Source of the DNA: Flexilinea sp.
GTDB lineage: Bacteria > Chloroflexota > Anaerolineae > Anaerolineales > Anaerolineaceae
NCBI GenBank assembly: GCA_017432685.1
Contig: JAFRIR010000066.1
Span: 1 to 59,418, forward strand
Length of the DNA stretch: 59,418 bases
Direction of reading: 5' to 3'
The translations under genes were made by a program, and so were the position numbers. Positions 1 to 59,418 of this stretch are shown in pieces. Below the pieces are notes generated by a model. It ran no database searches, had not been told where the DNA came from, and saw nothing but the letters and a program-made list of their open reading frames with translations. The first letter of the stretch is position 1, and each line of letters begins with the position of its first letter.

Positions 1-171
1 GTCCTGCTTTATCTCTTCGGTGGGATGCTCCTCTTCATGATGATCCCGATGATGACCCCGCTGAATTCCGGTCCGATGAATGTCATCCTGTGCCTTGCAG
101 GCGGTGCGATCTTCGCAGCCGGAATCGGAATCGGCAGCAAGATCGTCCTGGAAAGAACCAATCTGGTGTAA
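1..171 (+). CDS. C-terminal end of a membrane protein (partial)
   Basis: The first reading frame is open from base 1 to a TAA at 169-171 and gives the last 56 residues of a protein that begins outside the window. It holds two hydrophobic stretches, about residues 1-20 and 26-47, separated by a short loop (TPLNSGPMN), and ends in a short polar tail (KIVLERTNLV). This is the pattern of the last two transmembrane helices of a transporter, possibly a sugar permease given the neighbours, but no family motif is visible. A rho-independent terminator follows at once, so it closes its own transcription unit. Confidence 0.6.
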   Translation, partial: VLLYLFGGMLLFMMIPMMTPLNSGPMNVILCLAGGAIFAAGIGIGSKIVLERTNLV

Positions 172-195
172 AAGCTATAGCGTGAATGAATAGAT

Positions 196-240
196 AAGAC
201 CGGTTTTCCATATGAAATATATCGAAGCCGGTTTTTATTT
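196..240 (+). terminator. Rho-independent terminator after the partial membrane protein
   Basis: AAGACCGGTTTTC at 196-208 pairs, with one bulge and G-T pairs, with GAAGCCGGTTTTT at 224-236, and the T-rich tail runs to 240. An almost identical element closes the glycoside locus at 13776-13820. Confidence 0.75.
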
Positions 241-284
241 TCAAGCAATAAATGCCCAAACAGCAACCGGCTGCTTCCCCGTTT

Positions 285-1472
285 TTACTTCAGTGTATTC
301 CTGTATTCATTGGGGGTCATAAGGAATTTCTTTCTGAACGATTCAATAAAATAACTTTGTGATGTAAATTTCAGTTTCATGGAAATATCGAATATTGAAA
401 GACTCCTGTCGCCCAGGTATTCTTTTGCTCGTTCAAGCCTGCGGTCCCGGATGTATTCCTTGAATGTGACACCGGTTTCTTTTTTGAATTTTTTCGTCAG
501 GTAGTATTCAGAATATCCGAATTCTCCTGCGACAGTTTCCAGAAGGATATTCTCTTCGAGGTGAAGGTCGATATAATCTACGAGGTTACGGATCGGTTTA
601 GAGTATCGATCGTTTTTTATTTTATGGACCCGGTTCACGAAGTCAGATTGCATCGTTATGGTGATATCTGTCAGCTCCTGAAAAGAGTCTGCTGCCTCGA
701 CTGCCTGAAAATACATATCGGTCAGGGTCATGGCGGTCTCCGGATACAGTCCACCTTCAATCGCTGCCCGGGAAAATAATGTGATTGCAACGAAAATCGT
801 GTTTTTCAGCTGACGCAGCGGTGCGGAGTTGTCGTTGGCGAGCTTCCCAACATTTGCCATAGTAGACATCCGCTTCATATGATCGATCACCCGCAGATCT
901 CCCTCCCGAACCATGCGCAGCATCTCCTGCTCCGCCTCGTAGGTACCGTGGACCTTTGTCTGGGTTTCGGATGTGGTTTGGTCATGGGTCGGGCCGGTCT
1001 GGTAATGCAGGTCGTACAAACTGATCTGCTCCCCCGTGATCGCATAATGCATCATCACGGTGTATTCCAATATTTTCGGGGAGGAGATGACCGGCAGTCT
1101 TCTCAGGTTCTCGATGAGGTCATATCGGGAAGGCAGGGAAGCGTACTGTTTATCGAATTCCTCGAGGATTGCCTTTTCCGGATAGGAATCCAGGTAAAAA
1201 GGGCCAAGTGTATAAACGTTTTTCAATTCGTCGTTTTCACGGCTGGAATCTACCAGCCACATGGTATGGAACCCGCTGGTGATGATGGATGGCCGTGTGT
1301 GCTTTATAGCGAAAGATTTGATTGTCTCAATATGTTCATCAAACAAAAACTGATATATATGGGAAAACTGAGGCGTTGTGGTTCGCAGAAGATTGCCATC
1401 CGCATCGTAGACCCACAGATACATTGGATGCACACATTGAATAAATTCAGCAAAAATGTCGATTTTTTCCAT
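285..1472 (-). CDS. AraC-family transcriptional regulator
   Basis: This 395-residue protein ends in an AraC/XylS-type DNA-binding domain (about residues 296-395) with both helix-turn-helix units: LLETVAGEFGYSEYYLTKKF in the first, and SIFDISMKLKFTSQSYFIESF plus the family ending FRKKFLMTPNEYR in the second. The first 290 residues have no motif I can name and probably sense a ligand. It is transcribed away from the GPH symporter at 1633, a layout typical of an activator that controls the neighbouring sugar locus from the shared 160-bp intergenic region. The likely inducer is a sugar or oligosaccharide handled by the locus; this is inference. Two TTAGCTA direct repeats in the intergenic region could be its half-sites. 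Confidence 0.9.
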   Translation of the reverse strand: MEKIDIFAEFIQCVHPMYLWVYDADGNLLRTTTPQFSHIYQFLFDEHIETIKSFAIKHTRPSIITSGFHTMWLVDSSRENDELKNVYTLGPFYLDSYPEKAILEEFDKQYASLPSRYDLIENLRRLPVISSPKILEYTVMMHYAITGEQISLYDLHYQTGPTHDQTTSETQTKVHGTYEAEQEMLRMVREGDLRVIDHMKRMSTMANVGKLANDNSAPLRQLKNTIFVAITLFSRAAIEGGLYPETAMTLTDMYFQAVEAADSFQELTDITITMQSDFVNRVHKIKNDRYSKPIRNLVDYIDLHLEENILLETVAGEFGYSEYYLTKKFKKETGVTFKEYIRDRRLERAKEYLGDRSLSIFDISMKLKFTSQSYFIESFRKKFLMTPNEYRNTLK

Positions 1473-1484
1473 AAATATAAATAA

Positions 1485-1511
1485 TTAGCTATTAATAATA
1501 TATTTTAGCTA
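1485..1511. promoter_or_regulatory. Candidate AraC-type direct-repeat operator
   Basis: The heptamer TTAGCTA occurs at 1485-1491 and again at 1505-1511, 20 bp apart start to start. That is two helical turns, the usual spacing for tandem AraC-family half-sites. It lies just upstream of the araC-like gene and about 120 bp before the symporter start. No binding data are implied. Confidence 0.4.
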
Positions 1512-1570
1512 CAATAAATCAAAGTATCTAATATTATACAAGAATCTCTAAATAATTATACATTGTTTCC

Positions 1571-1608
1571 CTGATAATCCTGATAATTGTTATCAATACA
1601 CTGTGTAT
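1571..1608. promoter_or_regulatory. Palindrome cluster upstream of the GPH symporter
   Basis: CTGATAATC is directly followed by another CTGATAAT at 1571-1588. The second copy forms part of the palindrome TGATAATTGTTATCA (1581-1595), which is followed by ATACACTGTGTAT (1596-1608). Adjacent palindromes 25-50 bp before a start codon suggest operator sites for a repressor or activator of the glycoside locus. Confidence 0.35.
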
Positions 1609-1632
1609 CACAGCAAAAAAAGGAGCAGTAAG

Positions 1633-3114
1633 ATGGCTAAAGAAGCAAAGAAGGTAAAAGGTTCGCTGACTTTCAGAGATTATGCAGGGACCGCATTGAT
1701 GGCACTGACCGACTGCATCAGCGCGAGTCTGATGACGTCCTGGTTCATGACGTACCTGACCGATTATTCCGGCATCGCCGGAGCGGCAGCGATCGCGACC
1801 ACGATCCTGCTGGTGATGCGTCTGTTTGACGCGGTCAATGACCCGATCGAAGCCTGGATCATGGACAAAGCAAAGGTCGGAAAATTCGGGAAATACAAAC
1901 CCTTCCTGCTGATTTCCATTCTTTTCGAATTCATCGGTGTGGTCGGACTTTTCACCCTGCCGGAAAGCGTAGCTGCCAACCGTCCGCTGGCGATCATCTG
2001 GCTTGTGATCGCATATCTGATTTATGATATCGGCGGCTCTTTCTTTGCGCCAAACCTGATCTACCGCACGGTAACGCTGGATTCCGGCGAACGCGGAAAA
2101 CTGATGATCGCCCCGCGTATGCTGAACATGATCACAGGGATGATCACCGGATCTTTCCTCGCAATCGTCGCAAATATCAACACCTCCATGAATCTCGGCT
2201 CGCTTCACAGAGCATTTGGCAGAACGGTCCTGATTTTTGAAGGCGCTTTTCTGATCTTCGCTTTGATCGGTGTTTTCCTGGTCAAAGAAAAACATCATCC
2301 GAAGGAAGATGAGGACGAAACCGCGATCATCAAAGTCTCCGATGTTATCCGGCTGTTCAAAGAAAATGAGGCGCTTCGTATTCGTTTTCTGGCGACACTG
2401 TTTTCCGGTTTTATGTGGACCTTCATGTTCGCAACCATGCTTTACTATCTGAAGTACGGTTACTGTGTGGATCCCGCGACCGGTGCCTTTGATACGGACA
2501 AATATGGGATCTACTCTCTGATCGGGTCCATGATGATGCTGCTGCCGCTGCTGATCGGGACGGTTATTGCGACACCAATCATGAAAAAGTTTGAGACGAC
2601 GGTCAAAGCCTACGATTTCGGTCTTCTGCTTGAGGCGATCCCGCTCGGTGTGATGTTCGTTCTCCAGATCCTTGGGATCCTGCAGAGTGTCCCGGTGGTG
2701 TTCTTTATCCTGCTCGCCATCGCGGCCACAGGTATCGGGTATAACTACATTCCCGGCGAGATCATCAATATCGAATGTATGGACTATGAACTGTACAAAA
2801 ACGGGAAAGACCGCTCCGCAATGGTCAATGCTACCGCGAAATTCCTGGATAAGATGCAGAACGCCTTTTCATCCGGCATCGTCGGTCTGATCCTGATCGC
2901 CATCGGGTATAAGGTGGATGCCGCGACCGGTGACTATATCGGTGAGCTGTCCACGATCCCGACCATGAATAACTGGTTCATCGTGGTCATGGGGCTGATC
3001 CCGTTCATCCTCGGCATTATCGCGATCCTGATCTACCGGAAGTACCCCATCACGAAGGAAATCGCCGCGGATATGAAGGCAAAACTGACAAAGAGCCAGC
3101 TGGAAAATAACTGA
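1633..3114 (+). CDS. GPH-family sugar:cation symporter
   Basis: This 493-residue integral membrane protein has about twelve hydrophobic segments. The glycoside-pentoside-hexuronide signature is near residues 66-90 (DAVNDP, then KFGKYKP), as in MelB and UidB. Such proteins import glycosides with Na+ or H+. I place the start at ATG 1633 because AGGAG at 1621-1625 is correctly spaced; an upstream in-frame ATG at 1603 has no such site. It is the first gene of a rightward string of seven catabolic genes. None of the glycosidases has a signal peptide, so this carrier probably brings intact oligosaccharides or glycosides into the cytoplasm. The exact substrate cannot be read from sequence. Confidence 0.9.
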   Translation: MAKEAKKVKGSLTFRDYAGTALMALTDCISASLMTSWFMTYLTDYSGIAGAAAIATTILLVMRLFDAVNDPIEAWIMDKAKVGKFGKYKPFLLISILFEFIGVVGLFTLPESVAANRPLAIIWLVIAYLIYDIGGSFFAPNLIYRTVTLDSGERGKLMIAPRMLNMITGMITGSFLAIVANINTSMNLGSLHRAFGRTVLIFEGAFLIFALIGVFLVKEKHHPKEDEDETAIIKVSDVIRLFKENEALRIRFLATLFSGFMWTFMFATMLYYLKYGYCVDPATGAFDTDKYGIYSLIGSMMMLLPLLIGTVIATPIMKKFETTVKAYDFGLLLEAIPLGVMFVLQILGILQSVPVVFFILLAIAATGIGYNYIPGEIINIECMDYELYKNGKDRSAMVNATAKFLDKMQNAFSSGIVGLILIAIGYKVDAATGDYIGELSTIPTMNNWFIVVMGLIPFILGIIAILIYRKYPITKEIAADMKAKLTKSQLENN

Positions 3115-3132
3115 AAATAAAGGATAAAGATC

Positions 3133-3921
3133 ATGGCGGAAAAACAGTCAAATAAGAAAAAGAAACGGATCATCATCGGTGTGATCATCGCGATCCTCTG
3201 CATACAGGGCCCCCTGACATGGGCGATCCAGAGTGGAAGATTATTTACACAGGGAAATAAGGCAGCATACAGCGTCGCGAATACTGAGCCTAAATCTGAC
3301 AGTAAATTATCAGGCAAAACAATAATATTTCTCGGCAGTTCCGTTACATACGGATCAGCTTCACATGGAGAATCGTTTGTAGATTATCTTGAAAAAATAG
3401 ATGGAATCACCGCTGTTAAGGAAGCGCTCAGCGGAACGACACTGGTGGATAAGTCTGTATGGGGAAAGAAATCCTATATCGCACGAATGAAATCGATCGA
3501 TCCGAATATTCCGGCTGATGCCTTTGTTGTACAGCTATCAACCAATGACGCGACAATGAAAAAACCGCTTGGGACAATTTCCGAAAGCTTCAGCAAGGAA
3601 GATTTCGACACCCAAACCGTTGCGGGAGCGATCGAATATGTGATCGCTTATGCAAGGGAAACCTGGGACTGCCCGGTGATTTTCTTCACAGGTACCCAGT
3701 ATAAGAATGAGCATTATGCTCAAATGGTCGATCTTCTGCTGGAAATTCAAAAGAAATGGGATATCGGCGTGCTCGACCTGTGGAACGATCCTGAGATGAA
3801 TGCTGTTTCCGCGGAAGACTATAAACTCTATATGGTCAATAGTATCCATCCGTCACGTATCGGATATCGGGACTGGTGGACGCCGAAATTTGAAAGTTAC
3901 CTGTCGGATTATCTGAAATAG
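3133..3921 (+). CDS. SGNH/GDSL-type hydrolase with N-terminal membrane anchor
   Basis: This 262-residue protein starts with a lysine-rich N-terminus and one hydrophobic helix (about residues 12-31), so it is probably anchored with its catalytic domain outside. Block I is GSSVT (candidate nucleophile Ser70), block III is TND (Asn138), and block V has the catalytic histidine in NSIHPS (His239). The usual aspartate three residues before that histidine is Asn236, an unusual change that may weaken the triad. Family members are esterases or deacetylases, often acting on acetylated carbohydrates, which suits a role in removing acyl groups from glycosides before uptake. It starts 18 bp after the symporter stop, with AAAGGATAAAG as ribosome binding site. 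Confidence 0.8.
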   Translation: MAEKQSNKKKKRIIIGVIIAILCIQGPLTWAIQSGRLFTQGNKAAYSVANTEPKSDSKLSGKTIIFLGSSVTYGSASHGESFVDYLEKIDGITAVKEALSGTTLVDKSVWGKKSYIARMKSIDPNIPADAFVVQLSTNDATMKKPLGTISESFSKEDFDTQTVAGAIEYVIAYARETWDCPVIFFTGTQYKNEHYAQMVDLLLEIQKKWDIGVLDLWNDPEMNAVSAEDYKLYMVNSIHPSRIGYRDWWTPKFESYLSDYLK

Positions 3922-3947
3922 TCCTGAAATTTCGTCCCGACATCGGA

Positions 3948-3994
3948 GGAAGGTGAAACTGATGAGCAGGCAGTATAGTCAGATTTCACCTTCC
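3948..3994 (+). other. Long hairpin between the SGNH and GH2 genes
   Basis: GGAAGGTGAAA at 3948-3958 pairs perfectly with TTTCACCTTCC at 3984-3994, and CTGA/TCAG extends the stem inward. There is no strong T-run after it, so it is more likely an attenuator, RNA-stability element or partial terminator inside the operon than a full stop. Confidence 0.55.
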
Positions 3995-4043
3995 TTGTAT
4001 AAATGATTGACCAAAGAAGAATAATAACCAACAGAGGATCAAA

Positions 4044-6359
4044 ATGAAGAAGCAATTATTCAACGAAAACTGGAAATTCAGAAAAAAGGGAACAGATGCG
4101 GAGCAGCCGGTCTGCCTGCCGCATGACGCGATGATCTATGAAAAGCGCAGCCCGGATGCCCCCAGCACCGATGCCGCAGCTTTCTTTCAAGTCGGTGAAT
4201 ATGTTTATGAAAAACCCATCAGCGTCTCCGCAAAACACGCTTTTCTGGAATTTGACGGTGTATACAAGGACGCAAAAGTTTATCTGAATGATGAATTGAA
4301 GAAAGAATACCATTACGGTTATGCACCTTTCACTGTCGAACTCGGCAGCGTCAAAGCGGAAGATGTCGTCCGGGTGGAATGCGGGATTGCTGCTGAGCCG
4401 GAATCCCGCTGGTACCCGGGCGCGGGGATTTACCGCGATGTGAATCTGTATACGAGCGATGCCGATGAATTTGTCAAAGTCAACGGCGTCAAAATCAGCA
4501 CGCTTGACTATAAGACCGGCAAAATCAACGTGAAAGTGGACGCGAAAGCTGCGGACATCGAGATTCTGGATGGTGGAAAAGTGATCGCGCGGGGGTATGG
4601 CAATGACGTTGACCTTACTGTCAGCTCACCCAAATTATGGGATGCGGATCACCCATACCTCTATACTGCCCGAATCACAGTCGGGAATGATACGGTCGAG
4701 AAAAAATTTGGGATCCGCACCGTTGAATATAACAGCAACGGGCTGTTCATCAATGGGAAGAACACCCTGCTGCGGGGCGGCTGTATTCACCATGACAACG
4801 GTCTGCTGGGCAGCGCCACCTATTACAAGTCGGAATACCGCCGGATAAAGATCCTGAAAGAAGCCGGATTCAATACCATCCGTTCCGCACACAATCCGAC
4901 CAGCAAACACCTGCTCCAGGCCTGTGATGAACTCGGAATGTATGTCATGGATGAGACCTGGGATATGTGGTTCTTCAAGAAAAATAAAGCGGATTATGGC
5001 GGAAAACTCTGGAGAGAACATCACAACGAAGACATTCAGAACATGGTCGACCGCGATTTCAACCATCCGTCCGTGATCCTTTATTCCATCGGCAATGAAG
5101 TCTCCGAGCCCGCAAAGCCGGAAGGCTTGCAGGCTGTCAAAGATATGGTTGCCCTCATCCACTCGCTGGACAGCAACCGCCTGGTGACCGGCGGCTTCAA
5201 CCTGATGATCATCGCCAATGCCGCCAAGGGTAAGGGGATTTACGATGAAGAAGGCGGACGCTCCAGTGACGATTCCGGGAAGATGAAAGGCATGAACTCC
5301 TGGATGTTCAATTTCATCACATCCCTCGTCGGACCGGGAATGAACAAATCCGCCAATTCGGATAAAGCCGATAAGACTGTCTCCCCCGCCATGGACGCAC
5401 TGGACATCGCCGGGTATAACTACGGATCCGGCCGCTATCCACTGGATGCGAAGAAGCACCCTACCCGTGTGATCTACGGCTCGGAGACCTTCCCTTATAC
5501 CATCGATGAGAACTGGAAAATGGTCGAGCAGTATCCGACGGTGATCGGTGATTTCATCTGGACCGCCTGGGACTATATCGGCGAAAACGGCATCGGTGCC
5601 TGGGCCTATGGCAAGGGCAACGCCGGCTTCACGAAGCCCTATCCCTGGTGGCTGGCGGATACCGGTGCATATGACATCATCGGTACACCCAATGCGGAAG
5701 CCTTTTGGGTTCAGGCAGCCTGGGGAAAACTGGAACGGCCGATGATCACCGTCCAGCCGCTCAATCACGACGGACGGCCGTACAAAGCGACCTGGCGCGG
5801 GACTAATGGCATTGATTCCTATTCCTGGCGGAATTGCGAAGGGAAACGTGGCGTCTGTGAGGTCTTTTACAAATGCGACAGAGTTGAGCTCTTCCAGAAT
5901 TCAAAGAAGATTGGCTCCGCAAAGGTAAAGGGATCCCGCGCGAAGTTCAACATCAAATACCAGCCCGGGACGCTGGAAGCCATCGCATATGACAAAGCCG
6001 GAAATGAACTTGCCAGAAACATGCTGACTACTGCCGGCCCGAACTTGCAGCTCAGATTGGAAAGCGAAGAGAAGACGGTAAAACGCAATGATCTCGTCTA
6101 TGTCAACCTCAGCATCTGCGATGAAAAAGGCACCGTCGAGAGCAATGCAGATACAAAGATTCGTATCGAAGTCGAATATGGCGAACTGCTCGCCTTCGGC
6201 AGCGCAAACCCCTGCACCGAAGAAGACATTCATGCTGGGGAATATACCACCTATTATGGCAAAGCGCTGGCGATCGTCAAAGCCAAAGAGCCTGGCTTGA
6301 TCACCGTGAAGGCCTCCGGAAACGGAATGAATGCGGAAACGACAGTCAGGGTCGAATAA
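4044..6359 (+). CDS. Glycoside hydrolase family 2 (beta-galactosidase/glucuronidase type)
   Basis: This 771-residue protein has the GH2 order: N-terminal jelly-roll (about residues 1-130), immunoglobulin-like domain, TIM barrel (about 230-520), and C-terminal beta domains like those of DUF4982-type members. Barrel motifs are RSAHNPTS, DETWDMW, SIGNEVSEP with the acid/base Glu352, and YGSETFP with the candidate nucleophile Glu481. There is no signal peptide, so it should act in the cytoplasm on imported oligosaccharides. GH2 covers beta-galactosidases, glucuronidases, mannosidases and others, and the substrate cannot be fixed here. AGAGGA about 8 bp upstream of ATG 4044 supports the start. The next gene starts one base after its stop. 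Confidence 0.92.
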   Translation: MKKQLFNENWKFRKKGTDAEQPVCLPHDAMIYEKRSPDAPSTDAAAFFQVGEYVYEKPISVSAKHAFLEFDGVYKDAKVYLNDELKKEYHYGYAPFTVELGSVKAEDVVRVECGIAAEPESRWYPGAGIYRDVNLYTSDADEFVKVNGVKISTLDYKTGKINVKVDAKAADIEILDGGKVIARGYGNDVDLTVSSPKLWDADHPYLYTARITVGNDTVEKKFGIRTVEYNSNGLFINGKNTLLRGGCIHHDNGLLGSATYYKSEYRRIKILKEAGFNTIRSAHNPTSKHLLQACDELGMYVMDETWDMWFFKKNKADYGGKLWREHHNEDIQNMVDRDFNHPSVILYSIGNEVSEPAKPEGLQAVKDMVALIHSLDSNRLVTGGFNLMIIANAAKGKGIYDEEGGRSSDDSGKMKGMNSWMFNFITSLVGPGMNKSANSDKADKTVSPAMDALDIAGYNYGSGRYPLDAKKHPTRVIYGSETFPYTIDENWKMVEQYPTVIGDFIWTAWDYIGENGIGAWAYGKGNAGFTKPYPWWLADTGAYDIIGTPNAEAFWVQAAWGKLERPMITVQPLNHDGRPYKATWRGTNGIDSYSWRNCEGKRGVCEVFYKCDRVELFQNSKKIGSAKVKGSRAKFNIKYQPGTLEAIAYDKAGNELARNMLTTAGPNLQLRLESEEKTVKRNDLVYVNLSICDEKGTVESNADTKIRIEVEYGELLAFGSANPCTEEDIHAGEYTTYYGKALAIVKAKEPGLITVKASGNGMNAETTVRVE

Positions 6360-6360
6360 T

Positions 6361-8937
6361 ATGAAAGCTGCGAATGTAAAGGTCGAATACCTTCGCGCCC
6401 CGATCGGGATCGACATCACCGAGCCCCGCTTCGACTGGACCTGTGAGGGCGGAAAAAAACAGACCGCTTACAAGATCGTCTGCCGTGACGGCAGTGAGGT
6501 GATGTGGGATTCCGGAAAGGTGAATTCTGCTTCCATGTCCCACATCCCCTATAAAGGGAAGCCACTGCAGAGCCGGCAGCACATCGATTTTGACATTACG
6601 CTTTGGGATGAAAACGATTCTGTCGGAGAAGCAATCACATCTTCATTTGAAATGGGATTGCTGACCCCGGCAGACTTCAAGGCTTCCTGGATATGCGGAG
6701 ATTATCACCCCCAGCGAAACACGCGTTATCCCGTGGATTGCTTTCAGAAGGCGTTCCGCTTGAAAGACGGGATCGACAAAGCCAGACTGTATATGACGGC
6801 ATGCGGGATCTACAATGCATACCTCAACGGACAGCGGATTTCGGGCAGCTATTTCATGCCGGGCACAACGGACTATGACAAACGGCTGTATTACCAAACC
6901 TATGATGTCACGGAACTGCTGAAAGCGGAGAACTGTCTTGAGGTTTATCTGGGAGATGGCTGGTACCGCGGCTCACTGGGAGCCTTCAGCGTCACGAATG
7001 TCTTTGGACGGCAGACGAAGCTGCTTCTGCAGCTCGAGATCACCTACGGCAACGGTCAGACAGAGACGATCTGTTCAGACGGTTCCTTTTCCTGGTCCAA
7101 TGACGGTCCGGTCCGCTTCAATGACATGAAGGACGGGGAAGTCTATGACGCATCGCTGAAGCCTTCCTTCAGAGGAAAGGCAGTCATCGTTAGCGAAGAC
7201 AAAAACCTGTGCGCGGCGAATACCGAACCGGTCCGACGGCACGAAGTATTTGATGGAAAGCAGACTGAGTACAACATTTACGACTTCGGTCAAAATCTCG
7301 CGGGGATCCTCTCCTTTGATGTGAAGGGACGGAAAGGACAGAAGCTGCGTATTGTATTGGGTGAGCGGGTCGTTGACGGCAAAGTGGATCTCTCGTCCAT
7401 CCAGGAAAAACGGCCTGCCGGGGAACTCAGCAAATTGCAGACGATCATGGTCTCCACTTATATGTGGAAGCCGAAGAAGGACAATTATGTCCTGACACCG
7501 AAGCAGGAGGTTGTTTTCTACTGCAGCGGTGGAGATGATCATTATGAAATGAATTTCAGCGTTGCCGGGTTCCGCTATGCTCAGTTCTTCTGTCAGGATG
7601 AGATTGAGCTGCGCAATGTCAAAGCGATCGCGGTATATTCCGACCTGGACGTGACCGGCAAATTCGAATGTTCCGATCCGGATATCAACCGCCTGTACCT
7701 GAATACTCTGTGGGCAATGAAATCCAACTCTCTGGATTTGCCCACTGACTGCCCGACCCGCGAACGGCTTGGCTGGACCGGTGACGCGCAGGTCTTCTTC
7801 GAAACGGCTGCCTATCTGATGGATATCCGGGCATTCTACCGGAAGTACATCATTGACATGAAGGACAACCAGAAGAAAGACGGTAAAGTTTCTGCGGCAG
7901 TCCCCCGCTGCGGTGCAGACATCATGCTGGACAACACCGGTACATCGGTCGGCTGGGCGGATGCCGCGATCCTGATCCCCTGGCGTTTTTACAAGGCGTT
8001 CAATGATATCCGCATTCTGCAGGATAACTATGAGCTGATGCGGAAGCTCGGTATGTTTATGATCAAAAATGCCGGATTTAAGAATAAAAAAGACAACACC
8101 AAAACCGCCGCCTGCCGCTATGTTTACGAAAAGGGTGTCCACCTGGGTGAATGGCTGGAGCCGAAGGAATTTCAGGAAACCATCAAGCCAGGCAAAATGA
8201 CCGTAAGGACCGAAGAAGCTACCGCTTACATGCATTATTCCATGGCTTGCCTGAAAGAAACTGCTGAATTACTGGGTAAGTCAGAGGACGCTGAACTTTT
8301 TGGAGAGTATTCCAATGGTTCAAAGCAGGCTTACAATGACCTGTTTTTGAAAACCATTCCGGATACGGATCGACAGGCGAAGATCGTTCGTCCGCTGGCG
8401 TTGGGATTGGCAGACGGAGAAACCAAAAAGGGACTCGAAAACCGTTTGGTTCAAGCTGCTGTCAACAAGGATTACTGTGTGATGACCGGATTTCTGTCAA
8501 CGCCCTTTGTGCTGGATGTTCTGACCGATGCAGGCCGGAGTGACATTGCATATAAGATGCTCGAAAACCGGAAATCACCTTCCTGGCTGTATGAAGTTTC
8601 ACAGGGAGCCACCACGGTCTGGGAAGACTGGGAAGGCACCGTCAGTCTCAATCACTATTCTCCCGGAGCTGTGACCGCCTGGTTCTTCAATACCATCGGC
8701 GGGATCCGGGTCAGCGGAGAAAATCACTTTGATATTCGCCCGATTCCCGGCGGTACGCTGAACCATGCTGCCGTGGAATATCAGAGTATCTACGGGAAAG
8801 TCCGCGTCCGCTGGGGAAAGCAGGCGGACGGTATTGATTATGAGATAGAGGTTCCGTCCAACACCAGCGCAGATGTCATTATCAACGGCGTCCGCAGCGT
8901 ACTGGATTCCGGAATTTATCATTTCAGGGAGGAATGA
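6361..8937 (+). CDS. Alpha-L-rhamnosidase, GH78
   Basis: This 858-residue protein has the bacterial alpha-rhamnosidase layout: an N-terminal fibronectin-like part (VEYLRAPIGIDITEPRFDW), the rhamnosidase N-domain (MTACGIYNAYLNG, YLGDGWYRG), and the six-hairpin catalytic barrel with the signature DCPTRERLGWTGDAQ at residues 463-477. A C-terminal beta domain closes it. It removes terminal alpha-L-rhamnose from glycosides such as flavonoid glycosides, saponins or pectin fragments. I chose ATG 6361, one base past the GH2 stop; an in-frame ATG at 6331 would overlap GH2. The ribosome binding site is weak, so translation is probably coupled to GH2. No signal peptide is present. Confidence 0.92.
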   Translation: MKAANVKVEYLRAPIGIDITEPRFDWTCEGGKKQTAYKIVCRDGSEVMWDSGKVNSASMSHIPYKGKPLQSRQHIDFDITLWDENDSVGEAITSSFEMGLLTPADFKASWICGDYHPQRNTRYPVDCFQKAFRLKDGIDKARLYMTACGIYNAYLNGQRISGSYFMPGTTDYDKRLYYQTYDVTELLKAENCLEVYLGDGWYRGSLGAFSVTNVFGRQTKLLLQLEITYGNGQTETICSDGSFSWSNDGPVRFNDMKDGEVYDASLKPSFRGKAVIVSEDKNLCAANTEPVRRHEVFDGKQTEYNIYDFGQNLAGILSFDVKGRKGQKLRIVLGERVVDGKVDLSSIQEKRPAGELSKLQTIMVSTYMWKPKKDNYVLTPKQEVVFYCSGGDDHYEMNFSVAGFRYAQFFCQDEIELRNVKAIAVYSDLDVTGKFECSDPDINRLYLNTLWAMKSNSLDLPTDCPTRERLGWTGDAQVFFETAAYLMDIRAFYRKYIIDMKDNQKKDGKVSAAVPRCGADIMLDNTGTSVGWADAAILIPWRFYKAFNDIRILQDNYELMRKLGMFMIKNAGFKNKKDNTKTAACRYVYEKGVHLGEWLEPKEFQETIKPGKMTVRTEEATAYMHYSMACLKETAELLGKSEDAELFGEYSNGSKQAYNDLFLKTIPDTDRQAKIVRPLALGLADGETKKGLENRLVQAAVNKDYCVMTGFLSTPFVLDVLTDAGRSDIAYKMLENRKSPSWLYEVSQGATTVWEDWEGTVSLNHYSPGAVTAWFFNTIGGIRVSGENHFDIRPIPGGTLNHAAVEYQSIYGKVRVRWGKQADGIDYEIEVPSNTSADVIINGVRSVLDSGIYHFREE

Positions 8938-10022
8938 TGTGCGATTCGATCAGACCCGGTGAGTTATGGCTTGACGATCAAGTAAAACCAATCCAGGCTC
9001 ATGGCTTCTCCGTTTTCTACGACGAAGCCAATCAGATGTATTACTGGTACGGTGAAAATAAGGAAAAAACCGACGGAAAGGGGACGATCTGGCACTGGGG
9101 CGTTCGCTGTTATTCGTCCAAAGATCTTTACAACTGGAAGGACCTCGGTCTGATTATCGAACCGACGCCGGATGATCTGGATTCTCCGCTTCATCCTACT
9201 TACTGCATGGACCGTCCCCATATCATTTACTGCGAGAAGACGAAGAAATACGTCTGCTGGCTGAAGGTTATGTGTGACGTGACCTCGCAGTTCATGTGCG
9301 TCATGCAGGCGGATAACTTTTTCGGTCCGTATGAAACCGTTCACAAGATCCTGAAACCGCTGAAGATGGATACCGGTGATTTCGCGCTGTATAAGGACCG
9401 GAACGGGGATGCTTTCTTCATCTTCGACCGACCACATTTTGAAGTTGTCACCGCGAAATTGACGGATGATTACTGTGACGTGGCCGGTGAGTATGTGGAA
9501 AATTACAAAAACCTGTTTCCGCCTTTCTCACGGGAAGCTCCGGCTGTTTTTGAAAAAGACGGCCGCTACTATATGTACACCAGCGGGACTTCATCTTACT
9601 ATCCCAACCCGACCAGAGTCTGCGTTTTTGACGAGTTTTTGAGCGAATATCGGGATCTCGGCCTCGTCTGCATTGATGATGCGGATGGGACGAGCTTCTT
9701 CTCTCAGTTCACCTGTGTACTGAAAGTTTCGAACAGCGAGCTTTATATCGCCATGGCAGACCGCTGGAAGCCAACGCCTTTCCAACAGAAATTCGGCAAA
9801 ATGTACCTGAGCATAGTCGAAAAGGCCATGTCTTCCGGTCGGCATAAAAACATCACGGAGCCCGATCTGAGTCCGAAAGAGATGATGGAGTTGCCGAAGA
9901 AGACCTTCAAACGTCACGAAAACACCTCGATCTCACGCTATGTCTGGCTGCCGATCGAGTGGAAAAACAACGTCCCCTACATCCGCTGGCATGATGAATG
10001 GAGAATCGAGGATTACCTGTAA
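8934..10022 (+). CDS. GH43-like five-bladed beta-propeller glycosidase
   Basis: This 362-residue protein has repeated blade-like segments: GFSVFYDEANQMYYWYGENK near the N-terminus, VRCYSSKDLYNWKDLGLI, then DRPHIIY, FALYKDRNGDAFFIFDRPH and SREAPAVFEKDGRYYMYTSG. This is the pattern of family 43-type beta-propeller glycosidases, which act on arabinosides, xylosides or galactosides. Candidate catalytic acids include the Glu in REAPAVF. It begins with ATGATG overlapping the GH78 stop codon, and AGGGAGG at 8926-8932 favours the second ATG (8937). It lacks a signal peptide. Similar proteins are often found beside GH78 genes, so it may remove a second sugar from the same glycoside; this is inference. 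Confidence 0.75.
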   Translation: MMCDSIRPGELWLDDQVKPIQAHGFSVFYDEANQMYYWYGENKEKTDGKGTIWHWGVRCYSSKDLYNWKDLGLIIEPTPDDLDSPLHPTYCMDRPHIIYCEKTKKYVCWLKVMCDVTSQFMCVMQADNFFGPYETVHKILKPLKMDTGDFALYKDRNGDAFFIFDRPHFEVVTAKLTDDYCDVAGEYVENYKNLFPPFSREAPAVFEKDGRYYMYTSGTSSYYPNPTRVCVFDEFLSEYRDLGLVCIDDADGTSFFSQFTCVLKVSNSELYIAMADRWKPTPFQQKFGKMYLSIVEKAMSSGRHKNITEPDLSPKEMMELPKKTFKRHENTSISRYVWLPIEWKNNVPYIRWHDEWRIEDYL

Positions 10023-10033
10023 AGAGAGGCATT

Positions 10034-11293
10034 ATGGAAAGTTTTATGGTTGGTGCGGCGACTTCCGCACATCAGGTTGAAGGGAACAATACACACTGTG
10101 ATTTCTGGGTGATGGAGAATCTGAAGCATTCGGATTATGCGGAACCCTCGGGGATCGCCTGCGACCACTACAACCGCTACGAAGAGGATATTTGCCTGCT
10201 GAAAGATGCCGGGCTGAATGCCTACCGTTTCTCCATCGAATGGGCGCGAATCGAACCGCTGGAAGGGCAGTTTGATCCGAAGGAGATCGAACATTATCGG
10301 AATGTCCTGAAAACCTGCAGAAAATACGGCGTAACTCCGGTCGTAACGCTGCATCATTTTTCCAGCCCGGCCTGGCTCATCGGCAAGGGCGGCTGGAAGA
10401 ACAAATACGTCGTCGACGCATTCGGAAAATACACCCGATATGTGGTTGAAAATCTGAAGGACGAGCTCTCATACGTCTGCACGATCAACGAGGCGAATAT
10501 GGGCTTCCAGCTCCAGAAAGTCATGAAGGATATGATGAATGCCTCCAAACGGGAGGGCGATGTTCAGGTCGGTGTGAAGATCAACATGAAAAACATCCTG
10601 CTGAGTATGATCGAGCAGGGCAGAGCCTTCCACTGCAATCCGCTGAAGATCAACGCCTTTCTGCGTCCCCGTTCACAGAAAGACGAGGAGATCGTGATGC
10701 AGGCCCATCAGAAGGCCAGATCCGTGATCAAAAGCATCTCAAAAGACATCAAAGTCGGTCTCACGCTTTCGTTGTTTGATTATCAGCCGGTCGATGGCGG
10801 CGAAGCCAATGTGGAAAAGCTCTGGTATGAAGATTTTGGCTTTTATCTGCCGTTCTTCCGTGATGACGACTTCGTCGGTATTCAAAATTATTCCCGGAAG
10901 CTCGTCAGCGCCGCCGGCATCCAGGATGTCCCGCGGAAGTCAGCCGTGACCCAGATGGGGTATGAGGATTATCCCCTCTCGATAGGCAATGTTGTCCGGA
11001 AAGCCGCCAAAGATTTCAGCGGAGAGCTGATCATCACTGAAAATGGCATCGCGACCGATGATGACGAACGCAGATGCGAATTCATCCGGGAAGCGTTCGA
11101 AAGTGTCATGCAAACCAAGGCAGACGGCGTCAAAGTCGGCGGATATTTCTGCTGGAGCCTGCTCGATAATTTCGAGTGGCAGGCCGGCTACAGCAAAACC
11201 TTCGGTCTGATCGCCGTCGACCGGAAAACACTGCAGCGCTATCCAAAAAAGAGCCTCTCTCTGCTTGGCGAGCTGGCTGCAGCCGAAATATGA
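10034..11293 (+). CDS. Glycoside hydrolase family 1 (beta-glucosidase type)
   Basis: This 419-residue GH1 enzyme has the N-terminal signature FMVGAATSAHQVEG, the acid/base glutamate in TINEAN (Glu153, where most members have NEP), the nucleophile glutamate in ITENG (Glu336), and the late motif SLLDNFEWQAGY. It hydrolyses beta-linked glucosides, galactosides or 6-phospho-glucosides. The symporter-type uptake of the locus argues for non-phosphorylated substrates. I start it at ATG 10034 (with AAAGAGAGG just before) rather than the in-frame ATG at 9998 inside the preceding gene. The A for P change in the NEP motif is tolerated in some GH1 groups but is worth noting. Confidence 0.92.
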   Translation: MESFMVGAATSAHQVEGNNTHCDFWVMENLKHSDYAEPSGIACDHYNRYEEDICLLKDAGLNAYRFSIEWARIEPLEGQFDPKEIEHYRNVLKTCRKYGVTPVVTLHHFSSPAWLIGKGGWKNKYVVDAFGKYTRYVVENLKDELSYVCTINEANMGFQLQKVMKDMMNASKREGDVQVGVKINMKNILLSMIEQGRAFHCNPLKINAFLRPRSQKDEEIVMQAHQKARSVIKSISKDIKVGLTLSLFDYQPVDGGEANVEKLWYEDFGFYLPFFRDDDFVGIQNYSRKLVSAAGIQDVPRKSAVTQMGYEDYPLSIGNVVRKAAKDFSGELIITENGIATDDDERRCEFIREAFESVMQTKADGVKVGGYFCWSLLDNFEWQAGYSKTFGLIAVDRKTLQRYPKKSLSLLGELAAAEI

Positions 11294-11326
11294 CACCCTC
11301 TTGAGATCTTATAAGGAGCTTACCCT

Positions 11327-13753
11327 ATGGAAATGAACGCTTATGAAGAAAAACACCTGCGGCAACTGGCCCCTCACCTGGCAGAGTGCACTGTCCTGTT
11401 GAAAAAAGACGGCAGCTTCCCGCTCGACAAACCCAGCACGATCGCCGCCTATGGCAATGGTGTCCGGCGGACTGTCAAGGGTGGAACCGGGTCCGGTGAG
11501 GTAAACTCAAGATTCTTTGTTAATATTGAAGAAGGGTTGAAACAGTGCGGTTTCACTTTGATCTCCACGAAATGGCTGGACGAATACGACCGCGTTTACG
11601 TACAGGCACGAGCACAATTCAAAAAAGCAATTTTGCAGGAAGCGAAGAAAAAACACGTACCGGCAGCGGTCGCAGGAATGGGTGCGATCATGCCTGAACC
11701 GGATTATCAGCTGGAATTTGATTACAACGCGGACTGTGCCATCTATGTTGTTTCCAGAATTTCCGGGGAAGGCAGCGATCGTCAATACATCAAAGGCGAT
11801 ATTTTGCTGACAGAAACCGAGGTTCGTGATATCAATCTGCTGAATGAACATTATGAAAAATTCATGCTGGTGCTCAACACGGGTGGACCGGTCGATCTTT
11901 CGCCTGTGAATCATGTGAAGAATATCCTTGTCCTCTCTCAGCTCGGTGTGGAGACCGGCATCGCTCTCGGCAGGATCCTGCTGGGAGAATCTCCTTCCGG
12001 AAAATTAACTACGACCTGGGCAACACAGGAAACCTATCCAAAACTTGGCGAGTTCGGTGACCTGCATGACACGCGCTATAAAGAAGGCATCTTCGTCGGA
12101 TACCGCTATTTCGATGCCTTCAATGTCACGCCATTGTATCCCTTCGGTTTTGGCTTGGGTTACAGTGAATTTGAGATCAAAGCCGGGGATGTTTTCCTCG
12201 ATGGTCAGACAGTGACGGTTCAGGCAGAAGTGAAGAACGCCGGAAAGTTCGACGGAAAAGAAGTGGTTCAGGTTTATGTTTTCAAGCCTGAGAACCGTCA
12301 GAATCAGGCGAAGAAGGAGCTGGCTGCCTTTCGCAAGACTCGCCTGCTCCATTCCGGAGAAACTGAAATGTTGTCTCTCTCTTTTAAGTTATCGGACCTC
12401 GCTTCTTTTGATGTTGAAAATCACCGTTATTATCTCGAAAAAGGGAGTTATCGAATCTATCTGGGAAACAGCAGCCGGGACAATACGCTTATTCGAATGG
12501 TAACGGTCAACGAAGAGGTAGTCATCCGAAATGTCAAAAACCTGATCAACAAGCCGGATTTCCAGGACCCGGATATTAAGACTTTCGTTTCAGACACAGA
12601 CAGTTCAACGGTTTTCTCCATCGATGCGGATACTTCTTCCGTTATCACTGAAACTGTTGATTATAATACGCTGGATCCGGTCAGTGATTTCGTAAAAAAC
12701 CTCAGTGATGACGAATTGGTAACAATGAATATCGGAGCCTTCAACAGCAAAGGTGGGATGACCAGCATTATCGGAAATGCAAGCTTTACCGTTGCTGGGG
12801 CCGCCGGGGAGACCTCCTCTGCATTAAAGTCCAAAGGGATCGGTATTCTTGTGATGGCAGATGGTCCTGCGGGCCTCCGGCTGGCGAAAAATGCATCTGA
12901 AGATGAAAAAGGTATCCACTCGCTGGATTCCAGTATCCCGGCAACGATTCTTGAATTTATGTCACCGTTTCAGCAAAAACTGATGAAATGGATCCTGCCG
13001 AAACCTAAGAAAAACGCAAGAATTTTCCAGCAGTTTACCACTGCAATTCCTATCGGGACCGCGATCGGGCAAAGCTGGAATGAAGCGTTCGCCAGGCTCT
13101 GCGGAGATATTGTCGGGAGTGAAATGGAATTATTCCATGTTAACCTTTGGCTTGCTCCCGCTATGAATATTCATCGCGATATCCGCTGCGGCAGAAATTT
13201 TGAATATTATTCCGAAGATCCGCTGCTGAGCGGCAAGATGGCAGCCGGGATCACCAGAGGTGTACAGCAGCATAAGGGCTGTGGGGTGACGATCAAGCAT
13301 TACGCCTGCAACAATCAGGAGACCAACCGGGCGAACAGTAACTCGATCTTATCGGAGCGAGCGCTGCGGGAAATCTATCTCAGAGGATTTGCAATTTGTA
13401 TCAAAGAAGCAGCCCCTCATGCTCTGATGACCTCCTATAACCTGATCAATGGGGAGCATCTGAACCAGACCAAAGCACTGGTCAGCGATTTTCTGTATAA
13501 AGAGCTGCAGTATACCGGCATTGTCATGACCGACTGGCTGATCAATCACGGGACCATGGACAAGCGTTCCCGTTATCCGGGGGCTTATGCAGACAAAGTT
13601 GCCGCTGCCGGGAACTGCCTCTTCATGCCGGGCAGCAAAGGAGATTTCAATGACCTGAAGAAAGGCTTTGATAAAGGAACGATCTCCCGAAATCAGCTCG
13701 AGATAAATATCAGCAGATTATGTCGAAAGATCTATGAGTTGTATGATATGTAA
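11327..13753 (+). CDS. Circularly permuted GH3 beta-glucosidase
   Basis: This 808-residue GH3 enzyme has its domains in reversed order. The alpha/beta sandwich normally called GH3 C-terminal comes first (about residues 20-230, with LVLNTGGPVDLSPV and ILLGESPSGKLTTTW). The fibronectin-III-like domain follows (about 270-390), and the TIM-barrel domain is last (about 460-800), with RCGRNFEYYSEDP, KHYACNNQE and the nucleophile Asp736 in VMTDW. The same order is known in beta-glucosidases of rumen bacteria such as Butyrivibrio and Ruminococcus albus. No signal peptide is present, so it should act in the cytoplasm. It is the last gene of the glycoside locus, and a terminator follows 23 bp after its stop. 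Confidence 0.92.
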   Translation: MEMNAYEEKHLRQLAPHLAECTVLLKKDGSFPLDKPSTIAAYGNGVRRTVKGGTGSGEVNSRFFVNIEEGLKQCGFTLISTKWLDEYDRVYVQARAQFKKAILQEAKKKHVPAAVAGMGAIMPEPDYQLEFDYNADCAIYVVSRISGEGSDRQYIKGDILLTETEVRDINLLNEHYEKFMLVLNTGGPVDLSPVNHVKNILVLSQLGVETGIALGRILLGESPSGKLTTTWATQETYPKLGEFGDLHDTRYKEGIFVGYRYFDAFNVTPLYPFGFGLGYSEFEIKAGDVFLDGQTVTVQAEVKNAGKFDGKEVVQVYVFKPENRQNQAKKELAAFRKTRLLHSGETEMLSLSFKLSDLASFDVENHRYYLEKGSYRIYLGNSSRDNTLIRMVTVNEEVVIRNVKNLINKPDFQDPDIKTFVSDTDSSTVFSIDADTSSVITETVDYNTLDPVSDFVKNLSDDELVTMNIGAFNSKGGMTSIIGNASFTVAGAAGETSSALKSKGIGILVMADGPAGLRLAKNASEDEKGIHSLDSSIPATILEFMSPFQQKLMKWILPKPKKNARIFQQFTTAIPIGTAIGQSWNEAFARLCGDIVGSEMELFHVNLWLAPAMNIHRDIRCGRNFEYYSEDPLLSGKMAAGITRGVQQHKGCGVTIKHYACNNQETNRANSNSILSERALREIYLRGFAICIKEAAPHALMTSYNLINGEHLNQTKALVSDFLYKELQYTGIVMTDWLINHGTMDKRSRYPGAYADKVAAAGNCLFMPGSKGDFNDLKKGFDKGTISRNQLEINISRLCRKIYELYDM

Positions 13754-13775
13754 AAATAGCCCCGATTCAATAGTG

Positions 13776-13820
13776 AAGACCGGTTTTCCGTCAAGAGCAT
13801 ATGGAAGCCGGTTTTTATTT
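13776..13820 (+). terminator. Terminator of the glycoside locus
   Basis: AAGACCGGTTTTCC at 13776-13789 pairs with GGAAGCCGGTTTTT at 13803-13816 and is followed by more T-rich sequence. The arms and the downstream TTTATTTTCAA match the terminator at 196-240 almost exactly, while the loops differ. Confidence 0.8.
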
Positions 13821-13840
13821 TCAAATGAAGAATAACAAAA

Positions 13841-13890
13841 CGGTAACATTTCGGAAACAATTCGGTAATCTTTGCCTGCTAATATATACA
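13841..13890 (+). promoter_or_regulatory. Three 11-bp direct repeats and a -10-like box before the SDR operon
   Basis: CGGTAACATTT (13841), CGGAAACAATT (13852) and CGGTAATCTTT (13863) follow one another without a gap, one helical turn each. TATACA at 13885-13890 can serve as -10, which would put the last repeat over the -35 position. Arrays of 11-bp direct repeats at -35 are typical of activation by OmpR/PhoB-type response regulators. The regulator itself is not in the window. Confidence 0.5.
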
Positions 13891-13935
13891 CAACAAAACA
13901 AAAAACAATGGCATATGCCATAAACGGAGGAAAAG

Positions 13936-15054
13936 ATGAATGAATATGAAACATTTGAAAACAGCGATAATGAATTTGAAATGAACGCTGAAAACACCAA
14001 CACCATGTATCTTGTTACTGGAGCGGCAGGATTTCTGGGCGGAACGGTCTGCCGGCAGCTCATCGACCGCGGTGATAAAGTCCGGGCATTTGTGCTTCCC
14101 AACGATCCGGCGATCAAATTTGTACCGGAAGAGGCGGAAATTGTTGAAGGCGACCTCACCGACATCGAATCGCTCGAATATTTCTTTACAGTCCCCGAGG
14201 GGATCGAAACCATCGTCCTGCATATCGCTTCAATCGTGACTGTCAATCCGGACTACAACCAGAAAGTCATCGATGTAAATGTCGGCGGAACAAAGAACAT
14301 CATCGAACTCTGCCTGTCTCATCCCGAATGCAAAAAGCTGGTCTATTGCAGCAGCACGGGCGCGATCCCGGAACTGCCAAAGGGGCAGACGATCAAAGAG
14401 GTCGATTATTTCGATGAGACAAAGGTCAAGGGCTGCTACAGCATGTCCAAAGCTCTGGCTTCCCAGGAAGTCCTGGATGCCGTCCATCACCGCGGACTGA
14501 ACGCCTGTATCGTTCATCCCAGCGGGATCATGGGACCGGAAGATTTTGCAGGCGGAGAGACAACAAAAACTCTGATCCAGATCATCAACGGCGAAATGCC
14601 GGCAGGAATTAGCGGGGACTTCAACCTCTGCGATGTACGCGATCTCGCACAGGGAACCATTGCAGCTGCGGATAAAGGTCGGAGCGGAGAATGCTACATT
14701 CTGGGAAACGAACCGGTTTCTTTCAAGGAGTTTTCACAGATGGTGACCGAAGAAAGCAGCGGCAAGAAGATTGGAATGTTCCTGCCGATCTGGGCGGCAA
14801 ATATGATGGGCAGTATGATGGAAAAAACAGCTAAAGCCAAAGGCGAAAAGCCATTGATGACCACCTTCTCCGTTTACAATCTGGCACGGAACAACAGTTT
14901 TGACTCATCAAAAGCGGAAAAAGAGCTTGGTTACAATACTCGATCCTACCGCGAAACGATCCATGATGAAGTGCAGTGGCTGTTGGAGACCGGTCGAATT
15001 GCCAATCATAACGAAGAAAAACACACCGAAGAAAAAGCAGCGGCAGCTGCCTGA
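13936..15054 (+). CDS. NAD-dependent epimerase/dehydratase (extended SDR)
   Basis: This 372-residue extended short-chain dehydrogenase has the nucleotide-binding motif TGAAGFLG (residues 28-35) after a 24-residue acidic N-terminal extension, the inner motif GDLTD, and the catalytic pair in YSMSK (Tyr168, Lys172). The C-terminal 40 residues (GRIANHNEEKHTEEKAAAAA and what precedes) are polar and look like a disordered tail. The fold serves sugar-nucleotide epimerases, dihydroflavonol-type reductases and steroid-type dehydrogenases. HPSGIMGPEDF resembles the reductase branch more than UDP-sugar epimerases, so I read it as an NAD(P)H-dependent reductase of unknown substrate. GGAGG precedes ATG 13936. 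It is followed by another SDR gene in the same operon. Confidence 0.8.
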   Translation: MNEYETFENSDNEFEMNAENTNTMYLVTGAAGFLGGTVCRQLIDRGDKVRAFVLPNDPAIKFVPEEAEIVEGDLTDIESLEYFFTVPEGIETIVLHIASIVTVNPDYNQKVIDVNVGGTKNIIELCLSHPECKKLVYCSSTGAIPELPKGQTIKEVDYFDETKVKGCYSMSKALASQEVLDAVHHRGLNACIVHPSGIMGPEDFAGGETTKTLIQIINGEMPAGISGDFNLCDVRDLAQGTIAAADKGRSGECYILGNEPVSFKEFSQMVTEESSGKKIGMFLPIWAANMMGSMMEKTAKAKGEKPLMTTFSVYNLARNNSFDSSKAEKELGYNTRSYRETIHDEVQWLLETGRIANHNEEKHTEEKAAAAA

Positions 15055-15079
15055 ACAGAAAATAAAGGAGGAAAAGAAA

Positions 15080-15895
15080 ATGCGTAACGTTAGTGTAATC
15101 ACCGGAGGCGGAAGCGGCATCGGCTTCGCCATCGCTAAAAATATGCCGAAAGAAAATGTCATCGTGATCTGCGGAAGAACAGAAAAACGTCTGGAAAAAG
15201 CCTGCGAAGAACTGGCAGCAGAAGGCTATGATGCCCACTATATCACCTGCGATGTGACCAGCCGGAAGGATGTCCATGAGCTGTGCCTCTTTGCCAAATC
15301 CTTTGGAACCATCCAGAATGTGGTTCACGCGGCAGGGATGTCGCCCTCCATGTCGGATCCCGAGACCCTGATCCGGGTCAACGCGGTGGGAACGAAAAAT
15401 GTGAACATGGAATTCTTTAAATACATGGAAAAAGGCAGCGTGATCGTGGATGTTGCCAGCAATTCCGCTTATTCCCTGCCTGCGATCCTGATCCAGCATG
15501 GGACCTACAAGCTGGCAGAATACGAGGAAGACGAGTTTGTGAAGAAAATGCTTGGCGAGACTGCAATGGCACGAGGCGCGTATGAAAAGGCCGGAATGGC
15601 GTACGCTCTGTCAAAGAATTTTGTAATCTGGTACGCCCAAAAGTGCGCTTTCGAATATGGAAAGAAGGGCATCCGTGTCTGCTCCGTGAGTCCCGGACTG
15701 ATCGATACGGATATGGGGAACCTGGAGAAAGAACAGGGAGCGAAATTGATCTCATATTCCGCTGAAGAAAGAATGGGCACTGCCGATGAACTTGGCTTCA
15801 CCATCGCCATGATCGCGAATGTCCGGAGCGGCTACCTCGCGGGAACAGACGTCCTGATCGACGGCGGCAGTACCAACGGTAAGAATTTCAAATAA
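15080..15895 (+). CDS. Classical short-chain dehydrogenase/reductase
   Basis: This 271-residue classical SDR has TGGGSGIG (residues 8-15) for NAD(P) binding, DVTS near residue 60, and the catalytic YALSK (Tyr175, Lys179) preceded by the serine region VASNSAYS. The C-terminus carries SPGLIDTDMG and the usual ending YLAGTDVLIDGGSTNG. There is a 25-residue insertion between the serine and tyrosine motifs, longer than in FabG-type enzymes. The start at ATG 15080 is set by AAAGGAGG at 15064-15071; a much longer in-frame reading would overlap the previous gene. It is probably co-transcribed with the extended SDR, suggesting two redox steps on a shared substrate, which I cannot identify. Confidence 0.88.
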   Translation: MRNVSVITGGGSGIGFAIAKNMPKENVIVICGRTEKRLEKACEELAAEGYDAHYITCDVTSRKDVHELCLFAKSFGTIQNVVHAAGMSPSMSDPETLIRVNAVGTKNVNMEFFKYMEKGSVIVDVASNSAYSLPAILIQHGTYKLAEYEEDEFVKKMLGETAMARGAYEKAGMAYALSKNFVIWYAQKCAFEYGKKGIRVCSVSPGLIDTDMGNLEKEQGAKLISYSAEERMGTADELGFTIAMIANVRSGYLAGTDVLIDGGSTNGKNFK

Positions 15896-16416
15896 TAATC
15901 TTAAACGTGATGATGGTTGTTCCTTAATTAAGCCAACCCTGTTTCAACGAGAAAAAATGAGTTTATCATAGATACATAATAGGGAGCATCAAGATATTAA
16001 ACTTAACAACCAGATGGATAATTCCCTTCATTTCAGAGGACCATGACTTGACATTCAATTTTTTACAATTGAAATCCGTATTTCAAATATCAAAAAAATA
16101 TGAAATACGGATTTCTTCAAATAATAACGAGAAACTACTTTCAGTCAATAATTGATTTGATATAATTTCAATAAGAAATACTTTGGTGAAAGCTCTCAAA
16201 TAAACTATAGGTTTGTAAAGTATAGTATTATCAATAACATAGTTACTAAAAAAAGCAACGATGAACCTTAACAAAAACGAATGGATTTTTTTACCCACGA
16301 TTTCCGCCACGATTTCAGGGAAAAATTATCTGGTGAATAAAAATAATATTGCATTTTTACGACTAAAACAGCAATAAACAGTGCAATTTTGGACCAATTA
16401 ATCCCCGAAAGGAGCC
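15896..16416. other. AT-rich gene-free strip with an inverted repeat
   Basis: No coding frame here has a start, ribosome binding site or recognisable protein. The sequence is clearly richer in A and T than its neighbours. GAAATCCGTATTTCA (16071-16085) and TGAAATACGGATTTC (16101-16115) form a perfect 15-bp inverted repeat around a 15-base spacer. Together with the tRNA fragment that follows, this looks like the worn edge of an integrated element rather than a promoter region. Confidence 0.5.
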
Positions 16417-16460
16417 GCTCATAACCCGGAGGTCATTGGTTCGAATCCAATCCCCGCTAC
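16417..16460 (+). pseudogene. 3' part of an initiator-type tRNA-Met (possible attachment-site relic)
   Basis: From CTCATAACCCGG (anticodon CAT) the sequence continues with a variable loop, a complete T-arm (ATTGG, TTCGAAT, CCAAT) and the acceptor 3' strand CCCCGCT plus A. The CTCATAACCCGGAGGTC string resembles initiator tRNA-Met. Upstream there is no matching 5' acceptor strand, no D-arm and only one paired base in the anticodon stem. A terminator follows 8 bases later. A 3' tRNA piece without its 5' half is what integrases targeting tRNA genes leave at one border of an island. Confidence 0.7.
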
Positions 16461-16468
16461 TTTTTTTT

Positions 16469-16511
16469 GCCTGTTTTACGAGTAAATTGATCGCAAAACA
16501 GGCTTTTTTTT
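16469..16511 (+). terminator. Terminator behind the tRNA fragment
   Basis: GCCTGTTTT at 16469-16477 pairs perfectly with AAAACAGGC at 16495-16503, followed by eight T. It is probably the original terminator of the intact tRNA gene, carried along with the 3' fragment. Confidence 0.85.
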
Positions 16512-16656
16512 GCCAAAAATGGCGAATGGAATTTTGAAGTTCCGAATTTCCACTATTTTTCCACGATATCTATGAGATACGAATGCCAACCTCATATTTC
16601 GAAAAATTTTAGAGAAAAACGCATATTGACAAGATGTTAACTGAAACAGGAAAATC

Positions 16657-16670
16657 GTGACAAAAATCAC
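16657..16670. promoter_or_regulatory. CRP/FNR-family-like palindrome
   Basis: GTGA at 16657-16660, six bases, then TCAC at 16667-16670 is the half-site layout recognised by CRP-type regulators. It lies about 100 bp upstream of the ABC binding-protein start. The core is only 4+4 bases, so chance occurrence is possible. Confidence 0.3.
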
Positions 16671-16772
16671 TTTCTTTATCAGATGATTTACACTTCAGGG
16701 AAAAAACTCGTTCATGATATCATTTTGAAAGGGTCTATATTGTTAGACAAATATAAAATTATGGAGGTTTCT

Positions 16773-17801
16773 ATGAAGAAGTTGTTGGTTTGTCTCGCAG
16801 CACTCGTTATGCTGCTTTCTGTCTGCGGAATGGCCATGGCTCAGGATACTCTAGTCATTTACTCTGCCCGCAATGAACGTTTGAATAACATTGTTATTCC
16901 GGCTTTTGAAGAAGCTACCGGCATTAAGGTCGAAATGATCACCGGTTCCTCAGGTGAGGTCTTGCAGCGTGTAAAGGCTGAAGTAGAATCCGGCAACGTG
17001 ACTGTTGACATCCACTGGGCAGCTGATGAAACCATGCTTGCCGCCAATCGTGACCTGTTTGAAGTCTATGTTCCGACCGAAAATGACAAATTGATGCCTG
17101 CTTTCCAGAATGACGGCACCAACTGCTTCAACAGTGCCTATGCAGAACCGAACGTCATGATCGTCAACACCGATATGCTCAAAGAAATGGGCATTGAAGT
17201 GAACAGTTATGCAGACCTGGCCCAGCCGCAGCTCAAAGGCAAGATCATTTCCGCCGACCCGGCGAACTCTTCTTCCGCCTTCCAGTGCCTGATCGGTATG
17301 CTCTATGGTATGGGAGATGGAGACCCGATGAGCGACAAGGCCTGGGATTTCATTGATGAATTTCTTGTCAACCTCGATGGAAAGATCGCTTCTTCTTCAT
17401 CTCAGGTTTACAACGGTGTTGCCAACGGTGAATATGCAGTCGGTCTGAGCTATGAAGACCCCTGTGTTGAGCTGGAAGCCACCGGTGAACATCCGGTCAA
17501 AGTCGTTTACGCGACTGAGGGTGTGATTTTCCCGGGTGAATCCGTTCAGATCATCAAGAACGCTCCGCACATGGAAGCCGCCCAGAAGTTCGTTGACTTC
17601 GTCCTTTCTGAAGAATCCCAGAACGCGGTTGCCGCGGAACTAAACCTGCGCCCGCTGCGCATGGGTGTTCCGACCAATGCAAAGATGGTTCCCACCGATG
17701 AACTCAAACTGTTCGATGCCTATTCTGCCAAATACATCGCTGAAAACAAGCCGGCGATCGTTGCAAAATACCTCGACCATGTGGAAATGACACTTGAGTA
17801 A
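16773..17801 (+). CDS. Iron/phosphosugar-family ABC transporter binding protein (operon 1)
   Basis: This 342-residue extracytoplasmic solute-binding protein begins with a signal peptide of 23 residues cut after AMA, with no lipobox cysteine. The mature start TLVIYSARNERLNN and the later ADPANSSSAF and LSYEDPC are typical of the FbpA/AfuA/PhnS cluster. Members bind ferric iron, but relatives bind hexose phosphates or 2-aminoethylphosphonate, so the ligand is open. I place the start at ATG 16773 behind GGAGG (16763-16767); a longer in-frame reading from 16683 would bury the signal peptide. It is the first gene of a binding protein-ATPase-permease operon, with a 238-bp gap before the ATPase gene. 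Confidence 0.85.
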   Translation: MKKLLVCLAALVMLLSVCGMAMAQDTLVIYSARNERLNNIVIPAFEEATGIKVEMITGSSGEVLQRVKAEVESGNVTVDIHWAADETMLAANRDLFEVYVPTENDKLMPAFQNDGTNCFNSAYAEPNVMIVNTDMLKEMGIEVNSYADLAQPQLKGKIISADPANSSSAFQCLIGMLYGMGDGDPMSDKAWDFIDEFLVNLDGKIASSSSQVYNGVANGEYAVGLSYEDPCVELEATGEHPVKVVYATEGVIFPGESVQIIKNAPHMEAAQKFVDFVLSEESQNAVAAELNLRPLRMGVPTNAKMVPTDELKLFDAYSAKYIAENKPAIVAKYLDHVEMTLE

Positions 17802-17803
17802 TG

Positions 17804-17831
17804 TGTGGTCTGTGGTCGGTGGTCTGTGGTC
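17804..17831. repeat. Heptamer tandem array (TGTGGTC-type, four units)
   Basis: TGTGGTC, TGTGGTC, GGTGGTC and TGTGGTC run without a gap, starting two bases after the stop codon of the binding-protein gene. A similar array on the opposite strand closes the same gap at 17998-18025. Confidence 0.8.
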
Positions 17832-17997
17832 AGAGAGCAGAGTTCCTTTGTCCATCGTGATTATTTACAAAACCGGCTCATATAACACGTTGAAAATTCA
17901 AAAGTCATAAAGCAAAACGGGAAGTCCGAAGCTTGTTGCAGGGCTTCCTGTATTTTTCACAAATAGAATGTAATTCGGCGGTAAGCGAAATAAATTC

Positions 17998-18025
17998 GAT
18001 CACTGACCACCGATCACCGACCACC
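17998..18025. repeat. Heptamer tandem array (GATCACC/GACCACC, four units)
   Basis: GATCACT, GACCACC, GATCACC and GACCACC run without a gap and end three bases before the ribosome binding site AAAGGAGG of the ATPase gene. The units are the reverse complement type (GGTGGTC) of those at 17804-17831, so the gap is bracketed by inverted arrays that could pair in the transcript. Confidence 0.8.
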
Positions 18026-18039
18026 GTAAAGGAGGATAA

Positions 18040-19116
18040 ATGGGTGTTTCTATTGAAATCGATAATGTCACAAAGGCATACCAGAACACTGTAGTCATCG
18101 AGGGGCTTTCTGCAACGATCAAACCGGGAGAGTTTTTCACACTACTGGGACCATCCGGATGCGGAAAAACGACCTTATTGCGTATGATCATTGGCTTTAA
18201 CTCTATTGAAGCCGGTGAAATCCGGGTGGACGGGAAACGAATCAATGACATCCCGACAAACAAACGCAACATGGGGATGGTATTCCAGAATTATGCAGTC
18301 TTTCCACACATGAACGTACGCGACAATGTAGCGTATGGACTGAAGAACCGCGGTGTCGGTAAAAATGATCGATATCAAAAGGTCGATGATATTTTGAGGC
18401 TGGTCAAGATCGATCAGTATGCAAACCGTATGCCGGCACAGCTTTCCGGCGGACAGCAGCAGCGTGTGGCCCTGGCACGTGCCATCGTGATCGAACCGGA
18501 TGTACTGCTGATGGATGAGCCGCTCTCCAACCTGGATGCGAAATTGCGTGTGGAAATGCGCAACGTCATCAAACGCATCCAGCACGAAGTCGGCATCACT
18601 ACGGTCTATGTGACACATGACCAGGAAGAGGCTCTGGCGATATCTGATCGCATTGCCGTCATGAACGGCGGCGTGATCCAGCAGATCGGTACGCCGAAAT
18701 TCATCTATCAGCGCCCGGCCAATGAATTTGTCTCCGGGTTTATCGGCCTTTCCAATTTCATTGACGCATCTTACAAGGATGGTGTAATCGATTTCGGAAG
18801 CTTCTACCGGGTTCCGCTGAAACTGGCTGATAATGCAGGTTCCGAGATCCGTGTTGCGGTCCGTCCGGATGAGTTTATCATCCGGAAAAAGAGTGAACCG
18901 GGTATTCCGGCAACCATCAACTCCAGCGTGTTCCTTGGGATGACACTGCATTACTTTGCGTCTTTAGATAACGGTCAGGAAGTGGAGATCGTGGTTCCAA
19001 GTGATTTGAGTGACATCCTGCCGGATGGCGAAAAAGTATCTCTGCAGGTGGTACCTGAAAAGATCAATGTGTTTGACAGAAAGAGCAAAAATACGCTGAT
19101 TCCGGAAGGAGCGTAG
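18040..19116 (+). CDS. ABC transporter ATP-binding protein (operon 1)
   Basis: This 358-residue importer ATPase has Walker A GPSGCGKTT (residues 37-45), Q-loop VFQNYAVFPHMNV, signature LSGGQQQR (from residue 135), Walker B LLMDEP (about 158-163) with D-loop SNLD, and the switch histidine in YVTHDQEEA. After about residue 240 a TOBE-like domain follows, as in FbpC, PotA and MalK-type importers. It powers uptake by the permease encoded one base downstream. AAAGGAGG precedes ATG 18040. The long gap from the binding-protein gene, bracketed by heptamer arrays, may set a lower expression level for the ATPase and permease than for the binding protein. Confidence 0.93.
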   Translation: MGVSIEIDNVTKAYQNTVVIEGLSATIKPGEFFTLLGPSGCGKTTLLRMIIGFNSIEAGEIRVDGKRINDIPTNKRNMGMVFQNYAVFPHMNVRDNVAYGLKNRGVGKNDRYQKVDDILRLVKIDQYANRMPAQLSGGQQQRVALARAIVIEPDVLLMDEPLSNLDAKLRVEMRNVIKRIQHEVGITTVYVTHDQEEALAISDRIAVMNGGVIQQIGTPKFIYQRPANEFVSGFIGLSNFIDASYKDGVIDFGSFYRVPLKLADNAGSEIRVAVRPDEFIIRKKSEPGIPATINSSVFLGMTLHYFASLDNGQEVEIVVPSDLSDILPDGEKVSLQVVPEKINVFDRKSKNTLIPEGA

Positions 19117-19117
19117 T

Positions 19118-20773
19118 ATGCAGGACAAAAAACAATCTCCGATCTGGACCTTCCTGGCATTGGCGATTCTGGCGCTGTTCCTGATTTTCGTCGTCTATCC
19201 GCTGGCGCTGGTCCTCTATAAAAGTGTTGTCGATCCGGGATCCGGTTCGATCACCTTTGCCAATTTCACCCGCTTCTTCTCGCGGAAATATTATACCAAC
19301 ACGCTGCTGAATTCCTTCAAGGTCACGACAGTAGTAACGTTGATCTGCGCTTTTCTGGGCTTGGTGATGGCGTACATCATCAAGCAGTACAACATCAAAG
19401 GCAGCAGCGCACTCAACATTGCTATCGTGCTGAGTTACCTGAGCCCTCCGTTCATTGGCGCTTATTCCTGGATCCAGCTGCTGGGTCGAAAGGGTCTGTT
19501 CACCAAAGCGATCAACAACCTGTTCGGTATCCAATTTGAAGGGATCTATGGGTTCTGGGGTATTGTGCTGGTCTTTTCACTCCAGTCTTTCCCTCTCGTT
19601 TATATGTATGTCTCGGGAGCTTTGGAAAACCTGGACAACTCCCTGAATGAAGCTGCGGAGTCTCTGGGCGCCAATAACTTTCAACGGGTCACCGGGATCA
19701 TCCTGCCGCTGGTACTGCCGACCGTGCTGGCCTCCTCCCTGCTGGTTTTCATGCGGGTTTTCTCTGATTTCGGTACACCGATGCTGATCGGTGAAGGCTA
19801 CCGCACTTATCCTGTGGTGCTGTATAACCAGTTTATGGGTGAGGTGACCAATGACTCGAACTTTGCGGCAGCCTTGTGCGTGATCATCATGCTCATCACG
19901 CTGGTTTTCTTCTTCCTGCAGCGCTGGATCGCAGCCCGGCATTCTTATTCCATGTCTGCGCTCAAGCCGATGCAGCCACGGACGCTGCGTACATTGCCGA
20001 ACATCCTGTGTCATGTCTTTGTTTATCTGGTCGTTCTGCTGGCAATGCTGCCGCAGCTGACAGTTATTGTGACTTCCTTCCTGAAGGAGTCCACTCCGGG
20101 TATTTTCACCAACGAACTTTCGCTGGTGAACTACCGCACGATTTTCTCGAAGAATCCACTGGTGATTCCGAACACTTATATCTTCGGTCTGTGCGCAATC
20201 GTTTTAGTGATCACCTTTGGTGTGCTGATCGCTTATCTGGCGGTGCGGCGCAAATCCGTGATCACAGAGACTGTGGACACGCTAACCATGCTGCCTTACA
20301 TCATCCCGGGTTCAGTGCTTGGTATCTGCTTCCTTTATGCTTTCGCAAAAGCCCCGCTGGCTTTAACGGGTACGGCAGCCATCATCATCATTGCGCTGAC
20401 CGTTCGGCGAATGCCCTACACCATCCGATCTTCAACGGCAATCATCAGCCAGATCAGCCCTTCCATTGAAGAAGCAGCAATCTCGCTGGGTTCCGGTGAA
20501 GTGAAGGCTTTCTGGGATGTCACGCTGCCGATGATGATGCCTGGAGTGATCTCCGGTGCCATCATGAGTTGGGTCACTGTCATCAGTGAACTGTCTTCAT
20601 CAATCATGCTATACCGGGCCAGTACGCAGACATTGACTGTTTCCGTTTATACGGAAGTCATCCGCGACTGTTTTGGCAACGCGGCTGCATATTCTACTGT
20701 TCTTACAGTTACCTCGGTCCTCTCCATGCTGCTCTTCTTTAAACTCACCGGCAAACGCAGTATGAGTGTATAA
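19118..20773 (+). CDS. ABC transporter permease, fused two-domain FbpB type (operon 1)
   Basis: This 551-residue inner-membrane protein has about twelve transmembrane segments in two halves. Each half has an ATPase-contact loop: EAAESLGANNFQRVTGIILP in the first and EAAISLGSGEVKAFWDVTLP in the second. That fused arrangement is standard for the iron/thiamine/phosphonate importer group (FbpB, AfuB). It starts one base after the ATPase stop, with AAGGAG inside the end of that gene, so translation is probably coupled. A strong terminator follows. Paralogue in this window: the permease at 26159-27991. Confidence 0.92.
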   Translation: MQDKKQSPIWTFLALAILALFLIFVVYPLALVLYKSVVDPGSGSITFANFTRFFSRKYYTNTLLNSFKVTTVVTLICAFLGLVMAYIIKQYNIKGSSALNIAIVLSYLSPPFIGAYSWIQLLGRKGLFTKAINNLFGIQFEGIYGFWGIVLVFSLQSFPLVYMYVSGALENLDNSLNEAAESLGANNFQRVTGIILPLVLPTVLASSLLVFMRVFSDFGTPMLIGEGYRTYPVVLYNQFMGEVTNDSNFAAALCVIIMLITLVFFFLQRWIAARHSYSMSALKPMQPRTLRTLPNILCHVFVYLVVLLAMLPQLTVIVTSFLKESTPGIFTNELSLVNYRTIFSKNPLVIPNTYIFGLCAIVLVITFGVLIAYLAVRRKSVITETVDTLTMLPYIIPGSVLGICFLYAFAKAPLALTGTAAIIIIALTVRRMPYTIRSSTAIISQISPSIEEAAISLGSGEVKAFWDVTLPMMMPGVISGAIMSWVTVISELSSSIMLYRASTQTLTVSVYTEVIRDCFGNAAAYSTVLTVTSVLSMLLFFKLTGKRSMSV

Positions 20774-20796
20774 CGAAAAAAGAATAATTCATAATA

Positions 20797-20834
20797 AAAG
20801 GCCGATGTTATTTTGGAAAGATCGGCCTTTTTTT
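20797..20834 (+). terminator. Terminator of ABC operon 1
   Basis: AAAGGCCGAT at 20797-20806 pairs perfectly with ATCGGCCTTT at 20821-20830, and the T-run continues to 20834. It stands 23 bp after the permease stop and probably also works for the opposite strand. Confidence 0.88.
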
Positions 20835-20863
20835 GCATAAAATCATTAGACAGTTGGATTAAG

Positions 20864-21586
20864 TCATGAATTCGTGGATCCACCATTATCTTCCGGCAAT
20901 TTCCATAAATATAGACAATAAAATATCGCCACAATGATCGTCACAACAACATATAGCCAATTTCCCATATGAGAATCGACAGCAAATTTTGAGAATGCAT
21001 CGATCAGCCCATGCGAAAGAATGCAGGGCAGCAGGCTTCCGCATTTATAGAATACCATGGTAACAAGAAAACCCCAGCTGACTGCAAAGATGATCTGGAT
21101 AAAGGTCTCAATACTTGCCTGTCCGGTGAACAGATTGAGAATATGTCCCAATCCAAAGGTAACCGATGAAATTATGATGGACTTCACGATTCCGTTTTTT
21201 GAAATAAGCGCTTTGAATAAAAATCCCCTGAAAATCAGTTCTTCTACATAGCCTACAAGCAGCATGGAAACCACCGCAAAAACCTGTGCCAAACCTTTAT
21301 AGACAGGAGAAATCCCGTTCCACAGATTGCCCGTTGTGATGATCCACATCGGGATAAAGTAAAGATATCGCCTTGTATTTGCCGGCCATCCCTTGAGACC
21401 GTATTTCCCTTCCAGTTGATTCTTTTTTACGAATACAGCAGCCGATAACGCAAAAATAAGCAGCGCCAGCAGCATCCATGGACTCTCATCCCCGAATTCA
21501 TCCCGAACCGGAGCCAGCACGAGACAGTAAATAAATATCCAGATCAGAGCAAAAAGGAGTTCATTCTTCTCATAGAGTTTTTTCAT
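20864..21586 (-). CDS. CPBP-family intramembrane metalloprotease
   Basis: This 240-residue membrane protein has about seven hydrophobic segments and the CAAX-protease/bacteriocin-processing (CPBP, Abi) motifs: EELIFRG at residues 115-121 (paired glutamates and arginine), FGLGH with His148, and a late SHGLIDAF histidine. These residues form the metal site of Rce1-like intramembrane proteases. In bacteria such proteins often give immunity to self-made peptides or process signals, but the function of this one is unknown. Its start overlaps the end of the TetR-type regulator gene by 17 bp, so the two are co-transcribed and probably functionally linked. Confidence 0.85.
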   Translation of the reverse strand: MKKLYEKNELLFALIWIFIYCLVLAPVRDEFGDESPWMLLALLIFALSAAVFVKKNQLEGKYGLKGWPANTRRYLYFIPMWIITTGNLWNGISPVYKGLAQVFAVVSMLLVGYVEELIFRGFLFKALISKNGIVKSIIISSVTFGLGHILNLFTGQASIETFIQIIFAVSWGFLVTMVFYKCGSLLPCILSHGLIDAFSKFAVDSHMGNWLYVVVTIIVAIFYCLYLWKLPEDNGGSTNS

Positions 21587-22151
21587 CCGCTTTTCCTTTC
21601 CGGAAAGCTGTCATTCCAAAGAAAACATTTTCCAACATTTTTACACATTTCTTCTCATCGAAGTCCATAGCGTTATTGGCAAGCAGACTGGCAAGTCCGT
21701 GAACCACACAGAAAAAAGTCAGGAACATTTCCCGTGCTGTATCTTCACTGCATTGAAGGCCTCCTGCTATAACGTCAAGAACACCGGATAAGTTCGGATC
21801 ACTTATAAGTGCAGCTACGTCCATCCCGCCAAATTTGTTTGTCTGAAATAGAAAGCGAAACAGGTTCTTTTCTTCATGTCCAAATCGAACATAATTCATT
21901 CCAAGCGCAAGCATGGGATTTTCATCCATTTCTTTTGGCTTGATGTAAGCCGTATGAAAGTCATCGGCAATTTCATAAGCAGCTGCCCGAATCTCGTCAA
22001 CAGTTTTAAAGTTATAAAGCACAGGCTGTGTGGAACATCCAAGATGTTCTGCGATCGACCTTGCATTCAGCGCCTCGTGCCCAACGGCTCTGATGAGCTC
22101 AAATGCGGCTTGTGCTACCATTTCTTTTGTAATCTTTATCTTTGGCGCCAT
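21570..22151 (-). CDS. TetR/AcrR-family transcriptional regulator
   Basis: This 193-residue protein begins with a TetR-type helix-turn-helix (about residues 8-55): ITKEMVAQAAFELIRAVG, then LNARSIAEHLGCSTQPVLYNF. This is followed by an all-helical ligand domain. The downstream CPBP protease gene overlaps its 3' end, so it presumably controls that gene and itself. A perfect 12-bp palindrome TGTTATATAACA lies 22 bp upstream of its start and is a candidate operator. The inducing ligand cannot be guessed from the divergent C-terminal domain. Confidence 0.87.
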   Translation of the reverse strand: MAPKIKITKEMVAQAAFELIRAVGHEALNARSIAEHLGCSTQPVLYNFKTVDEIRAAAYEIADDFHTAYIKPKEMDENPMLALGMNYVRFGHEEKNLFRFLFQTNKFGGMDVAALISDPNLSGVLDVIAGGLQCSEDTAREMFLTFFCVVHGLASLLANNAMDFDEKKCVKMLENVFFGMTAFRKGKADEKTL

Positions 22152-22172
22152 CTGACCTTCTTATATTACTAC

Positions 22173-22184
22173 TGTTATATAACA
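22173..22184. promoter_or_regulatory. Candidate operator of the TetR-type regulator
   Basis: TGTTATATAACA is a perfect palindrome in the AT-rich leader just upstream of the regulator start at 22151, placed where an autorepressor would cover the promoter. Confidence 0.4.
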
Positions 22185-22238
22185 TGCATTATACTTTAAA
22201 TGATATTTTGGTCAAGGAGAATTAATAATTATTTACAA

Positions 22239-22267
22239 GAAAAAACTGCACCATATCCGGTACAGTT
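22239..22267 (-). terminator. Terminator behind HAD protein 4 (leftward)
   Basis: On the minus strand AACTGTACC (from 22267) pairs with GGTGCAGTT (to 22244), with one mismatch and a six-base loop, and is followed by TTTTTTCTT. It closes the leftward unit of the ABC importer, membrane protein and HAD protein 4. Confidence 0.7.
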
Positions 22268-22348
22268 CAAAATAAGAGCTATGAGAAATTTAACTGAATG
22301 ATTTGGAAACATCAAAAACAGTTTCTCTCCTGCTTTTCATGTTTACTC

Positions 22349-23095
22349 TCATTCTTGTTCCGTTTTCAGTATCGTGTAGACTTCATAGATATCCGAAATC
22401 GTGTGAGTCGGTTTTTCCTCATAGGTTCCGACATCCTTAAGTGCAGTCAGCTGGGAATGGATGTGAAACGTTTTACCAAATCCGGCTCGAGTAGCTCCGA
22501 CAATATCACGGGAATAGGTATCGCCCACATAGGCACAATTTTCAGGTTTAGAGCGCATCTGATAAATTGAAACCTTGAAGATGTTGCCATCCGGCTTTCG
22601 GTAACCGGTCACTGAAGAAAGTGTCACATCCCGGAAATAATCCCGTATGCCATAATCCTCAAGAATCTGAAACACCTGATAGAGACTGGCGGTGTTTGAA
22701 ATAATGCCAAGTTTAATTCCCATGCCCATTAGCCCATCAAGCATCTCCTTCACCCGGGGACGAAGGGCTCGATGATAATGGGAGACTTCATACATATACG
22801 CAAGTTCTTCGGCAAAGGGTTTCACCTGCTCAAAGTTCAAACCAAAGCGGGGCATGACATAATTTCCCCAAATCTCTTCCGGTTTCAGTTCTCGGTCATC
22901 ACTGTCACGCTGTTTCCCGTAAGCGTCCCACCCTTCCTGCAGCAATTGAACAGCAGTTTCAACGTCTGCATCCAGTTTATATCCATGCTTTTCCGTAATT
23001 TTTAACATCTTTTCGGCAGCCTCACTGCGACTGGTGCTGTCAACAAAGATATCTTCCAGTGTTCCGCCCATATCAAACAAAACCGTATCAATCAT
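22349..23095 (-). CDS. HAD-family hydrolase (HAD 4)
   Basis: This 248-residue HAD-superfamily protein has motif I FDMGGTL (nucleophile Asp, second Asp replaced by Gly), motif II in IISNTAS, motif III lysine in GYRKPDGNIF, and motif IV GDTYSRDI. Between motifs I and II lies a helical cap of about 90 residues. It probably dephosphorylates a small phosphorylated metabolite. I start it at ATG 23095, six bases after GCGGAGG; this ATG lies in ATGATTGA, so it overlaps the stop of the upstream membrane-protein gene. It shares motif style with the three HAD proteins at 29685-31953, which suggests a common origin and related substrates. Confidence 0.88.
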   Translation of the reverse strand: MIDTVLFDMGGTLEDIFVDSTSRSEAAEKMLKITEKHGYKLDADVETAVQLLQEGWDAYGKQRDSDDRELKPEEIWGNYVMPRFGLNFEQVKPFAEELAYMYEVSHYHRALRPRVKEMLDGLMGMGIKLGIISNTASLYQVFQILEDYGIRDYFRDVTLSSVTGYRKPDGNIFKVSIYQMRSKPENCAYVGDTYSRDIVGATRAGFGKTFHIHSQLTALKDVGTYEEKPTHTISDIYEVYTILKTEQE

Positions 23096-23576
23096 AATCC
23101 TCCGCTTTATCATCGAGTCCTTCAGATTTTTTCCATATATACCAGGCTGAACCGCCTCCTAACAACAGCGGAACAGGCACCATAATCACAAACAAACGCA
23201 GGAAAATCGAAAGCGCATCCCGATCATCCTTCAGCATAACACACATCGCGATCAGGAACACCAGTGCAAAAATTGCCAGATAGACATATCCCAGAAAAGC
23301 CGGCTTCTTAGTACCGGTTAATTTCATAAGGAAAAGGCAAACTATTGCACCTGCCAGCCCTGGGACAAACGCTCCAATCATATCCGAAAGCCAGATTGGA
23401 AGTCCATCTGTGATCGGCGCCAGCACATCAACCAGCAGGTAATAGGCAGCACCGTAGACAACGAGATAAAAAGCGGCAAAAGTGATGCTATATGCAAATG
23501 CACCGCTTTTCATCTTTCCGTCTCTGGTGAAACGGAAAAATTCTTTAAATTCGAGCTTGTCCTGTTTATCGCTCAT
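23088..23576 (-). CDS. Small integral membrane protein of unknown function
   Basis: Read from ATG 23576 this is 162 residues: a short polar N-terminus (MSDKQDKLEFKEFFRF), four hydrophobic segments (about residues 26-50, 58-85, 92-112 and 122-148), and a short acidic tail (DDKAEDYD). An in-frame ATG at 23615 would extend it by 13 residues but falls inside a strong hairpin. I do not recognise a family. Its gene sits between the ABC binding protein of operon 2 and HAD protein 4 and overlaps the latter by eight bases, so it is probably co-translated with that enzyme. Confidence 0.65.
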   Translation of the reverse strand: MSDKQDKLEFKEFFRFTRDGKMKSGAFAYSITFAAFYLVVYGAAYYLLVDVLAPITDGLPIWLSDMIGAFVPGLAGAIVCLFLMKLTGTKKPAFLGYVYLAIFALVFLIAMCVMLKDDRDALSIFLRLFVIMVPVPLLLGGGSAWYIWKKSEGLDDKAEDYD

Positions 23577-23602
23577 TGTCTGTATTGCTGTAAATGAAAG
23601 AT

Positions 23603-23664
23603 GCACACAGGGCACAGCCCATCAGATCCGTTTTTGCGGCAGCCTTGGAACAGTCCCTGTGTGC
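23603..23664. repeat. Structured hairpin, copy 1 (CACACA...TGTGTG type)
   Basis: GCACACAGGG (23603-23612) and CCCTGTGTGC (23655-23664) form a perfect 10-bp stem around a 42-base loop that contains ACAGCCC. No T-run follows on either strand. A similar element stands at 33495-33560. Confidence 0.55.
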
Positions 23665-23683
23665 TTCAAGTTAAATATAGTCC

Positions 23684-24874
23684 TTATTTATTCGGGCTCA
23701 TATCGTGCCAGTAAGTCCAAAAGTCAGAGACATCCAGATAATTGTCATAGATGCCTTCCATGTTAAGCGGCACAGTTCCGCTGTCAGCCAGGCTGAAGGG
23801 ATTCTTCTTGTTGAAATAATCATCACGGACAGACCAGGCGCCTTCCTTCATGACTTTCTTATAGCCTTCACCGGATCCATCTTCACCACCCATCATATAG
23901 CGTACAAAGAAGCGGGCAAGAGCCGGATTGTCGGAACCGGGGACAATAAATGAATAATTGGTGTTCTGACCTGAAACATAGGGCGCAAGTTCCGTCACCC
24001 AGGCGATCGGCCAGCCGTTGTCATCGCGGTTCCCGATCTTACCACCGGAAGCTAATCCGAGAACAGGATTTTCAGCTGTAGAATTGGCAACGGCCTCAAC
24101 GATTTCATCACCGTCACCAATGAAGGTCATCTTCAACTGAGAAAGGCGGTAGAGATATTCATAACCGGCATTGTTCTCTTCAAAGCCGAGGTCATCCGGG
24201 TAGGTATATTCAATCGGTTCACCGTATTTTTCTTCATAGGCAGCTTCCAGATCTTCCGGCTGGGAGACAAAGTGGCTGAACAGCGCAAGATATGTGGATT
24301 CAGAACCGATTTCTTTGGAATAAAGGTCATATTTCTGATTGCCGTTTTCATCCAGTTCGATGATATCCCACCAGTTATTCACCGGTGCGCCATCCGGAAA
24401 TGCATCTGTGTTGTAATACCAGAATGCTAAAGAAGTATAGAATGGCATACCATAGGTCAGCAGGCTGGGATCAATATGGGCGCAGATATCTTCCGGATAG
24501 TAAGCTTCCAAATATTTGCCATAATAGTTGAATGCAATATCTCCACGGGCATCGGCATCCTGAATCAGGTCAGCAATAATGTTTCCTGAGTCCACTTCGG
24601 TAACAACCTTCGTGATTCCTTCACCTCCATCCAAATCATAGACCTCAACGGTGAATTCAGGATACTCTTCCGCAAATGCATCAGCGATTTTGGACATTTT
24701 GCTGGTGGTTGAATAGACAACAAGCTTGCCGCCTTCGGCTTTTGCAAGTTCCAGGAGCTCATCCCCGGACATCGCGTTATATTCCGCATTGGTCGGAACG
24801 TCGATCGCGGCTGCGGTAAGAACCGTTGACAAAACCATTGTCAACACCATCAGATAAACAAAAATTTTCTTCAT
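23684..24874 (-). CDS. Iron/phosphosugar-family ABC transporter binding protein (operon 2)
   Basis: This 396-residue solute-binding protein has a 23-residue signal peptide cut after TAAA and no lipobox. The mature protein starts with an unusual insert (IDVPTNAEYNAMSGDELLELAKAEG, here residues 24-48) before the core GKLVVYSTTSKMSKIADAF, which belongs to the same type as ferric-iron and hexose-phosphate binding proteins. The start at ATG 24874 follows GAAAGGAAA; a longer reading to 24919 adds residues before the signal peptide. It is the last gene of a permease-ATPase-binding protein operon, the reverse of operon 1. Because this operon shares its operator with phosphatase genes, a phosphorylated ligand seems more likely than iron; this is inference. 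Confidence 0.85.
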   Translation of the reverse strand: MKKIFVYLMVLTMVLSTVLTAAAIDVPTNAEYNAMSGDELLELAKAEGGKLVVYSTTSKMSKIADAFAEEYPEFTVEVYDLDGGEGITKVVTEVDSGNIIADLIQDADARGDIAFNYYGKYLEAYYPEDICAHIDPSLLTYGMPFYTSLAFWYYNTDAFPDGAPVNNWWDIIELDENGNQKYDLYSKEIGSESTYLALFSHFVSQPEDLEAAYEEKYGEPIEYTYPDDLGFEENNAGYEYLYRLSQLKMTFIGDGDEIVEAVANSTAENPVLGLASGGKIGNRDDNGWPIAWVTELAPYVSGQNTNYSFIVPGSDNPALARFFVRYMMGGEDGSGEGYKKVMKEGAWSVRDDYFNKKNPFSLADSGTVPLNMEGIYDNYLDVSDFWTYWHDMSPNK

Positions 24875-24961
24875 GATTTTCCTTTCATTTGTTTTATGCT
24901 GATATATGATCAGCTGCAATACATTTACTATATTGTATCATCTGTATCCGTCAAAAAATAA

Positions 24962-26104
24962 TCAAAGACTTTTCGCCTTTTTCTTGTTTCTTGAATATTT
25001 TATCAAGCGAGTGGTTTCCTTGTTATATACATTGAAACGATCCGGTTTGATTTTCAGCAGCACTTCCTGGTCAATGTCATATTCGGCGATACCGATCTGC
25101 TTGAGCAGCAGTTCGTCACCACCTACGCGAACCGTCACCAGGGTTTCGGAACCGGCAGGTTGACCCGCATACACAATAGCAGTGATCGTGTTATCAGCTT
25201 CTTCTTCCGCAATCTTGATCTGTTCCGGACGGACACCGAGCACACAGTCAAACTCACCGGAAGGAATCTCTTCGTCTGTCCAGTCTTCCTTTGGATAATT
25301 GAAATCACCGAGGCTGCACTTCACGTTCATCACATCACCCTTCACGCAGGCTTTCCCGTTGATGAAATTGATGCGCGGGTTGCCGATGAAGTCCGCATTG
25401 CGCAGGTTATTCGGGTTCAGATAAAGATCCATAGGCTTGTCGACCTGGGAAAGCTTCCCGTTTTCAAACAGTGCGATCTTTGTGGACATGGTCAGAGCTT
25501 CCACCTGGTCATGGGTCACATAGATAATCGTCGTACCCAATTCCTTGTGCAGGCGCTTCAGCTCCGCGCGCATATCGGTACGCAATTTTGCGTCCAGGTT
25601 GGAAAGCGGTTCATCCAACAACAGCAATTCCGGAGAGGAAGCAATCGCACGGGCGATCGCCACACGCTGCTGCTGACCGCCGGAAAGCTCATTCGGATAG
25701 CGTTTTTCAAATTCAGCGATACGCATTCGTTCCAACGCATTGCGGACTGTCTTCTTTATCTCCTCAGAGGGCATCTTTTTGATCTTCAGTCCAAAAGCTA
25801 CATTGTCAAACACGGTCATATGCGGCCAGAGGGCATAGCTCTGGAACACCAGATTCAGGCCACGCTTCGATGGTTCCAGATAGAATGCTTCGTCACAATC
25901 GATCGCTTTTTTCCCGTTGATCAACATAACACCGCCCTGCGGACGTTCCAGTCCGGACACTACACGCAATGTTGTAGTTTTGCCACATCCAGATGGTCCC
26001 AACAGCGTCATGAAGTCGCCATCTTCAATGGTTAAATTTACATCATGCAGAACATGGTTTGTCCCGTAATATTTATCAATATGGATCAATTCAATTTTAC
26101 TCAT
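24962..26104 (-). CDS. ABC transporter ATP-binding protein (operon 2)
   Basis: This 380-residue importer ATPase has Walker A GPSGCGKTT, a Q-loop in VFQSYALWPHMTV, signature LSGGQQQR, Walker B LLLDEP with SNLD, and the switch histidine in YVTHDQVEA. A C-terminal TOBE domain follows (about residues 240-365), with LGVRPEQIKI. The enzyme belongs to the same importer class as the ATPase of operon 1. It is encoded 54 bp after the permease; that gap is filled largely by a heptamer array. Walker and switch residues are intact. Confidence 0.93.
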   Translation of the reverse strand: MSKIELIHIDKYYGTNHVLHDVNLTIEDGDFMTLLGPSGCGKTTTLRVVSGLERPQGGVMLINGKKAIDCDEAFYLEPSKRGLNLVFQSYALWPHMTVFDNVAFGLKIKKMPSEEIKKTVRNALERMRIAEFEKRYPNELSGGQQQRVAIARAIASSPELLLLDEPLSNLDAKLRTDMRAELKRLHKELGTTIIYVTHDQVEALTMSTKIALFENGKLSQVDKPMDLYLNPNNLRNADFIGNPRINFINGKACVKGDVMNVKCSLGDFNYPKEDWTDEEIPSGEFDCVLGVRPEQIKIAEEEADNTITAIVYAGQPAGSETLVTVRVGGDELLLKQIGIAEYDIDQEVLLKIKPDRFNVYNKETTRLIKYSRNKKKAKSL

Positions 26105-26129
26105 CTTAACCTACCGATTTAAATATCTG

Positions 26130-26157
26130 ATTTCATATTTCTTATTTCTTATTTCAA
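26130..26157. repeat. Heptamer tandem array (ATTTCTT-type, four units)
   Basis: ATTTCAT, ATTTCTT, ATTTCTT and ATTTCAA run without a gap on the plus strand. Read on the coding (minus) strand, the array begins one base after the permease stop codon, the same placement as the arrays behind the operon-1 binding protein and metH. Confidence 0.75.
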
Positions 26158-26158
26158 A

Positions 26159-27991
26159 CTATCCCCAGCTCTTGCCGATATCCGCACCGGTTGCCAGGTT
26201 GGACAGGATGTAGGAAAACAGCACGAACACCAGCACCACCACTGAGATCGCGTCCGCCATCTGCGGGAGCACTTCTTTACTGTAAACAAATGACAAATAA
26301 GAGAGCGTTCGAGTGGAAGGTGTCATAAACAGGATGATCAAATCCAGCTCCTTGGCGATACTGATGAAAACCAGCAGAAAACCGGAAAGAAAACCGCCCT
26401 TCGCCAAAGGGATAACGATCTGTCCCAGTCGGCGCCAGAAGCTGGCACCGGCAATGTCCGCAGCTTCTTCCAATTCGGTTGATATCTGCATCATGGTTGC
26501 AGTGCCGGAACGGCTGGCAAACGGGAAATGTTTAACGACCGTCGCCAGCAAAATGATTGTGAAAGTACCGTATAGGGATGGAATCGGGCCGATCCTGCGG
26601 CTGAACATTGCCAGATAAATGGCAGCGAAAGCAACGGCAGGCATCAGATAAGGGATGAACACCAGCTGTTCAACCAGTTTCCCGTACCACTTGCCGCGTC
26701 CGCGGGAGGTGATATACCCCAGCAAACAACCGCAGAAAGCAGTGATGACCGAACCAACGATCGTAAGCACGACCGTGTTTTTCAGGGAGGAGAAGAACTC
26801 AGGGTTCTTGAAAATACCCGGATAGTTGACCATATCACGGGGAGCGTCCTTCAGTTCACCGATCCAGTTATAGAGGGTAAGGTTATCCGCACCGTAACCG
26901 GCGCCGGTCCGTATCTGGAAGGTTTCCATTACCAGAATAAACATCGGAACAAACATGGCAAAAATCAGGAAAATTCCCAGGAAAACCATGATCGGGTAAC
27001 GGGCTCCGCCCAGCTTCATCATGGTGCTGTGACCACCCTTCCCACCGATCGTCTCATAGGATTTACGGGTACCGATGAAAGCCTGGTTCGCCCAAATGGT
27101 ACCGGATGCCATAAGGATAAGCAGGATCGCCATGCAGTAGCCTACGGTTGCCGAACCGGTGTTGATGAAGTCATGCATTTTGGTTGCCAGTGTATAATAA
27201 CTGATGCGCAGCCCCAGGTTGGCCGCCACACCATAAGTTCCGATAGATTTACTCAGTGTCATGATCGCAGAGGAAAGCACTGCCGGCATCACCAGCGGCA
27301 GCGTGATGGAGCGCAGGATATAAACCTTGCTGGCTCCCTGGATCTCCCCCATCTCTTCCAGTTCACTGTTGATGGAACGGAGCGAACCGGAGACCATGAT
27401 GTAGGTGAAGGCATAATAATGCAGCACCATACACAAGATAATGGCAATCGGTCCGTAAGCCAGCCAGTCCGGTATATTCAGCCCAAGCCCCTGCAGAAAA
27501 CCAGGCGATCCTCCCCTATTGTTCCGAAATACTGCCAGCCAGGCCATGGATTTGCACCAGGAAGGGATCATATAAGGGATCATAATGCCCAGTGTCAGCC
27601 AGCGTTTTCCGGGCAGGTCACTGCGGACCATCAGCCAGGCAAGTCCCGCGCCAAGCGGAACGGCGATAATGGTCACAAAGAAAGCAATCGTCAGGGAATG
27701 TACTAAAGGTGTGAAGAAATTCGCCTTGGCAAGCTTCCCGGTCAACAGGTATTTCCAATAATACAGTGTAAAATCACCGACCTGTGCACCGGGATCGGTT
27801 TTTTGAACCCGGCGCAATTCGCCGGCAGCAAGGACAAAGGTTGTCCGCAGCATTCGAATCAGGGGGACTGCAATGAGAAAAATCAACAGGACCAGTGAGA
27901 TGAACACGATCATGTTGAAAGGATTCGTTACAACATCCAGAAATTGATTCTTCAGCTTTTTCCATGAAAATGGCTTTTTCGTCTCTGCCAT
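26159..27991 (-). CDS. ABC transporter permease, fused two-domain type (operon 2)
   Basis: This protein of about 610 residues has roughly twelve transmembrane segments in two permease halves, each with an ATPase-contact loop: EMGEIQGASKVYILRSITLP in the first and EAADIAGASFWRRLGQIVIP in the second. It is about 60 residues longer than the operon-1 permease, mainly through a hydrophilic N-terminus and the periplasmic loop between the halves. The start is one of two adjacent ATG codons (27994 or 27991) behind GAGAGGTGA; I use the second. It is the first gene of its operon, and a LacI-type palindrome lies 38 bp upstream. Confidence 0.9.
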   Translation of the reverse strand: MAETKKPFSWKKLKNQFLDVVTNPFNMIVFISLVLLIFLIAVPLIRMLRTTFVLAAGELRRVQKTDPGAQVGDFTLYYWKYLLTGKLAKANFFTPLVHSLTIAFFVTIIAVPLGAGLAWLMVRSDLPGKRWLTLGIMIPYMIPSWCKSMAWLAVFRNNRGGSPGFLQGLGLNIPDWLAYGPIAIILCMVLHYYAFTYIMVSGSLRSINSELEEMGEIQGASKVYILRSITLPLVMPAVLSSAIMTLSKSIGTYGVAANLGLRISYYTLATKMHDFINTGSATVGYCMAILLILMASGTIWANQAFIGTRKSYETIGGKGGHSTMMKLGGARYPIMVFLGIFLIFAMFVPMFILVMETFQIRTGAGYGADNLTLYNWIGELKDAPRDMVNYPGIFKNPEFFSSLKNTVVLTIVGSVITAFCGCLLGYITSRGRGKWYGKLVEQLVFIPYLMPAVAFAAIYLAMFSRRIGPIPSLYGTFTIILLATVVKHFPFASRSGTATMMQISTELEEAADIAGASFWRRLGQIVIPLAKGGFLSGFLLVFISIAKELDLIILFMTPSTRTLSYLSFVYSKEVLPQMADAISVVVLVFVLFSYILSNLATGADIGKSWG

Positions 27992-28028
27992 CATTCACCT
28001 CTCAATTCAGGTGTCTGTAAAGATTAAA

Positions 28029-28044
28029 CCGAAAACGTTTTCGG
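28029..28044. promoter_or_regulatory. LacI-family operator before ABC operon 2
   Basis: CCGAAAACGTTTTCGG is a perfect 16-bp palindrome with the central CG and A/T-rich arms typical of LacI/CcpA-family operators. It lies 38 bp upstream of the permease start. The 14-bp core CGAAAACGTTTTCG occurs once more, at 31986-31999. Confidence 0.75.
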
Positions 28045-28153
28045 AATTGATTATTAAATATTTTAAGGGTATCTGGGTTGTTTGTCAACCCAATTGCACC
28101 CATAATCTCAGAGAGTATAGAGCAATGTAATATAAAAGTCATGACGATTTATA

Positions 28154-29692
28154 CTACGCTCCGATCATATTGTCATAAGCCAGCTTGACCTTACCATAGT
28201 TTCCATCACGATCAAGGGCAATGCCGCGGCCGACACCGTCCACCACCTGCAGATTCAATCCGCGCGATTCGATCATCTCATCCAGCTCTTCCAGCAGTGC
28301 CGGCGCGGAACCTGGCTCTGTGCTGCGGCCGTCAAAGATAACATGGAGATAAACCTCCGGAAGATCCTTCGCCATTTCCGCAACCGCCAGAGGATAGTAG
28401 ATGGAGCCATGAGAGGATTTTTTGGTCAGCAAACCGATCAAATGAAGGGCGCAGCCTTTTTCTTTTGCATGGGCGATAGACTTCAGCAGCACCGGATTTT
28501 CCATGAAAGAACCATCCGCGATAGCACTGTCCAGACGGATATCATCCTGAGGCACCACCCGTCCGGCGCCAATGTTTGAGTGACCGGCTTCCGAGTTGCC
28601 GGGTTTACCTTCACCCAGACCCACATAACCACCGGAGGCATGCAGGGAAGACCATGCTTCCGATTCCAGCAGGTGATCCCAGTAGGGTGTATCTCCGAGG
28701 AAGATCGCATCATTGTCCGTTTTGTCGCCGAAACCCCAGCCGTCGCAGATGATCAGCAGCATCTTCCGGTCTTTGCCGAAATCATGCCCGCTGCAAAGCA
28801 CTTTTCCATCCATCTCCGCCGGCTGGTCGATTTCCATCACGTTCAGGACCGTCGGGGCAATATCCTTCAGGGAACCGTCTTTCAGTGTTATCGGAGCATT
28901 GTTTTCCGGATCGATCATGATAAACGCTACCAGGTTGGAGGTATGTGCCACATGCGGCTTGCCTTTGTCGGTATGCAGCACCTCGATGTTGCCATGATCG
29001 GCTGTGATGGCAACCACATATCCCGCTTTTTTTGCAGCGGTAACGACCTTTTCCAGTGCACGGCTCACATGGCCGGCTGCTTCGATCTTGGCGGCATCGT
29101 TTGCGGTATGACCGATCACATCCCCATTAGCAAAATTCGTTACAATAAAATCATATTTTCCCAGCGCGTCAACGACTTTGTCCGCCACCTCAGGCAGGGA
29201 TAGCTCCGGTTTGGTGTCAAACGGAACTCCCTTCAGCGAAGGAACACAGGTATCAGTCTCACCGGGGAACGGTTGATTTTCCCCACCGTTCAGGAAAAAA
29301 GTCACATGCGCAAATTTTTCGGATTCCGAACAATGGAACTGTGTCTTTCCGGCTTTGCTCAAGACTTCCGCCAGCGGCATCTTCACGTGAGACGGGCCGA
29401 AAACGACCGGCAAATCCTTGAATTTTTCATGATAAAGTGTCAGGATGGAAAAATCCAGATTCTTCAGCGCTTTCCGCTCAACCTTATCAAAATCCGGATC
29501 GGTGAACATTTCGGTCAGTTCGATCTCACGCTCACCGCGGCGGCAGCAGAACACTACATTGTCACCATCGTGAATACAGCCGGTTCCGAGTGTGATCGGG
29601 TTCAGCGAATAATCAATTTCCCCTTTATCATAGGATCGGCGAACCAGTTTCGCCAGCTCTGTACCGCCGTGTGTCTTTTTCATTTCAATCAT
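28154..29692 (-). CDS. Circularly permuted cofactor-independent phosphoglycerate mutase (iPGM)
   Basis: This 512-residue alkaline-phosphatase-superfamily enzyme carries all iPGM motifs in swapped order. Residues about 10-300 match the second half of GpmI: RxxR at Arg52 and Arg55, SEKFAHVTFFLNGG with Lys126, NFANGDVIGH with Asp191 and His195, TADHGN with Asp232 and His233, PHVAH with His250, then DIAPT. Residues about 310-512 match the first half: CDGWG with Asp317, GNSEAGH with nucleophile Ser367, IGAGRVV, a histidine at 428, DGRSTEP with Arg456, and GRGIALDRD. The aspartate of the family motif GRDT is Ser457. ATG 29692 follows GGGAGG and overlaps the HAD 3 stop. It should interconvert 2- and 3-phosphoglycerate, or act on a related phosphoester. 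Confidence 0.9.
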   Translation of the reverse strand: MIEMKKTHGGTELAKLVRRSYDKGEIDYSLNPITLGTGCIHDGDNVVFCCRRGEREIELTEMFTDPDFDKVERKALKNLDFSILTLYHEKFKDLPVVFGPSHVKMPLAEVLSKAGKTQFHCSESEKFAHVTFFLNGGENQPFPGETDTCVPSLKGVPFDTKPELSLPEVADKVVDALGKYDFIVTNFANGDVIGHTANDAAKIEAAGHVSRALEKVVTAAKKAGYVVAITADHGNIEVLHTDKGKPHVAHTSNLVAFIMIDPENNAPITLKDGSLKDIAPTVLNVMEIDQPAEMDGKVLCSGHDFGKDRKMLLIICDGWGFGDKTDNDAIFLGDTPYWDHLLESEAWSSLHASGGYVGLGEGKPGNSEAGHSNIGAGRVVPQDDIRLDSAIADGSFMENPVLLKSIAHAKEKGCALHLIGLLTKKSSHGSIYYPLAVAEMAKDLPEVYLHVIFDGRSTEPGSAPALLEELDEMIESRGLNLQVVDGVGRGIALDRDGNYGKVKLAYDNMIGA

Positions 29693-30476
29693 TTTTCTCA
29701 CCTCCCGGCCATGCCGCCTCAGGCGGGATCATTGCCGTTGTATTGACTTTACCCGGTTCCGGGAACAAGTCCAGCAGCTGCGGGAAAGCGAAGATCACGC
29801 AGTCAGGACGGTTTTCCGAATTTAATGTATATTTTTTCGCTCCCCATTTTGCCGCAATGGTCATTCCCATGTTGACTGCCTTTGCACCGATAATATCCCG
29901 GTCCAGATTATCACCCAGAAAAGCGCTGTTCTCTGCGGGAATCCCGACTTCATCCAATGCATAATAGTAGATCGCCGGTCCCGGTTTGCGGACGTAACAG
30001 ACCGAAGACTGCTGAACAGTTTTGAAATAGGGCCGCAGCCTGTCTTCATCCAGCCATTCATCGATCTCTTTTGTCCCAACCAGGTCGGAGATGATCCCGA
30101 CCGCATAACCCCGGCGGTTCAGCTCTTTCACCGTCTCGATCCCGCCATCCACCACAACCCGACGGCCTTTGGTTCGCCTGTATTGATAGGTTAGTTCACC
30201 GGCATATTTCCGGATACGTTCCGGATCCCGGTCGTAAGCCAGCCAGCGGCCCCAGAGGACCTGTTCCGGAGCTTCACAATAATATTTCAGCGCCCATTCA
30301 CGGTAAACATCATAACGGGGAGAGATCACTTCATCATAAAACTTTTCCGCATCTTCATCCGTGCCGCACATTTCTGCGATCTTCCGTTTCGCATCCAGAA
30401 TATATTCCTTTTCCTTCCTTATGATCCGGAAAGTATCGCCCAGATCCAGATAAATAGCCCGAATATCTGTATTCAT
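29685..30476 (-). CDS. HAD-family hydrolase (HAD 3)
   Basis: This 263-residue HAD-superfamily protein has motif I YLDLGDTF (nucleophile Asp, second catalytic position Gly), a helical cap up to about residue 90, motif II GIISD, the motif III lysine in VRKPGPAIYYY, and motif IV GDNLDRDI. A conserved GRRVVVDGG segment before motif II is also present in HAD 2. It probably removes phosphate from a small metabolite. Its ATG overlaps the stop of HAD 2 by one base (TGATG), and its own stop overlaps the start of the permuted mutase gene, so all four genes of this operon are translationally coupled. Confidence 0.88.
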   Translation of the reverse strand: MNTDIRAIYLDLGDTFRIIRKEKEYILDAKRKIAEMCGTDEDAEKFYDEVISPRYDVYREWALKYYCEAPEQVLWGRWLAYDRDPERIRKYAGELTYQYRRTKGRRVVVDGGIETVKELNRRGYAVGIISDLVGTKEIDEWLDEDRLRPYFKTVQQSSVCYVRKPGPAIYYYALDEVGIPAENSAFLGDNLDRDIIGAKAVNMGMTIAAKWGAKKYTLNSENRPDCVIFAFPQLLDLFPEPGKVNTTAMIPPEAAWPGGEKND

Positions 30477-31210
30477 CAGGCCTCCTTTGGCGGGAACAGC
30501 GGCAGCAGCTCGCGAAAATCATTAATGACAGCATCCGGTGGGTTTTCCCCATTCGGATCCACCGGATGTTTCTTTTCCGGAGAATTGTAAATCACGTTAT
30601 AAGCGATCCCGGCTTCCCGGGCACCTTCGATATCTCTCCCCTGGTTATCAGCAACCGATGCTATCTGTTCACAGGGTACGCCCAGATCCCGGCTGCTGAC
30701 CCGGTAAATTTCCGCATCCGGTTTTCGCAGACCGCATTCCGGGGAAAGAATCACAGAGGAGAAAAGCTCCCGCAAGTTGTCATCATCCAGCCAATCGTAA
30801 ACTTCCGTTTCCCCGATGAGGTTGCTGATGATCCCGAGCTTATATCCTCTTTTGTAAAGTTCGCGCAGCACCTCTTTCCCATGCTCCACAACGACCCGGC
30901 GTCCCTTTGACTGGCGATATTCATAGGATAATTTATGACGGTTTGTAAAAATCAGGTCATGCGGATAATCGAAGAGCAGCCACTTGCACCAGAGCTCTTC
31001 GTCGTTAGACTCCTTGTTTTCGCGTAAAGCCCATTCGCGGTATTTTTCGTAACGCTCTTCCACCAGCCCATAAAATTCTTCAAAAGGCAGGTCCGTCCCG
31101 GCCAATTCAGCCATATGGATCCTGCCCTGCTTCATCCATTCTTCATCCTTCAATGCAATCCGAAGGGTTCCGCCTAAATCAAATACGATGGCAGTGATGT
31201 TTTCGTTCAT
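30476..31210 (-). CDS. HAD-family hydrolase (HAD 2)
   Basis: This 244-residue HAD-superfamily protein begins with FDLGGTLRIAL (motif I, nucleophile Asp, Gly at the second position). It has the cap domain, GRRVVVEHG, motif II GIISN, the motif III lysine in LRKPDAEIYRV, and a motif IV altered to ADNQGRD where HAD 1, 3 and 4 have GDN or GDT. That change may alter metal binding and activity. Its start overlaps the HAD 1 stop in ATGA. The protein is clearly a tandem duplicate of its neighbours, but the copies are well diverged, so they may act on different phosphoesters. Confidence 0.88.
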   Translation of the reverse strand: MNENITAIVFDLGGTLRIALKDEEWMKQGRIHMAELAGTDLPFEEFYGLVEERYEKYREWALRENKESNDEELWCKWLLFDYPHDLIFTNRHKLSYEYRQSKGRRVVVEHGKEVLRELYKRGYKLGIISNLIGETEVYDWLDDDNLRELFSSVILSPECGLRKPDAEIYRVSSRDLGVPCEQIASVADNQGRDIEGAREAGIAYNVIYNSPEKKHPVDPNGENPPDAVINDFRELLPLFPPKEA

Positions 31211-31953
31211 GCCTGCTTTCCTTTCCGATCCGGCAGGATCGTGAGCAAATCAGAAAGTTTCGTGATGACATAATCAGGAATAAATTCCTTGCCGGTGGCT
31301 TTTTCGCGGTTCAGCGTATCCGGTTCATCGATCCGAATCATCAAACCGAACCCGGCTGCCTGGGTTCCTTCTACATCACGAACGGGATTGTCACCAACAT
31401 ATGCGCAATTTTCCGGTTTTGTACCGATACAACGACAGGCAAGATAATAGATCTCGGGATTCGGTTTGCGCAGCCGGACCTTGGAGGAAAGGATGGTTGT
31501 CTTGAAATAACGAGCTACATGATCTGTCACCATCCAATCCGGGATCTCGGTTTCCGTCACGGTGTTGGCAATGATCCCCATAGTATAGCCCATGCGGTCG
31601 AGCCCTTCCAGCGTCTCACGGACATCCGGACGTGCGACCCTTCTGCCGTCATGATCACGCCACAAGCGTGTCAGCCGGCTGGCATGTGAAGCAATCAGCT
31701 CCGGATCATAATCCGGCAGCATATACTGCATCCACAATTCCATCTCAGAGCAATCGAGCAAAGAAGACTTTGCAAGCTTGCGGTAAGCCTTCCAGCGGTC
31801 TTCCAGTTTAGCAAAGAATTCGTCATGTGATTCTTTCGTCTCTGTGAGTTTCATCAATTCAGCTTCAGCTGCTTCAATGAACGGCTTATCCGGAAGAACG
31901 ATCCGCAATGTGTTTCCGACATCAAAAAAAACTGTTTGAATATCTTTGTTCAT
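31207..31953 (-). CDS. HAD-family hydrolase (HAD 1)
   Basis: This 248-residue HAD-superfamily protein opens with FFDVGNTLRIVL (motif I, nucleophile Asp, Gly at the second catalytic position). It then has a helical cap (about residues 15-95), the GRRVARPD segment, motif II GIIAN, the motif III lysine in RLRKPNPEIYYL, and motif IV GDNPVRDV. DxGN-type motif I occurs in known sugar-phosphate phosphatases such as YihX. It is the first gene of the four-gene operon. A LacI-type operator lies 33 bp upstream of its start. Confidence 0.88.
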   Translation of the reverse strand: MNKDIQTVFFDVGNTLRIVLPDKPFIEAAEAELMKLTETKESHDEFFAKLEDRWKAYRKLAKSSLLDCSEMELWMQYMLPDYDPELIASHASRLTRLWRDHDGRRVARPDVRETLEGLDRMGYTMGIIANTVTETEIPDWMVTDHVARYFKTTILSSKVRLRKPNPEIYYLACRCIGTKPENCAYVGDNPVRDVEGTQAAGFGLMIRIDEPDTLNREKATGKEFIPDYVITKLSDLLTILPDRKGKQA

Positions 31954-31985
31954 AAAACCTCCGCGATGGTGTTCAACTTCACTTC

Positions 31986-31999
31986 CGAAAACGTTTTCG
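31986..31999. promoter_or_regulatory. LacI-family operator before the HAD-mutase operon
   Basis: CGAAAACGTTTTCG is a 14-bp palindrome identical to the core at 28030-28043. It sits 33 bp upstream of the HAD 1 start codon, a similar distance to that of the other copy from the permease. No LacI-family gene is encoded in the window. Confidence 0.75.
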
Positions 32000-32134
32000 A
32001 AAGTAATTCTTATATTTTAAAACACCTTTCAATTCCTGTCAACAGTGAAAATGAAAGAAAAAATTATTAATTGATATCGGATCACAATCTTTGTACTGAT
32101 TTTCACGCTAAAAAAAGAACTGATGCACTTGTAT

Positions 32135-33430
32135 TTATGCGGACCGATCGCCCTCATGATAAGCATTGGTATGTACATCAATGAACTGAGCTTTCAGTTT
32201 ATCATAGAGGATGCGCTGGCTGGAGTATAATCCGGAATAACCGGAAAAAACGTAGCTCAGGCCGCATGCAAACGCGTAAAAGAGCATTCCTTCTGCACCA
32301 AACAGCTCAATCGCCAGGAAAATGGAAGCGAGCGGACAATTGACCGCTCCGCAGAAAACCGTGATTAGGCCCACAGCCGCAGCGAAACCCGCAGGCATTC
32401 CCAGCAGCGGTCCCACAACGCAGCCGAAAGTGGCACCAATGAAGAAACTCGGTACCACTTCACCGCCTTTGAAACCGACAGCAAGTGTTATGGCGGTAAA
32501 AACCATCTTCCAGAGGAAGGCAGTCGAAACCGCTGAACCCTCTTCGATCGCATACCTGATGAGCCCCATGCCCGCTCCATTGTAGTCATTGCCAAGCAGC
32601 AGCGTCAGTATAAGGATGACTGCACCGCCGGAAAAAGCTCTGCCCCATGGGTTTTTTAGCAGTTTTTCCATGTTTTGTTCCGTGAAATGAAGGATCCCGC
32701 AGAAAACAGCCGAAAGTGTTCCTCCCAGAACAGCGAGAATTGCCACGCGCAGCAGCATCACAATGCTGAGTTGAGGCACGGAAACAGTAAAGCGTTCAGG
32801 AGTGATCCCGAGCAGAAGTGCAACGCCATAAGCGGTCAGCGATGCGATGAAACATGGAATAAACGCCGCGTGATAGATCAAACCGACACTGATCACTTCC
32901 AGTGAAAAAACTGCAGCGCCCAACGGTGTACCGAACAGAGCTGAAAAAAAGGCCGCCATCCCAATCATGGTTGCGGTCCGCAAATCCCGATCATCCAGCT
33001 TCAGCAGCCTGCCGATGTTATAGCCGATCCCACCGCCCATCTGAAGCGCAGCCCCTTCCCGTCCGGCCGAGCCGCCGGCCAGATGGGTCAGCACCGTTGT
33101 CAGGAAGATCGCGGGTATCAGTGAAAGGGAGACACCTTTGCCGCCCTGGATCTCCTGCAGAATATTGTTGGTACCCTGACCTTCCGTACGGAATAAGCGG
33201 TACAGGGCAACTGCCAGCATCCCGGCGACCGGCAGCGTATAAATCACCCACGGGTAAACTTCGCGGAACATGTTGGCACGGGAAACGCCATAATGAAAAG
33301 CGGAACCCAGAAGTCCACAAAGCAAACCGACAACAAGCGAAACCATTAACCACTTCGCCATCGCTCGGGCATAAAGCAGCAAATGTTGTGCATATTTCCT
33401 GATTTTTCCCATAAAAGCCTCAAATTTCAA
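32135..33430 (-). CDS. CLC-family anion channel/transporter with altered filter
   Basis: This 431-residue membrane protein has about ten to twelve helices and CLC hallmarks: GGSAGREGAALQ containing the gating glutamate, GTPLGAAVFSLEV, and GGEVVPSFF late in the sequence. The first selectivity segment, GSGIP in chloride-type CLCs, reads GTNNI, and GREGP reads GREGA. These positions coordinate the anion, so chloride specificity is doubtful; a fluoride-type or other CLC branch is possible. No C-terminal CBS domains are present. The gene stands alone, leftward, between the HAD operon and an ABC exporter pair, and its relation to them is unknown. Confidence 0.85.
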   Translation of the reverse strand: MKFEAFMGKIRKYAQHLLLYARAMAKWLMVSLVVGLLCGLLGSAFHYGVSRANMFREVYPWVIYTLPVAGMLAVALYRLFRTEGQGTNNILQEIQGGKGVSLSLIPAIFLTTVLTHLAGGSAGREGAALQMGGGIGYNIGRLLKLDDRDLRTATMIGMAAFFSALFGTPLGAAVFSLEVISVGLIYHAAFIPCFIASLTAYGVALLLGITPERFTVSVPQLSIVMLLRVAILAVLGGTLSAVFCGILHFTEQNMEKLLKNPWGRAFSGGAVILILTLLLGNDYNGAGMGLIRYAIEEGSAVSTAFLWKMVFTAITLAVGFKGGEVVPSFFIGATFGCVVGPLLGMPAGFAAAVGLITVFCGAVNCPLASIFLAIELFGAEGMLFYAFACGLSYVFSGYSGLYSSQRILYDKLKAQFIDVHTNAYHEGDRSA

Positions 33431-33494
33431 CCGCGGTTATTATAGGCATGTTTCTGGAAAAAATCAAGTTAAATGGTAACTGTTCAGAAACTGA

Positions 33495-33560
33495 CCACAC
33501 ATCACAAGATACAGCCCTGCCGTGTTGGCTTTGCAACAACAGCAGGGCCGTCTCTGTGTG
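33495..33560. repeat. Structured hairpin, copy 2 (CACACA...TGTGTG type)
   Basis: The outer arms CACACA and TGTGTG enclose a strong inner hairpin, GCCCTGC (33514-33520) with GCAGGGC (33542-33548) and TGTTG/CAACA inside. It shares the ordered blocks CACACA, ACAGCCC and CTGTGTGCT with the hairpin at 23603-23664. It may terminate or stabilise the ABC exporter transcript, though no T-run follows. Confidence 0.55.
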
Positions 33561-33575
33561 CTCTGTTGTTAATTA

Positions 33576-35396
33576 TTATGTCGCGCTGCCTGCAAACTGT
33601 GTCATGTAGAGCTGATGGTATGTACCACCGCGGGCCAGCAATTCTTCATGTGTACCGGTCTCGATGATGTGCCCCTGCTCCATGACGACGATCTGGTCCG
33701 CGTCACGGATGGTGGAAAGCCGGTGAGCAATGATCAGGCTGGTCCGGTTTTTCATCAGCTCCACCATAGCGTTCTGAATATGCTGTTCGGTACGTGTATC
33801 CACCGAAGAAGTCGCTTCGTCCAGAATCAGAATATGAGGATAGCTCAGGAAAGCACGGCCTATGGTCAGCAGCTGACGCTGGCCCTGGGACAGATTCGCC
33901 CCTGCGCCGGTCAGCACCGTGTCATAACCATCCGGCAAGGCAGCCACCACTTTGTCACAATTCGAACTTTCAGCAGCTTCGATCATTTTCTTATCAGAAA
34001 TCGAGCGGTCTGCGTATTTCAAGTTGTTACGGACAGTGTCGGTAAACAACACCGTATCCTGCAGAACGATCCCGACGGCATCCCGCAGGGTATCACAATT
34101 GATATCTTTGATGTTCATGCCATCCACAGTGATCTCGCCGCTGTCGATATCATAAAATCGCATCAGCAGGTTGACGATCGTGGTCTTTCCGGAACCGGTA
34201 GAACCGACCAGGGCGATCTTCTTTCCCGATTCCACTTTCAGGCTGAAATCATGGATCACCTGTTTACCGGGAACATAACTGAAATTGACGTGTTTGAATT
34301 CAATGATTCCGTTCGTTGTTTCAAGCCGTACCTCGCCGCTCTTGTCTTCGCTTTCCGCATCCAGAATTTCAAAAATTCGTTCCGCACCGGCAAGCGCTGT
34401 CTGGATCTGCCCATAAAGCTGGGCCAATTCATTGATCGGGCGGGAAAACTGTTTGGAATAAATGATAAAGGCTGATATCACACCTACGGAAATCATGCCT
34501 TTCAATGCGAACCAGGCGCCGAAAGCTGCCACGATCACGAAGGAAAGATTGTTGATCATGTTCATCAGCGGTCCCATGGCATTGCCGATCACATCAGCCG
34601 TGATTCCAATTTTTGTCATCTCATCACTGGCTTCATTAAATTCGGCAATGGTAGCAGCCTGCAGATTATAAGCCGTCACAGTCTTTCCGGCTGAGACTTT
34701 TTCTTCAACGATCCCGTTCAGCTTTCCAAGCAGTTCCTGACGGCGAACATAATATTTCCGCATAAGTTTAGACATCACATTGGTCACCACCACCGAAAGC
34801 ACAACCGTCACACAGGTTAGCAGCGTCAACGGAACACTGTATCGCAGCATCATAATAATCGTACCAATGAGCGTTAAAACTCCGGAAAACAAAGAGGAAA
34901 GACTGGAAGAGATCACATTCGAGACATTTTCCGCATCATTCGTCATTCGGCTCATCACATCACCGTGAGAATGGTTGTCCAGCCAGGGTATGGGGAGAGA
35001 GACCACCTTACTGAAAAGATCTCCCCTCAATCTGAAAATCACACGTTGGGAAAGCCGAGCGGACAAGAATCCCTGCAGCAGGGTCGCCGCGCCGTTGAGA
35101 ATATACACGAAAAGCATCCAACCCAATATAGCCGGAATTTCCGAAAATGCTCCTCTGACAAGAGCATCAATTGCATTCGACTGCAGACTCGGTCCGATCA
35201 CACTGGCAATAACCCCGCAAACAACAACCAATGCCAGTAATGCGACATACTTCATTTCGGGTTTAAAGAAAGCTGTCAGCCGGCTGAGCGCTTTTTTCTG
35301 ATCCTTCGGTTTTTCGACAGGTCTTCCCATACCTGCCCGGTTCCCGGTACGTTTGAAACCACGTTCAGCTGTGGAGGATACAGGCGCCTGACTCAT
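33576..35396 (-). CDS. Heterodimeric ABC exporter, canonical-site subunit (pair 1)
   Basis: This 606-residue half-transporter has six transmembrane helices (about residues 45-340) and an ATPase domain with Walker A GSTGSGKTT, signature LSQGQRQLL, Walker B ILILDEATSS with the catalytic glutamate, and the switch histidine in IIAHRLST. The N-terminal 40 residues are polar (KGFKRTG-type, rich in Arg and Pro). It is encoded after its partner with an ATGA overlap. The partner carries Asp in place of the catalytic Glu, so this subunit supplies the active site in an asymmetric exporter of the BmrCD/TM287-288 type. The substrate (drug, lipid or peptide) is unknown. Confidence 0.92.
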   Translation of the reverse strand: MSQAPVSSTAERGFKRTGNRAGMGRPVEKPKDQKKALSRLTAFFKPEMKYVALLALVVVCGVIASVIGPSLQSNAIDALVRGAFSEIPAILGWMLFVYILNGAATLLQGFLSARLSQRVIFRLRGDLFSKVVSLPIPWLDNHSHGDVMSRMTNDAENVSNVISSSLSSLFSGVLTLIGTIIMMLRYSVPLTLLTCVTVVLSVVVTNVMSKLMRKYYVRRQELLGKLNGIVEEKVSAGKTVTAYNLQAATIAEFNEASDEMTKIGITADVIGNAMGPLMNMINNLSFVIVAAFGAWFALKGMISVGVISAFIIYSKQFSRPINELAQLYGQIQTALAGAERIFEILDAESEDKSGEVRLETTNGIIEFKHVNFSYVPGKQVIHDFSLKVESGKKIALVGSTGSGKTTIVNLLMRFYDIDSGEITVDGMNIKDINCDTLRDAVGIVLQDTVLFTDTVRNNLKYADRSISDKKMIEAAESSNCDKVVAALPDGYDTVLTGAGANLSQGQRQLLTIGRAFLSYPHILILDEATSSVDTRTEQHIQNAMVELMKNRTSLIIAHRLSTIRDADQIVVMEQGHIIETGTHEELLARGGTYHQLYMTQFAGSAT

Positions 35397-37138
35397 AAGT
35401 TTTCCTCCTCTTTCAGTTGGGAATCATAGATATCCCGGTAAAGGCTGTTCGAGACCATCAATTCCTCATGGGTTCCGCAACCCGATATGGTTCCCCCGTC
35501 CAGCACAACGATCCGGTCTGCATTACGAACAGACGCGATACGCTGGGCAATGATGATCTTTGTCAAATTTGTATAATCCCGATTCAATGCTGCATACAGC
35601 GCCGCTTCCGTTTTGAGGTCCAACGCACTGGTCACATCATCAAGGATCAGGATTTCGCCTCCTTTCAGCAGCGCCCGGGCGATGGCGATACGCTGCCGCT
35701 GGCCGCCCGACAAACTCATACCACGTTCTGCTACGACTGTATCATAACCCTCCGGCTGCTGTTGGATAAATTTATCCGCCTGAGCAGCCTCAGCAGCTTT
35801 TCGAATTGCCGCTTCATCCGCACCGGGATCACCCAGTGCAATGTTTTCCCGAATCGTTGTGGAGAAAAATTCTGCCTTTTGCAGGCAGTAGGTTACCTTT
35901 TTCCGTAGTTCCGCCGGTTCATAAGCCCGGACATCGATCCCGTCAACCAAAACCCGGCCTTCAGCAGCATCGTAAAACCGCGGGATCAGGCTCACCAGGC
36001 TGCTCTTCCCGCAGCCGGTCGCACCGATAATTGCCAGCGTCTCTCCGGGAGCGATATCAAGGTTAATATTATGAAGGACCTCGGAACCATTATCCTGATA
36101 TACGAACTTTGCATTTTCGAACCGGACAGACCCGCGGGTCCCATCCCCTTCCTTCGGCAGAGCTTCCTGCCTGATATCCGACTGTGTATCAATGATTTCC
36201 TGTATCCGCTTTGTGGAAGCCAGACCGCGGGAAAGTGTCTGGAAAATCATCGCCAGCATCATCATGCCATTCAGGATCTGGGAAATATAGGTGATCGCTG
36301 CCATCACGGTTCCGGGAGCAATGCTGCCTTCCTGGACTTGAATAGAACCGACATAGATGATCCCGACCACCGCCATGTTCAGCACGATGTTCATCACCGG
36401 CCGCAGGAAAGAAAGCAGCATTTGAACATTGAACTGTGTATCTACCAAATGCTGGTTTTCCGTCTCAAAACGCTGTTCTTCACTTTTTTCCTGCACAAAT
36501 GCTTTGACTACACGAATTCCAGATACATTTTCCTGAATGATGCTGTTAAGCCTGTCAAGACTTTGCTGCAAAACCGTAAAGAGCGGGTTAGCCCGCCAGA
36601 CAACAAAAATGATATCGATCAGGATCAGCGGGAAGGCACAGGCGACAATGACGCCGAAACTCAAATCCAGTGAAAGCAGCGCGGCAGACCCACCGATGAA
36701 AAACATCAAACAGCGCACCAGACCTCGGATAAGCTGCATGATCAGCTGCTGAACCTGTGTCACATCATTGGTGATGCGGGTGATGAGCGATCCGGTGGAA
36801 AACGCATCTGTTTGCTCAAAGGAAAAAAACATGATCCGCTCGAAGCACAACTTGCGGATGTCATTCCCGGCGCCCTGTCCGGTCATGTTAGTAAACACTC
36901 CGGAAAGAAGTCCGCATAAGCCTCCCGCGAGCACCACCAGCAGCATCCGGATACCGGTCGAGAGGATCAACTGCACGTTCGGTTGGCCGCCGTTCGAAAG
37001 TCCGAGAACACCTTCGTTGACGATCTCTGCCATCATACGCGGCTGATACAGGTCGATATAAACCTCCCCGATCATAAATGCCGAGGCCAGCAGCGCCATA
37101 TACCAATATTTTTTCATGAAGCGGAACAAAAGCTTCAT
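35393..37138 (-). CDS. Heterodimeric ABC exporter, degenerate-site subunit (pair 1)
   Basis: This 581-residue half-transporter has six transmembrane helices and an ATPase domain with Walker A GATGCGKSS, signature LSGGQRQR, Walker B LILDDVTS (Asp where the catalytic Glu is expected), and IIAQRIAS (Gln in place of the switch His). Both changes mark a degenerate ATP site, as in TM287-type subunits. I start it at ATG 37138 behind AAGGAG; the frame is open further upstream to 37210 without a ribosome binding site. It is the first gene of the pair. A palindrome overlapping the probable promoter at 37191-37203 suggests control by a repressor. Confidence 0.92.
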   Translation of the reverse strand: MKLLFRFMKKYWYMALLASAFMIGEVYIDLYQPRMMAEIVNEGVLGLSNGGQPNVQLILSTGIRMLLVVLAGGLCGLLSGVFTNMTGQGAGNDIRKLCFERIMFFSFEQTDAFSTGSLITRITNDVTQVQQLIMQLIRGLVRCLMFFIGGSAALLSLDLSFGVIVACAFPLILIDIIFVVWRANPLFTVLQQSLDRLNSIIQENVSGIRVVKAFVQEKSEEQRFETENQHLVDTQFNVQMLLSFLRPVMNIVLNMAVVGIIYVGSIQVQEGSIAPGTVMAAITYISQILNGMMMLAMIFQTLSRGLASTKRIQEIIDTQSDIRQEALPKEGDGTRGSVRFENAKFVYQDNGSEVLHNINLDIAPGETLAIIGATGCGKSSLVSLIPRFYDAAEGRVLVDGIDVRAYEPAELRKKVTYCLQKAEFFSTTIRENIALGDPGADEAAIRKAAEAAQADKFIQQQPEGYDTVVAERGMSLSGGQRQRIAIARALLKGGEILILDDVTSALDLKTEAALYAALNRDYTNLTKIIIAQRIASVRNADRIVVLDGGTISGCGTHEELMVSNSLYRDIYDSQLKEEENL

Positions 37139-37190
37139 CTGATACTCCTTGTCTTTATTCGCCTGAGACGGAATTTCTTTACAAGTATAC

Positions 37191-37218
37191 ATCGAAAATC
37201 GATATTTCAAGTATTATA
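37191..37218 (-). promoter_or_regulatory. Promoter and candidate operator of ABC exporter pair 1
   Basis: On the minus strand TATAAT (37218-37213) is a good -10 box. Directly downstream, ATCGA-AAA-TCGAT (37191-37203) is a 13-bp palindrome near the expected transcription start, a typical repressor position. Confidence 0.45.
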
Positions 37219-37261
37219 ATTCATACAAAAGTTTGATTGATTCATCAAGGAAAATTCAGCT

Positions 37262-38524
37262 ATGGAAACACAGATCATCAAGGGAAACATTATTTCCGCA
37301 CCGGAGTTCGGAAAGATTGATATCACAGAAAACGGCTATCTTATTGCCGAAGACGGGAAAATAAAAGGGATTTATCAGAAGCTTCCACAGGATTATGAAA
37401 ACTTGAAAATTGAAGATTACGGAGATGCTCTGGTGATGCAGTCCTTTGCCGATATGCACCTGCATGCACCACAGTATCCCATGTTGGGAATGGGAATGGA
37501 TATGCCGCTGCTGGATTGGCTGAATACCTACACTTTTCCAACGGAAGCCTGTTTCAAGGACACCGAATTCGCACGGAAAACCTACCATAGACTGGCGGGT
37601 GAACTGGCTGCAAAAGGAACCACCCGTGTATGCATATTCTCCTCGATCCATCGTGAAGCGACCCTGATCCTGATGGAAGAACTCGAAAATGCCGGCATCA
37701 CCGGTTATGTCGGCAAAGTCAACATGGACCGCAACGGCGGGGAGAATTATCAGGAAACTACGGAAGAATCAATTTCGGAAACGATAAAATGGCTGGAAGC
37801 GTGCAGTTTTGAGCATATCAAACCAATGATCACGCCCCGTTTTACCCCGAGTTGTTCCAATGAACTGATGCAGGAATTAGGGAGGATCGCAAACGAAAAG
37901 AAGGTGCCAATCCAATCGCATCTTTCAGAGAACACCGGTGAACTGGACTGGGTGAAAGAGCTGCATCCGGACTGCAAGCAATACTGGGAAACCTACCGGA
38001 AATATGGTCTGTGGAATGACAAAACTCTGATGGCTCATTGCGTTTGGTCCGATGAGCGTGAACGAAAAGGAATCAAAAATGCGGGCGTATGGGCCGTACA
38101 TTGTCCTTCTTCTAACGAAAATCTGGTTTCCGGTTATGCACCGGTGCGGATGATGCTGAACGAAGGATTGAACGTGGTTTTGGGGAGCGATATCGCCGGC
38201 GGTGACCACCTTTCCATGTTCAAGAACATCACTGCAGCCATCCGCGCTTCGAAAGCCCGGCGCATCATGGACAATTGGAAAACAGATTTTCTAACCGTTG
38301 AAGAGGCATTCTATCTCGGTACATCCGCAGCAGCGCCCTTTTTCGGAGAAAATCCCGGTTTTGCACCTGGCAACATGCTCCATGCCATCGTTGTAGAAGA
38401 TGGAACACTTCCCATGGTCCGTCCGCTTTCTGTTCATGAACGCTTTGAGCGCTGCGTTTATCGCCGCGAACACGGGGGCGTAGTGGCTGTTTACAGTGAA
38501 GGGAAAAAGATTTACAGTAAATAA
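37262..38524 (+). CDS. guaD: Guanine deaminase-type amidohydrolase
   Basis: This 420-residue amidohydrolase-superfamily protein has the metal motif DMHLHAP (His66, His68), then QYPMLGMGMDMPLLDWLNTY, which is typical of guanine deaminases, and later QSHLSE, MAHCVW and the GSDIAGG aspartate. It should convert guanine to xanthine and ammonia, a purine salvage or nitrogen-release step in the cytoplasm. Length and motif spacing match the family. It is a single gene, divergent from ABC exporter pair 1. A strong bidirectional terminator separates it from the flavodiiron gene on the other strand. No other purine genes are visible here. Confidence 0.88.
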   Translation: METQIIKGNIISAPEFGKIDITENGYLIAEDGKIKGIYQKLPQDYENLKIEDYGDALVMQSFADMHLHAPQYPMLGMGMDMPLLDWLNTYTFPTEACFKDTEFARKTYHRLAGELAAKGTTRVCIFSSIHREATLILMEELENAGITGYVGKVNMDRNGGENYQETTEESISETIKWLEACSFEHIKPMITPRFTPSCSNELMQELGRIANEKKVPIQSHLSENTGELDWVKELHPDCKQYWETYRKYGLWNDKTLMAHCVWSDERERKGIKNAGVWAVHCPSSNENLVSGYAPVRMMLNEGLNVVLGSDIAGGDHLSMFKNITAAIRASKARRIMDNWKTDFLTVEEAFYLGTSAAAPFFGENPGFAPGNMLHAIVVEDGTLPMVRPLSVHERFERCVYRREHGGVVAVYSEGKKIYSK

Positions 38525-38530
38525 TATTTC

Positions 38531-38570
38531 AAAACAATAGAGGAGCACAGCCGTGCTCCTCTATTGTTTT
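38531..38570. terminator. Bidirectional terminator between guaD and the flavodiiron gene
   Basis: The arms at 38531-38548 (AAAACAATAGAGGAGCAC) and 38553-38570 are perfectly complementary over 18 bp around a four-base loop. A-runs and T-runs on both sides allow it to stop transcription from either direction. Confidence 0.92.
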
Positions 38571-38575
38571 GGTAA

Positions 38576-40612
38576 TTATTGTTCAGCCGGTTCCATGTCA
38601 TCGCGGCCGTGCTTGCAGATCGGACACTGATAATCCGCGGGAAGTTCCGGACCGTCGAAAGGTTCGAAGTAACCGCAGATCTTGCAGATAAAGCCTTTCT
38701 TCTTTTCGACCTTCACCGCCGGGACATATTCGAAAGCTTCTTTGCCATGCTTGCAAAGCGGGCAGACATAATCGTCCGGGAGCTCCGCACCCTCATTAAA
38801 ATAACCGCAGACAGTGCAGCGCCAGCCTTCCTTCTGTTCAGTCACAGGCGCTTTCTTCGGCTTGATGTGCGCATGATAGTAGGCATAGGTCGCACTCGGA
38901 GCATTGGAAAGAACCTTTGCTTCCGACACTTTGGCAATAAAAAGCGTAGATTTACCCAGGTCAACCGATTGGATCACTTCACAGCCAAACACAGCATTGG
39001 TATAAACTGGAATATAGCGGATTCCATTCCCAAGTCGATCCGCATAGTCCACATCAGCAAATTTATCAACGTCACGCCCGGATTGGAAACCAAAGTGCTG
39101 GAACAGGGAGAAGGGAGCATCTTCCGTCAGCACGGAAATATTGAACTTCCCGGCGGATTTGATCATATCTGCGGTATGGTTTTTATTGATCACAGAAATC
39201 GTGACGGTCTTCGGGTCACCGTCAGCCGCCTGACCGGCAGAGTTGATGATGCAGCCATAATCTTTCCCGTCCATCTGAGTCGTAACGATTTCCAGACCAT
39301 AAGTAAATTTGAAGAAAGCAGTCGGATCGACAGAAGCAACAGCCTTTGTGACATAGGCTGCTTCCGCAGCAGCAGCCGGAGCAGCGAGCACTTCTTTCAC
39401 ATCGTACAGCTTCGGATTGATATCCAGCGCAATCGCATCAGCCATGGCGTCCAGCTGGTCCAGTGTAGCAGCCTTCGGAGATGACTTGATGGTGATGGTA
39501 TCGGCGATGAATTCCGTTCCAGGCAGTTTAGAAAGCATATCTTTCATGATCTTTCCGCTCATCGGGCCCCAGGAGCCGTTTTCCAGCAAAGCAACTTTGC
39601 GGTTTTTCAAGCTATGGGCCACAATATCATTGAGCAGGTTCTCCATAGTAACAAAAACACCGGCATTATAAGTAGTGGCAGCAAAAACCATATGACTGTT
39701 TTTGAAAGCGCTGGCAACTATATAACTGGCGGGGATAACGGAAGTATCGAACATCTCCACCGGGATCCCGCGGTCAACCAGTTTTGCAGCCAAAATATTC
39801 GCCATGTTTTCCGTATGACCGTAAACAGAGGCATAAGCCAGGCAGACACCCTTAACTTCAGGCGTATAAGTAGACCACTGATTATACTTTTCCAGAAAAT
39901 CACCGAAATGACTGCGCCATACGAAACCGTGCAGTGGACAGACATAATTAATTTCGAGTGCCGAAGCCTTTTTCAGGACAGTCTGAACCTGTGGACCGTA
40001 CTTACCGACAATATTGGTGTAATATCGGCGGGCTTCGTCCAGCCAGTCATGCATAAAGTCCACTTCATCCGCAAAGATATGTCCGTTCAGTGCACCGAAG
40101 GTGCCGAAGGCATCCGCTGTAAAAAGGATCTTATCCGTCAGGTCATAGGACATCATCACTTCCGGCCAATGAACCATGGGAGCATTGACAAAAGTAAGAT
40201 TGTGTTTGCCTGTTGAAAGCGTATCGCCCTCTTTGACGATATGAAGCTTGCCGCTCATATCGTAATCAAAGTAATTGGCAAGCATATCCTTGATTTTGGC
40301 GTTACAAACAATTGAAGCTTCCGGATAGCGATAGATCAGATCTTCGATGGTCGCCGCATGATCCGGTTCCATGTGATGGATCACAAGGTAATCCAGCTTC
40401 CTGCCGTTCAGGCCGTAAGCAACATTGTCAAAGAATGTATGTGTTACAGCCTTATCGACGGTGTCAAACAAAACCGTTTTTTCATCCAGCAAAAGATAGG
40501 AATTATACGACACTCCGTCAGGAACCCCGTAAACCCCTTCAAAGCAGGTCAGTCTGCGGTCATCAGCTCCAACCCAAAGCAAATCGTTCAAAATTTGTTT
40601 CGTGCAATGCAT
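38576..40612 (-). CDS. Flavodiiron protein fused to flavin reductase and two rubredoxin-like domains
   Basis: This 678-residue fusion scavenges O2 or NO. Residues 1-250 form the diiron metallo-beta-lactamase domain, with HHMEPDHA, NAPMVHWPE, FTADAFG and CPLHGF. Residues about 258-400 are a flavodoxin domain (YASVYGHTENMA). Residues about 425-580 are a flavin-reductase-like domain (TTQMDGKDYGCIIN). Two short rubredoxin-like domains follow, each with CxxCGYF and CPxCKHG (about 596-638 and 639-678). The cysteine pairs are about 18 residues apart, shorter than in normal rubredoxin. Electrons could pass from NAD(P)H through flavin and rubredoxin to the diiron site within one chain. A perfect palindrome lies 39 bp upstream. 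It is a single-gene unit. Confidence 0.93.
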   Translation of the reverse strand: MHCTKQILNDLLWVGADDRRLTCFEGVYGVPDGVSYNSYLLLDEKTVLFDTVDKAVTHTFFDNVAYGLNGRKLDYLVIHHMEPDHAATIEDLIYRYPEASIVCNAKIKDMLANYFDYDMSGKLHIVKEGDTLSTGKHNLTFVNAPMVHWPEVMMSYDLTDKILFTADAFGTFGALNGHIFADEVDFMHDWLDEARRYYTNIVGKYGPQVQTVLKKASALEINYVCPLHGFVWRSHFGDFLEKYNQWSTYTPEVKGVCLAYASVYGHTENMANILAAKLVDRGIPVEMFDTSVIPASYIVASAFKNSHMVFAATTYNAGVFVTMENLLNDIVAHSLKNRKVALLENGSWGPMSGKIMKDMLSKLPGTEFIADTITIKSSPKAATLDQLDAMADAIALDINPKLYDVKEVLAAPAAAAEAAYVTKAVASVDPTAFFKFTYGLEIVTTQMDGKDYGCIINSAGQAADGDPKTVTISVINKNHTADMIKSAGKFNISVLTEDAPFSLFQHFGFQSGRDVDKFADVDYADRLGNGIRYIPVYTNAVFGCEVIQSVDLGKSTLFIAKVSEAKVLSNAPSATYAYYHAHIKPKKAPVTEQKEGWRCTVCGYFNEGAELPDDYVCPLCKHGKEAFEYVPAVKVEKKKGFICKICGYFEPFDGPELPADYQCPICKHGRDDMEPAEQ

Positions 40613-40650
40613 AGTTAACCTCCAATAATAATTAACTCTATTGTATCGTA

Positions 40651-40668
40651 TTATCAGAATTCTGATAA
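40651..40668. promoter_or_regulatory. Perfect palindrome upstream of the flavodiiron gene
   Basis: TTATCAGAATTCTGATAA is an 18-bp perfect palindrome 39 bp before the start codon. It is a strong candidate for the operator of a redox- or NO-responsive regulator. It does not match the FNR (TTGAT-N4-ATCAA) pattern. Confidence 0.55.
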
Positions 40669-40790
40669 GTGAGCAATTTTCCTAAACTCACGAACAAACA
40701 AATAATTCAAAGAATTTTCATATTAAAATAGGCATTTACATATTATAATAGTATAAGGAGTTATTTAAAGGCTGATTAAAAGGCAGAGGC

Positions 40791-41867
40791 ATGAAATACC
40801 TGATTGATTTTTTTCATCAAAAAGTTCCGAAAACTGTGACGGAAATGCCTGAATATTTTAAAAGCGCATTGGTCATAAATGAAGAGCTGATGTCTTTTTA
40901 TTTTCTGCTCAGTCTGCTTGTTTTTATCTGGAAAAATCAGCGATTCGAAATCATTCCCATTATTCTGCTGGTTTTGATGACCGCATGCCTTGCGTATCAT
41001 TCAAAAATGAGTATGCGGGCAAATATCATAACTTTTACATTGCTTGTACTAATTTGGACAGGATATTATGTTTACGCGTTTGGATGGGCCTGCGGCGGTC
41101 AGCATATGCTTTTGCCATTGCTGGTACTCTCCTTTTTCAACATATACAATTCTCCGCGCAAAAAATTAGGGATGTTAGTTGGACTTCTTATATTTCGGAT
41201 GGTTCTATTCGACTATTCGATTCACCACATCTCACTTTACCAGCTTGACTCAACCACCAATATCATTTTTCAAACCATCAACAGCATCACCCTGTTCCTG
41301 ATCCTTGCAATTGACTTTATCATTTTCGGTTCCAGCATTCAAGATACCGAGCGGGAACTTCGTCTCAACAACCAGGAACTGCATAAAGAGGCAGATACGG
41401 ACCCGCTTACAGGGCTTGCAAACCGCAGGGGGATGCTTGATATGATAACGTTTTATCGTGAAGTATCACCGGATATGCCATTTTGTGTCGCTATCGGAGA
41501 TATTGATTATTTCAAAAAAGTAAACGACACCTACGGTCACAATTGCGGAGATTATACGCTGAAAGAATTAGCCAGACTTTTTCGAGAACGTTCGGAGACA
41601 AAATATGAGACATGCCGCTGGGGTGGAGAAGAATTTTGTTTTTTCCTGCCTAACCAAAATCTTGACCAGGCGTGGAATGAAATGTTTGATCTTTGTGAAG
41701 CAGTGAGGAAAATGAAACTGAGCTTTGAAGGAAATGATTTTTCCATCACGATCACCATCGGCATTGAAGAAAACGATTTTCATTCACCCATTGAAACAAT
41801 TCTGGATAAAGCGGACAAAAAACTTTACATGGGCAAAGTCGCAGGACGCAACAGGGTCGTGATGTAA
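40791..41867 (+). CDS. Membrane-bound diguanylate cyclase (GGDEF)
   Basis: This 358-residue protein has about six transmembrane helices in the first 190 residues, a short coiled linker (DTERELRLNNQELHKEAD), and a GGDEF domain from about residue 200. TDPLTGLANRRG opens the domain, DIDYFKKVNDTYGH binds metal and nucleotide, and RWGGEEF is the intact active site. It should make cyclic di-GMP from GTP in response to a membrane signal. The residues before the active site read ETKY instead of RxxD, so the product-inhibition I-site is missing. The N-terminal sensor does not match a family I can name. It is the only cyclic di-GMP gene in view. Confidence 0.9.
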   Translation: MKYLIDFFHQKVPKTVTEMPEYFKSALVINEELMSFYFLLSLLVFIWKNQRFEIIPIILLVLMTACLAYHSKMSMRANIITFTLLVLIWTGYYVYAFGWACGGQHMLLPLLVLSFFNIYNSPRKKLGMLVGLLIFRMVLFDYSIHHISLYQLDSTTNIIFQTINSITLFLILAIDFIIFGSSIQDTERELRLNNQELHKEADTDPLTGLANRRGMLDMITFYREVSPDMPFCVAIGDIDYFKKVNDTYGHNCGDYTLKELARLFRERSETKYETCRWGGEEFCFFLPNQNLDQAWNEMFDLCEAVRKMKLSFEGNDFSITITIGIEENDFHSPIETILDKADKKLYMGKVAGRNRVVM

Positions 41868-41894
41868 AAGCACCGGTCTATGATTGATGCCGTG

Positions 41895-41923
41895 AAAACG
41901 CAGGTGTAATCCTGTGTTTTTTT
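41895..41923 (+). terminator. Terminator of the diguanylate cyclase gene
   Basis: AAAACGCAGG pairs with CCTGTGTTTT (41911-41920), including one G-T pair, and is followed by a T-run. Confidence 0.7.
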
Positions 41924-41976
41924 AATTCTTTCTATTTCCCATGTATAATAAGAGGGTCGAAATGAGGAGAGATATC

Positions 41977-43350
41977 ATGGAAAATACTTATGACGTGTTG
42001 ATTATCGGAGCCGGTCCCGGAGGGATATTCTCCGCATATGAATTGATTCGGCTTCATCCCGATCTCAAAATTGCCATGCTGGAAAGCGGCGGACCGCTGG
42101 AAAAAAGAAAATGTCCCATTGACGGTGTAAAAATCAAGAACTGTATTAATTGCGAACACTGTTCCATCATGAACGGATTTGGCGGTGCCGGTGCATTTTC
42201 CGACGGAAAATACAACATCACTAATGATTTCGGAGGCACACTGCATGAATATATCGGGAAAGTCACAGCATTGGACCTGATGCATTATGTCGATGAGATC
42301 AATATGTCCCATGGCGGAGAAGGAACCAAACTTTATTCCACCGCCAATTCCGAATTCAAAAAAATCTGCATACAAAACGGACTGCACCTGTTAGACGCAT
42401 CTGTTCGTCACCTTGGCACCGACAAAAATTATGTTGTCCTTCAGAACATCTATGCAGAGCTGAAAGACAAAGTCGATATCCATTTCTATACAACCGCCGA
42501 GAAGGTAGAAAAAAAAGAAGGCAAATACGTTGTTCATACAGCAAAAGAAACCTTTGAAGCCCCGATTTGCATCATCTCCGGCGGGCGCAGCGGCTCCAAA
42601 TGGATGGAACAGGTATGCCGCGACCTGAAGATACCGACAAAATCCAACCGGGTCGATATCGGTGTAAGAGTAGAGCTTCCGGCAGAAGTTTTTTCACACA
42701 TCACCGATTCTTTGTATGAGAGCAAGATCCTTTACCGCACAGAAAAAACCGGTGACCTGGTCCGCACCTTCTGCATGAATCCGCACGGCGCTGTTGTCAA
42801 CGAAAACACGAACGGCATTGTCACAGTAAACGGACACAGCTTTGAAGATCCCTCAAAATGGACCCAAAACACCAACTTCGCGCTGCTGGTCACCAAACAT
42901 TTTTCCGAACCCTTCAAGGACAGCAACGACTATGGCGAGAGCATTGCCCGACTTTCCAACATGCTGGGAGGCGGTGTATTGGTACAGCGCTTTGGTGACC
43001 TGATTCGGGGTCGGAGAAGCACGCCCAGCCGTATGCGGGAATGTTTCACGGTACCTACGCTTGCAGCCACGCCCGGAGACCTGAGCCTTGTTATTCCCAA
43101 ACGCATTCTGGACGGCATCATCGAAATGATCTACGCACTTGACAAAATCGCCCCCGGAACCGCTAACATTGACACGCTTCTATATGGTGTTGAAGTCAAG
43201 TTTTATAACATGGAAGTTGCTCTTGATGAACATCTCCAGACGCTGCACAAAGGTCTTTTTGTCATCGGTGACTGCAGCGGGATCACCCACTCTCTCTCCC
43301 ATGCCTCTGTCAGCGGCGTTCATGTGGCACGCTACATCAGCGGACTGTGA
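41977..43350 (+). CDS. FAD-dependent dehydrogenase (COG2509-like)
   Basis: This 457-residue flavoprotein has the dinucleotide-binding motif VLIIGAGPGGIFSAYEL near the N-terminus, then CINCEHCSIMNGFGGAGAFSDGKYN, here split as residues about 62-75 and 76-88. It ends with FVIGDCSGITHSLSHAS, the late FAD-contact motif. This layout matches the conserved but functionally unassigned FAD-dependent dehydrogenases related to ThiO/NAD(P)H-type flavoproteins. The CINCEHC cysteines could bind metal or act in redox chemistry. I chose ATG 41977 behind GAGGAGAG; an in-frame ATG at 41941 lacks a site. The next gene, an ABC exporter, starts about 36 bp after its stop and may be co-transcribed. Confidence 0.82.
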   Translation: MENTYDVLIIGAGPGGIFSAYELIRLHPDLKIAMLESGGPLEKRKCPIDGVKIKNCINCEHCSIMNGFGGAGAFSDGKYNITNDFGGTLHEYIGKVTALDLMHYVDEINMSHGGEGTKLYSTANSEFKKICIQNGLHLLDASVRHLGTDKNYVVLQNIYAELKDKVDIHFYTTAEKVEKKEGKYVVHTAKETFEAPICIISGGRSGSKWMEQVCRDLKIPTKSNRVDIGVRVELPAEVFSHITDSLYESKILYRTEKTGDLVRTFCMNPHGAVVNENTNGIVTVNGHSFEDPSKWTQNTNFALLVTKHFSEPFKDSNDYGESIARLSNMLGGGVLVQRFGDLIRGRRSTPSRMRECFTVPTLAATPGDLSLVIPKRILDGIIEMIYALDKIAPGTANIDTLLYGVEVKFYNMEVALDEHLQTLHKGLFVIGDCSGITHSLSHASVSGVHVARYISGL

Positions 43351-43386
43351 TCAGCATTGAATCGGTGATTGAAAACAGGGTTTGAT

Positions 43387-45132
43387 TTGAAAAAAATATT
43401 CTCGTTTCTAAAACAATATCGGAAAGAAGCCATCCTCGGACCGTTGTTTAAGCTGCTCGAGGCTTCTTTTGAGTTACTGGTTCCCCTTGTTGTTGCAGAC
43501 ATCATCGATGTCGGTATTGCAAATGGGAACCGAAATATTATCATCCGCGATGCGCTTATCATGGCAGCATTGGGACTGATTGGAATGCTGTTTTCCATCA
43601 CGGCACAGTATTTTTCCGCAAAAGCGGCAGTCGGGCTGGCTGCCACGGTTCGGCACGAACTCTTTAATCACATCCAAAACCTGTCTTACAGCAGGTCTCA
43701 GACGATAGGAACAGCGACCCTGCTGACGCGTATCACAAACGATGTTAACCAGGTCCAAACGGGACTCAACCTGGCGCTGCGCCTTTTGCTGCGTTCGCCT
43801 TTCATCGTTTTCGGTGCCATGATCATGGCTTTTACGGTCAATGTGAGAGCAGCGCTGATTTTTGTCATCACCATCCCGCTCCTGGCTGTGGTGATTTTTG
43901 GCATCATGAAAATCACCACACCGCTTTACAGGAAAGTCCAGTCAAAACTTGATAGACTTCTCGGCTTGACAAGGCAAAACCTCACCGGTGTCCGCGTGAT
44001 TCGTGCATTCAACAATGAAGCTAAAGAGCTTTCCGATTTTGAATCCGGCAACGAAGCGCTGACACAGATGCAGCAGCATGTTGGACGCATCTCTGCACTG
44101 ATGAACCCGCTGACCTATGTAATCGTCAACGGAGCAACAGCTGGATTGATCTATTACGGAGCGCTGCGTGTCAACATCGGTGAATTGACACAAGGGCAGG
44201 TCGTCGCGATGGTCAATTATATGTCCCAGATTCTGGTGGAATTGATCAAATTTGCAAACCTGATCGTCACTATTTCCAAAGCTATAGCATCCGCTGACCG
44301 AATTCAGGACATTCTCGAAATCGAGACCGGAATGGAGATGATACCGCCTGAAAAAACATCCGATGACAGATGTCTGGAATTTGATCACGTCCACCTGACC
44401 TATCCGGATGCAGGCGCAGAAGCGCTGACTGACATTCATTTCTCAGTCGGCCATGGTCAGAGCCTCGGTATCATCGGCGGGACAGGCTCCGGGAAAAGCT
44501 CTGTTGTCAATCTTATACCGCGGTTTTTTGATGCCACATCCGGCACGGTACGCATCGACGGACAGGACGTGCGATCTTACAAACCGGAAGCCCTTCGGAA
44601 AAAGATTGGGCTGGTCCCGCAAAAGGCAACTCTGTTCAAAGGTACGATCCGTTCAAACCTGCTTATGGCAGATCCCGAGGCAGATGAAACCACCATGTGG
44701 GAAGCGCTGCGCATTGCCCAGGCAGAAGACTTTGTCCGTGGGAAGGAAGGCGGGCTGGATGCGGAAGTCGCCCAGGAAGGGCGCAATTTCTCCGGCGGGC
44801 AGCGCCAAAGGCTAACCATCGCCCGTGCGCTGACGCGCAAACCGGAAATACTGGTTTTGGATGACAGCGCTTCCGCTCTTGATTATATGACCGATGCTAA
44901 TCTGCGCAGGTCTATCCGCCAGGCCGACTCGAACATGACAGTCATCATTGTTTCACAGCGAACCGCCTCTGTACGTTTTGCGGACCAAATCATCGTCCTT
45001 GATGACGGAAAAATCTGCGGGTTGGGAAATCATGATGAATTGATGGAAAACTGTCCGGTTTACCGCGAGATCTATGATTCCCAGTTCAGGAAAGAAACTG
45101 CCGGGAAGGAGGAATTCCGTGAAAAAGAATAA
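43387..45132 (+). CDS. Heterodimeric ABC exporter, degenerate-site subunit (pair 2)
   Basis: This 581-residue half-transporter has six transmembrane helices and an ATPase domain with Walker A GGTGSGKSS, signature FSGGQRQR, Walker B LVLDDSAS (Asp in place of the catalytic Glu), and IIVSQRTAS (Gln in place of the switch His). No ATG fits the start. TTG 43387 gives the typical family opening KKIFSFLKQYRKEAILGPLF and follows a weak CAGGG; TTG 43369 is an alternative. The partner gene begins inside its last codons. It parallels the degenerate subunit of pair 1. Confidence 0.9.
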   Translation: MKKIFSFLKQYRKEAILGPLFKLLEASFELLVPLVVADIIDVGIANGNRNIIIRDALIMAALGLIGMLFSITAQYFSAKAAVGLAATVRHELFNHIQNLSYSRSQTIGTATLLTRITNDVNQVQTGLNLALRLLLRSPFIVFGAMIMAFTVNVRAALIFVITIPLLAVVIFGIMKITTPLYRKVQSKLDRLLGLTRQNLTGVRVIRAFNNEAKELSDFESGNEALTQMQQHVGRISALMNPLTYVIVNGATAGLIYYGALRVNIGELTQGQVVAMVNYMSQILVELIKFANLIVTISKAIASADRIQDILEIETGMEMIPPEKTSDDRCLEFDHVHLTYPDAGAEALTDIHFSVGHGQSLGIIGGTGSGKSSVVNLIPRFFDATSGTVRIDGQDVRSYKPEALRKKIGLVPQKATLFKGTIRSNLLMADPEADETTMWEALRIAQAEDFVRGKEGGLDAEVAQEGRNFSGGQRQRLTIARALTRKPEILVLDDSASALDYMTDANLRRSIRQADSNMTVIIVSQRTASVRFADQIIVLDDGKICGLGNHDELMENCPVYREIYDSQFRKETAGKEEFREKE

Positions 45133-46873
45133 AGCTAAAGCTTCCCCCGGAACTTTCCGAAAGGTCATGAGCCGTGTCCGCAGTCACTGGCCGCTGCTGC
45201 TCATTTCCATACTCTGTGCTGCTGCAAATGTTTTCCTGACACTTGCCATCCCGGTCGTCAACGGGAATGCAATCGACTATCTCATCGGAGAAGGAAGGGT
45301 CGATCTCACGGCTGTACTGGAAACGCTGACAACCGTTCTTGTCTGTGCAGGGCTGGCTGCTGCCGCTCAATGGTTGATGAACATCTGCAACAATCGCATG
45401 ACCTTTGAGATCGTGCAGGAGATGCGTAATGATGCGATGCGTAAAATCGAGAGCCTTCCGCTGAGCTATCTGGATTCCCATCCTCACGGAGATATCGTCA
45501 GCCGCGTCATCACGGACGTTGATCAGTTTGCCGACGGCCTGCTGATGGGCTTCACGCAGCTTTTCAGCGGGATCCTCACAATTCTCGGCACACTTGGCGT
45601 GATGTTTTCTGTCAACTGGCAGACCGCTCTGTTAGTGGTCGCAATCACACCGCTTTCCCTGTTTGTCGCATCATTCATCGCCAAACATACCTTTGATATG
45701 TTCAAGCTCCAATCGGAAACCAGAGGAGAACAAACCGCCTTTATGGAGGAGATGATCGGGAACCGGGAAGTCATCAAGGCTTTTTCCTTTGAAAAGAAAG
45801 CCCTGGAGCAATTTGATGAGATCAACGAACGAGTAAAAAACTATTCGCTTCGGGCAACATTTTTCTCTTCTCTCACCAATCCCGGGACCCGTTTTGTCAA
45901 CAACCTGGTGTACGCGGCTGTTGCGCTCACCGGGGCGCTTTCAGCGCTGCGCGGACGGCTGAGCGTCGGACAGCTTACCGCCTTTCTCAGTTATGCCAAT
46001 CAATATACAAAACCCTTCAATGAAATTTCAGGCGTCATCACGGAATTTCAAAACGCGCTGGCCTGTGCGGAGCGTATCTTCGAACTGATCGAGGCTGAAC
46101 CGCAAACACCGGAACCGAAGGATGCTTTTGTTCTGAAAGGGACCCATGGTTCCGTGGAAGCCGATAACGTATGGTTCTCTTACACTCCCGACCAAAAACT
46201 CATTGAAGATTTTTCCATCAATGTCAAACCCGGTCAGCGTGTTGCCATTGTCGGACCAACAGGCTGCGGCAAGACCACCATCATCAACCTGCTGATGCGG
46301 TTTTATGACGTGAAAGCAGGTTCGATCAAAGTTGACGGACATGACATTCGGACAGTGACCCGCCAAAGCCTGCGCAGCAATTACGGAATGGTTCTGCAGG
46401 AAACATGGCTGAAAAATGCTACGATACGGGAGAACCTTTGCATGGGGAAACCCGACGCAAGCGAGGAAGAGATGATCGCAGCCGCGAAAGCAGCTCACGC
46501 GCACAGCTTCATCCGACGTCTGCCGCAGGGATATGACACAATTATCACCGAATCCGGGAGCGGACTGTCACAGGGACAGAAACAGCTGCTCTGTATCGCC
46601 CGGGTAATGCTCTGTCTGCCGCCGATGCTGATTTTGGATGAAGCGACCTCTTCTATCGATACCCGTACAGAAATCCTGATCCAGAATGCCTTTGCGCAAA
46701 TGATGGAGGGACGCACCAGCTTCATTGTGGCCCATCGCCTTTCCACCATCCAAAGTGCGGACATCATCCTGGTCATGAGAGAAGGGCATATCACGGAACA
46801 GGGGAACCATGAACAGCTTCTGGCAAAAAATGGTTTCTATGCAGAAATTTATAATGCTCAATTTTCGGAATAA
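45119..46873 (+). CDS. Heterodimeric ABC exporter, canonical-site subunit (pair 2)
   Basis: This 584-residue half-transporter has six transmembrane helices (about residues 20-305) and an ATPase domain with Walker A GPTGCGKTT, signature LSQGQKQLL, Walker B LILDEATSS with the catalytic glutamate, and IVAHRLST. I start it at GTG 45119 because GGAAGGAGG lies just before it; this overlaps the partner gene by 14 bp. With the upstream subunit it should form an asymmetric exporter. The pair has the same order (degenerate, then canonical) and the same signature split (SGGQRQR and SQGQ) as pair 1, so the two are paralogous systems. The exported substrate is unknown. Confidence 0.92.
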   Translation: MKKNKAKASPGTFRKVMSRVRSHWPLLLISILCAAANVFLTLAIPVVNGNAIDYLIGEGRVDLTAVLETLTTVLVCAGLAAAAQWLMNICNNRMTFEIVQEMRNDAMRKIESLPLSYLDSHPHGDIVSRVITDVDQFADGLLMGFTQLFSGILTILGTLGVMFSVNWQTALLVVAITPLSLFVASFIAKHTFDMFKLQSETRGEQTAFMEEMIGNREVIKAFSFEKKALEQFDEINERVKNYSLRATFFSSLTNPGTRFVNNLVYAAVALTGALSALRGRLSVGQLTAFLSYANQYTKPFNEISGVITEFQNALACAERIFELIEAEPQTPEPKDAFVLKGTHGSVEADNVWFSYTPDQKLIEDFSINVKPGQRVAIVGPTGCGKTTIINLLMRFYDVKAGSIKVDGHDIRTVTRQSLRSNYGMVLQETWLKNATIRENLCMGKPDASEEEMIAAAKAAHAHSFIRRLPQGYDTIITESGSGLSQGQKQLLCIARVMLCLPPMLILDEATSSIDTRTEILIQNAFAQMMEGRTSFIVAHRLSTIQSADIILVMREGHITEQGNHEQLLAKNGFYAEIYNAQFSE

Positions 46874-46975
46874 GAAGCAGAATCAAATGAGGAATAATAT
46901 CAGCCATCAGCTGCAAATCATGTTAAAATTGAACAAACACAAAACAGGATCTCAAACAACTGAAGGACGGGAACC

Positions 46976-47839
46976 ATGAAAATCAGTGAAATTTTGAAAC
47001 AGGGAAAACCGACCATTTCCTTTGAAGTATATCCTCCGAAGAGTGAAGAACTGTTTGCAAAACACCGCGAAGCAACTATGAAGATCGCTGCGCTGCATCC
47101 GGATTTTATGTCCGTAACCTATGGCGCCAACGGCGGCACACGGAAATACACCTTTCAAATGGCATCTGACATCCAAACGGAACAGCATGTCACTGCACTG
47201 GCACACATCACCTGTGTAACTACCGATCGGGACGGGATCCATGAACGGCTGGATGATCTCAAGGCCAGGGGAATCGAAAATGTGTTGTCGCTTCGGGGTG
47301 ACATTCCGGAAGGATATGAATTTCCGATGAAAAATGGTTACCTGCATGCCAATGAACTGGCAGCGGACATCAAAAGTTACGGAGACTTCTGTGTAGGTGC
47401 AGCCTGTTACCCGGAAGGACATCCGGAAGCTCCCTCAAAACAGGCGGATATGGAAAACCTGAAGCTCAAACAGGATGCAGGATGCTCTTTTCTGACGACC
47501 CAGATGTTTTTTGATAACAGTATCCTCTACTCCTTCCTGTACCGCATCCGTGAGATCGGCATTACCATTCCGGTTTTAGCAGGCATCATGCCCATCACAC
47601 AGAAAAGCCAGATCGAAAAGGCAATCAAGCTCTCCGGAACAGTCTTTCCGGCACGGTTCCTTTCAATTGCCGACAAATTCGGTGACAATCCGAAAGCTAT
47701 GAAGCAGGCAGGCATCGCCTATGCCACCGAGCAGATCATCGACCTGATTGCCAACGGTGTTAAAGGCATTCATGTTTATTCCATGAACAAACCGGATGTA
47801 GCCGAAAAAATCATGGAGAATCTCTCTGAAATTCTTTGA
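46976..47839 (+). CDS. metF: Methylenetetrahydrofolate reductase
   Basis: This 287-residue enzyme has the MetF pattern: ISFEVYPPKSEE with the catalytic glutamate near residue 18, SVTYGANGG, the FAD-contact LSLRGDIPEG, CVGAACYPEGHPEA, and FLTTQMFFDN, ending with GIHVYSMNKP. It reduces 5,10-methylene-THF to 5-methyl-THF, the methyl donor for the methionine synthase encoded downstream. Length matches short bacterial MetF. It opens the methionine cluster; the activation-domain gene follows after 14 bp. No SAM riboswitch or T-box is recognisable in the 102 bp upstream. Confidence 0.95.
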   Translation: MKISEILKQGKPTISFEVYPPKSEELFAKHREATMKIAALHPDFMSVTYGANGGTRKYTFQMASDIQTEQHVTALAHITCVTTDRDGIHERLDDLKARGIENVLSLRGDIPEGYEFPMKNGYLHANELAADIKSYGDFCVGAACYPEGHPEAPSKQADMENLKLKQDAGCSFLTTQMFFDNSILYSFLYRIREIGITIPVLAGIMPITQKSQIEKAIKLSGTVFPARFLSIADKFGDNPKAMKQAGIAYATEQIIDLIANGVKGIHVYSMNKPDVAEKIMENLSEIL

Positions 47840-47853
47840 TTGCCGAATGACTT

Positions 47854-48498
47854 ATGCTGAATGCTGATCCGCGGGAAGCGGCACGTTATCTCGGATATCA
47901 CAGAACACAGCCGGACGCGGCAGTACAGGCTTTGATTGAAGCCTGTATTACCGAAGTTGAGGCCGCTGCAGTTCCGAAATCGACTCATGAGCGTTTCCCG
48001 CTGCTGTTTTCCGGTGATGAGACGTTTCTTGTCGCATCACTTCACCTGAAGAGCCGCTCACTAATGCGGAATCTGGCAGGCTGTGATGAGGTTTACCTGT
48101 TTGCAGCCACACTTGGCATCGCAGTCGATACGCTCATCAAACGGGCCGCGCTGATGGACACGGCCAAAGGAGCCGTGATGCAGGCCGCCGCTGCGGCCGT
48201 CATAGAGGCATATTGTGATGAAGAGAATGAAAAATTGCGCGAAGAGGCCCAATCCGAAGGGCTTTATTTACGTCCGCGTTTCAGTCCCGGTTACGGAGAT
48301 CTGTCCCTGGATTGTCAGCGGGACTTTCTCAATCTCCTCAAAGCCCAGAAGAATATCGGGCTCACCGTGACTGATTCAGGACTGATGGTTCCGATCAAAT
48401 CCGTCACCGCCATCATCGGCATCAGCAGTACCGATAACAATTGCCATCTTCAGGGTTGTGAAGCCTGTTCAAAAAGTGAGTGTACATTCAGAAGATGA
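47854..48498 (+). CDS. Stand-alone methionine synthase activation-domain protein
   Basis: This 214-residue protein resembles the C-terminal reactivation domain of cobalamin-dependent MetH. ADPREAARYLGYHRTQPDAA opens it, VYLFAATLGIAVDTLI is central, and RPRFSPGYGDLSLDCQ carries the SAM-binding RxSPGY signature. A cysteine-rich end (NCHLQGCEACSKSEC) follows. Separate activation proteins occur where MetH lacks this domain, and the metH gene downstream indeed lacks it. Its role would be reductive remethylation of cob(II)alamin with SAM. It is in one operon with metF. The membrane-protein gene that follows overlaps its stop in ATGA. Confidence 0.88.
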   Translation: MLNADPREAARYLGYHRTQPDAAVQALIEACITEVEAAAVPKSTHERFPLLFSGDETFLVASLHLKSRSLMRNLAGCDEVYLFAATLGIAVDTLIKRAALMDTAKGAVMQAAAAAVIEAYCDEENEKLREEAQSEGLYLRPRFSPGYGDLSLDCQRDFLNLLKAQKNIGLTVTDSGLMVPIKSVTAIIGISSTDNNCHLQGCEACSKSECTFRR

Positions 48499-50792
48499 AA
48501 ATTAAAAAGGCTCCTATCAAAAACTTGATATGGCCGGTTCTGATACTGGCTGGAATATTGTCCGTTTCCATCAATCTGTTTCATTATCTAACTTTTCCAG
48601 AGCAGACATCACAAATAACCCCGCAAAGTATCCTTGGATATACATCGATGGATGAAGGAAGATACACTTCATCGGGCGATTCTGCTGAAAATACTGAAAT
48701 AATTTTTGATTACGGGAAGATCTTGCCCGGAATTTACCACGGAACCATTGAATATGATTCAGAACAAACCAGAAAACTTTCATTCAGTGCAATTCCGTCT
48801 GCTTATTTGAAAGCAAGTGATTTGTTTTTAGACCATCGTCTCCACAGGATCTCCTTTTCCGTTACGGTTCTCGAACCTCTGAAGAATTTAAAAATCAGTG
48901 CTGATTGTGCGGGAGAAAAGGATTTTTCAATAAATCTGCAATTGAATAAAGACAGAATCATTTACATCCGGAACATTGTTGCATCATTCATCATATTATC
49001 CTTCATTGCGGCGGAATTGTTCTTGTTTTCGAAACATCCGAAAACCGCAAAACGATCCATGCTGATCCTGACCATTTCCGTCATCGCCTTTGTTCCCTAT
49101 TTATTGGAAGGTCTGAACTCCGGTCATGACTTTCCTTTCCATTTCATGCGGATCGAGGGGGTCGCCGACGGATTAAGAGACGGTCAATTTCCCGTTTACC
49201 TGCAATCAAACTGGCTGGGCAATCATGGCTATCCCTCAGCTTTGTTTTACGGAGACATACTGCTTTATATCCCGGCTCTTTTCCGTTTAGCCGGGTTCAC
49301 ATTTGATGCATCCTTCAAAATTTTTGTGTTTCTCATTAACGTCTTAACCTGCCTGACATCCTTTGTTTCGTTTCGTAAACTCTTCAAAAATGAGAAAGCT
49401 TCCTGGGTATTGGTCTTTGCTTATGTCTGTTCTCCCTACCGCCTGATCGATGTTTTTGTCCGCTGTGCTGTCGGTGAATATTGCGCAATGGCATTTTTAC
49501 CGCTTGTATGCAGCGGTTTTTACGGGATCATCAAGACTGAAACTAATCTGACAAATTGGAAGGAAGAGGTCAAACCGTATATACGCTATCTTTCAATCGG
49601 CATGACCGGTATTCTTCTCACCCACATACTGACAACAGTGATGAGCGCTGCTCTTCTGCTGTTTTCATGTCTGTTATTATGCAGGAGAGTGTTTTCTCTC
49701 CGTAGAATTAAGGCTTTTTGTACCGCAGCGGTAAAATCTCTGATGTTGAGTGCTATATTTCTTGTACCGTTTATCGATTTTTATTTCAGCAACGATTTAG
49801 ACATAAATCACAACATCGATACACAGATTCCAACCATACAATCAAGTGGTGTCCAACCGGGCGAATTTTTGACATTTTTCAAGGATATATTTGGCCCTGC
49901 CCACGAAAACACGGGACTTGGCGACCGCCTCTACCTTTCCATCGGGATGACATTAACACTGACAATAGCTGCAGCTGTGTTATGTATTGTCAAAGGAAAA
50001 AGCACAAAATACCTGAGGTTCATGACATTTCTCAGCCTGCTATGTCTTTTTTTGTCGTCAAACCTGTTCCCTTATAACGCCATTGCATATAATAACAGGA
50101 TCGGGATTTTTCTGTCCCAAATACAATTCCCCTGGCGGTTTTTGTCCATGACGACGTTGTTCACGGTTTTTGTTATGGGAGAACTGCTGACAATTTTGCA
50201 AAAGTCCCTTACATCAAGCCAAACAGGGATCCATCCGGACATCCGGAACCTTATCTTTCCGGTTATTCTTTCTGTCCTGTCATTTTTCATCTTAATTGAA
50301 GCGACATTGATATCAAGCAACTACGCCTCTGATGCCACAAGAAACCTTTACCTCAACACCAATGATATTGAAGTCGGTACAGTTTTGCTTGACCACGGAC
50401 TCCGGTATGATTCAAACCCGGAATATTTTCTCAAACACATCGAGGCAGACGATGTTTCTGTGGAAATTCTGAATGATCAGGGAACTCACTGGAAGCTCCA
50501 CTGCATAACAGGAAACGAACCCGGTTCCCTGATCCTGCCGCTTACAAATTATAAAGGATACAGGATCATCGACGAATATGGACAGGAATACAACATTTAC
50601 GAAAACTGGAATAAAGAAATCAGTTTTATGGTGAAAAACGATTTTGATGGAATCATCGATGTATTTTTCCAGCCACAGTGGTATTGGAAGGCATCTGCAC
50701 TCATCAGCATCCTGTGCATGGTCTGGACAGCGCTCAGTTGTCTGATCAGTATCAGAAAAACAGCGAATCCACCAAAAACAATCAGTCAATAA
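48495..50792 (+). CDS. Large GT-C-like membrane protein (PTPS-related/YfhO-like)
   Basis: This 765-residue protein has one N-terminal transmembrane helix, an extracytoplasmic segment of about 120 residues, then about ten helices and a C-terminal soluble domain of about 130 residues closed by a last helix. The segment GHDFPFHFMRIEGVADGL, with QFPVYLQSNWLGNHGYPSAL behind it, is typical of the membrane family named 6-pyruvoyl-tetrahydropterin synthase-related, and the acidic HDFPFH-type loop resembles GT-C glycosyltransferases. It probably works on a lipid-linked sugar at the cell surface, but this is inference. ATG 48495 overlaps the activation-protein stop. Its place inside a methionine operon is unexplained. 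Confidence 0.72.
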   Translation: MKIKKAPIKNLIWPVLILAGILSVSINLFHYLTFPEQTSQITPQSILGYTSMDEGRYTSSGDSAENTEIIFDYGKILPGIYHGTIEYDSEQTRKLSFSAIPSAYLKASDLFLDHRLHRISFSVTVLEPLKNLKISADCAGEKDFSINLQLNKDRIIYIRNIVASFIILSFIAAELFLFSKHPKTAKRSMLILTISVIAFVPYLLEGLNSGHDFPFHFMRIEGVADGLRDGQFPVYLQSNWLGNHGYPSALFYGDILLYIPALFRLAGFTFDASFKIFVFLINVLTCLTSFVSFRKLFKNEKASWVLVFAYVCSPYRLIDVFVRCAVGEYCAMAFLPLVCSGFYGIIKTETNLTNWKEEVKPYIRYLSIGMTGILLTHILTTVMSAALLLFSCLLLCRRVFSLRRIKAFCTAAVKSLMLSAIFLVPFIDFYFSNDLDINHNIDTQIPTIQSSGVQPGEFLTFFKDIFGPAHENTGLGDRLYLSIGMTLTLTIAAAVLCIVKGKSTKYLRFMTFLSLLCLFLSSNLFPYNAIAYNNRIGIFLSQIQFPWRFLSMTTLFTVFVMGELLTILQKSLTSSQTGIHPDIRNLIFPVILSVLSFFILIEATLISSNYASDATRNLYLNTNDIEVGTVLLDHGLRYDSNPEYFLKHIEADDVSVEILNDQGTHWKLHCITGNEPGSLILPLTNYKGYRIIDEYGQEYNIYENWNKEISFMVKNDFDGIIDVFFQPQWYWKASALISILCMVWTALSCLISIRKTANPPKTISQ

Positions 50793-50853
50793 CCGGGCAC
50801 AGCGTGTCAATTAAAGGTAGAATGTATACAGAAATTAAAAAGGTAAGGAATTT

Positions 50854-53277
50854 ATGGACATTCGGAATCTGATCGGTAAAAAGATGCTTTATTTTGATGG
50901 CGGTCTGGGATCGCTGCTGCAGGCTCAGGGTTTACAGCCCGGTGAGGAACCGGAACGCTGGAACATTTCACATCCGGATATCATCGAAAATGTCCATTTC
51001 TCCTACTATCAGGTCGGGTGCCACATTGTCACCACCGATTCACTGGGCTGTAATGAGCTGAACTTCCCGGATAACGGAACATACAGTGTGGAAAACATCG
51101 CTAAAGCGGCTGTTGAAAACGCGAATCGGGCTCGCTCCCGCGCTGACGAACTCGATGGAGGATCGGAACCGCGATTCATCGCCTTTTCCATCGGCTCTCT
51201 CGGACGCCTTCTCAAGCCGCTGGGGACCATGCCTTTTGACGAAGCATATAAAGTCTTTGCCCGAACCGTGAAAGCGGCCACATCCGCTGGAGCAGACATT
51301 CTCCATTTCGAAACCATCAATGATCTTTACGAAGTGAAAGCTGCTGTGCTTGCAGCCAAAGAGAACAGTGATCTGCCGGTCTTTGTCACCATGACCTATG
51401 ACGCAAGCGGGCGGCTGATGACCGGCGGTGATGTTCCGGGAGAAGTTGCCTTGCTGGAAGGGCTGGGCGTGGATGCCTACGGGCTTAACTGTGGTCTGGG
51501 ACCGGCACAAATGAAGCCGATCGCACTGCAAATGCTGGACTATTCCTCAAAACCGATGATCGTCAATCCGAATGCCGGTCTTCCCACTACCGTGAACGGC
51601 AAAACTGTTTACTCCGTTGGGCCGGATGAATTCGCAGAAGTGATGGAAGAAATCGTCAAAGCCGGTGTCTGGATCGCGGGAGGCTGCTGCGGCACCACTC
51701 CGGCACATATGTCCGCTATGATCGATCGCTGCCGAAACATCGAACACAAGCCATTGACGAAGAATAACCGTTCCCTGGTCTGCGGCACCTCAAAAACGGT
51801 TGAGATCGGGCCGGAACCGGTCATCATCGGGGAACGTATCAACCCCACAGGCAAAAAGAAATTCAAGGAAGCCCTGCGCAATCATGACATTGAATATATC
51901 GTCCGTGAAGGCATCAAACAGCAGGACAGCGGCGCCCACGTTCTGGACGTCAATGTCGGGCTGCCCGAGATCGATGAGACCCAAATGATGGCAGATGTCG
52001 TTTATGAACTGCAATCTGTCATCGGGCTGCCGCTGCAAATCGACACAACCAACCCCATAACCATGGAAAAGGCCCTGCGGCTTTATAACGGCAAGGCGCT
52101 GGTGAACTCTGTCAACGGTAAGCAGGAAGTGATGGCGCAGATCTTCCCGCTGGTTAAAAAATACGGCGGTGTCGTTTTGGCGCTGTGCCTTGATGAAGAG
52201 GGAATTCCCGACTCTGCGGAAGGACGATTGGCAATTGCCGACAAGATCTATAAAACCGCGGAAAGCTACGGGATCGATAAGAAAGACATCCTCATTGATG
52301 CATTGGCGATGACCATCAGCTCGGAACCGACCGCCGGGACAGCCGCTATCGCTACCCTGGACGGAATCCGCGATCGTTATAACGGTCACACTGTGCTTGG
52401 TGTTTCCAACATCTCTTTCGGACTGCCTCAGCGTGAGATCATCAATTCCGCTTTTTACACCATGGCGCTCTCCCATGGGCTGAGCGCTGCTATCATCAAT
52501 CCAAACTCCGAGCCAATGATGCGCGCTTATTATGCCTATCGCGCTCTGGCCGGTCTGGACCCCAATTGCCAGGAATTTATCGAAAAGGCGCCAACACTGG
52601 TGAGCGCTGCTGCCGCACCCATTCCGGCTACTGTTGCCGCTGTTCCGCAAGCTTCAGGCTCTGCCGATTCGCTGGGCGCCTGCATTGAACGCGGGCTCAA
52701 GGACGGTGCAGCCACTTTTGCCACGGAAATGCTCAAAGACCACAGTGCACTGGATATCATCAACGGGGAACTGATTCCCGGACTGAACAAGGTCGGCAAA
52801 GACTTTGAACAGGGGAAAGCCTTCCTGCCGCAGCTGCTGATGAGCGCGGAAGCTGCAAAAGCAGCATTCGAAGTGCTCAAGAACCATATGGCAGGGAGCG
52901 GAGAAATTCGCGAAAAGAAAGGTACGATCGTCCTGGCGACCGTAAAGGGCGATATTCATGACATCGGCAAGAATATTGTAAAGGTACTTCTGGAAAACTA
53001 CGACTATGATGTCATCGACCTCGGCAAGGATGTTCCACCTGAATTGATCACCGAAACGGTTGTTTCCACCCACGCGAAATACTGCGGGCTCTCCGCCCTC
53101 ATGACCACCACCGTTCCCGCAATGGAAGAGACCATCAAACAGCTGCGGGAGGCCGCCCCCTGGTGTAAGGTGATGGTGGGCGGCGCTGTCATGACACAGG
53201 CTTATGCCGACATGATCGGTGCAGATGCCTACTGCAAGGATGCCATGGCGGGCGTCAACTATGCGGAGAGTAATTAG
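50854..53277 (+). CDS. metH: Cobalamin-dependent methionine synthase without activation domain
   Basis: This 807-residue enzyme has three MetH modules. The homocysteine/zinc domain (about residues 1-300) has its ligands in LNCGLG and GGCCGTTP. The pterin domain (about 325-580) begins with GERINPTGKKKFKEAL. The cap plus cobalamin domain (about 605-807) carries DIHDIGKN with the cobalt ligand His702. The fourth, activation domain of E. coli MetH is absent and is supplied by the protein at 47854. It methylates homocysteine with 5-methyl-THF from MetF. AAGGTAAGGA precedes ATG 50854. The stop codon lies inside a heptamer tandem array. Confidence 0.95.
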   Translation: MDIRNLIGKKMLYFDGGLGSLLQAQGLQPGEEPERWNISHPDIIENVHFSYYQVGCHIVTTDSLGCNELNFPDNGTYSVENIAKAAVENANRARSRADELDGGSEPRFIAFSIGSLGRLLKPLGTMPFDEAYKVFARTVKAATSAGADILHFETINDLYEVKAAVLAAKENSDLPVFVTMTYDASGRLMTGGDVPGEVALLEGLGVDAYGLNCGLGPAQMKPIALQMLDYSSKPMIVNPNAGLPTTVNGKTVYSVGPDEFAEVMEEIVKAGVWIAGGCCGTTPAHMSAMIDRCRNIEHKPLTKNNRSLVCGTSKTVEIGPEPVIIGERINPTGKKKFKEALRNHDIEYIVREGIKQQDSGAHVLDVNVGLPEIDETQMMADVVYELQSVIGLPLQIDTTNPITMEKALRLYNGKALVNSVNGKQEVMAQIFPLVKKYGGVVLALCLDEEGIPDSAEGRLAIADKIYKTAESYGIDKKDILIDALAMTISSEPTAGTAAIATLDGIRDRYNGHTVLGVSNISFGLPQREIINSAFYTMALSHGLSAAIINPNSEPMMRAYYAYRALAGLDPNCQEFIEKAPTLVSAAAAPIPATVAAVPQASGSADSLGACIERGLKDGAATFATEMLKDHSALDIINGELIPGLNKVGKDFEQGKAFLPQLLMSAEAAKAAFEVLKNHMAGSGEIREKKGTIVLATVKGDIHDIGKNIVKVLLENYDYDVIDLGKDVPPELITETVVSTHAKYCGLSALMTTTVPAMEETIKQLREAAPWCKVMVGGAVMTQAYADMIGADAYCKDAMAGVNYAESN

Positions 53278-53293
53278 GTATTAGGTATTAGGT
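53273..53293. repeat. Heptamer tandem array (ATTAGGT, three perfect units)
   Basis: ATTAGGT is repeated three times without a gap. The metH stop codon TAG at 53275-53277 lies in the first unit. Different heptamers occur in the same position behind two other genes of the window. Confidence 0.8.
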
Positions 53294-53313
53294 TTCAGGA
53301 TGGAAGCTTATTC

Positions 53314-53853
53314 ATGAAAATTATTGTTTATTCAAAAGATTACAGCGGTGAACTCAGCAATTATCGTGAATATGAATTTCCTGATGGGAATCCAGAGGAA
53401 TGGCGGGGAATCACCGTTTTCGGAGAACTGCTGGGTGACGGCACACTTGATCCGGCTGCATTGAACCTGCTCGGCAAGACCCGGCACTTGACTGATGAGA
53501 CCGATGACAAAGCCCAACTGCTGCTCATCGGAGAGGGACTTGTGGAAACAGCCCGTGCTTACTTTGCGAATGGCGCCGACCGGGTGTTCGTCTATGATGA
53601 CCCGGCGATGAAGGATTTCAACATAGATAACCGGTGTTCCTGCCTGATGCACTTTATCGACAACTACAAACCCGCCGCGCTATATTTCAACCAAACGCCC
53701 ATTGGCGAGAAGCTCTCTTCCCGCATCATTGACCGGCTCAAAACCGTCATGCCCTTTTCCGGTGAAAGAACTGTCACTGAGAAATCATCCGCCGAATCCT
53801 CCTCGACGAACCTCACCCGCCGCGGAGAAATCGTCATCTGTGAGATTCCATAA
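53314..53853 (+). CDS. Lone EtfA N-terminal-like domain protein
   Basis: This 179-residue protein resembles only the N-terminal domain of electron-transfer flavoprotein alpha subunits: LDPAALNLLGKTRHLTDE, LLLIGEGLVETARAYFANGADRVFVYDDP (positions about 67-95), then YKPAALYFNQTPIGEKLSSRI. The FAD-binding C-terminal domain of EtfA (about 130 residues) is missing, and no EtfB gene is near. The C-terminus instead has a Ser-rich stretch and RRGEIVICEIP. It may be a remnant, or a small nucleotide-binding partner protein. It lies 36 bp after metH and ends 2 bp from the convergent metA gene. ATG 53314 has only a weak AGGATGGAAG site. Confidence 0.7.
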   Translation: MKIIVYSKDYSGELSNYREYEFPDGNPEEWRGITVFGELLGDGTLDPAALNLLGKTRHLTDETDDKAQLLLIGEGLVETARAYFANGADRVFVYDDPAMKDFNIDNRCSCLMHFIDNYKPAALYFNQTPIGEKLSSRIIDRLKTVMPFSGERTVTEKSSAESSSTNLTRRGEIVICEIP

Positions 53854-53855
53854 TT

Positions 53856-54779
53856 CTACAGCGGCTGGATAGACATTACATCGTACGGCGTTGTCTGATA
53901 CACGAAATAGTTCAACCAGTTTGAATAAAGCAGATTCGCGCAGGAGCGCCAGCTGCATACCGGAGTCCGTGTGTCATCATCATTGGGATAATAATTCTCC
54001 GGAACATGGATCGGCAGCCCGGCATTTTTATCTCTCAGATATTCCAGTTCCAGTGTATTTGGATCATATTCTGCATGCCCCGTCAGGAAGATCTGCCGTC
54101 CTCCGTCCGTTGAGATGGCATAGACTCCGGCGCGTTTGCTTTCCGCAAGTATTTTTAAGCCCGGAATTTCTGCAATTGCATCCCTTGAAAAAGTCGTATG
54201 CCTGGAATGAGGAATCATAAAGGTATCGTCAAAGCCACGAAACAGGATGGAGCGTTTGTATGTCAGGTGATGTCGGAATACACCAAAGAGTTTTTCCGGC
54301 AGCTGGATCTTGGGAATTCCATAATGATAATATAAAGCAGCCTGAGCGCCCCAACAAACATGAAGCGTGGAATGGACATGACTTTTGCTCCATTCCATGA
54401 TCTCGCAAATCTCCTCCCAATAATCCACTGCCTCGAACGGCATCTGCTCCACCGGGGCGCCGGTGATCACCATGCCGTCAAAGTATTCATCCTTCACCGC
54501 ATCAAACCCACGATAAAAAGATAGCATATGTTCTCTGGTTGTGTTCGCAGGAATGTGACTTTTGACACTCATCAGGTCCAGCTCGATCTGCAGCGGAGTG
54601 TTGCCCAGCACGCGGGCAAACTGTGTCTCGGTGATGATCTTCGTCGGCATCAGGTTCAGGAACAGGATCCGCAGTGGCCGAATGTCCTGATGGACAGCCC
54701 GGTCAATCGGCATGACGAAGATGTTCTCTTCAAGCAGCGTCTTTGCGGCAGGTAAATCAACGGGAATTTTTACAGGCAT
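53856..54779 (-). CDS. metA: Homoserine O-acyltransferase (MetA type, probably acetyl-CoA using)
   Basis: This 307-residue enzyme matches MetA: PLRILFLNLMPTKIITETQF near residue 35, TGAPVEQMPFEAVDYW, and HVCWGAQAAL with the catalytic Cys142. Residue 111 is glutamate; work on the family links Glu111 to acetyl-CoA and Gly111 to succinyl-CoA, so it probably makes O-acetylhomoserine. It commits homoserine to methionine synthesis and completes the cluster of metF, the activation gene and metH on the other strand. It converges with the EtfA-like gene and is followed upstream, on the same strand, by the GH13 gene only 2 bp away. Confidence 0.94.
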   Translation of the reverse strand: MPVKIPVDLPAAKTLLEENIFVMPIDRAVHQDIRPLRILFLNLMPTKIITETQFARVLGNTPLQIELDLMSVKSHIPANTTREHMLSFYRGFDAVKDEYFDGMVITGAPVEQMPFEAVDYWEEICEIMEWSKSHVHSTLHVCWGAQAALYYHYGIPKIQLPEKLFGVFRHHLTYKRSILFRGFDDTFMIPHSRHTTFSRDAIAEIPGLKILAESKRAGVYAISTDGGRQIFLTGHAEYDPNTLELEYLRDKNAGLPIHVPENYYPNDDDTRTPVCSWRSCANLLYSNWLNYFVYQTTPYDVMSIQPL

Positions 54780-54781
54780 GT

Positions 54782-56869
54782 TTATTTATCCCTGGTCAGG
54801 ATCACTGCGCAATGTGAAGGCATCAACAGTTGAATGTAGCCGTTTTTCACCTTGCCCGCAAAGAATTTCTCATCCGACCAGCCATGGTTATCGGTACGGA
54901 AAGCGATCGAATAGGTTTCTCCTTCCATAGCTCCGACATCCCGCAGATACAGCCTAAGGAGCACATTGTCATTGCCGTTGTTGCAGACAGTAACAATCCG
55001 GTCATCCTCATTAAAGCGGGCATAAGCGATCCATCCGTTGCCGGCATCAAGCGCCTTCAGGGAACCGGTACGAAGCACGGGCAGGGTTCTGCGCAAAGCA
55101 GCCAGGTTCCGATGCATGTCAATCAGACTTTGATCCTCCCGTCCCCAGGGATAGCAGCGGCGGTTGTCCGGATCTGTCCAACCCACAAGTCCAGCCTCAT
55201 CACCATAGTAGATGGTCGGTGCGCCCGGCCAGGTCATCTGGATCACCACAGCTTCACGGAAGACCCGTTTGTCAATGCCTTTAGCCGCCGCATCACCACC
55301 CATTGTCGCCAACCTGCCGGCTGTGCGGTTCGTACGAGTCAGGAAACGCGCATGATCATGGTTCGAAAGCTCATTCATCGCACACTGCAGCGAACAAAGA
55401 TCCATGTTGCACATTGCATCCCTTATCCCACGGAAGAAGCGCTGCCCATCCTGATAGAGTCCGTCATGGAAATAGTCGCTGTGTTTTTCCATGCCAGTCA
55501 GGAAGTAGCCGACCGGGTCCATGAAAGCGTCATAATTCATTACACTGTCCCATTGGTCGCCGTTCAGCCAGTCAGCCGGATTGCCATAATGCTCTGCGAT
55601 GATGATGACATCCGGGTTGACAGCTTTCACCCGCTTGCGGAATTCAGACCAGAACCAGTGGTTGAACTCCACACTGTGACCCAGGTCCGCCGCCACGTCC
55701 AGCCGCCAGCCATCGATGCAATAAGGTTCCGAAGCCCATTTGCAGGCAATGCTGAAAACTTCCTCACACAGCTCTGGTGACCCTTCATAATTGAGTTTCG
55801 GAAGCGTCGGGTGTCCCCACCAGGAATCATAGTTACTGCCTTTAGCATCAAAGCGGAAGTAATTACGGTAAGGACTTTTTGCAGACTGCCACGCGCCCGG
55901 AATCTCTGCGCCGGAGCGGGCATAGATGTTTTTCCCGTCCATCCAGCGGTTGAACGAACCGCAGTGGTTAAACACTCCATCCAGGATCAGGCGCATCCCC
56001 CGCTTGTGAATCTCCCCGCAAAGCCAGGCAAAGTAATCATTGCTTTCCTCCAGGTTCACTTTTGACGTGACCCGTTTGATATATCGGTCCATCTCCCAGG
56101 GATCATCGTTAAACATGTCATTTTCAAGATCCTCCTGAATGACAGCGAAATGAGGATCGACATGATCGTAGTCCTGAGTGTCATATTTGTGATTGGAAGG
56201 TGAAAGGAAAATGGGATTGAAATAAATCACTTCCACGCCCAGCGATTTCAGGTAATCCAGTTTTTCTGCCACACCCTGGAAGTCTCCACCGTAAAAGCAG
56301 CGGTAATCGTCATTATCCGGTATCGCATACCAGTCTTTCCGCTTCCGAATCGGTACACCTTCATAACAGTACTCACCGTTCACCGGGTCATTGGCAGGGT
56401 TTCCATTACGGAAACGGTCCACAAAGATCTGATACTGCAAGGCACCTTTTGCCCACTGCGGTGTATGAAACCCGGGGGAAATGCGGAAGGCGCGGACAAA
56501 ATCAAGCTTTCTGTTATCGTCCATCAGCTCCGAGGTAAAACGCTTGCAGATGTAGCTCCTCCCGACGTTTTCGACCAGAAAACAGTAAGAAACCTGATGG
56601 TCCGGGCAAATAAATTCAGCTTCGTACCAGGAAAAGTATTCATTTTCTTTTACAATGCTCATTGGGACCGTATCGGAGCGATCATTGAAGACCAGCCAGA
56701 CATGGCAATCCGAAGATTTCAGGGTGCGAATGCGGACACTGACTTTGTCTCCCGCATCCGGTTCGGCAGGAGAGCGATAGGACTCAGTTTCATCACTGAA
56801 AAGAGCGGTAAGAAAATCACATTCCTGTTGGTTAAGTTCAGTCCGGGCCTCGGTTTCAAACAATAACAT
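54782..56869 (-). CDS. GH13 alpha-glucosidase/neopullulanase-type enzyme
   Basis: This 695-residue enzyme has an N-terminal beta domain of the CBM34 kind (about residues 1-130) and the GH13 barrel: YFNPIFLSPSNHKYDTQDY, region I DGVFNHCG, region II DGWRLDVAADLG with the nucleophile Asp, region III IIAEHYG with the Glu, and region IV LSNHDHAR. The layout is that of cyclomaltodextrinase, neopullulanase and maltogenic amylase, which cut short alpha-glucans. No signal peptide is present, so it probably acts on internal glycogen or imported maltodextrin. It lies between metA (2 bp downstream) and glgB (35 bp upstream) on the same strand and probably shares the glgB transcript. Confidence 0.92.
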   Translation of the reverse strand: MLLFETEARTELNQQECDFLTALFSDETESYRSPAEPDAGDKVSVRIRTLKSSDCHVWLVFNDRSDTVPMSIVKENEYFSWYEAEFICPDHQVSYCFLVENVGRSYICKRFTSELMDDNRKLDFVRAFRISPGFHTPQWAKGALQYQIFVDRFRNGNPANDPVNGEYCYEGVPIRKRKDWYAIPDNDDYRCFYGGDFQGVAEKLDYLKSLGVEVIYFNPIFLSPSNHKYDTQDYDHVDPHFAVIQEDLENDMFNDDPWEMDRYIKRVTSKVNLEESNDYFAWLCGEIHKRGMRLILDGVFNHCGSFNRWMDGKNIYARSGAEIPGAWQSAKSPYRNYFRFDAKGSNYDSWWGHPTLPKLNYEGSPELCEEVFSIACKWASEPYCIDGWRLDVAADLGHSVEFNHWFWSEFRKRVKAVNPDVIIIAEHYGNPADWLNGDQWDSVMNYDAFMDPVGYFLTGMEKHSDYFHDGLYQDGQRFFRGIRDAMCNMDLCSLQCAMNELSNHDHARFLTRTNRTAGRLATMGGDAAAKGIDKRVFREAVVIQMTWPGAPTIYYGDEAGLVGWTDPDNRRCYPWGREDQSLIDMHRNLAALRRTLPVLRTGSLKALDAGNGWIAYARFNEDDRIVTVCNNGNDNVLLRLYLRDVGAMEGETYSIAFRTDNHGWSDEKFFAGKVKNGYIQLLMPSHCAVILTRDK

Positions 56870-56904
56870 TTTTTACTCCTGTGTGAGTTTTATTTCAAGT
56901 CAAT

Positions 56905-58830
56905 TCAGGATGGCAGTTCAATGATCATCGCCTCGAATGGCCGCAGATCATAACACAAGTGCCACCGGTAACCGTCACATTCACCTTCAAATACCGGCAG
57001 TTCGGGGACTCCGCCGATTTCGCCGGGACTGCCTCCACCCGGAAGACTGTCATAGCTGTCAAACACCCGGCGGTAGGTGCCGCCAAAGGGAATGCCGCAG
57101 GTATAACCGTCATAACGGTTCGGGGAGAAGTTCAGTACTACCAAAACAGCCCCATCATAGGACCAAGGATTCCGGCGAATGAAGCAGAGAATATCCCGGT
57201 CCGCGTCATTGCGGTTTACCCATTCAAAGGTGCGGGTATCTCTGGAATCGCTATAAAGTGAGGGGTATTTTTTGTAGACTTCCAGCAGATTGCGCATACA
57301 CTGCATGATGTCACGGTGTCCGAAGTCATCTGCCAGATGCCAGTCAATGCTTTCCTGTACGTTCCACTCCCGTTCCTGCGCAAAATCCTGCCCCATAAAG
57401 AGCAACTTTTTTCCCGGATGGGTGAACTGATAGGTATAAAGCGCCTTCAGTCCGCCGAACCTGTCCATGATGCTGCCGGGAGCTTTTTCCACCATGGAAT
57501 GTTTACCGTAAACGACCTCGTCATGGGAAAGGACCAGCACGTAGCTTTCTGAAAATGCGTAATCCACAGTGTGAGTAAGCTCCCCATGGTGCCAGCGGCG
57601 GTAGACCGGGTCTTTCTTCAAGTATTTGAGCGTGTCATTCATCCAGCCCATGTTCCATTTGAGGGTGAAACCGAGGCCGTTTTCTTTCACATCCGCGGTG
57701 ATTCCCCATTCTGCTGAAGAATCTTCCGCGATCAGATAGCCGGTGGTCTTACCGCCAACCTCATAGTTCAGCTGACGCAGGAAGTCCATGCTTTCGAGAT
57801 TCATTCGTCCGCCGAACATGTTGGGACGCCATTCTTTACGATCGTAGTCATTGTAAAGCATTGAGGCGACCGCGTCTACACGCAGCGCATCGACATGAAA
57901 TTCGTTGATCCAATAGAATGCGTTAGAGATCAGGAAGGAACGAACCTCAGGTTTGCCATGATCGAAAGACATCGTACCCCAAACCGGAAATTCCGAACGG
58001 AGCGGGTCGCTGTTTTCATACAGGCGGGTACCGTCAAAATATCTCATTGCCCATTCATCTTTGCAGAAATGAGAGGGGACCCAATCGAGGATGACACCAA
58101 TCCCGGCCTGATGCAGTTTGTCGACGAAATAGCGGAAATCATCCGGTGTTCCATAACGGGATGTCGGAGCATAATAGCCGGTCACCTGATATCCCCAGGA
58201 AAGGTCAAAGGGATATTCACAGATGCCCATCAGTTCTACATGGGTATAGCCCATATAATTCACATATTCTGCCAGATCATCTGCCAGCTGTCTGTAATTC
58301 AGAAAGCCGTCTTGATCGTTACCATCGCGGAAGCCTTTTTTCCAGGAACCCAGATGGACTTCATAGATCGCCATCGGGCGTTCATTCACTTTGGTGTTAT
58401 CGCGCTGTGATTGATAGGCGTCATCGTGCCAGGTGTAGGTATCCAAAGGGCAGACAATGGAGGCATTGGCAGGCCGCAGCTCTGTACGGAAGGCCATTGG
58501 GTCAGACTTCCAGCGGCGCACGCCGTCCGCACCGGTCACGATATACCGATAGGCATCGCCGTCCCCAACGCCCGGAAGAAACAATTCCCAAATCCCACCG
58601 TCAAACTCACAGCGGTGCATCCACTGTTCGTTTTCCCAGCCGGTACGGGCACAGATCAGCGCGACAGCCTGGGCGTTTGGCGCCCAAACCATGAACTTTG
58701 TGCCTTGTATGTCGCTTTCTGTGTCCGGGTGGGCACCGAGTTTGTTGTAGATCCCGTAGTTGGTTCCCTGGTGGAAGAGGAAACTGTCGAAATCCGAAAG
58801 CATAACCTGCCGTGAATCGTTGTTCTCCAT
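56905..58830 (-). CDS. glgB: 1,4-alpha-glucan branching enzyme
   Basis: This 641-residue GlgB has an N-terminal CBM48 domain (GAHPDTESDIQGTKFMVWAP), the barrel motifs YTHVELMGICEYPFD, DWVPSHF, DALRVDAVASMLYNDY with the nucleophile Asp, LIAEDSSAEWG with the acid/base Glu, and LSHDEVVYGK, and a C-terminal beta domain. It forms alpha-1,6 branches in glycogen. The start at ATG 58830 is supported by AAAGGAG 8 bases upstream; the frame is open to 58851. With the GH13 gene it forms a small glycogen unit; no synthase or GlgC is in view. Confidence 0.95.
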   Translation of the reverse strand: MENNDSRQVMLSDFDSFLFHQGTNYGIYNKLGAHPDTESDIQGTKFMVWAPNAQAVALICARTGWENEQWMHRCEFDGGIWELFLPGVGDGDAYRYIVTGADGVRRWKSDPMAFRTELRPANASIVCPLDTYTWHDDAYQSQRDNTKVNERPMAIYEVHLGSWKKGFRDGNDQDGFLNYRQLADDLAEYVNYMGYTHVELMGICEYPFDLSWGYQVTGYYAPTSRYGTPDDFRYFVDKLHQAGIGVILDWVPSHFCKDEWAMRYFDGTRLYENSDPLRSEFPVWGTMSFDHGKPEVRSFLISNAFYWINEFHVDALRVDAVASMLYNDYDRKEWRPNMFGGRMNLESMDFLRQLNYEVGGKTTGYLIAEDSSAEWGITADVKENGLGFTLKWNMGWMNDTLKYLKKDPVYRRWHHGELTHTVDYAFSESYVLVLSHDEVVYGKHSMVEKAPGSIMDRFGGLKALYTYQFTHPGKKLLFMGQDFAQEREWNVQESIDWHLADDFGHRDIMQCMRNLLEVYKKYPSLYSDSRDTRTFEWVNRNDADRDILCFIRRNPWSYDGAVLVVLNFSPNRYDGYTCGIPFGGTYRRVFDSYDSLPGGGSPGEIGGVPELPVFEGECDGYRWHLCYDLRPFEAMIIELPS

Positions 58831-58864
58831 TGAAAGTACTCCTTTGACCATTCGAAGAGAATTT

Positions 58865-58892
58865 ATTATAGCAAAATAATTATATTTGATAA
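58865..58892 (-). promoter_or_regulatory. Probable glgB promoter
   Basis: On the minus strand TTATCA (58892-58887), a 16-bp spacer and a perfect TATAAT (58870-58865) lie about 35 bp before the glgB start codon. Confidence 0.45.
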
Positions 58893-58990
58893 CTGGATTT
58901 TCTGTAAAAAGTCAGGAAGTTGTCTTACAAATTATTCAACACAAGAGGTAAAATCGGCTGCGCCGGAGAAATCCGACCTGTGGTCGGACG

Positions 58991-59019
58991 AAAAAAGCAG
59001 CCGTAACGGCTGCTTTTTT
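58991..59019 (-). terminator. Terminator of the tmRNA gene
   Basis: GCAGCCGT and ACGGCTGC (58997-59014) form an 8-bp stem around a two-base loop, with six A and six T on the two sides. It follows the tmRNA 3' end in the leftward direction. Confidence 0.9.
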
Positions 59020-59022
59020 CAG

Positions 59023-59418
59023 TGGAGATGGCGGGAGTCGAACCCGCGTCCGAAAGATTCGACCCTCGGATATACTACGAGCGTAGTTTATTTATTGGTT
59101 TAACCTCTTAGCGGAGAAACAAACAAAACCGGTTGAGGCGATCCACTCAGACCCGAAAGTCCTCTTTTGCGCCGCGTCGTGACTCCGCGGGCAGCATGCT
59201 GACTTTGTGACGCCCACTCCGCGATCGGTCAGCAGTACGATGCGGGTGAACGTGACCTGAAAAGGCCAGTTGCGGCTCAGCCGCTTCGCTTATGCAGCGA
59301 GGGGCATTGCAGCGTAGGAAGTGCGATTGTTGGCACTTGATTTTTTGTACTGATTTTACGAGGTCGGCACCTCTCGACTCGCAATCCGGGACCAGCCTCC
59401 CCCGTCGAGACCGGAACA
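59023..59418 (-). ncRNA. ssrA: tmRNA (5' tip outside the window)
   Basis: Read leftward, the sequence has the tmRNA 5' region (CCGGTCTCGACGGGGGAGGC), the resume context CTCGTAAAATCAGTAC, a tag frame, pseudoknot-like GC-rich arms, and the 3' tRNA-like end GGACGCGGGTTCGACTCCCG followed by CCATCTCCA. The tag starting at GCC reads ANNRTSYAAMPLAA and ends at TAA. The CCA end is not encoded. About the first 7 bases, which should pair as GGAGATG with CATCTCC, lie past the window edge. It rescues stalled ribosomes together with SmpB. Confidence 0.95.

Follow-up and report, generated by a model that had tools for sequence, protein, structure and literature searches.

A circularly permuted relative of phosphoglycerate mutase iPGM, often beside HAD hydrolases and an ABC importer, in scattered bacteria

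The cofactor-independent phosphoglycerate mutase iPGM (GpmI) is a well-studied enzyme in which a transferase domain is inserted into a phosphatase domain and whose catalysis depends on domain closure. We take its domain limits to be 76/77 and 310/311, the basis of the hinge mapping given below, and its catalytic serine and six metal ligands to be S62 and D12, D403, H407, D444, H445 and H462 (Bacillus stearothermophilus numbering); the first of these domain limits is consistent with rigid-body ranges from structure comparison. Nine residues contact the substrate: S62, H123, R153, D154, R185, R191, R261, R264 and K336 (PMC3886921, in excerpt). AfuABC is a sugar-phosphate ABC importer (PMC4546632, in excerpt). 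In the Thermotoga-type inositol route, which passes via 5-keto-L-gluconate and tagaturonate, TM0415 is a PPi-dependent kinase that makes myo-inositol monophosphate from myo-inositol and PPi (PMC5931981, in excerpt). Searches of open-licence papers found no description of a natural permuted iPGM, in agreement with the earlier note on this DNA, although such searches do not prove absence; the portion of PMC2964296 consulted makes no mention of permutation (the string 'permut' is absent).

The window, a stretch of 59,418 nucleotides from Flexilinea sp. (assembly GCA_017432685.1, contig JAFRIR010000066.1), contains a gene whose product resembles iPGM with its two halves exchanged. The features of this gene are:
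28154..29692, minus strand: circularly permuted iPGM-like protein of 512 aa with an ATG start (28154 is the stop codon end), based on sequence matches, alignment and an AF2 model
28769..28795, minus strand: linker from the native C-terminus to the native N-terminus, residues about 300-308 (ATG numbering)
28592..28594, minus strand: codon of Ser367, which aligns with S62, the catalytic serine; serine in 54/54 permuted and 46/46 ordinary proteins
28322..28324, minus strand: Ser457 codon, replacing Asp154 of B. stearothermophilus iPGM according to the alignment

The open reading frame runs on the minus strand from the stop at 28154 up to a GTG at 29701 and shows no interruption. The ATG at 29692 is preceded by the Shine-Dalgarno-like GGAGGTGAG, and the ATG is the better start because the GTG falls within this element. 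Two numberings are used, 515 aa from the GTG and 512 aa from the ATG, the ATG number being the GTG number minus 3; the residues named in the earlier note (D317, S367, D191, H195, D232, H233, H250 and S457) fit the ATG numbering. The protein reaches 457 bits against NCBIfam TIGR01307, exceeding the GpmI cut-off of 330.65, with the match split in two stretches, and shows the Pfam domains Metalloenzyme (best stretch 77-292) and iPGM_N (391-513), both in 515-aa numbering. In a phmmer search of the PDB, the best match was 5vpu (E 7.7e-94), where residues 23-302 of the query align to residues 237-518 of the chain and residues 315-510 to residues 20-216 (515-aa numbering). Both searches confirm what the earlier note had read from the letters, a single frame with the C-terminal half of GpmI before the N-terminal half and a short linker between them. 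The GpmI order of phosphatase part, transferase domain and phosphatase part is replaced, in the window protein and its relatives, by swapped halves. In 43 of 53 permuted proteins the linker measures 13 residues from one fixed flank to the other, and conservation is poor there, averaging 41% against 68% over the full protein.

The new ends of the permuted protein map between residues ~206 and ~212 of the B. stearothermophilus enzyme, within the transferase domain and not near the domain hinge, where the earlier note had placed them. In the permuted protein, the hinge strands correspond to positions near 101 and 381-382. The predicted architecture is inside out: a continuous phosphatase domain (~101-381) interrupts the transferase domain (382-512 and 1-100), and both hinge strands are kept. 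The AF2 model of the whole chain shows a pLDDT of 91.0 and a pTM of 0.80, and its C-terminal half matches iPGM, this half being the only one that the aligners used were able to place.

A scan of genome contigs for relatives returned 48 loci. The permuted order is found in 32 of them (L004-L033, L050 and L051), at 54-92% identity: 31 match over ~500 residues and L032 is cut by the contig end. Of the remaining 16 loci (L034-L049), 15 show the ordinary order as two segments and the other, L047, is incomplete. Among the permuted loci are L008, from the complete genome CP102272.1 of [Clostridium] asparagiforme DSM 15981, and L011, from Oscillibacter valericigenes strain An411. In the family of the window's own genome, 22 of 147 genomes match the permuted protein at E 1e-50: 19, own genome included, contain a complete permuted gene, in G137 the gene is cut by the contig end, in G098 it is split into two fragments on separate contigs, and G055 shows the ordinary order (L072). 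A class-wide TIGR01307 search of 150 genomes gave matches above the cut-off in 16, including the own genome (contig C58), and below it strong swapped-order partial pairs in 14 genomes besides the own one (C32), with the pieces of G153 on two contigs. Thirteen loci of this search are permuted by blast: six at 55-57% identity (L090-L092, L094, L096 and L099) and seven at 36-39% (L093, L095, L097, L098, L100, L102 and L103), the latter designated subfamily B. At the level of the phylum, 141 of 301 genomes gave a match at E 1e-40; the match continues unbroken across both halves only in the own genome and in G305, a member of subfamily B. The gene is present in four of 200 genomes of the O. valericigenes family and in one of 295 genomes of the C. 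asparagiforme order, this one with two copies. The permuted enzyme is found in scattered gut and sediment bacteria, and its distribution is sporadic. The two copies of C. asparagiforme DSM 15981 (L008:9995-11569, plus strand; L130:9189-10988, minus strand) are accompanied by an ordinary gpmI; the second copy is 62-66% identical to the nearest subfamily A rows and is absent from the alignment and tree sets.

In total, 54 distinct permuted proteins from many assemblies were analysed. Since the source genome of the window is in 151 contigs and 87% complete, the swapped order might have been an artefact of assembly or gene calling. This explanation is refuted and retains practically no probability: all 54 proteins share the order, including those of CP102272.1, with its second copy, and of the named-strain contig NZ_JACSNX010000005.1, the permuted proteins fall on one tree branch, and the linker length is near-constant. 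The join inside the gene that the earlier note had named as a danger is thereby ruled out.

Residues were compared in an alignment of 54 permuted proteins, rotated by script into ordinary order, and 46 ordinary ones; a separate alignment, A1, contains 43 sequences. The permuted rows form one side of a branch with SH-aLRT support of 99 in a quick tree of 85 rows and of 100 in a tree of 99 rows, from which the long-branch row C_L002 (the ordinary copy of the own genome) is left out. The permuted proteins are one branch of the iPGM tree and comprise two subfamilies, A and B, which by blast start and stop at about equal places; this fits one permutation event. Fourteen of the 15 catalytic positions are invariant in all 100 proteins: D12, S62, H123, R153, R185, R191, R261, R264, K336, D403, H407, D444, H445 and H462. 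The catalytic serine and the six metal ligands are thus present in 54/54 permuted and 46/46 ordinary proteins, and D154 alone separates the two groups, with D in 46/46 ordinary proteins, S in 46/46 of subfamily A (S457 in the window) and G in 8/8 of subfamily B. Eight of the nine substrate residues are kept and D154 is S or G in 54/54. Three points of the earlier note are confirmed for the window protein: all metal ligands are retained, as are the substrate arginines and lysine (R261 and R264 of 1ejj align gap-free to R52 and R55, ATG numbering), and the active-site change is that of the aspartate of GRDT to Ser457. Two loops also differ: SSHG is found at H123, where the ordinary ones shown have GVHS or GVHA, and RGERE replaces RxDR at R261/R264. 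Because one substrate residue and the domain order depart from those of GpmI, the protein, which is homologous to iPGM, should not be classed as an equivalog of it. Since it passes the TIGR01307 threshold, automated annotation likely names it an ordinary glycolytic phosphoglycerate mutase, which hides the permutation, and this glycolytic label is probably wrong.

Other phosphoglycerate mutases were looked for in the same genomes. The own genome contains an ordinary-order gpmI on contig C58 (425.7 bits, above the cut-off, with D154), which answers the call of the earlier note for a normal gene elsewhere; this copy (G000:C58:18808-20364) is very divergent (branch 3.61) and keeps all 15 checked positions. 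Among 35 genomes with the permuted gene, 29 show an aPGM match and 17 a GpmA match (TIGR01258) above the cut-off, the latter score being reached in G000 and G045 only by summing neighbouring pieces of a 190-aa frame. Most aPGM matches of the own family are cassette copies. Outside the own genus, 14 of the 15 genomes of this family checked have a GpmA match of >380 bits, the 15th (G030) being 70% complete; G047, of the own genus, also has a match of >380 bits. In the same 35-genome check, the six subfamily A genomes of other families all show an aPGM above the cut-off on a contig other than that of the permuted gene. Nine subfamily B-type genomes include eight with an aPGM above the cut-off and G200 with one below it (286 bits). 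Fourteen Firmicutes genomes were reached via the loci: an ordinary gpmI is above the cut-off in 10 and partial in G573 and G577, and in G576 and G584 the TIGR01307 search shows the permuted gene alone. No aPGM or GpmA match above the cut-off was found in G042 and G046 of the own genus, in a search that did not include gpmI; G042, G045 and G046 lay outside the gpmI search. Since most genomes checked hold another phosphoglycerate mutase, the permuted enzyme is probably not the glycolytic one. That it is nevertheless an ordinary phosphoglycerate mutase, permuted by chance and with a condition-specific or redundant role, would agree with its TIGR01307 score, with the eight retained substrate residues and with the few genomes (G042, G046, G576 and G584) where these searches show no other such enzyme; we regard this as improbable, given a D154 kept in 0/54, the second mutase of most genomes checked, the sporadic distribution (4/200 in one Firmicutes family and 1/295 in one order) and the HADs and importer found as neighbours. 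The permuted proteins form a conserved family that has diverged from the ordinary ones, shows a consistent change in the active site and probably acts outside glycolysis.

In the window, the neighbours of the permuted gene are:
22349..23113, minus strand: HAD-family hydrolase W4 (Pfam), with a 58% identical relative in L150
23088..23615, minus strand: small hydrophobic protein of family d11, no Pfam match at 1e-4; d11 is found in six loci of the set
23684..24919, minus strand: ABC solute-binding protein (Pfam SBP_bac_1)
24962..26104, minus strand: ABC importer ATPase (Pfam ABC_tran and TOBE_2)
26159..27994, minus strand: ABC importer permease, a fused double BPD_transp_1 (Pfam PF00528)
29685..30476, minus strand: HAD-family hydrolase W1 (Pfam PF13419/PF00702), its stop codon end overlapping the ATG of the permuted gene by 8 nt
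30476..31210, minus strand: HAD-family hydrolase W2 (Pfam), relative order kept in L150-L152
31207..31953, minus strand: HAD-family hydrolase W3 (Pfam), relative order kept in L150-L152

The best 25 of the 188 NCBIfam matches of the ATPase (UgpC, PotA, PhnT2 and others) are all below their cut-offs. The window has a further importer of this kind (solute-binding protein, ATPase and permease) away from the permuted gene, at 16683-20773 on the plus strand. In L150, L151 and L152, of the O. valericigenes family, the permuted gene comes at the end of a run of four tandem HADs; the order of the final three is W3-, W2- and W1-like, the HAD adjoining the permuted gene having W1 as its best match, and L150 starts with two W3-like copies. 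The cassette HADs show the motif D-x-G-x-T in 57 of 65, and eight have no match to this pattern. Gene company was counted within 9.5 kb in 38 subfamily A loci, which represent 37 places (L050 and L110 coincide): a related HAD is near 30, a solute-binding protein near 24, a fused permease near 22, a LacI regulator near 16, a PRK/uridine-kinase-like protein near 15, an aPGM near 14 and an RpiR regulator near 12. No relative of any of these was found in the 16 ordinary iPGM loci or in six subfamily B loci. Among the eight of the 38 loci that show no related HAD, L008, L014, L015 and L033 have the importer only. The L008 copy of C. asparagiforme is beside an ABC importer, and the L130 copy has RpiR and the carboxylate-transporter genes TctA/TctC as neighbours; relatives of the HADs, the permease and the solute-binding protein are all absent from the 19.5 kb around it. 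The PRK/uridine-kinase-like proteins (L017:11578-12765, 14026-15237 and relatives) show a conserved N-terminal part of ~190 residues with no Pfam match and a high-confidence structure prediction. Subfamily B, with Gly at 154 (L093, L095, L097, L098, L100, L102, L103 and L115), has no HAD or ABC relatives in the six loci with flanks; a His_Phos_1 gene overlaps the end of the permuted gene in L105 (the same gene as L098), and a gene of the same His_Phos_1 cluster is at the end of the permuted gene in L109 (the same gene as L097).

A minority of the subfamily A loci also contain inositol genes. In L012, an IolG gene (TIGR04380, above the cut-off) follows the permuted gene in the same orientation at a distance of 31 nt, L017 has an IolG above the cut-off near it, and L023 shows IolM (504 vs 450) and IolN (291 vs 245) above their cut-offs. 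An IolG, IolM, IolN or TM0415-like gene is nearby in L012, L013, L017, L023 and L027, and no inositol gene was matched in the window. Blast relatives in 41 subfamily A loci, window included, are IolG in four, the L012 PfkB kinase in eight, PHP, GDPD and UxaE in five each and IolN in one, counts in which each query also matches its own locus; none of the 13 queries used gave a match in six subfamily B or 16 ordinary loci. The only PDB matches of the L012 PfkB kinase are TM0415-type chains (three sequences, best E 3e-38). A membrane-bound H+-pyrophosphatase gene, divergent from the cassette, is found at L113:13282-15597 (plus strand) and is of interest because TM0415-like kinases use PPi. In the own family, IolG (E 1e-80) is present in 20 of 21 genomes with the subfamily A permuted gene vs 32 of 126 without it (Fisher 8.5e-10), and in 15 of 16 vs 24 of 117 when the own genus is removed (Fisher 1.3e-8); IolN (E 1e-30) is weakly associated (8/21 vs 19/126, p 0.018). 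These tests ignore relatedness, and relatives among the genomes are not independent of one another. Outside the own genus, IolG is at most 12.5 kb from the permuted gene in 11 of 15 genomes, 23 kb from it in one and on another contig in three, in which the permuted gene is on a short contig or at a contig end. In the own genus, IolG is on other contigs and is present in 13 of 14 genomes irrespective of the permuted gene. In the O. valericigenes family, IolG (E 1e-80) is found in two of the four permuted-gene genomes (G574, and G1033 below the cut-off) vs four of 196 others.

On this evidence, we give even chances to the whole explanation that a member of the permuted clade would be a phosphotransferase that depends on metal ions, works through a phosphoserine and has as its substrate a phosphorylated polyol brought in from outside, with an inositol phosphate as the likeliest candidate. 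Phosphoryl transfer as such would stand better than that and the specific inositol phosphate worse. We infer the substrate, the direction, the roles of the HADs and the importer, and the choice between mutase and phosphatase. Following iPGM chemistry, two metal ions would activate Ser367, which would take the phosphate off one oxygen of a substrate held by the conserved His, Lys and five Arg; a mutase would then hand the phosphate to a second oxygen of this substrate, a phosphatase to water. The ABC importer would bring in the phosphorylated polyol, most likely an inositol phosphate, the permuted enzyme would move or remove a phosphate so that the HAD hydrolases can finish, and the resulting myo-inositol would enter the IolG/IolM/IolN route. 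The loss of D154 removes a negative charge beside the substrate and would therefore suit a bulkier or more anionic ligand; together with the changed H123 and R261/R264 loops, it hints at a different acceptor, which is probably larger or more anionic. The earlier note had left two options, of which retuning to another phosphoester is favoured, because D154 is absent in 54/54, most genomes checked have another phosphoglycerate mutase, and the gene company is one of HADs, importer and, in some relatives, inositol genes; a normal mutase with altered domain motion is less favoured.

The imported substrate could instead be a sugar acid that carries phosphate, namely a hexonate or tetronate phosphate resembling phosphoglycerate, with the importer carrying a phospho-carboxylate. 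Every carboxylate/phosphate arginine of iPGM is retained, relatives of UxaE, of a mannonate-oxidoreductase-type SDR and of a hexonate-epimerase-like LarA are near the gene in L019, L023, L027 and L028 (UxaE and SDR also in L017), and the second C. asparagiforme copy adjoins RpiR and TctA/TctC genes. These UxaE, SDR and LarA relatives are, however, also compatible with later steps in the Thermotoga-type inositol route, and the IolG placed 31 nt downstream in L012 and the co-occurrence of IolG favour inositol, so we consider a sugar acid unlikely. It is slightly less doubtful that the enzyme would be a phosphatase, water hydrolysing the phosphoserine once Asp154 is gone, a reading that overlaps the polyol-phosphate explanation; against it, HAD hydrolases are often already beside the permuted gene and all other mutase substrate residues are kept. 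A mutase is modestly favoured. Within the polyol-phosphate explanation, we tentatively suggest an inositol-phosphate phosphomutase, which may, for example, transfer an axial phosphate that is difficult to remove onto an adjacent position of the ring and so form the core of an import-and-dismantle pathway. Inositol phosphates are common in plant food and soil, and if the inositol-phosphate reading is true, gut, rumen and sediment bacteria would make intracellular use of inositol phosphates derived from phytate or phospholipids. Independently of the substrate, a natural permutation that exchanges host and inserted domain is a ready-made test of topology and domain motion in catalysis, and the invariant loss of D154 is a one-residue handle on what makes iPGM a glycerate mutase.

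Among the described systems, AfuABC has a distant sequence likeness to the cassette importer: for L014 and L017, the solute-binding protein has matches to binding proteins of the 'Fe3+' type and for pyridoxal phosphate, with best E values of 1e-12 and 3e-8; the PDB chains 4r72-4r75 are taken to be AfuA. The cassette permease differs in being fused. The aPGM enzymes (PRK04135/TIGR00306) belong to the same superfamily as the permuted enzyme in a different arrangement; 14 of the 38 subfamily A loci have a relative of aPGM nearby, the L017 copy being above the PRK04135 cut-off, and no alignment column separated 14 cassette aPGMs from 13 free-standing ones at the thresholds used. The likeness to the Thermotoga-type inositol cluster (IolG, IolM, IolN and TM0415) consists of IolG in L012 and L017, IolM and IolN in L023, and a TM0415-like kinase near some relatives. 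The known Thermotoga operon handles inositol and its keto derivatives (PMC5931981, in excerpt), whereas here HADs, an importer and the permuted enzyme are added. Finally, GpmI (TIGR01307; 1EJJ, 1O98 and 5VPU) keeps D154 and the ordinary order, whereas the permuted family has swapped halves, S or G in place of D154, SSHG and RGERE loops and other gene company.
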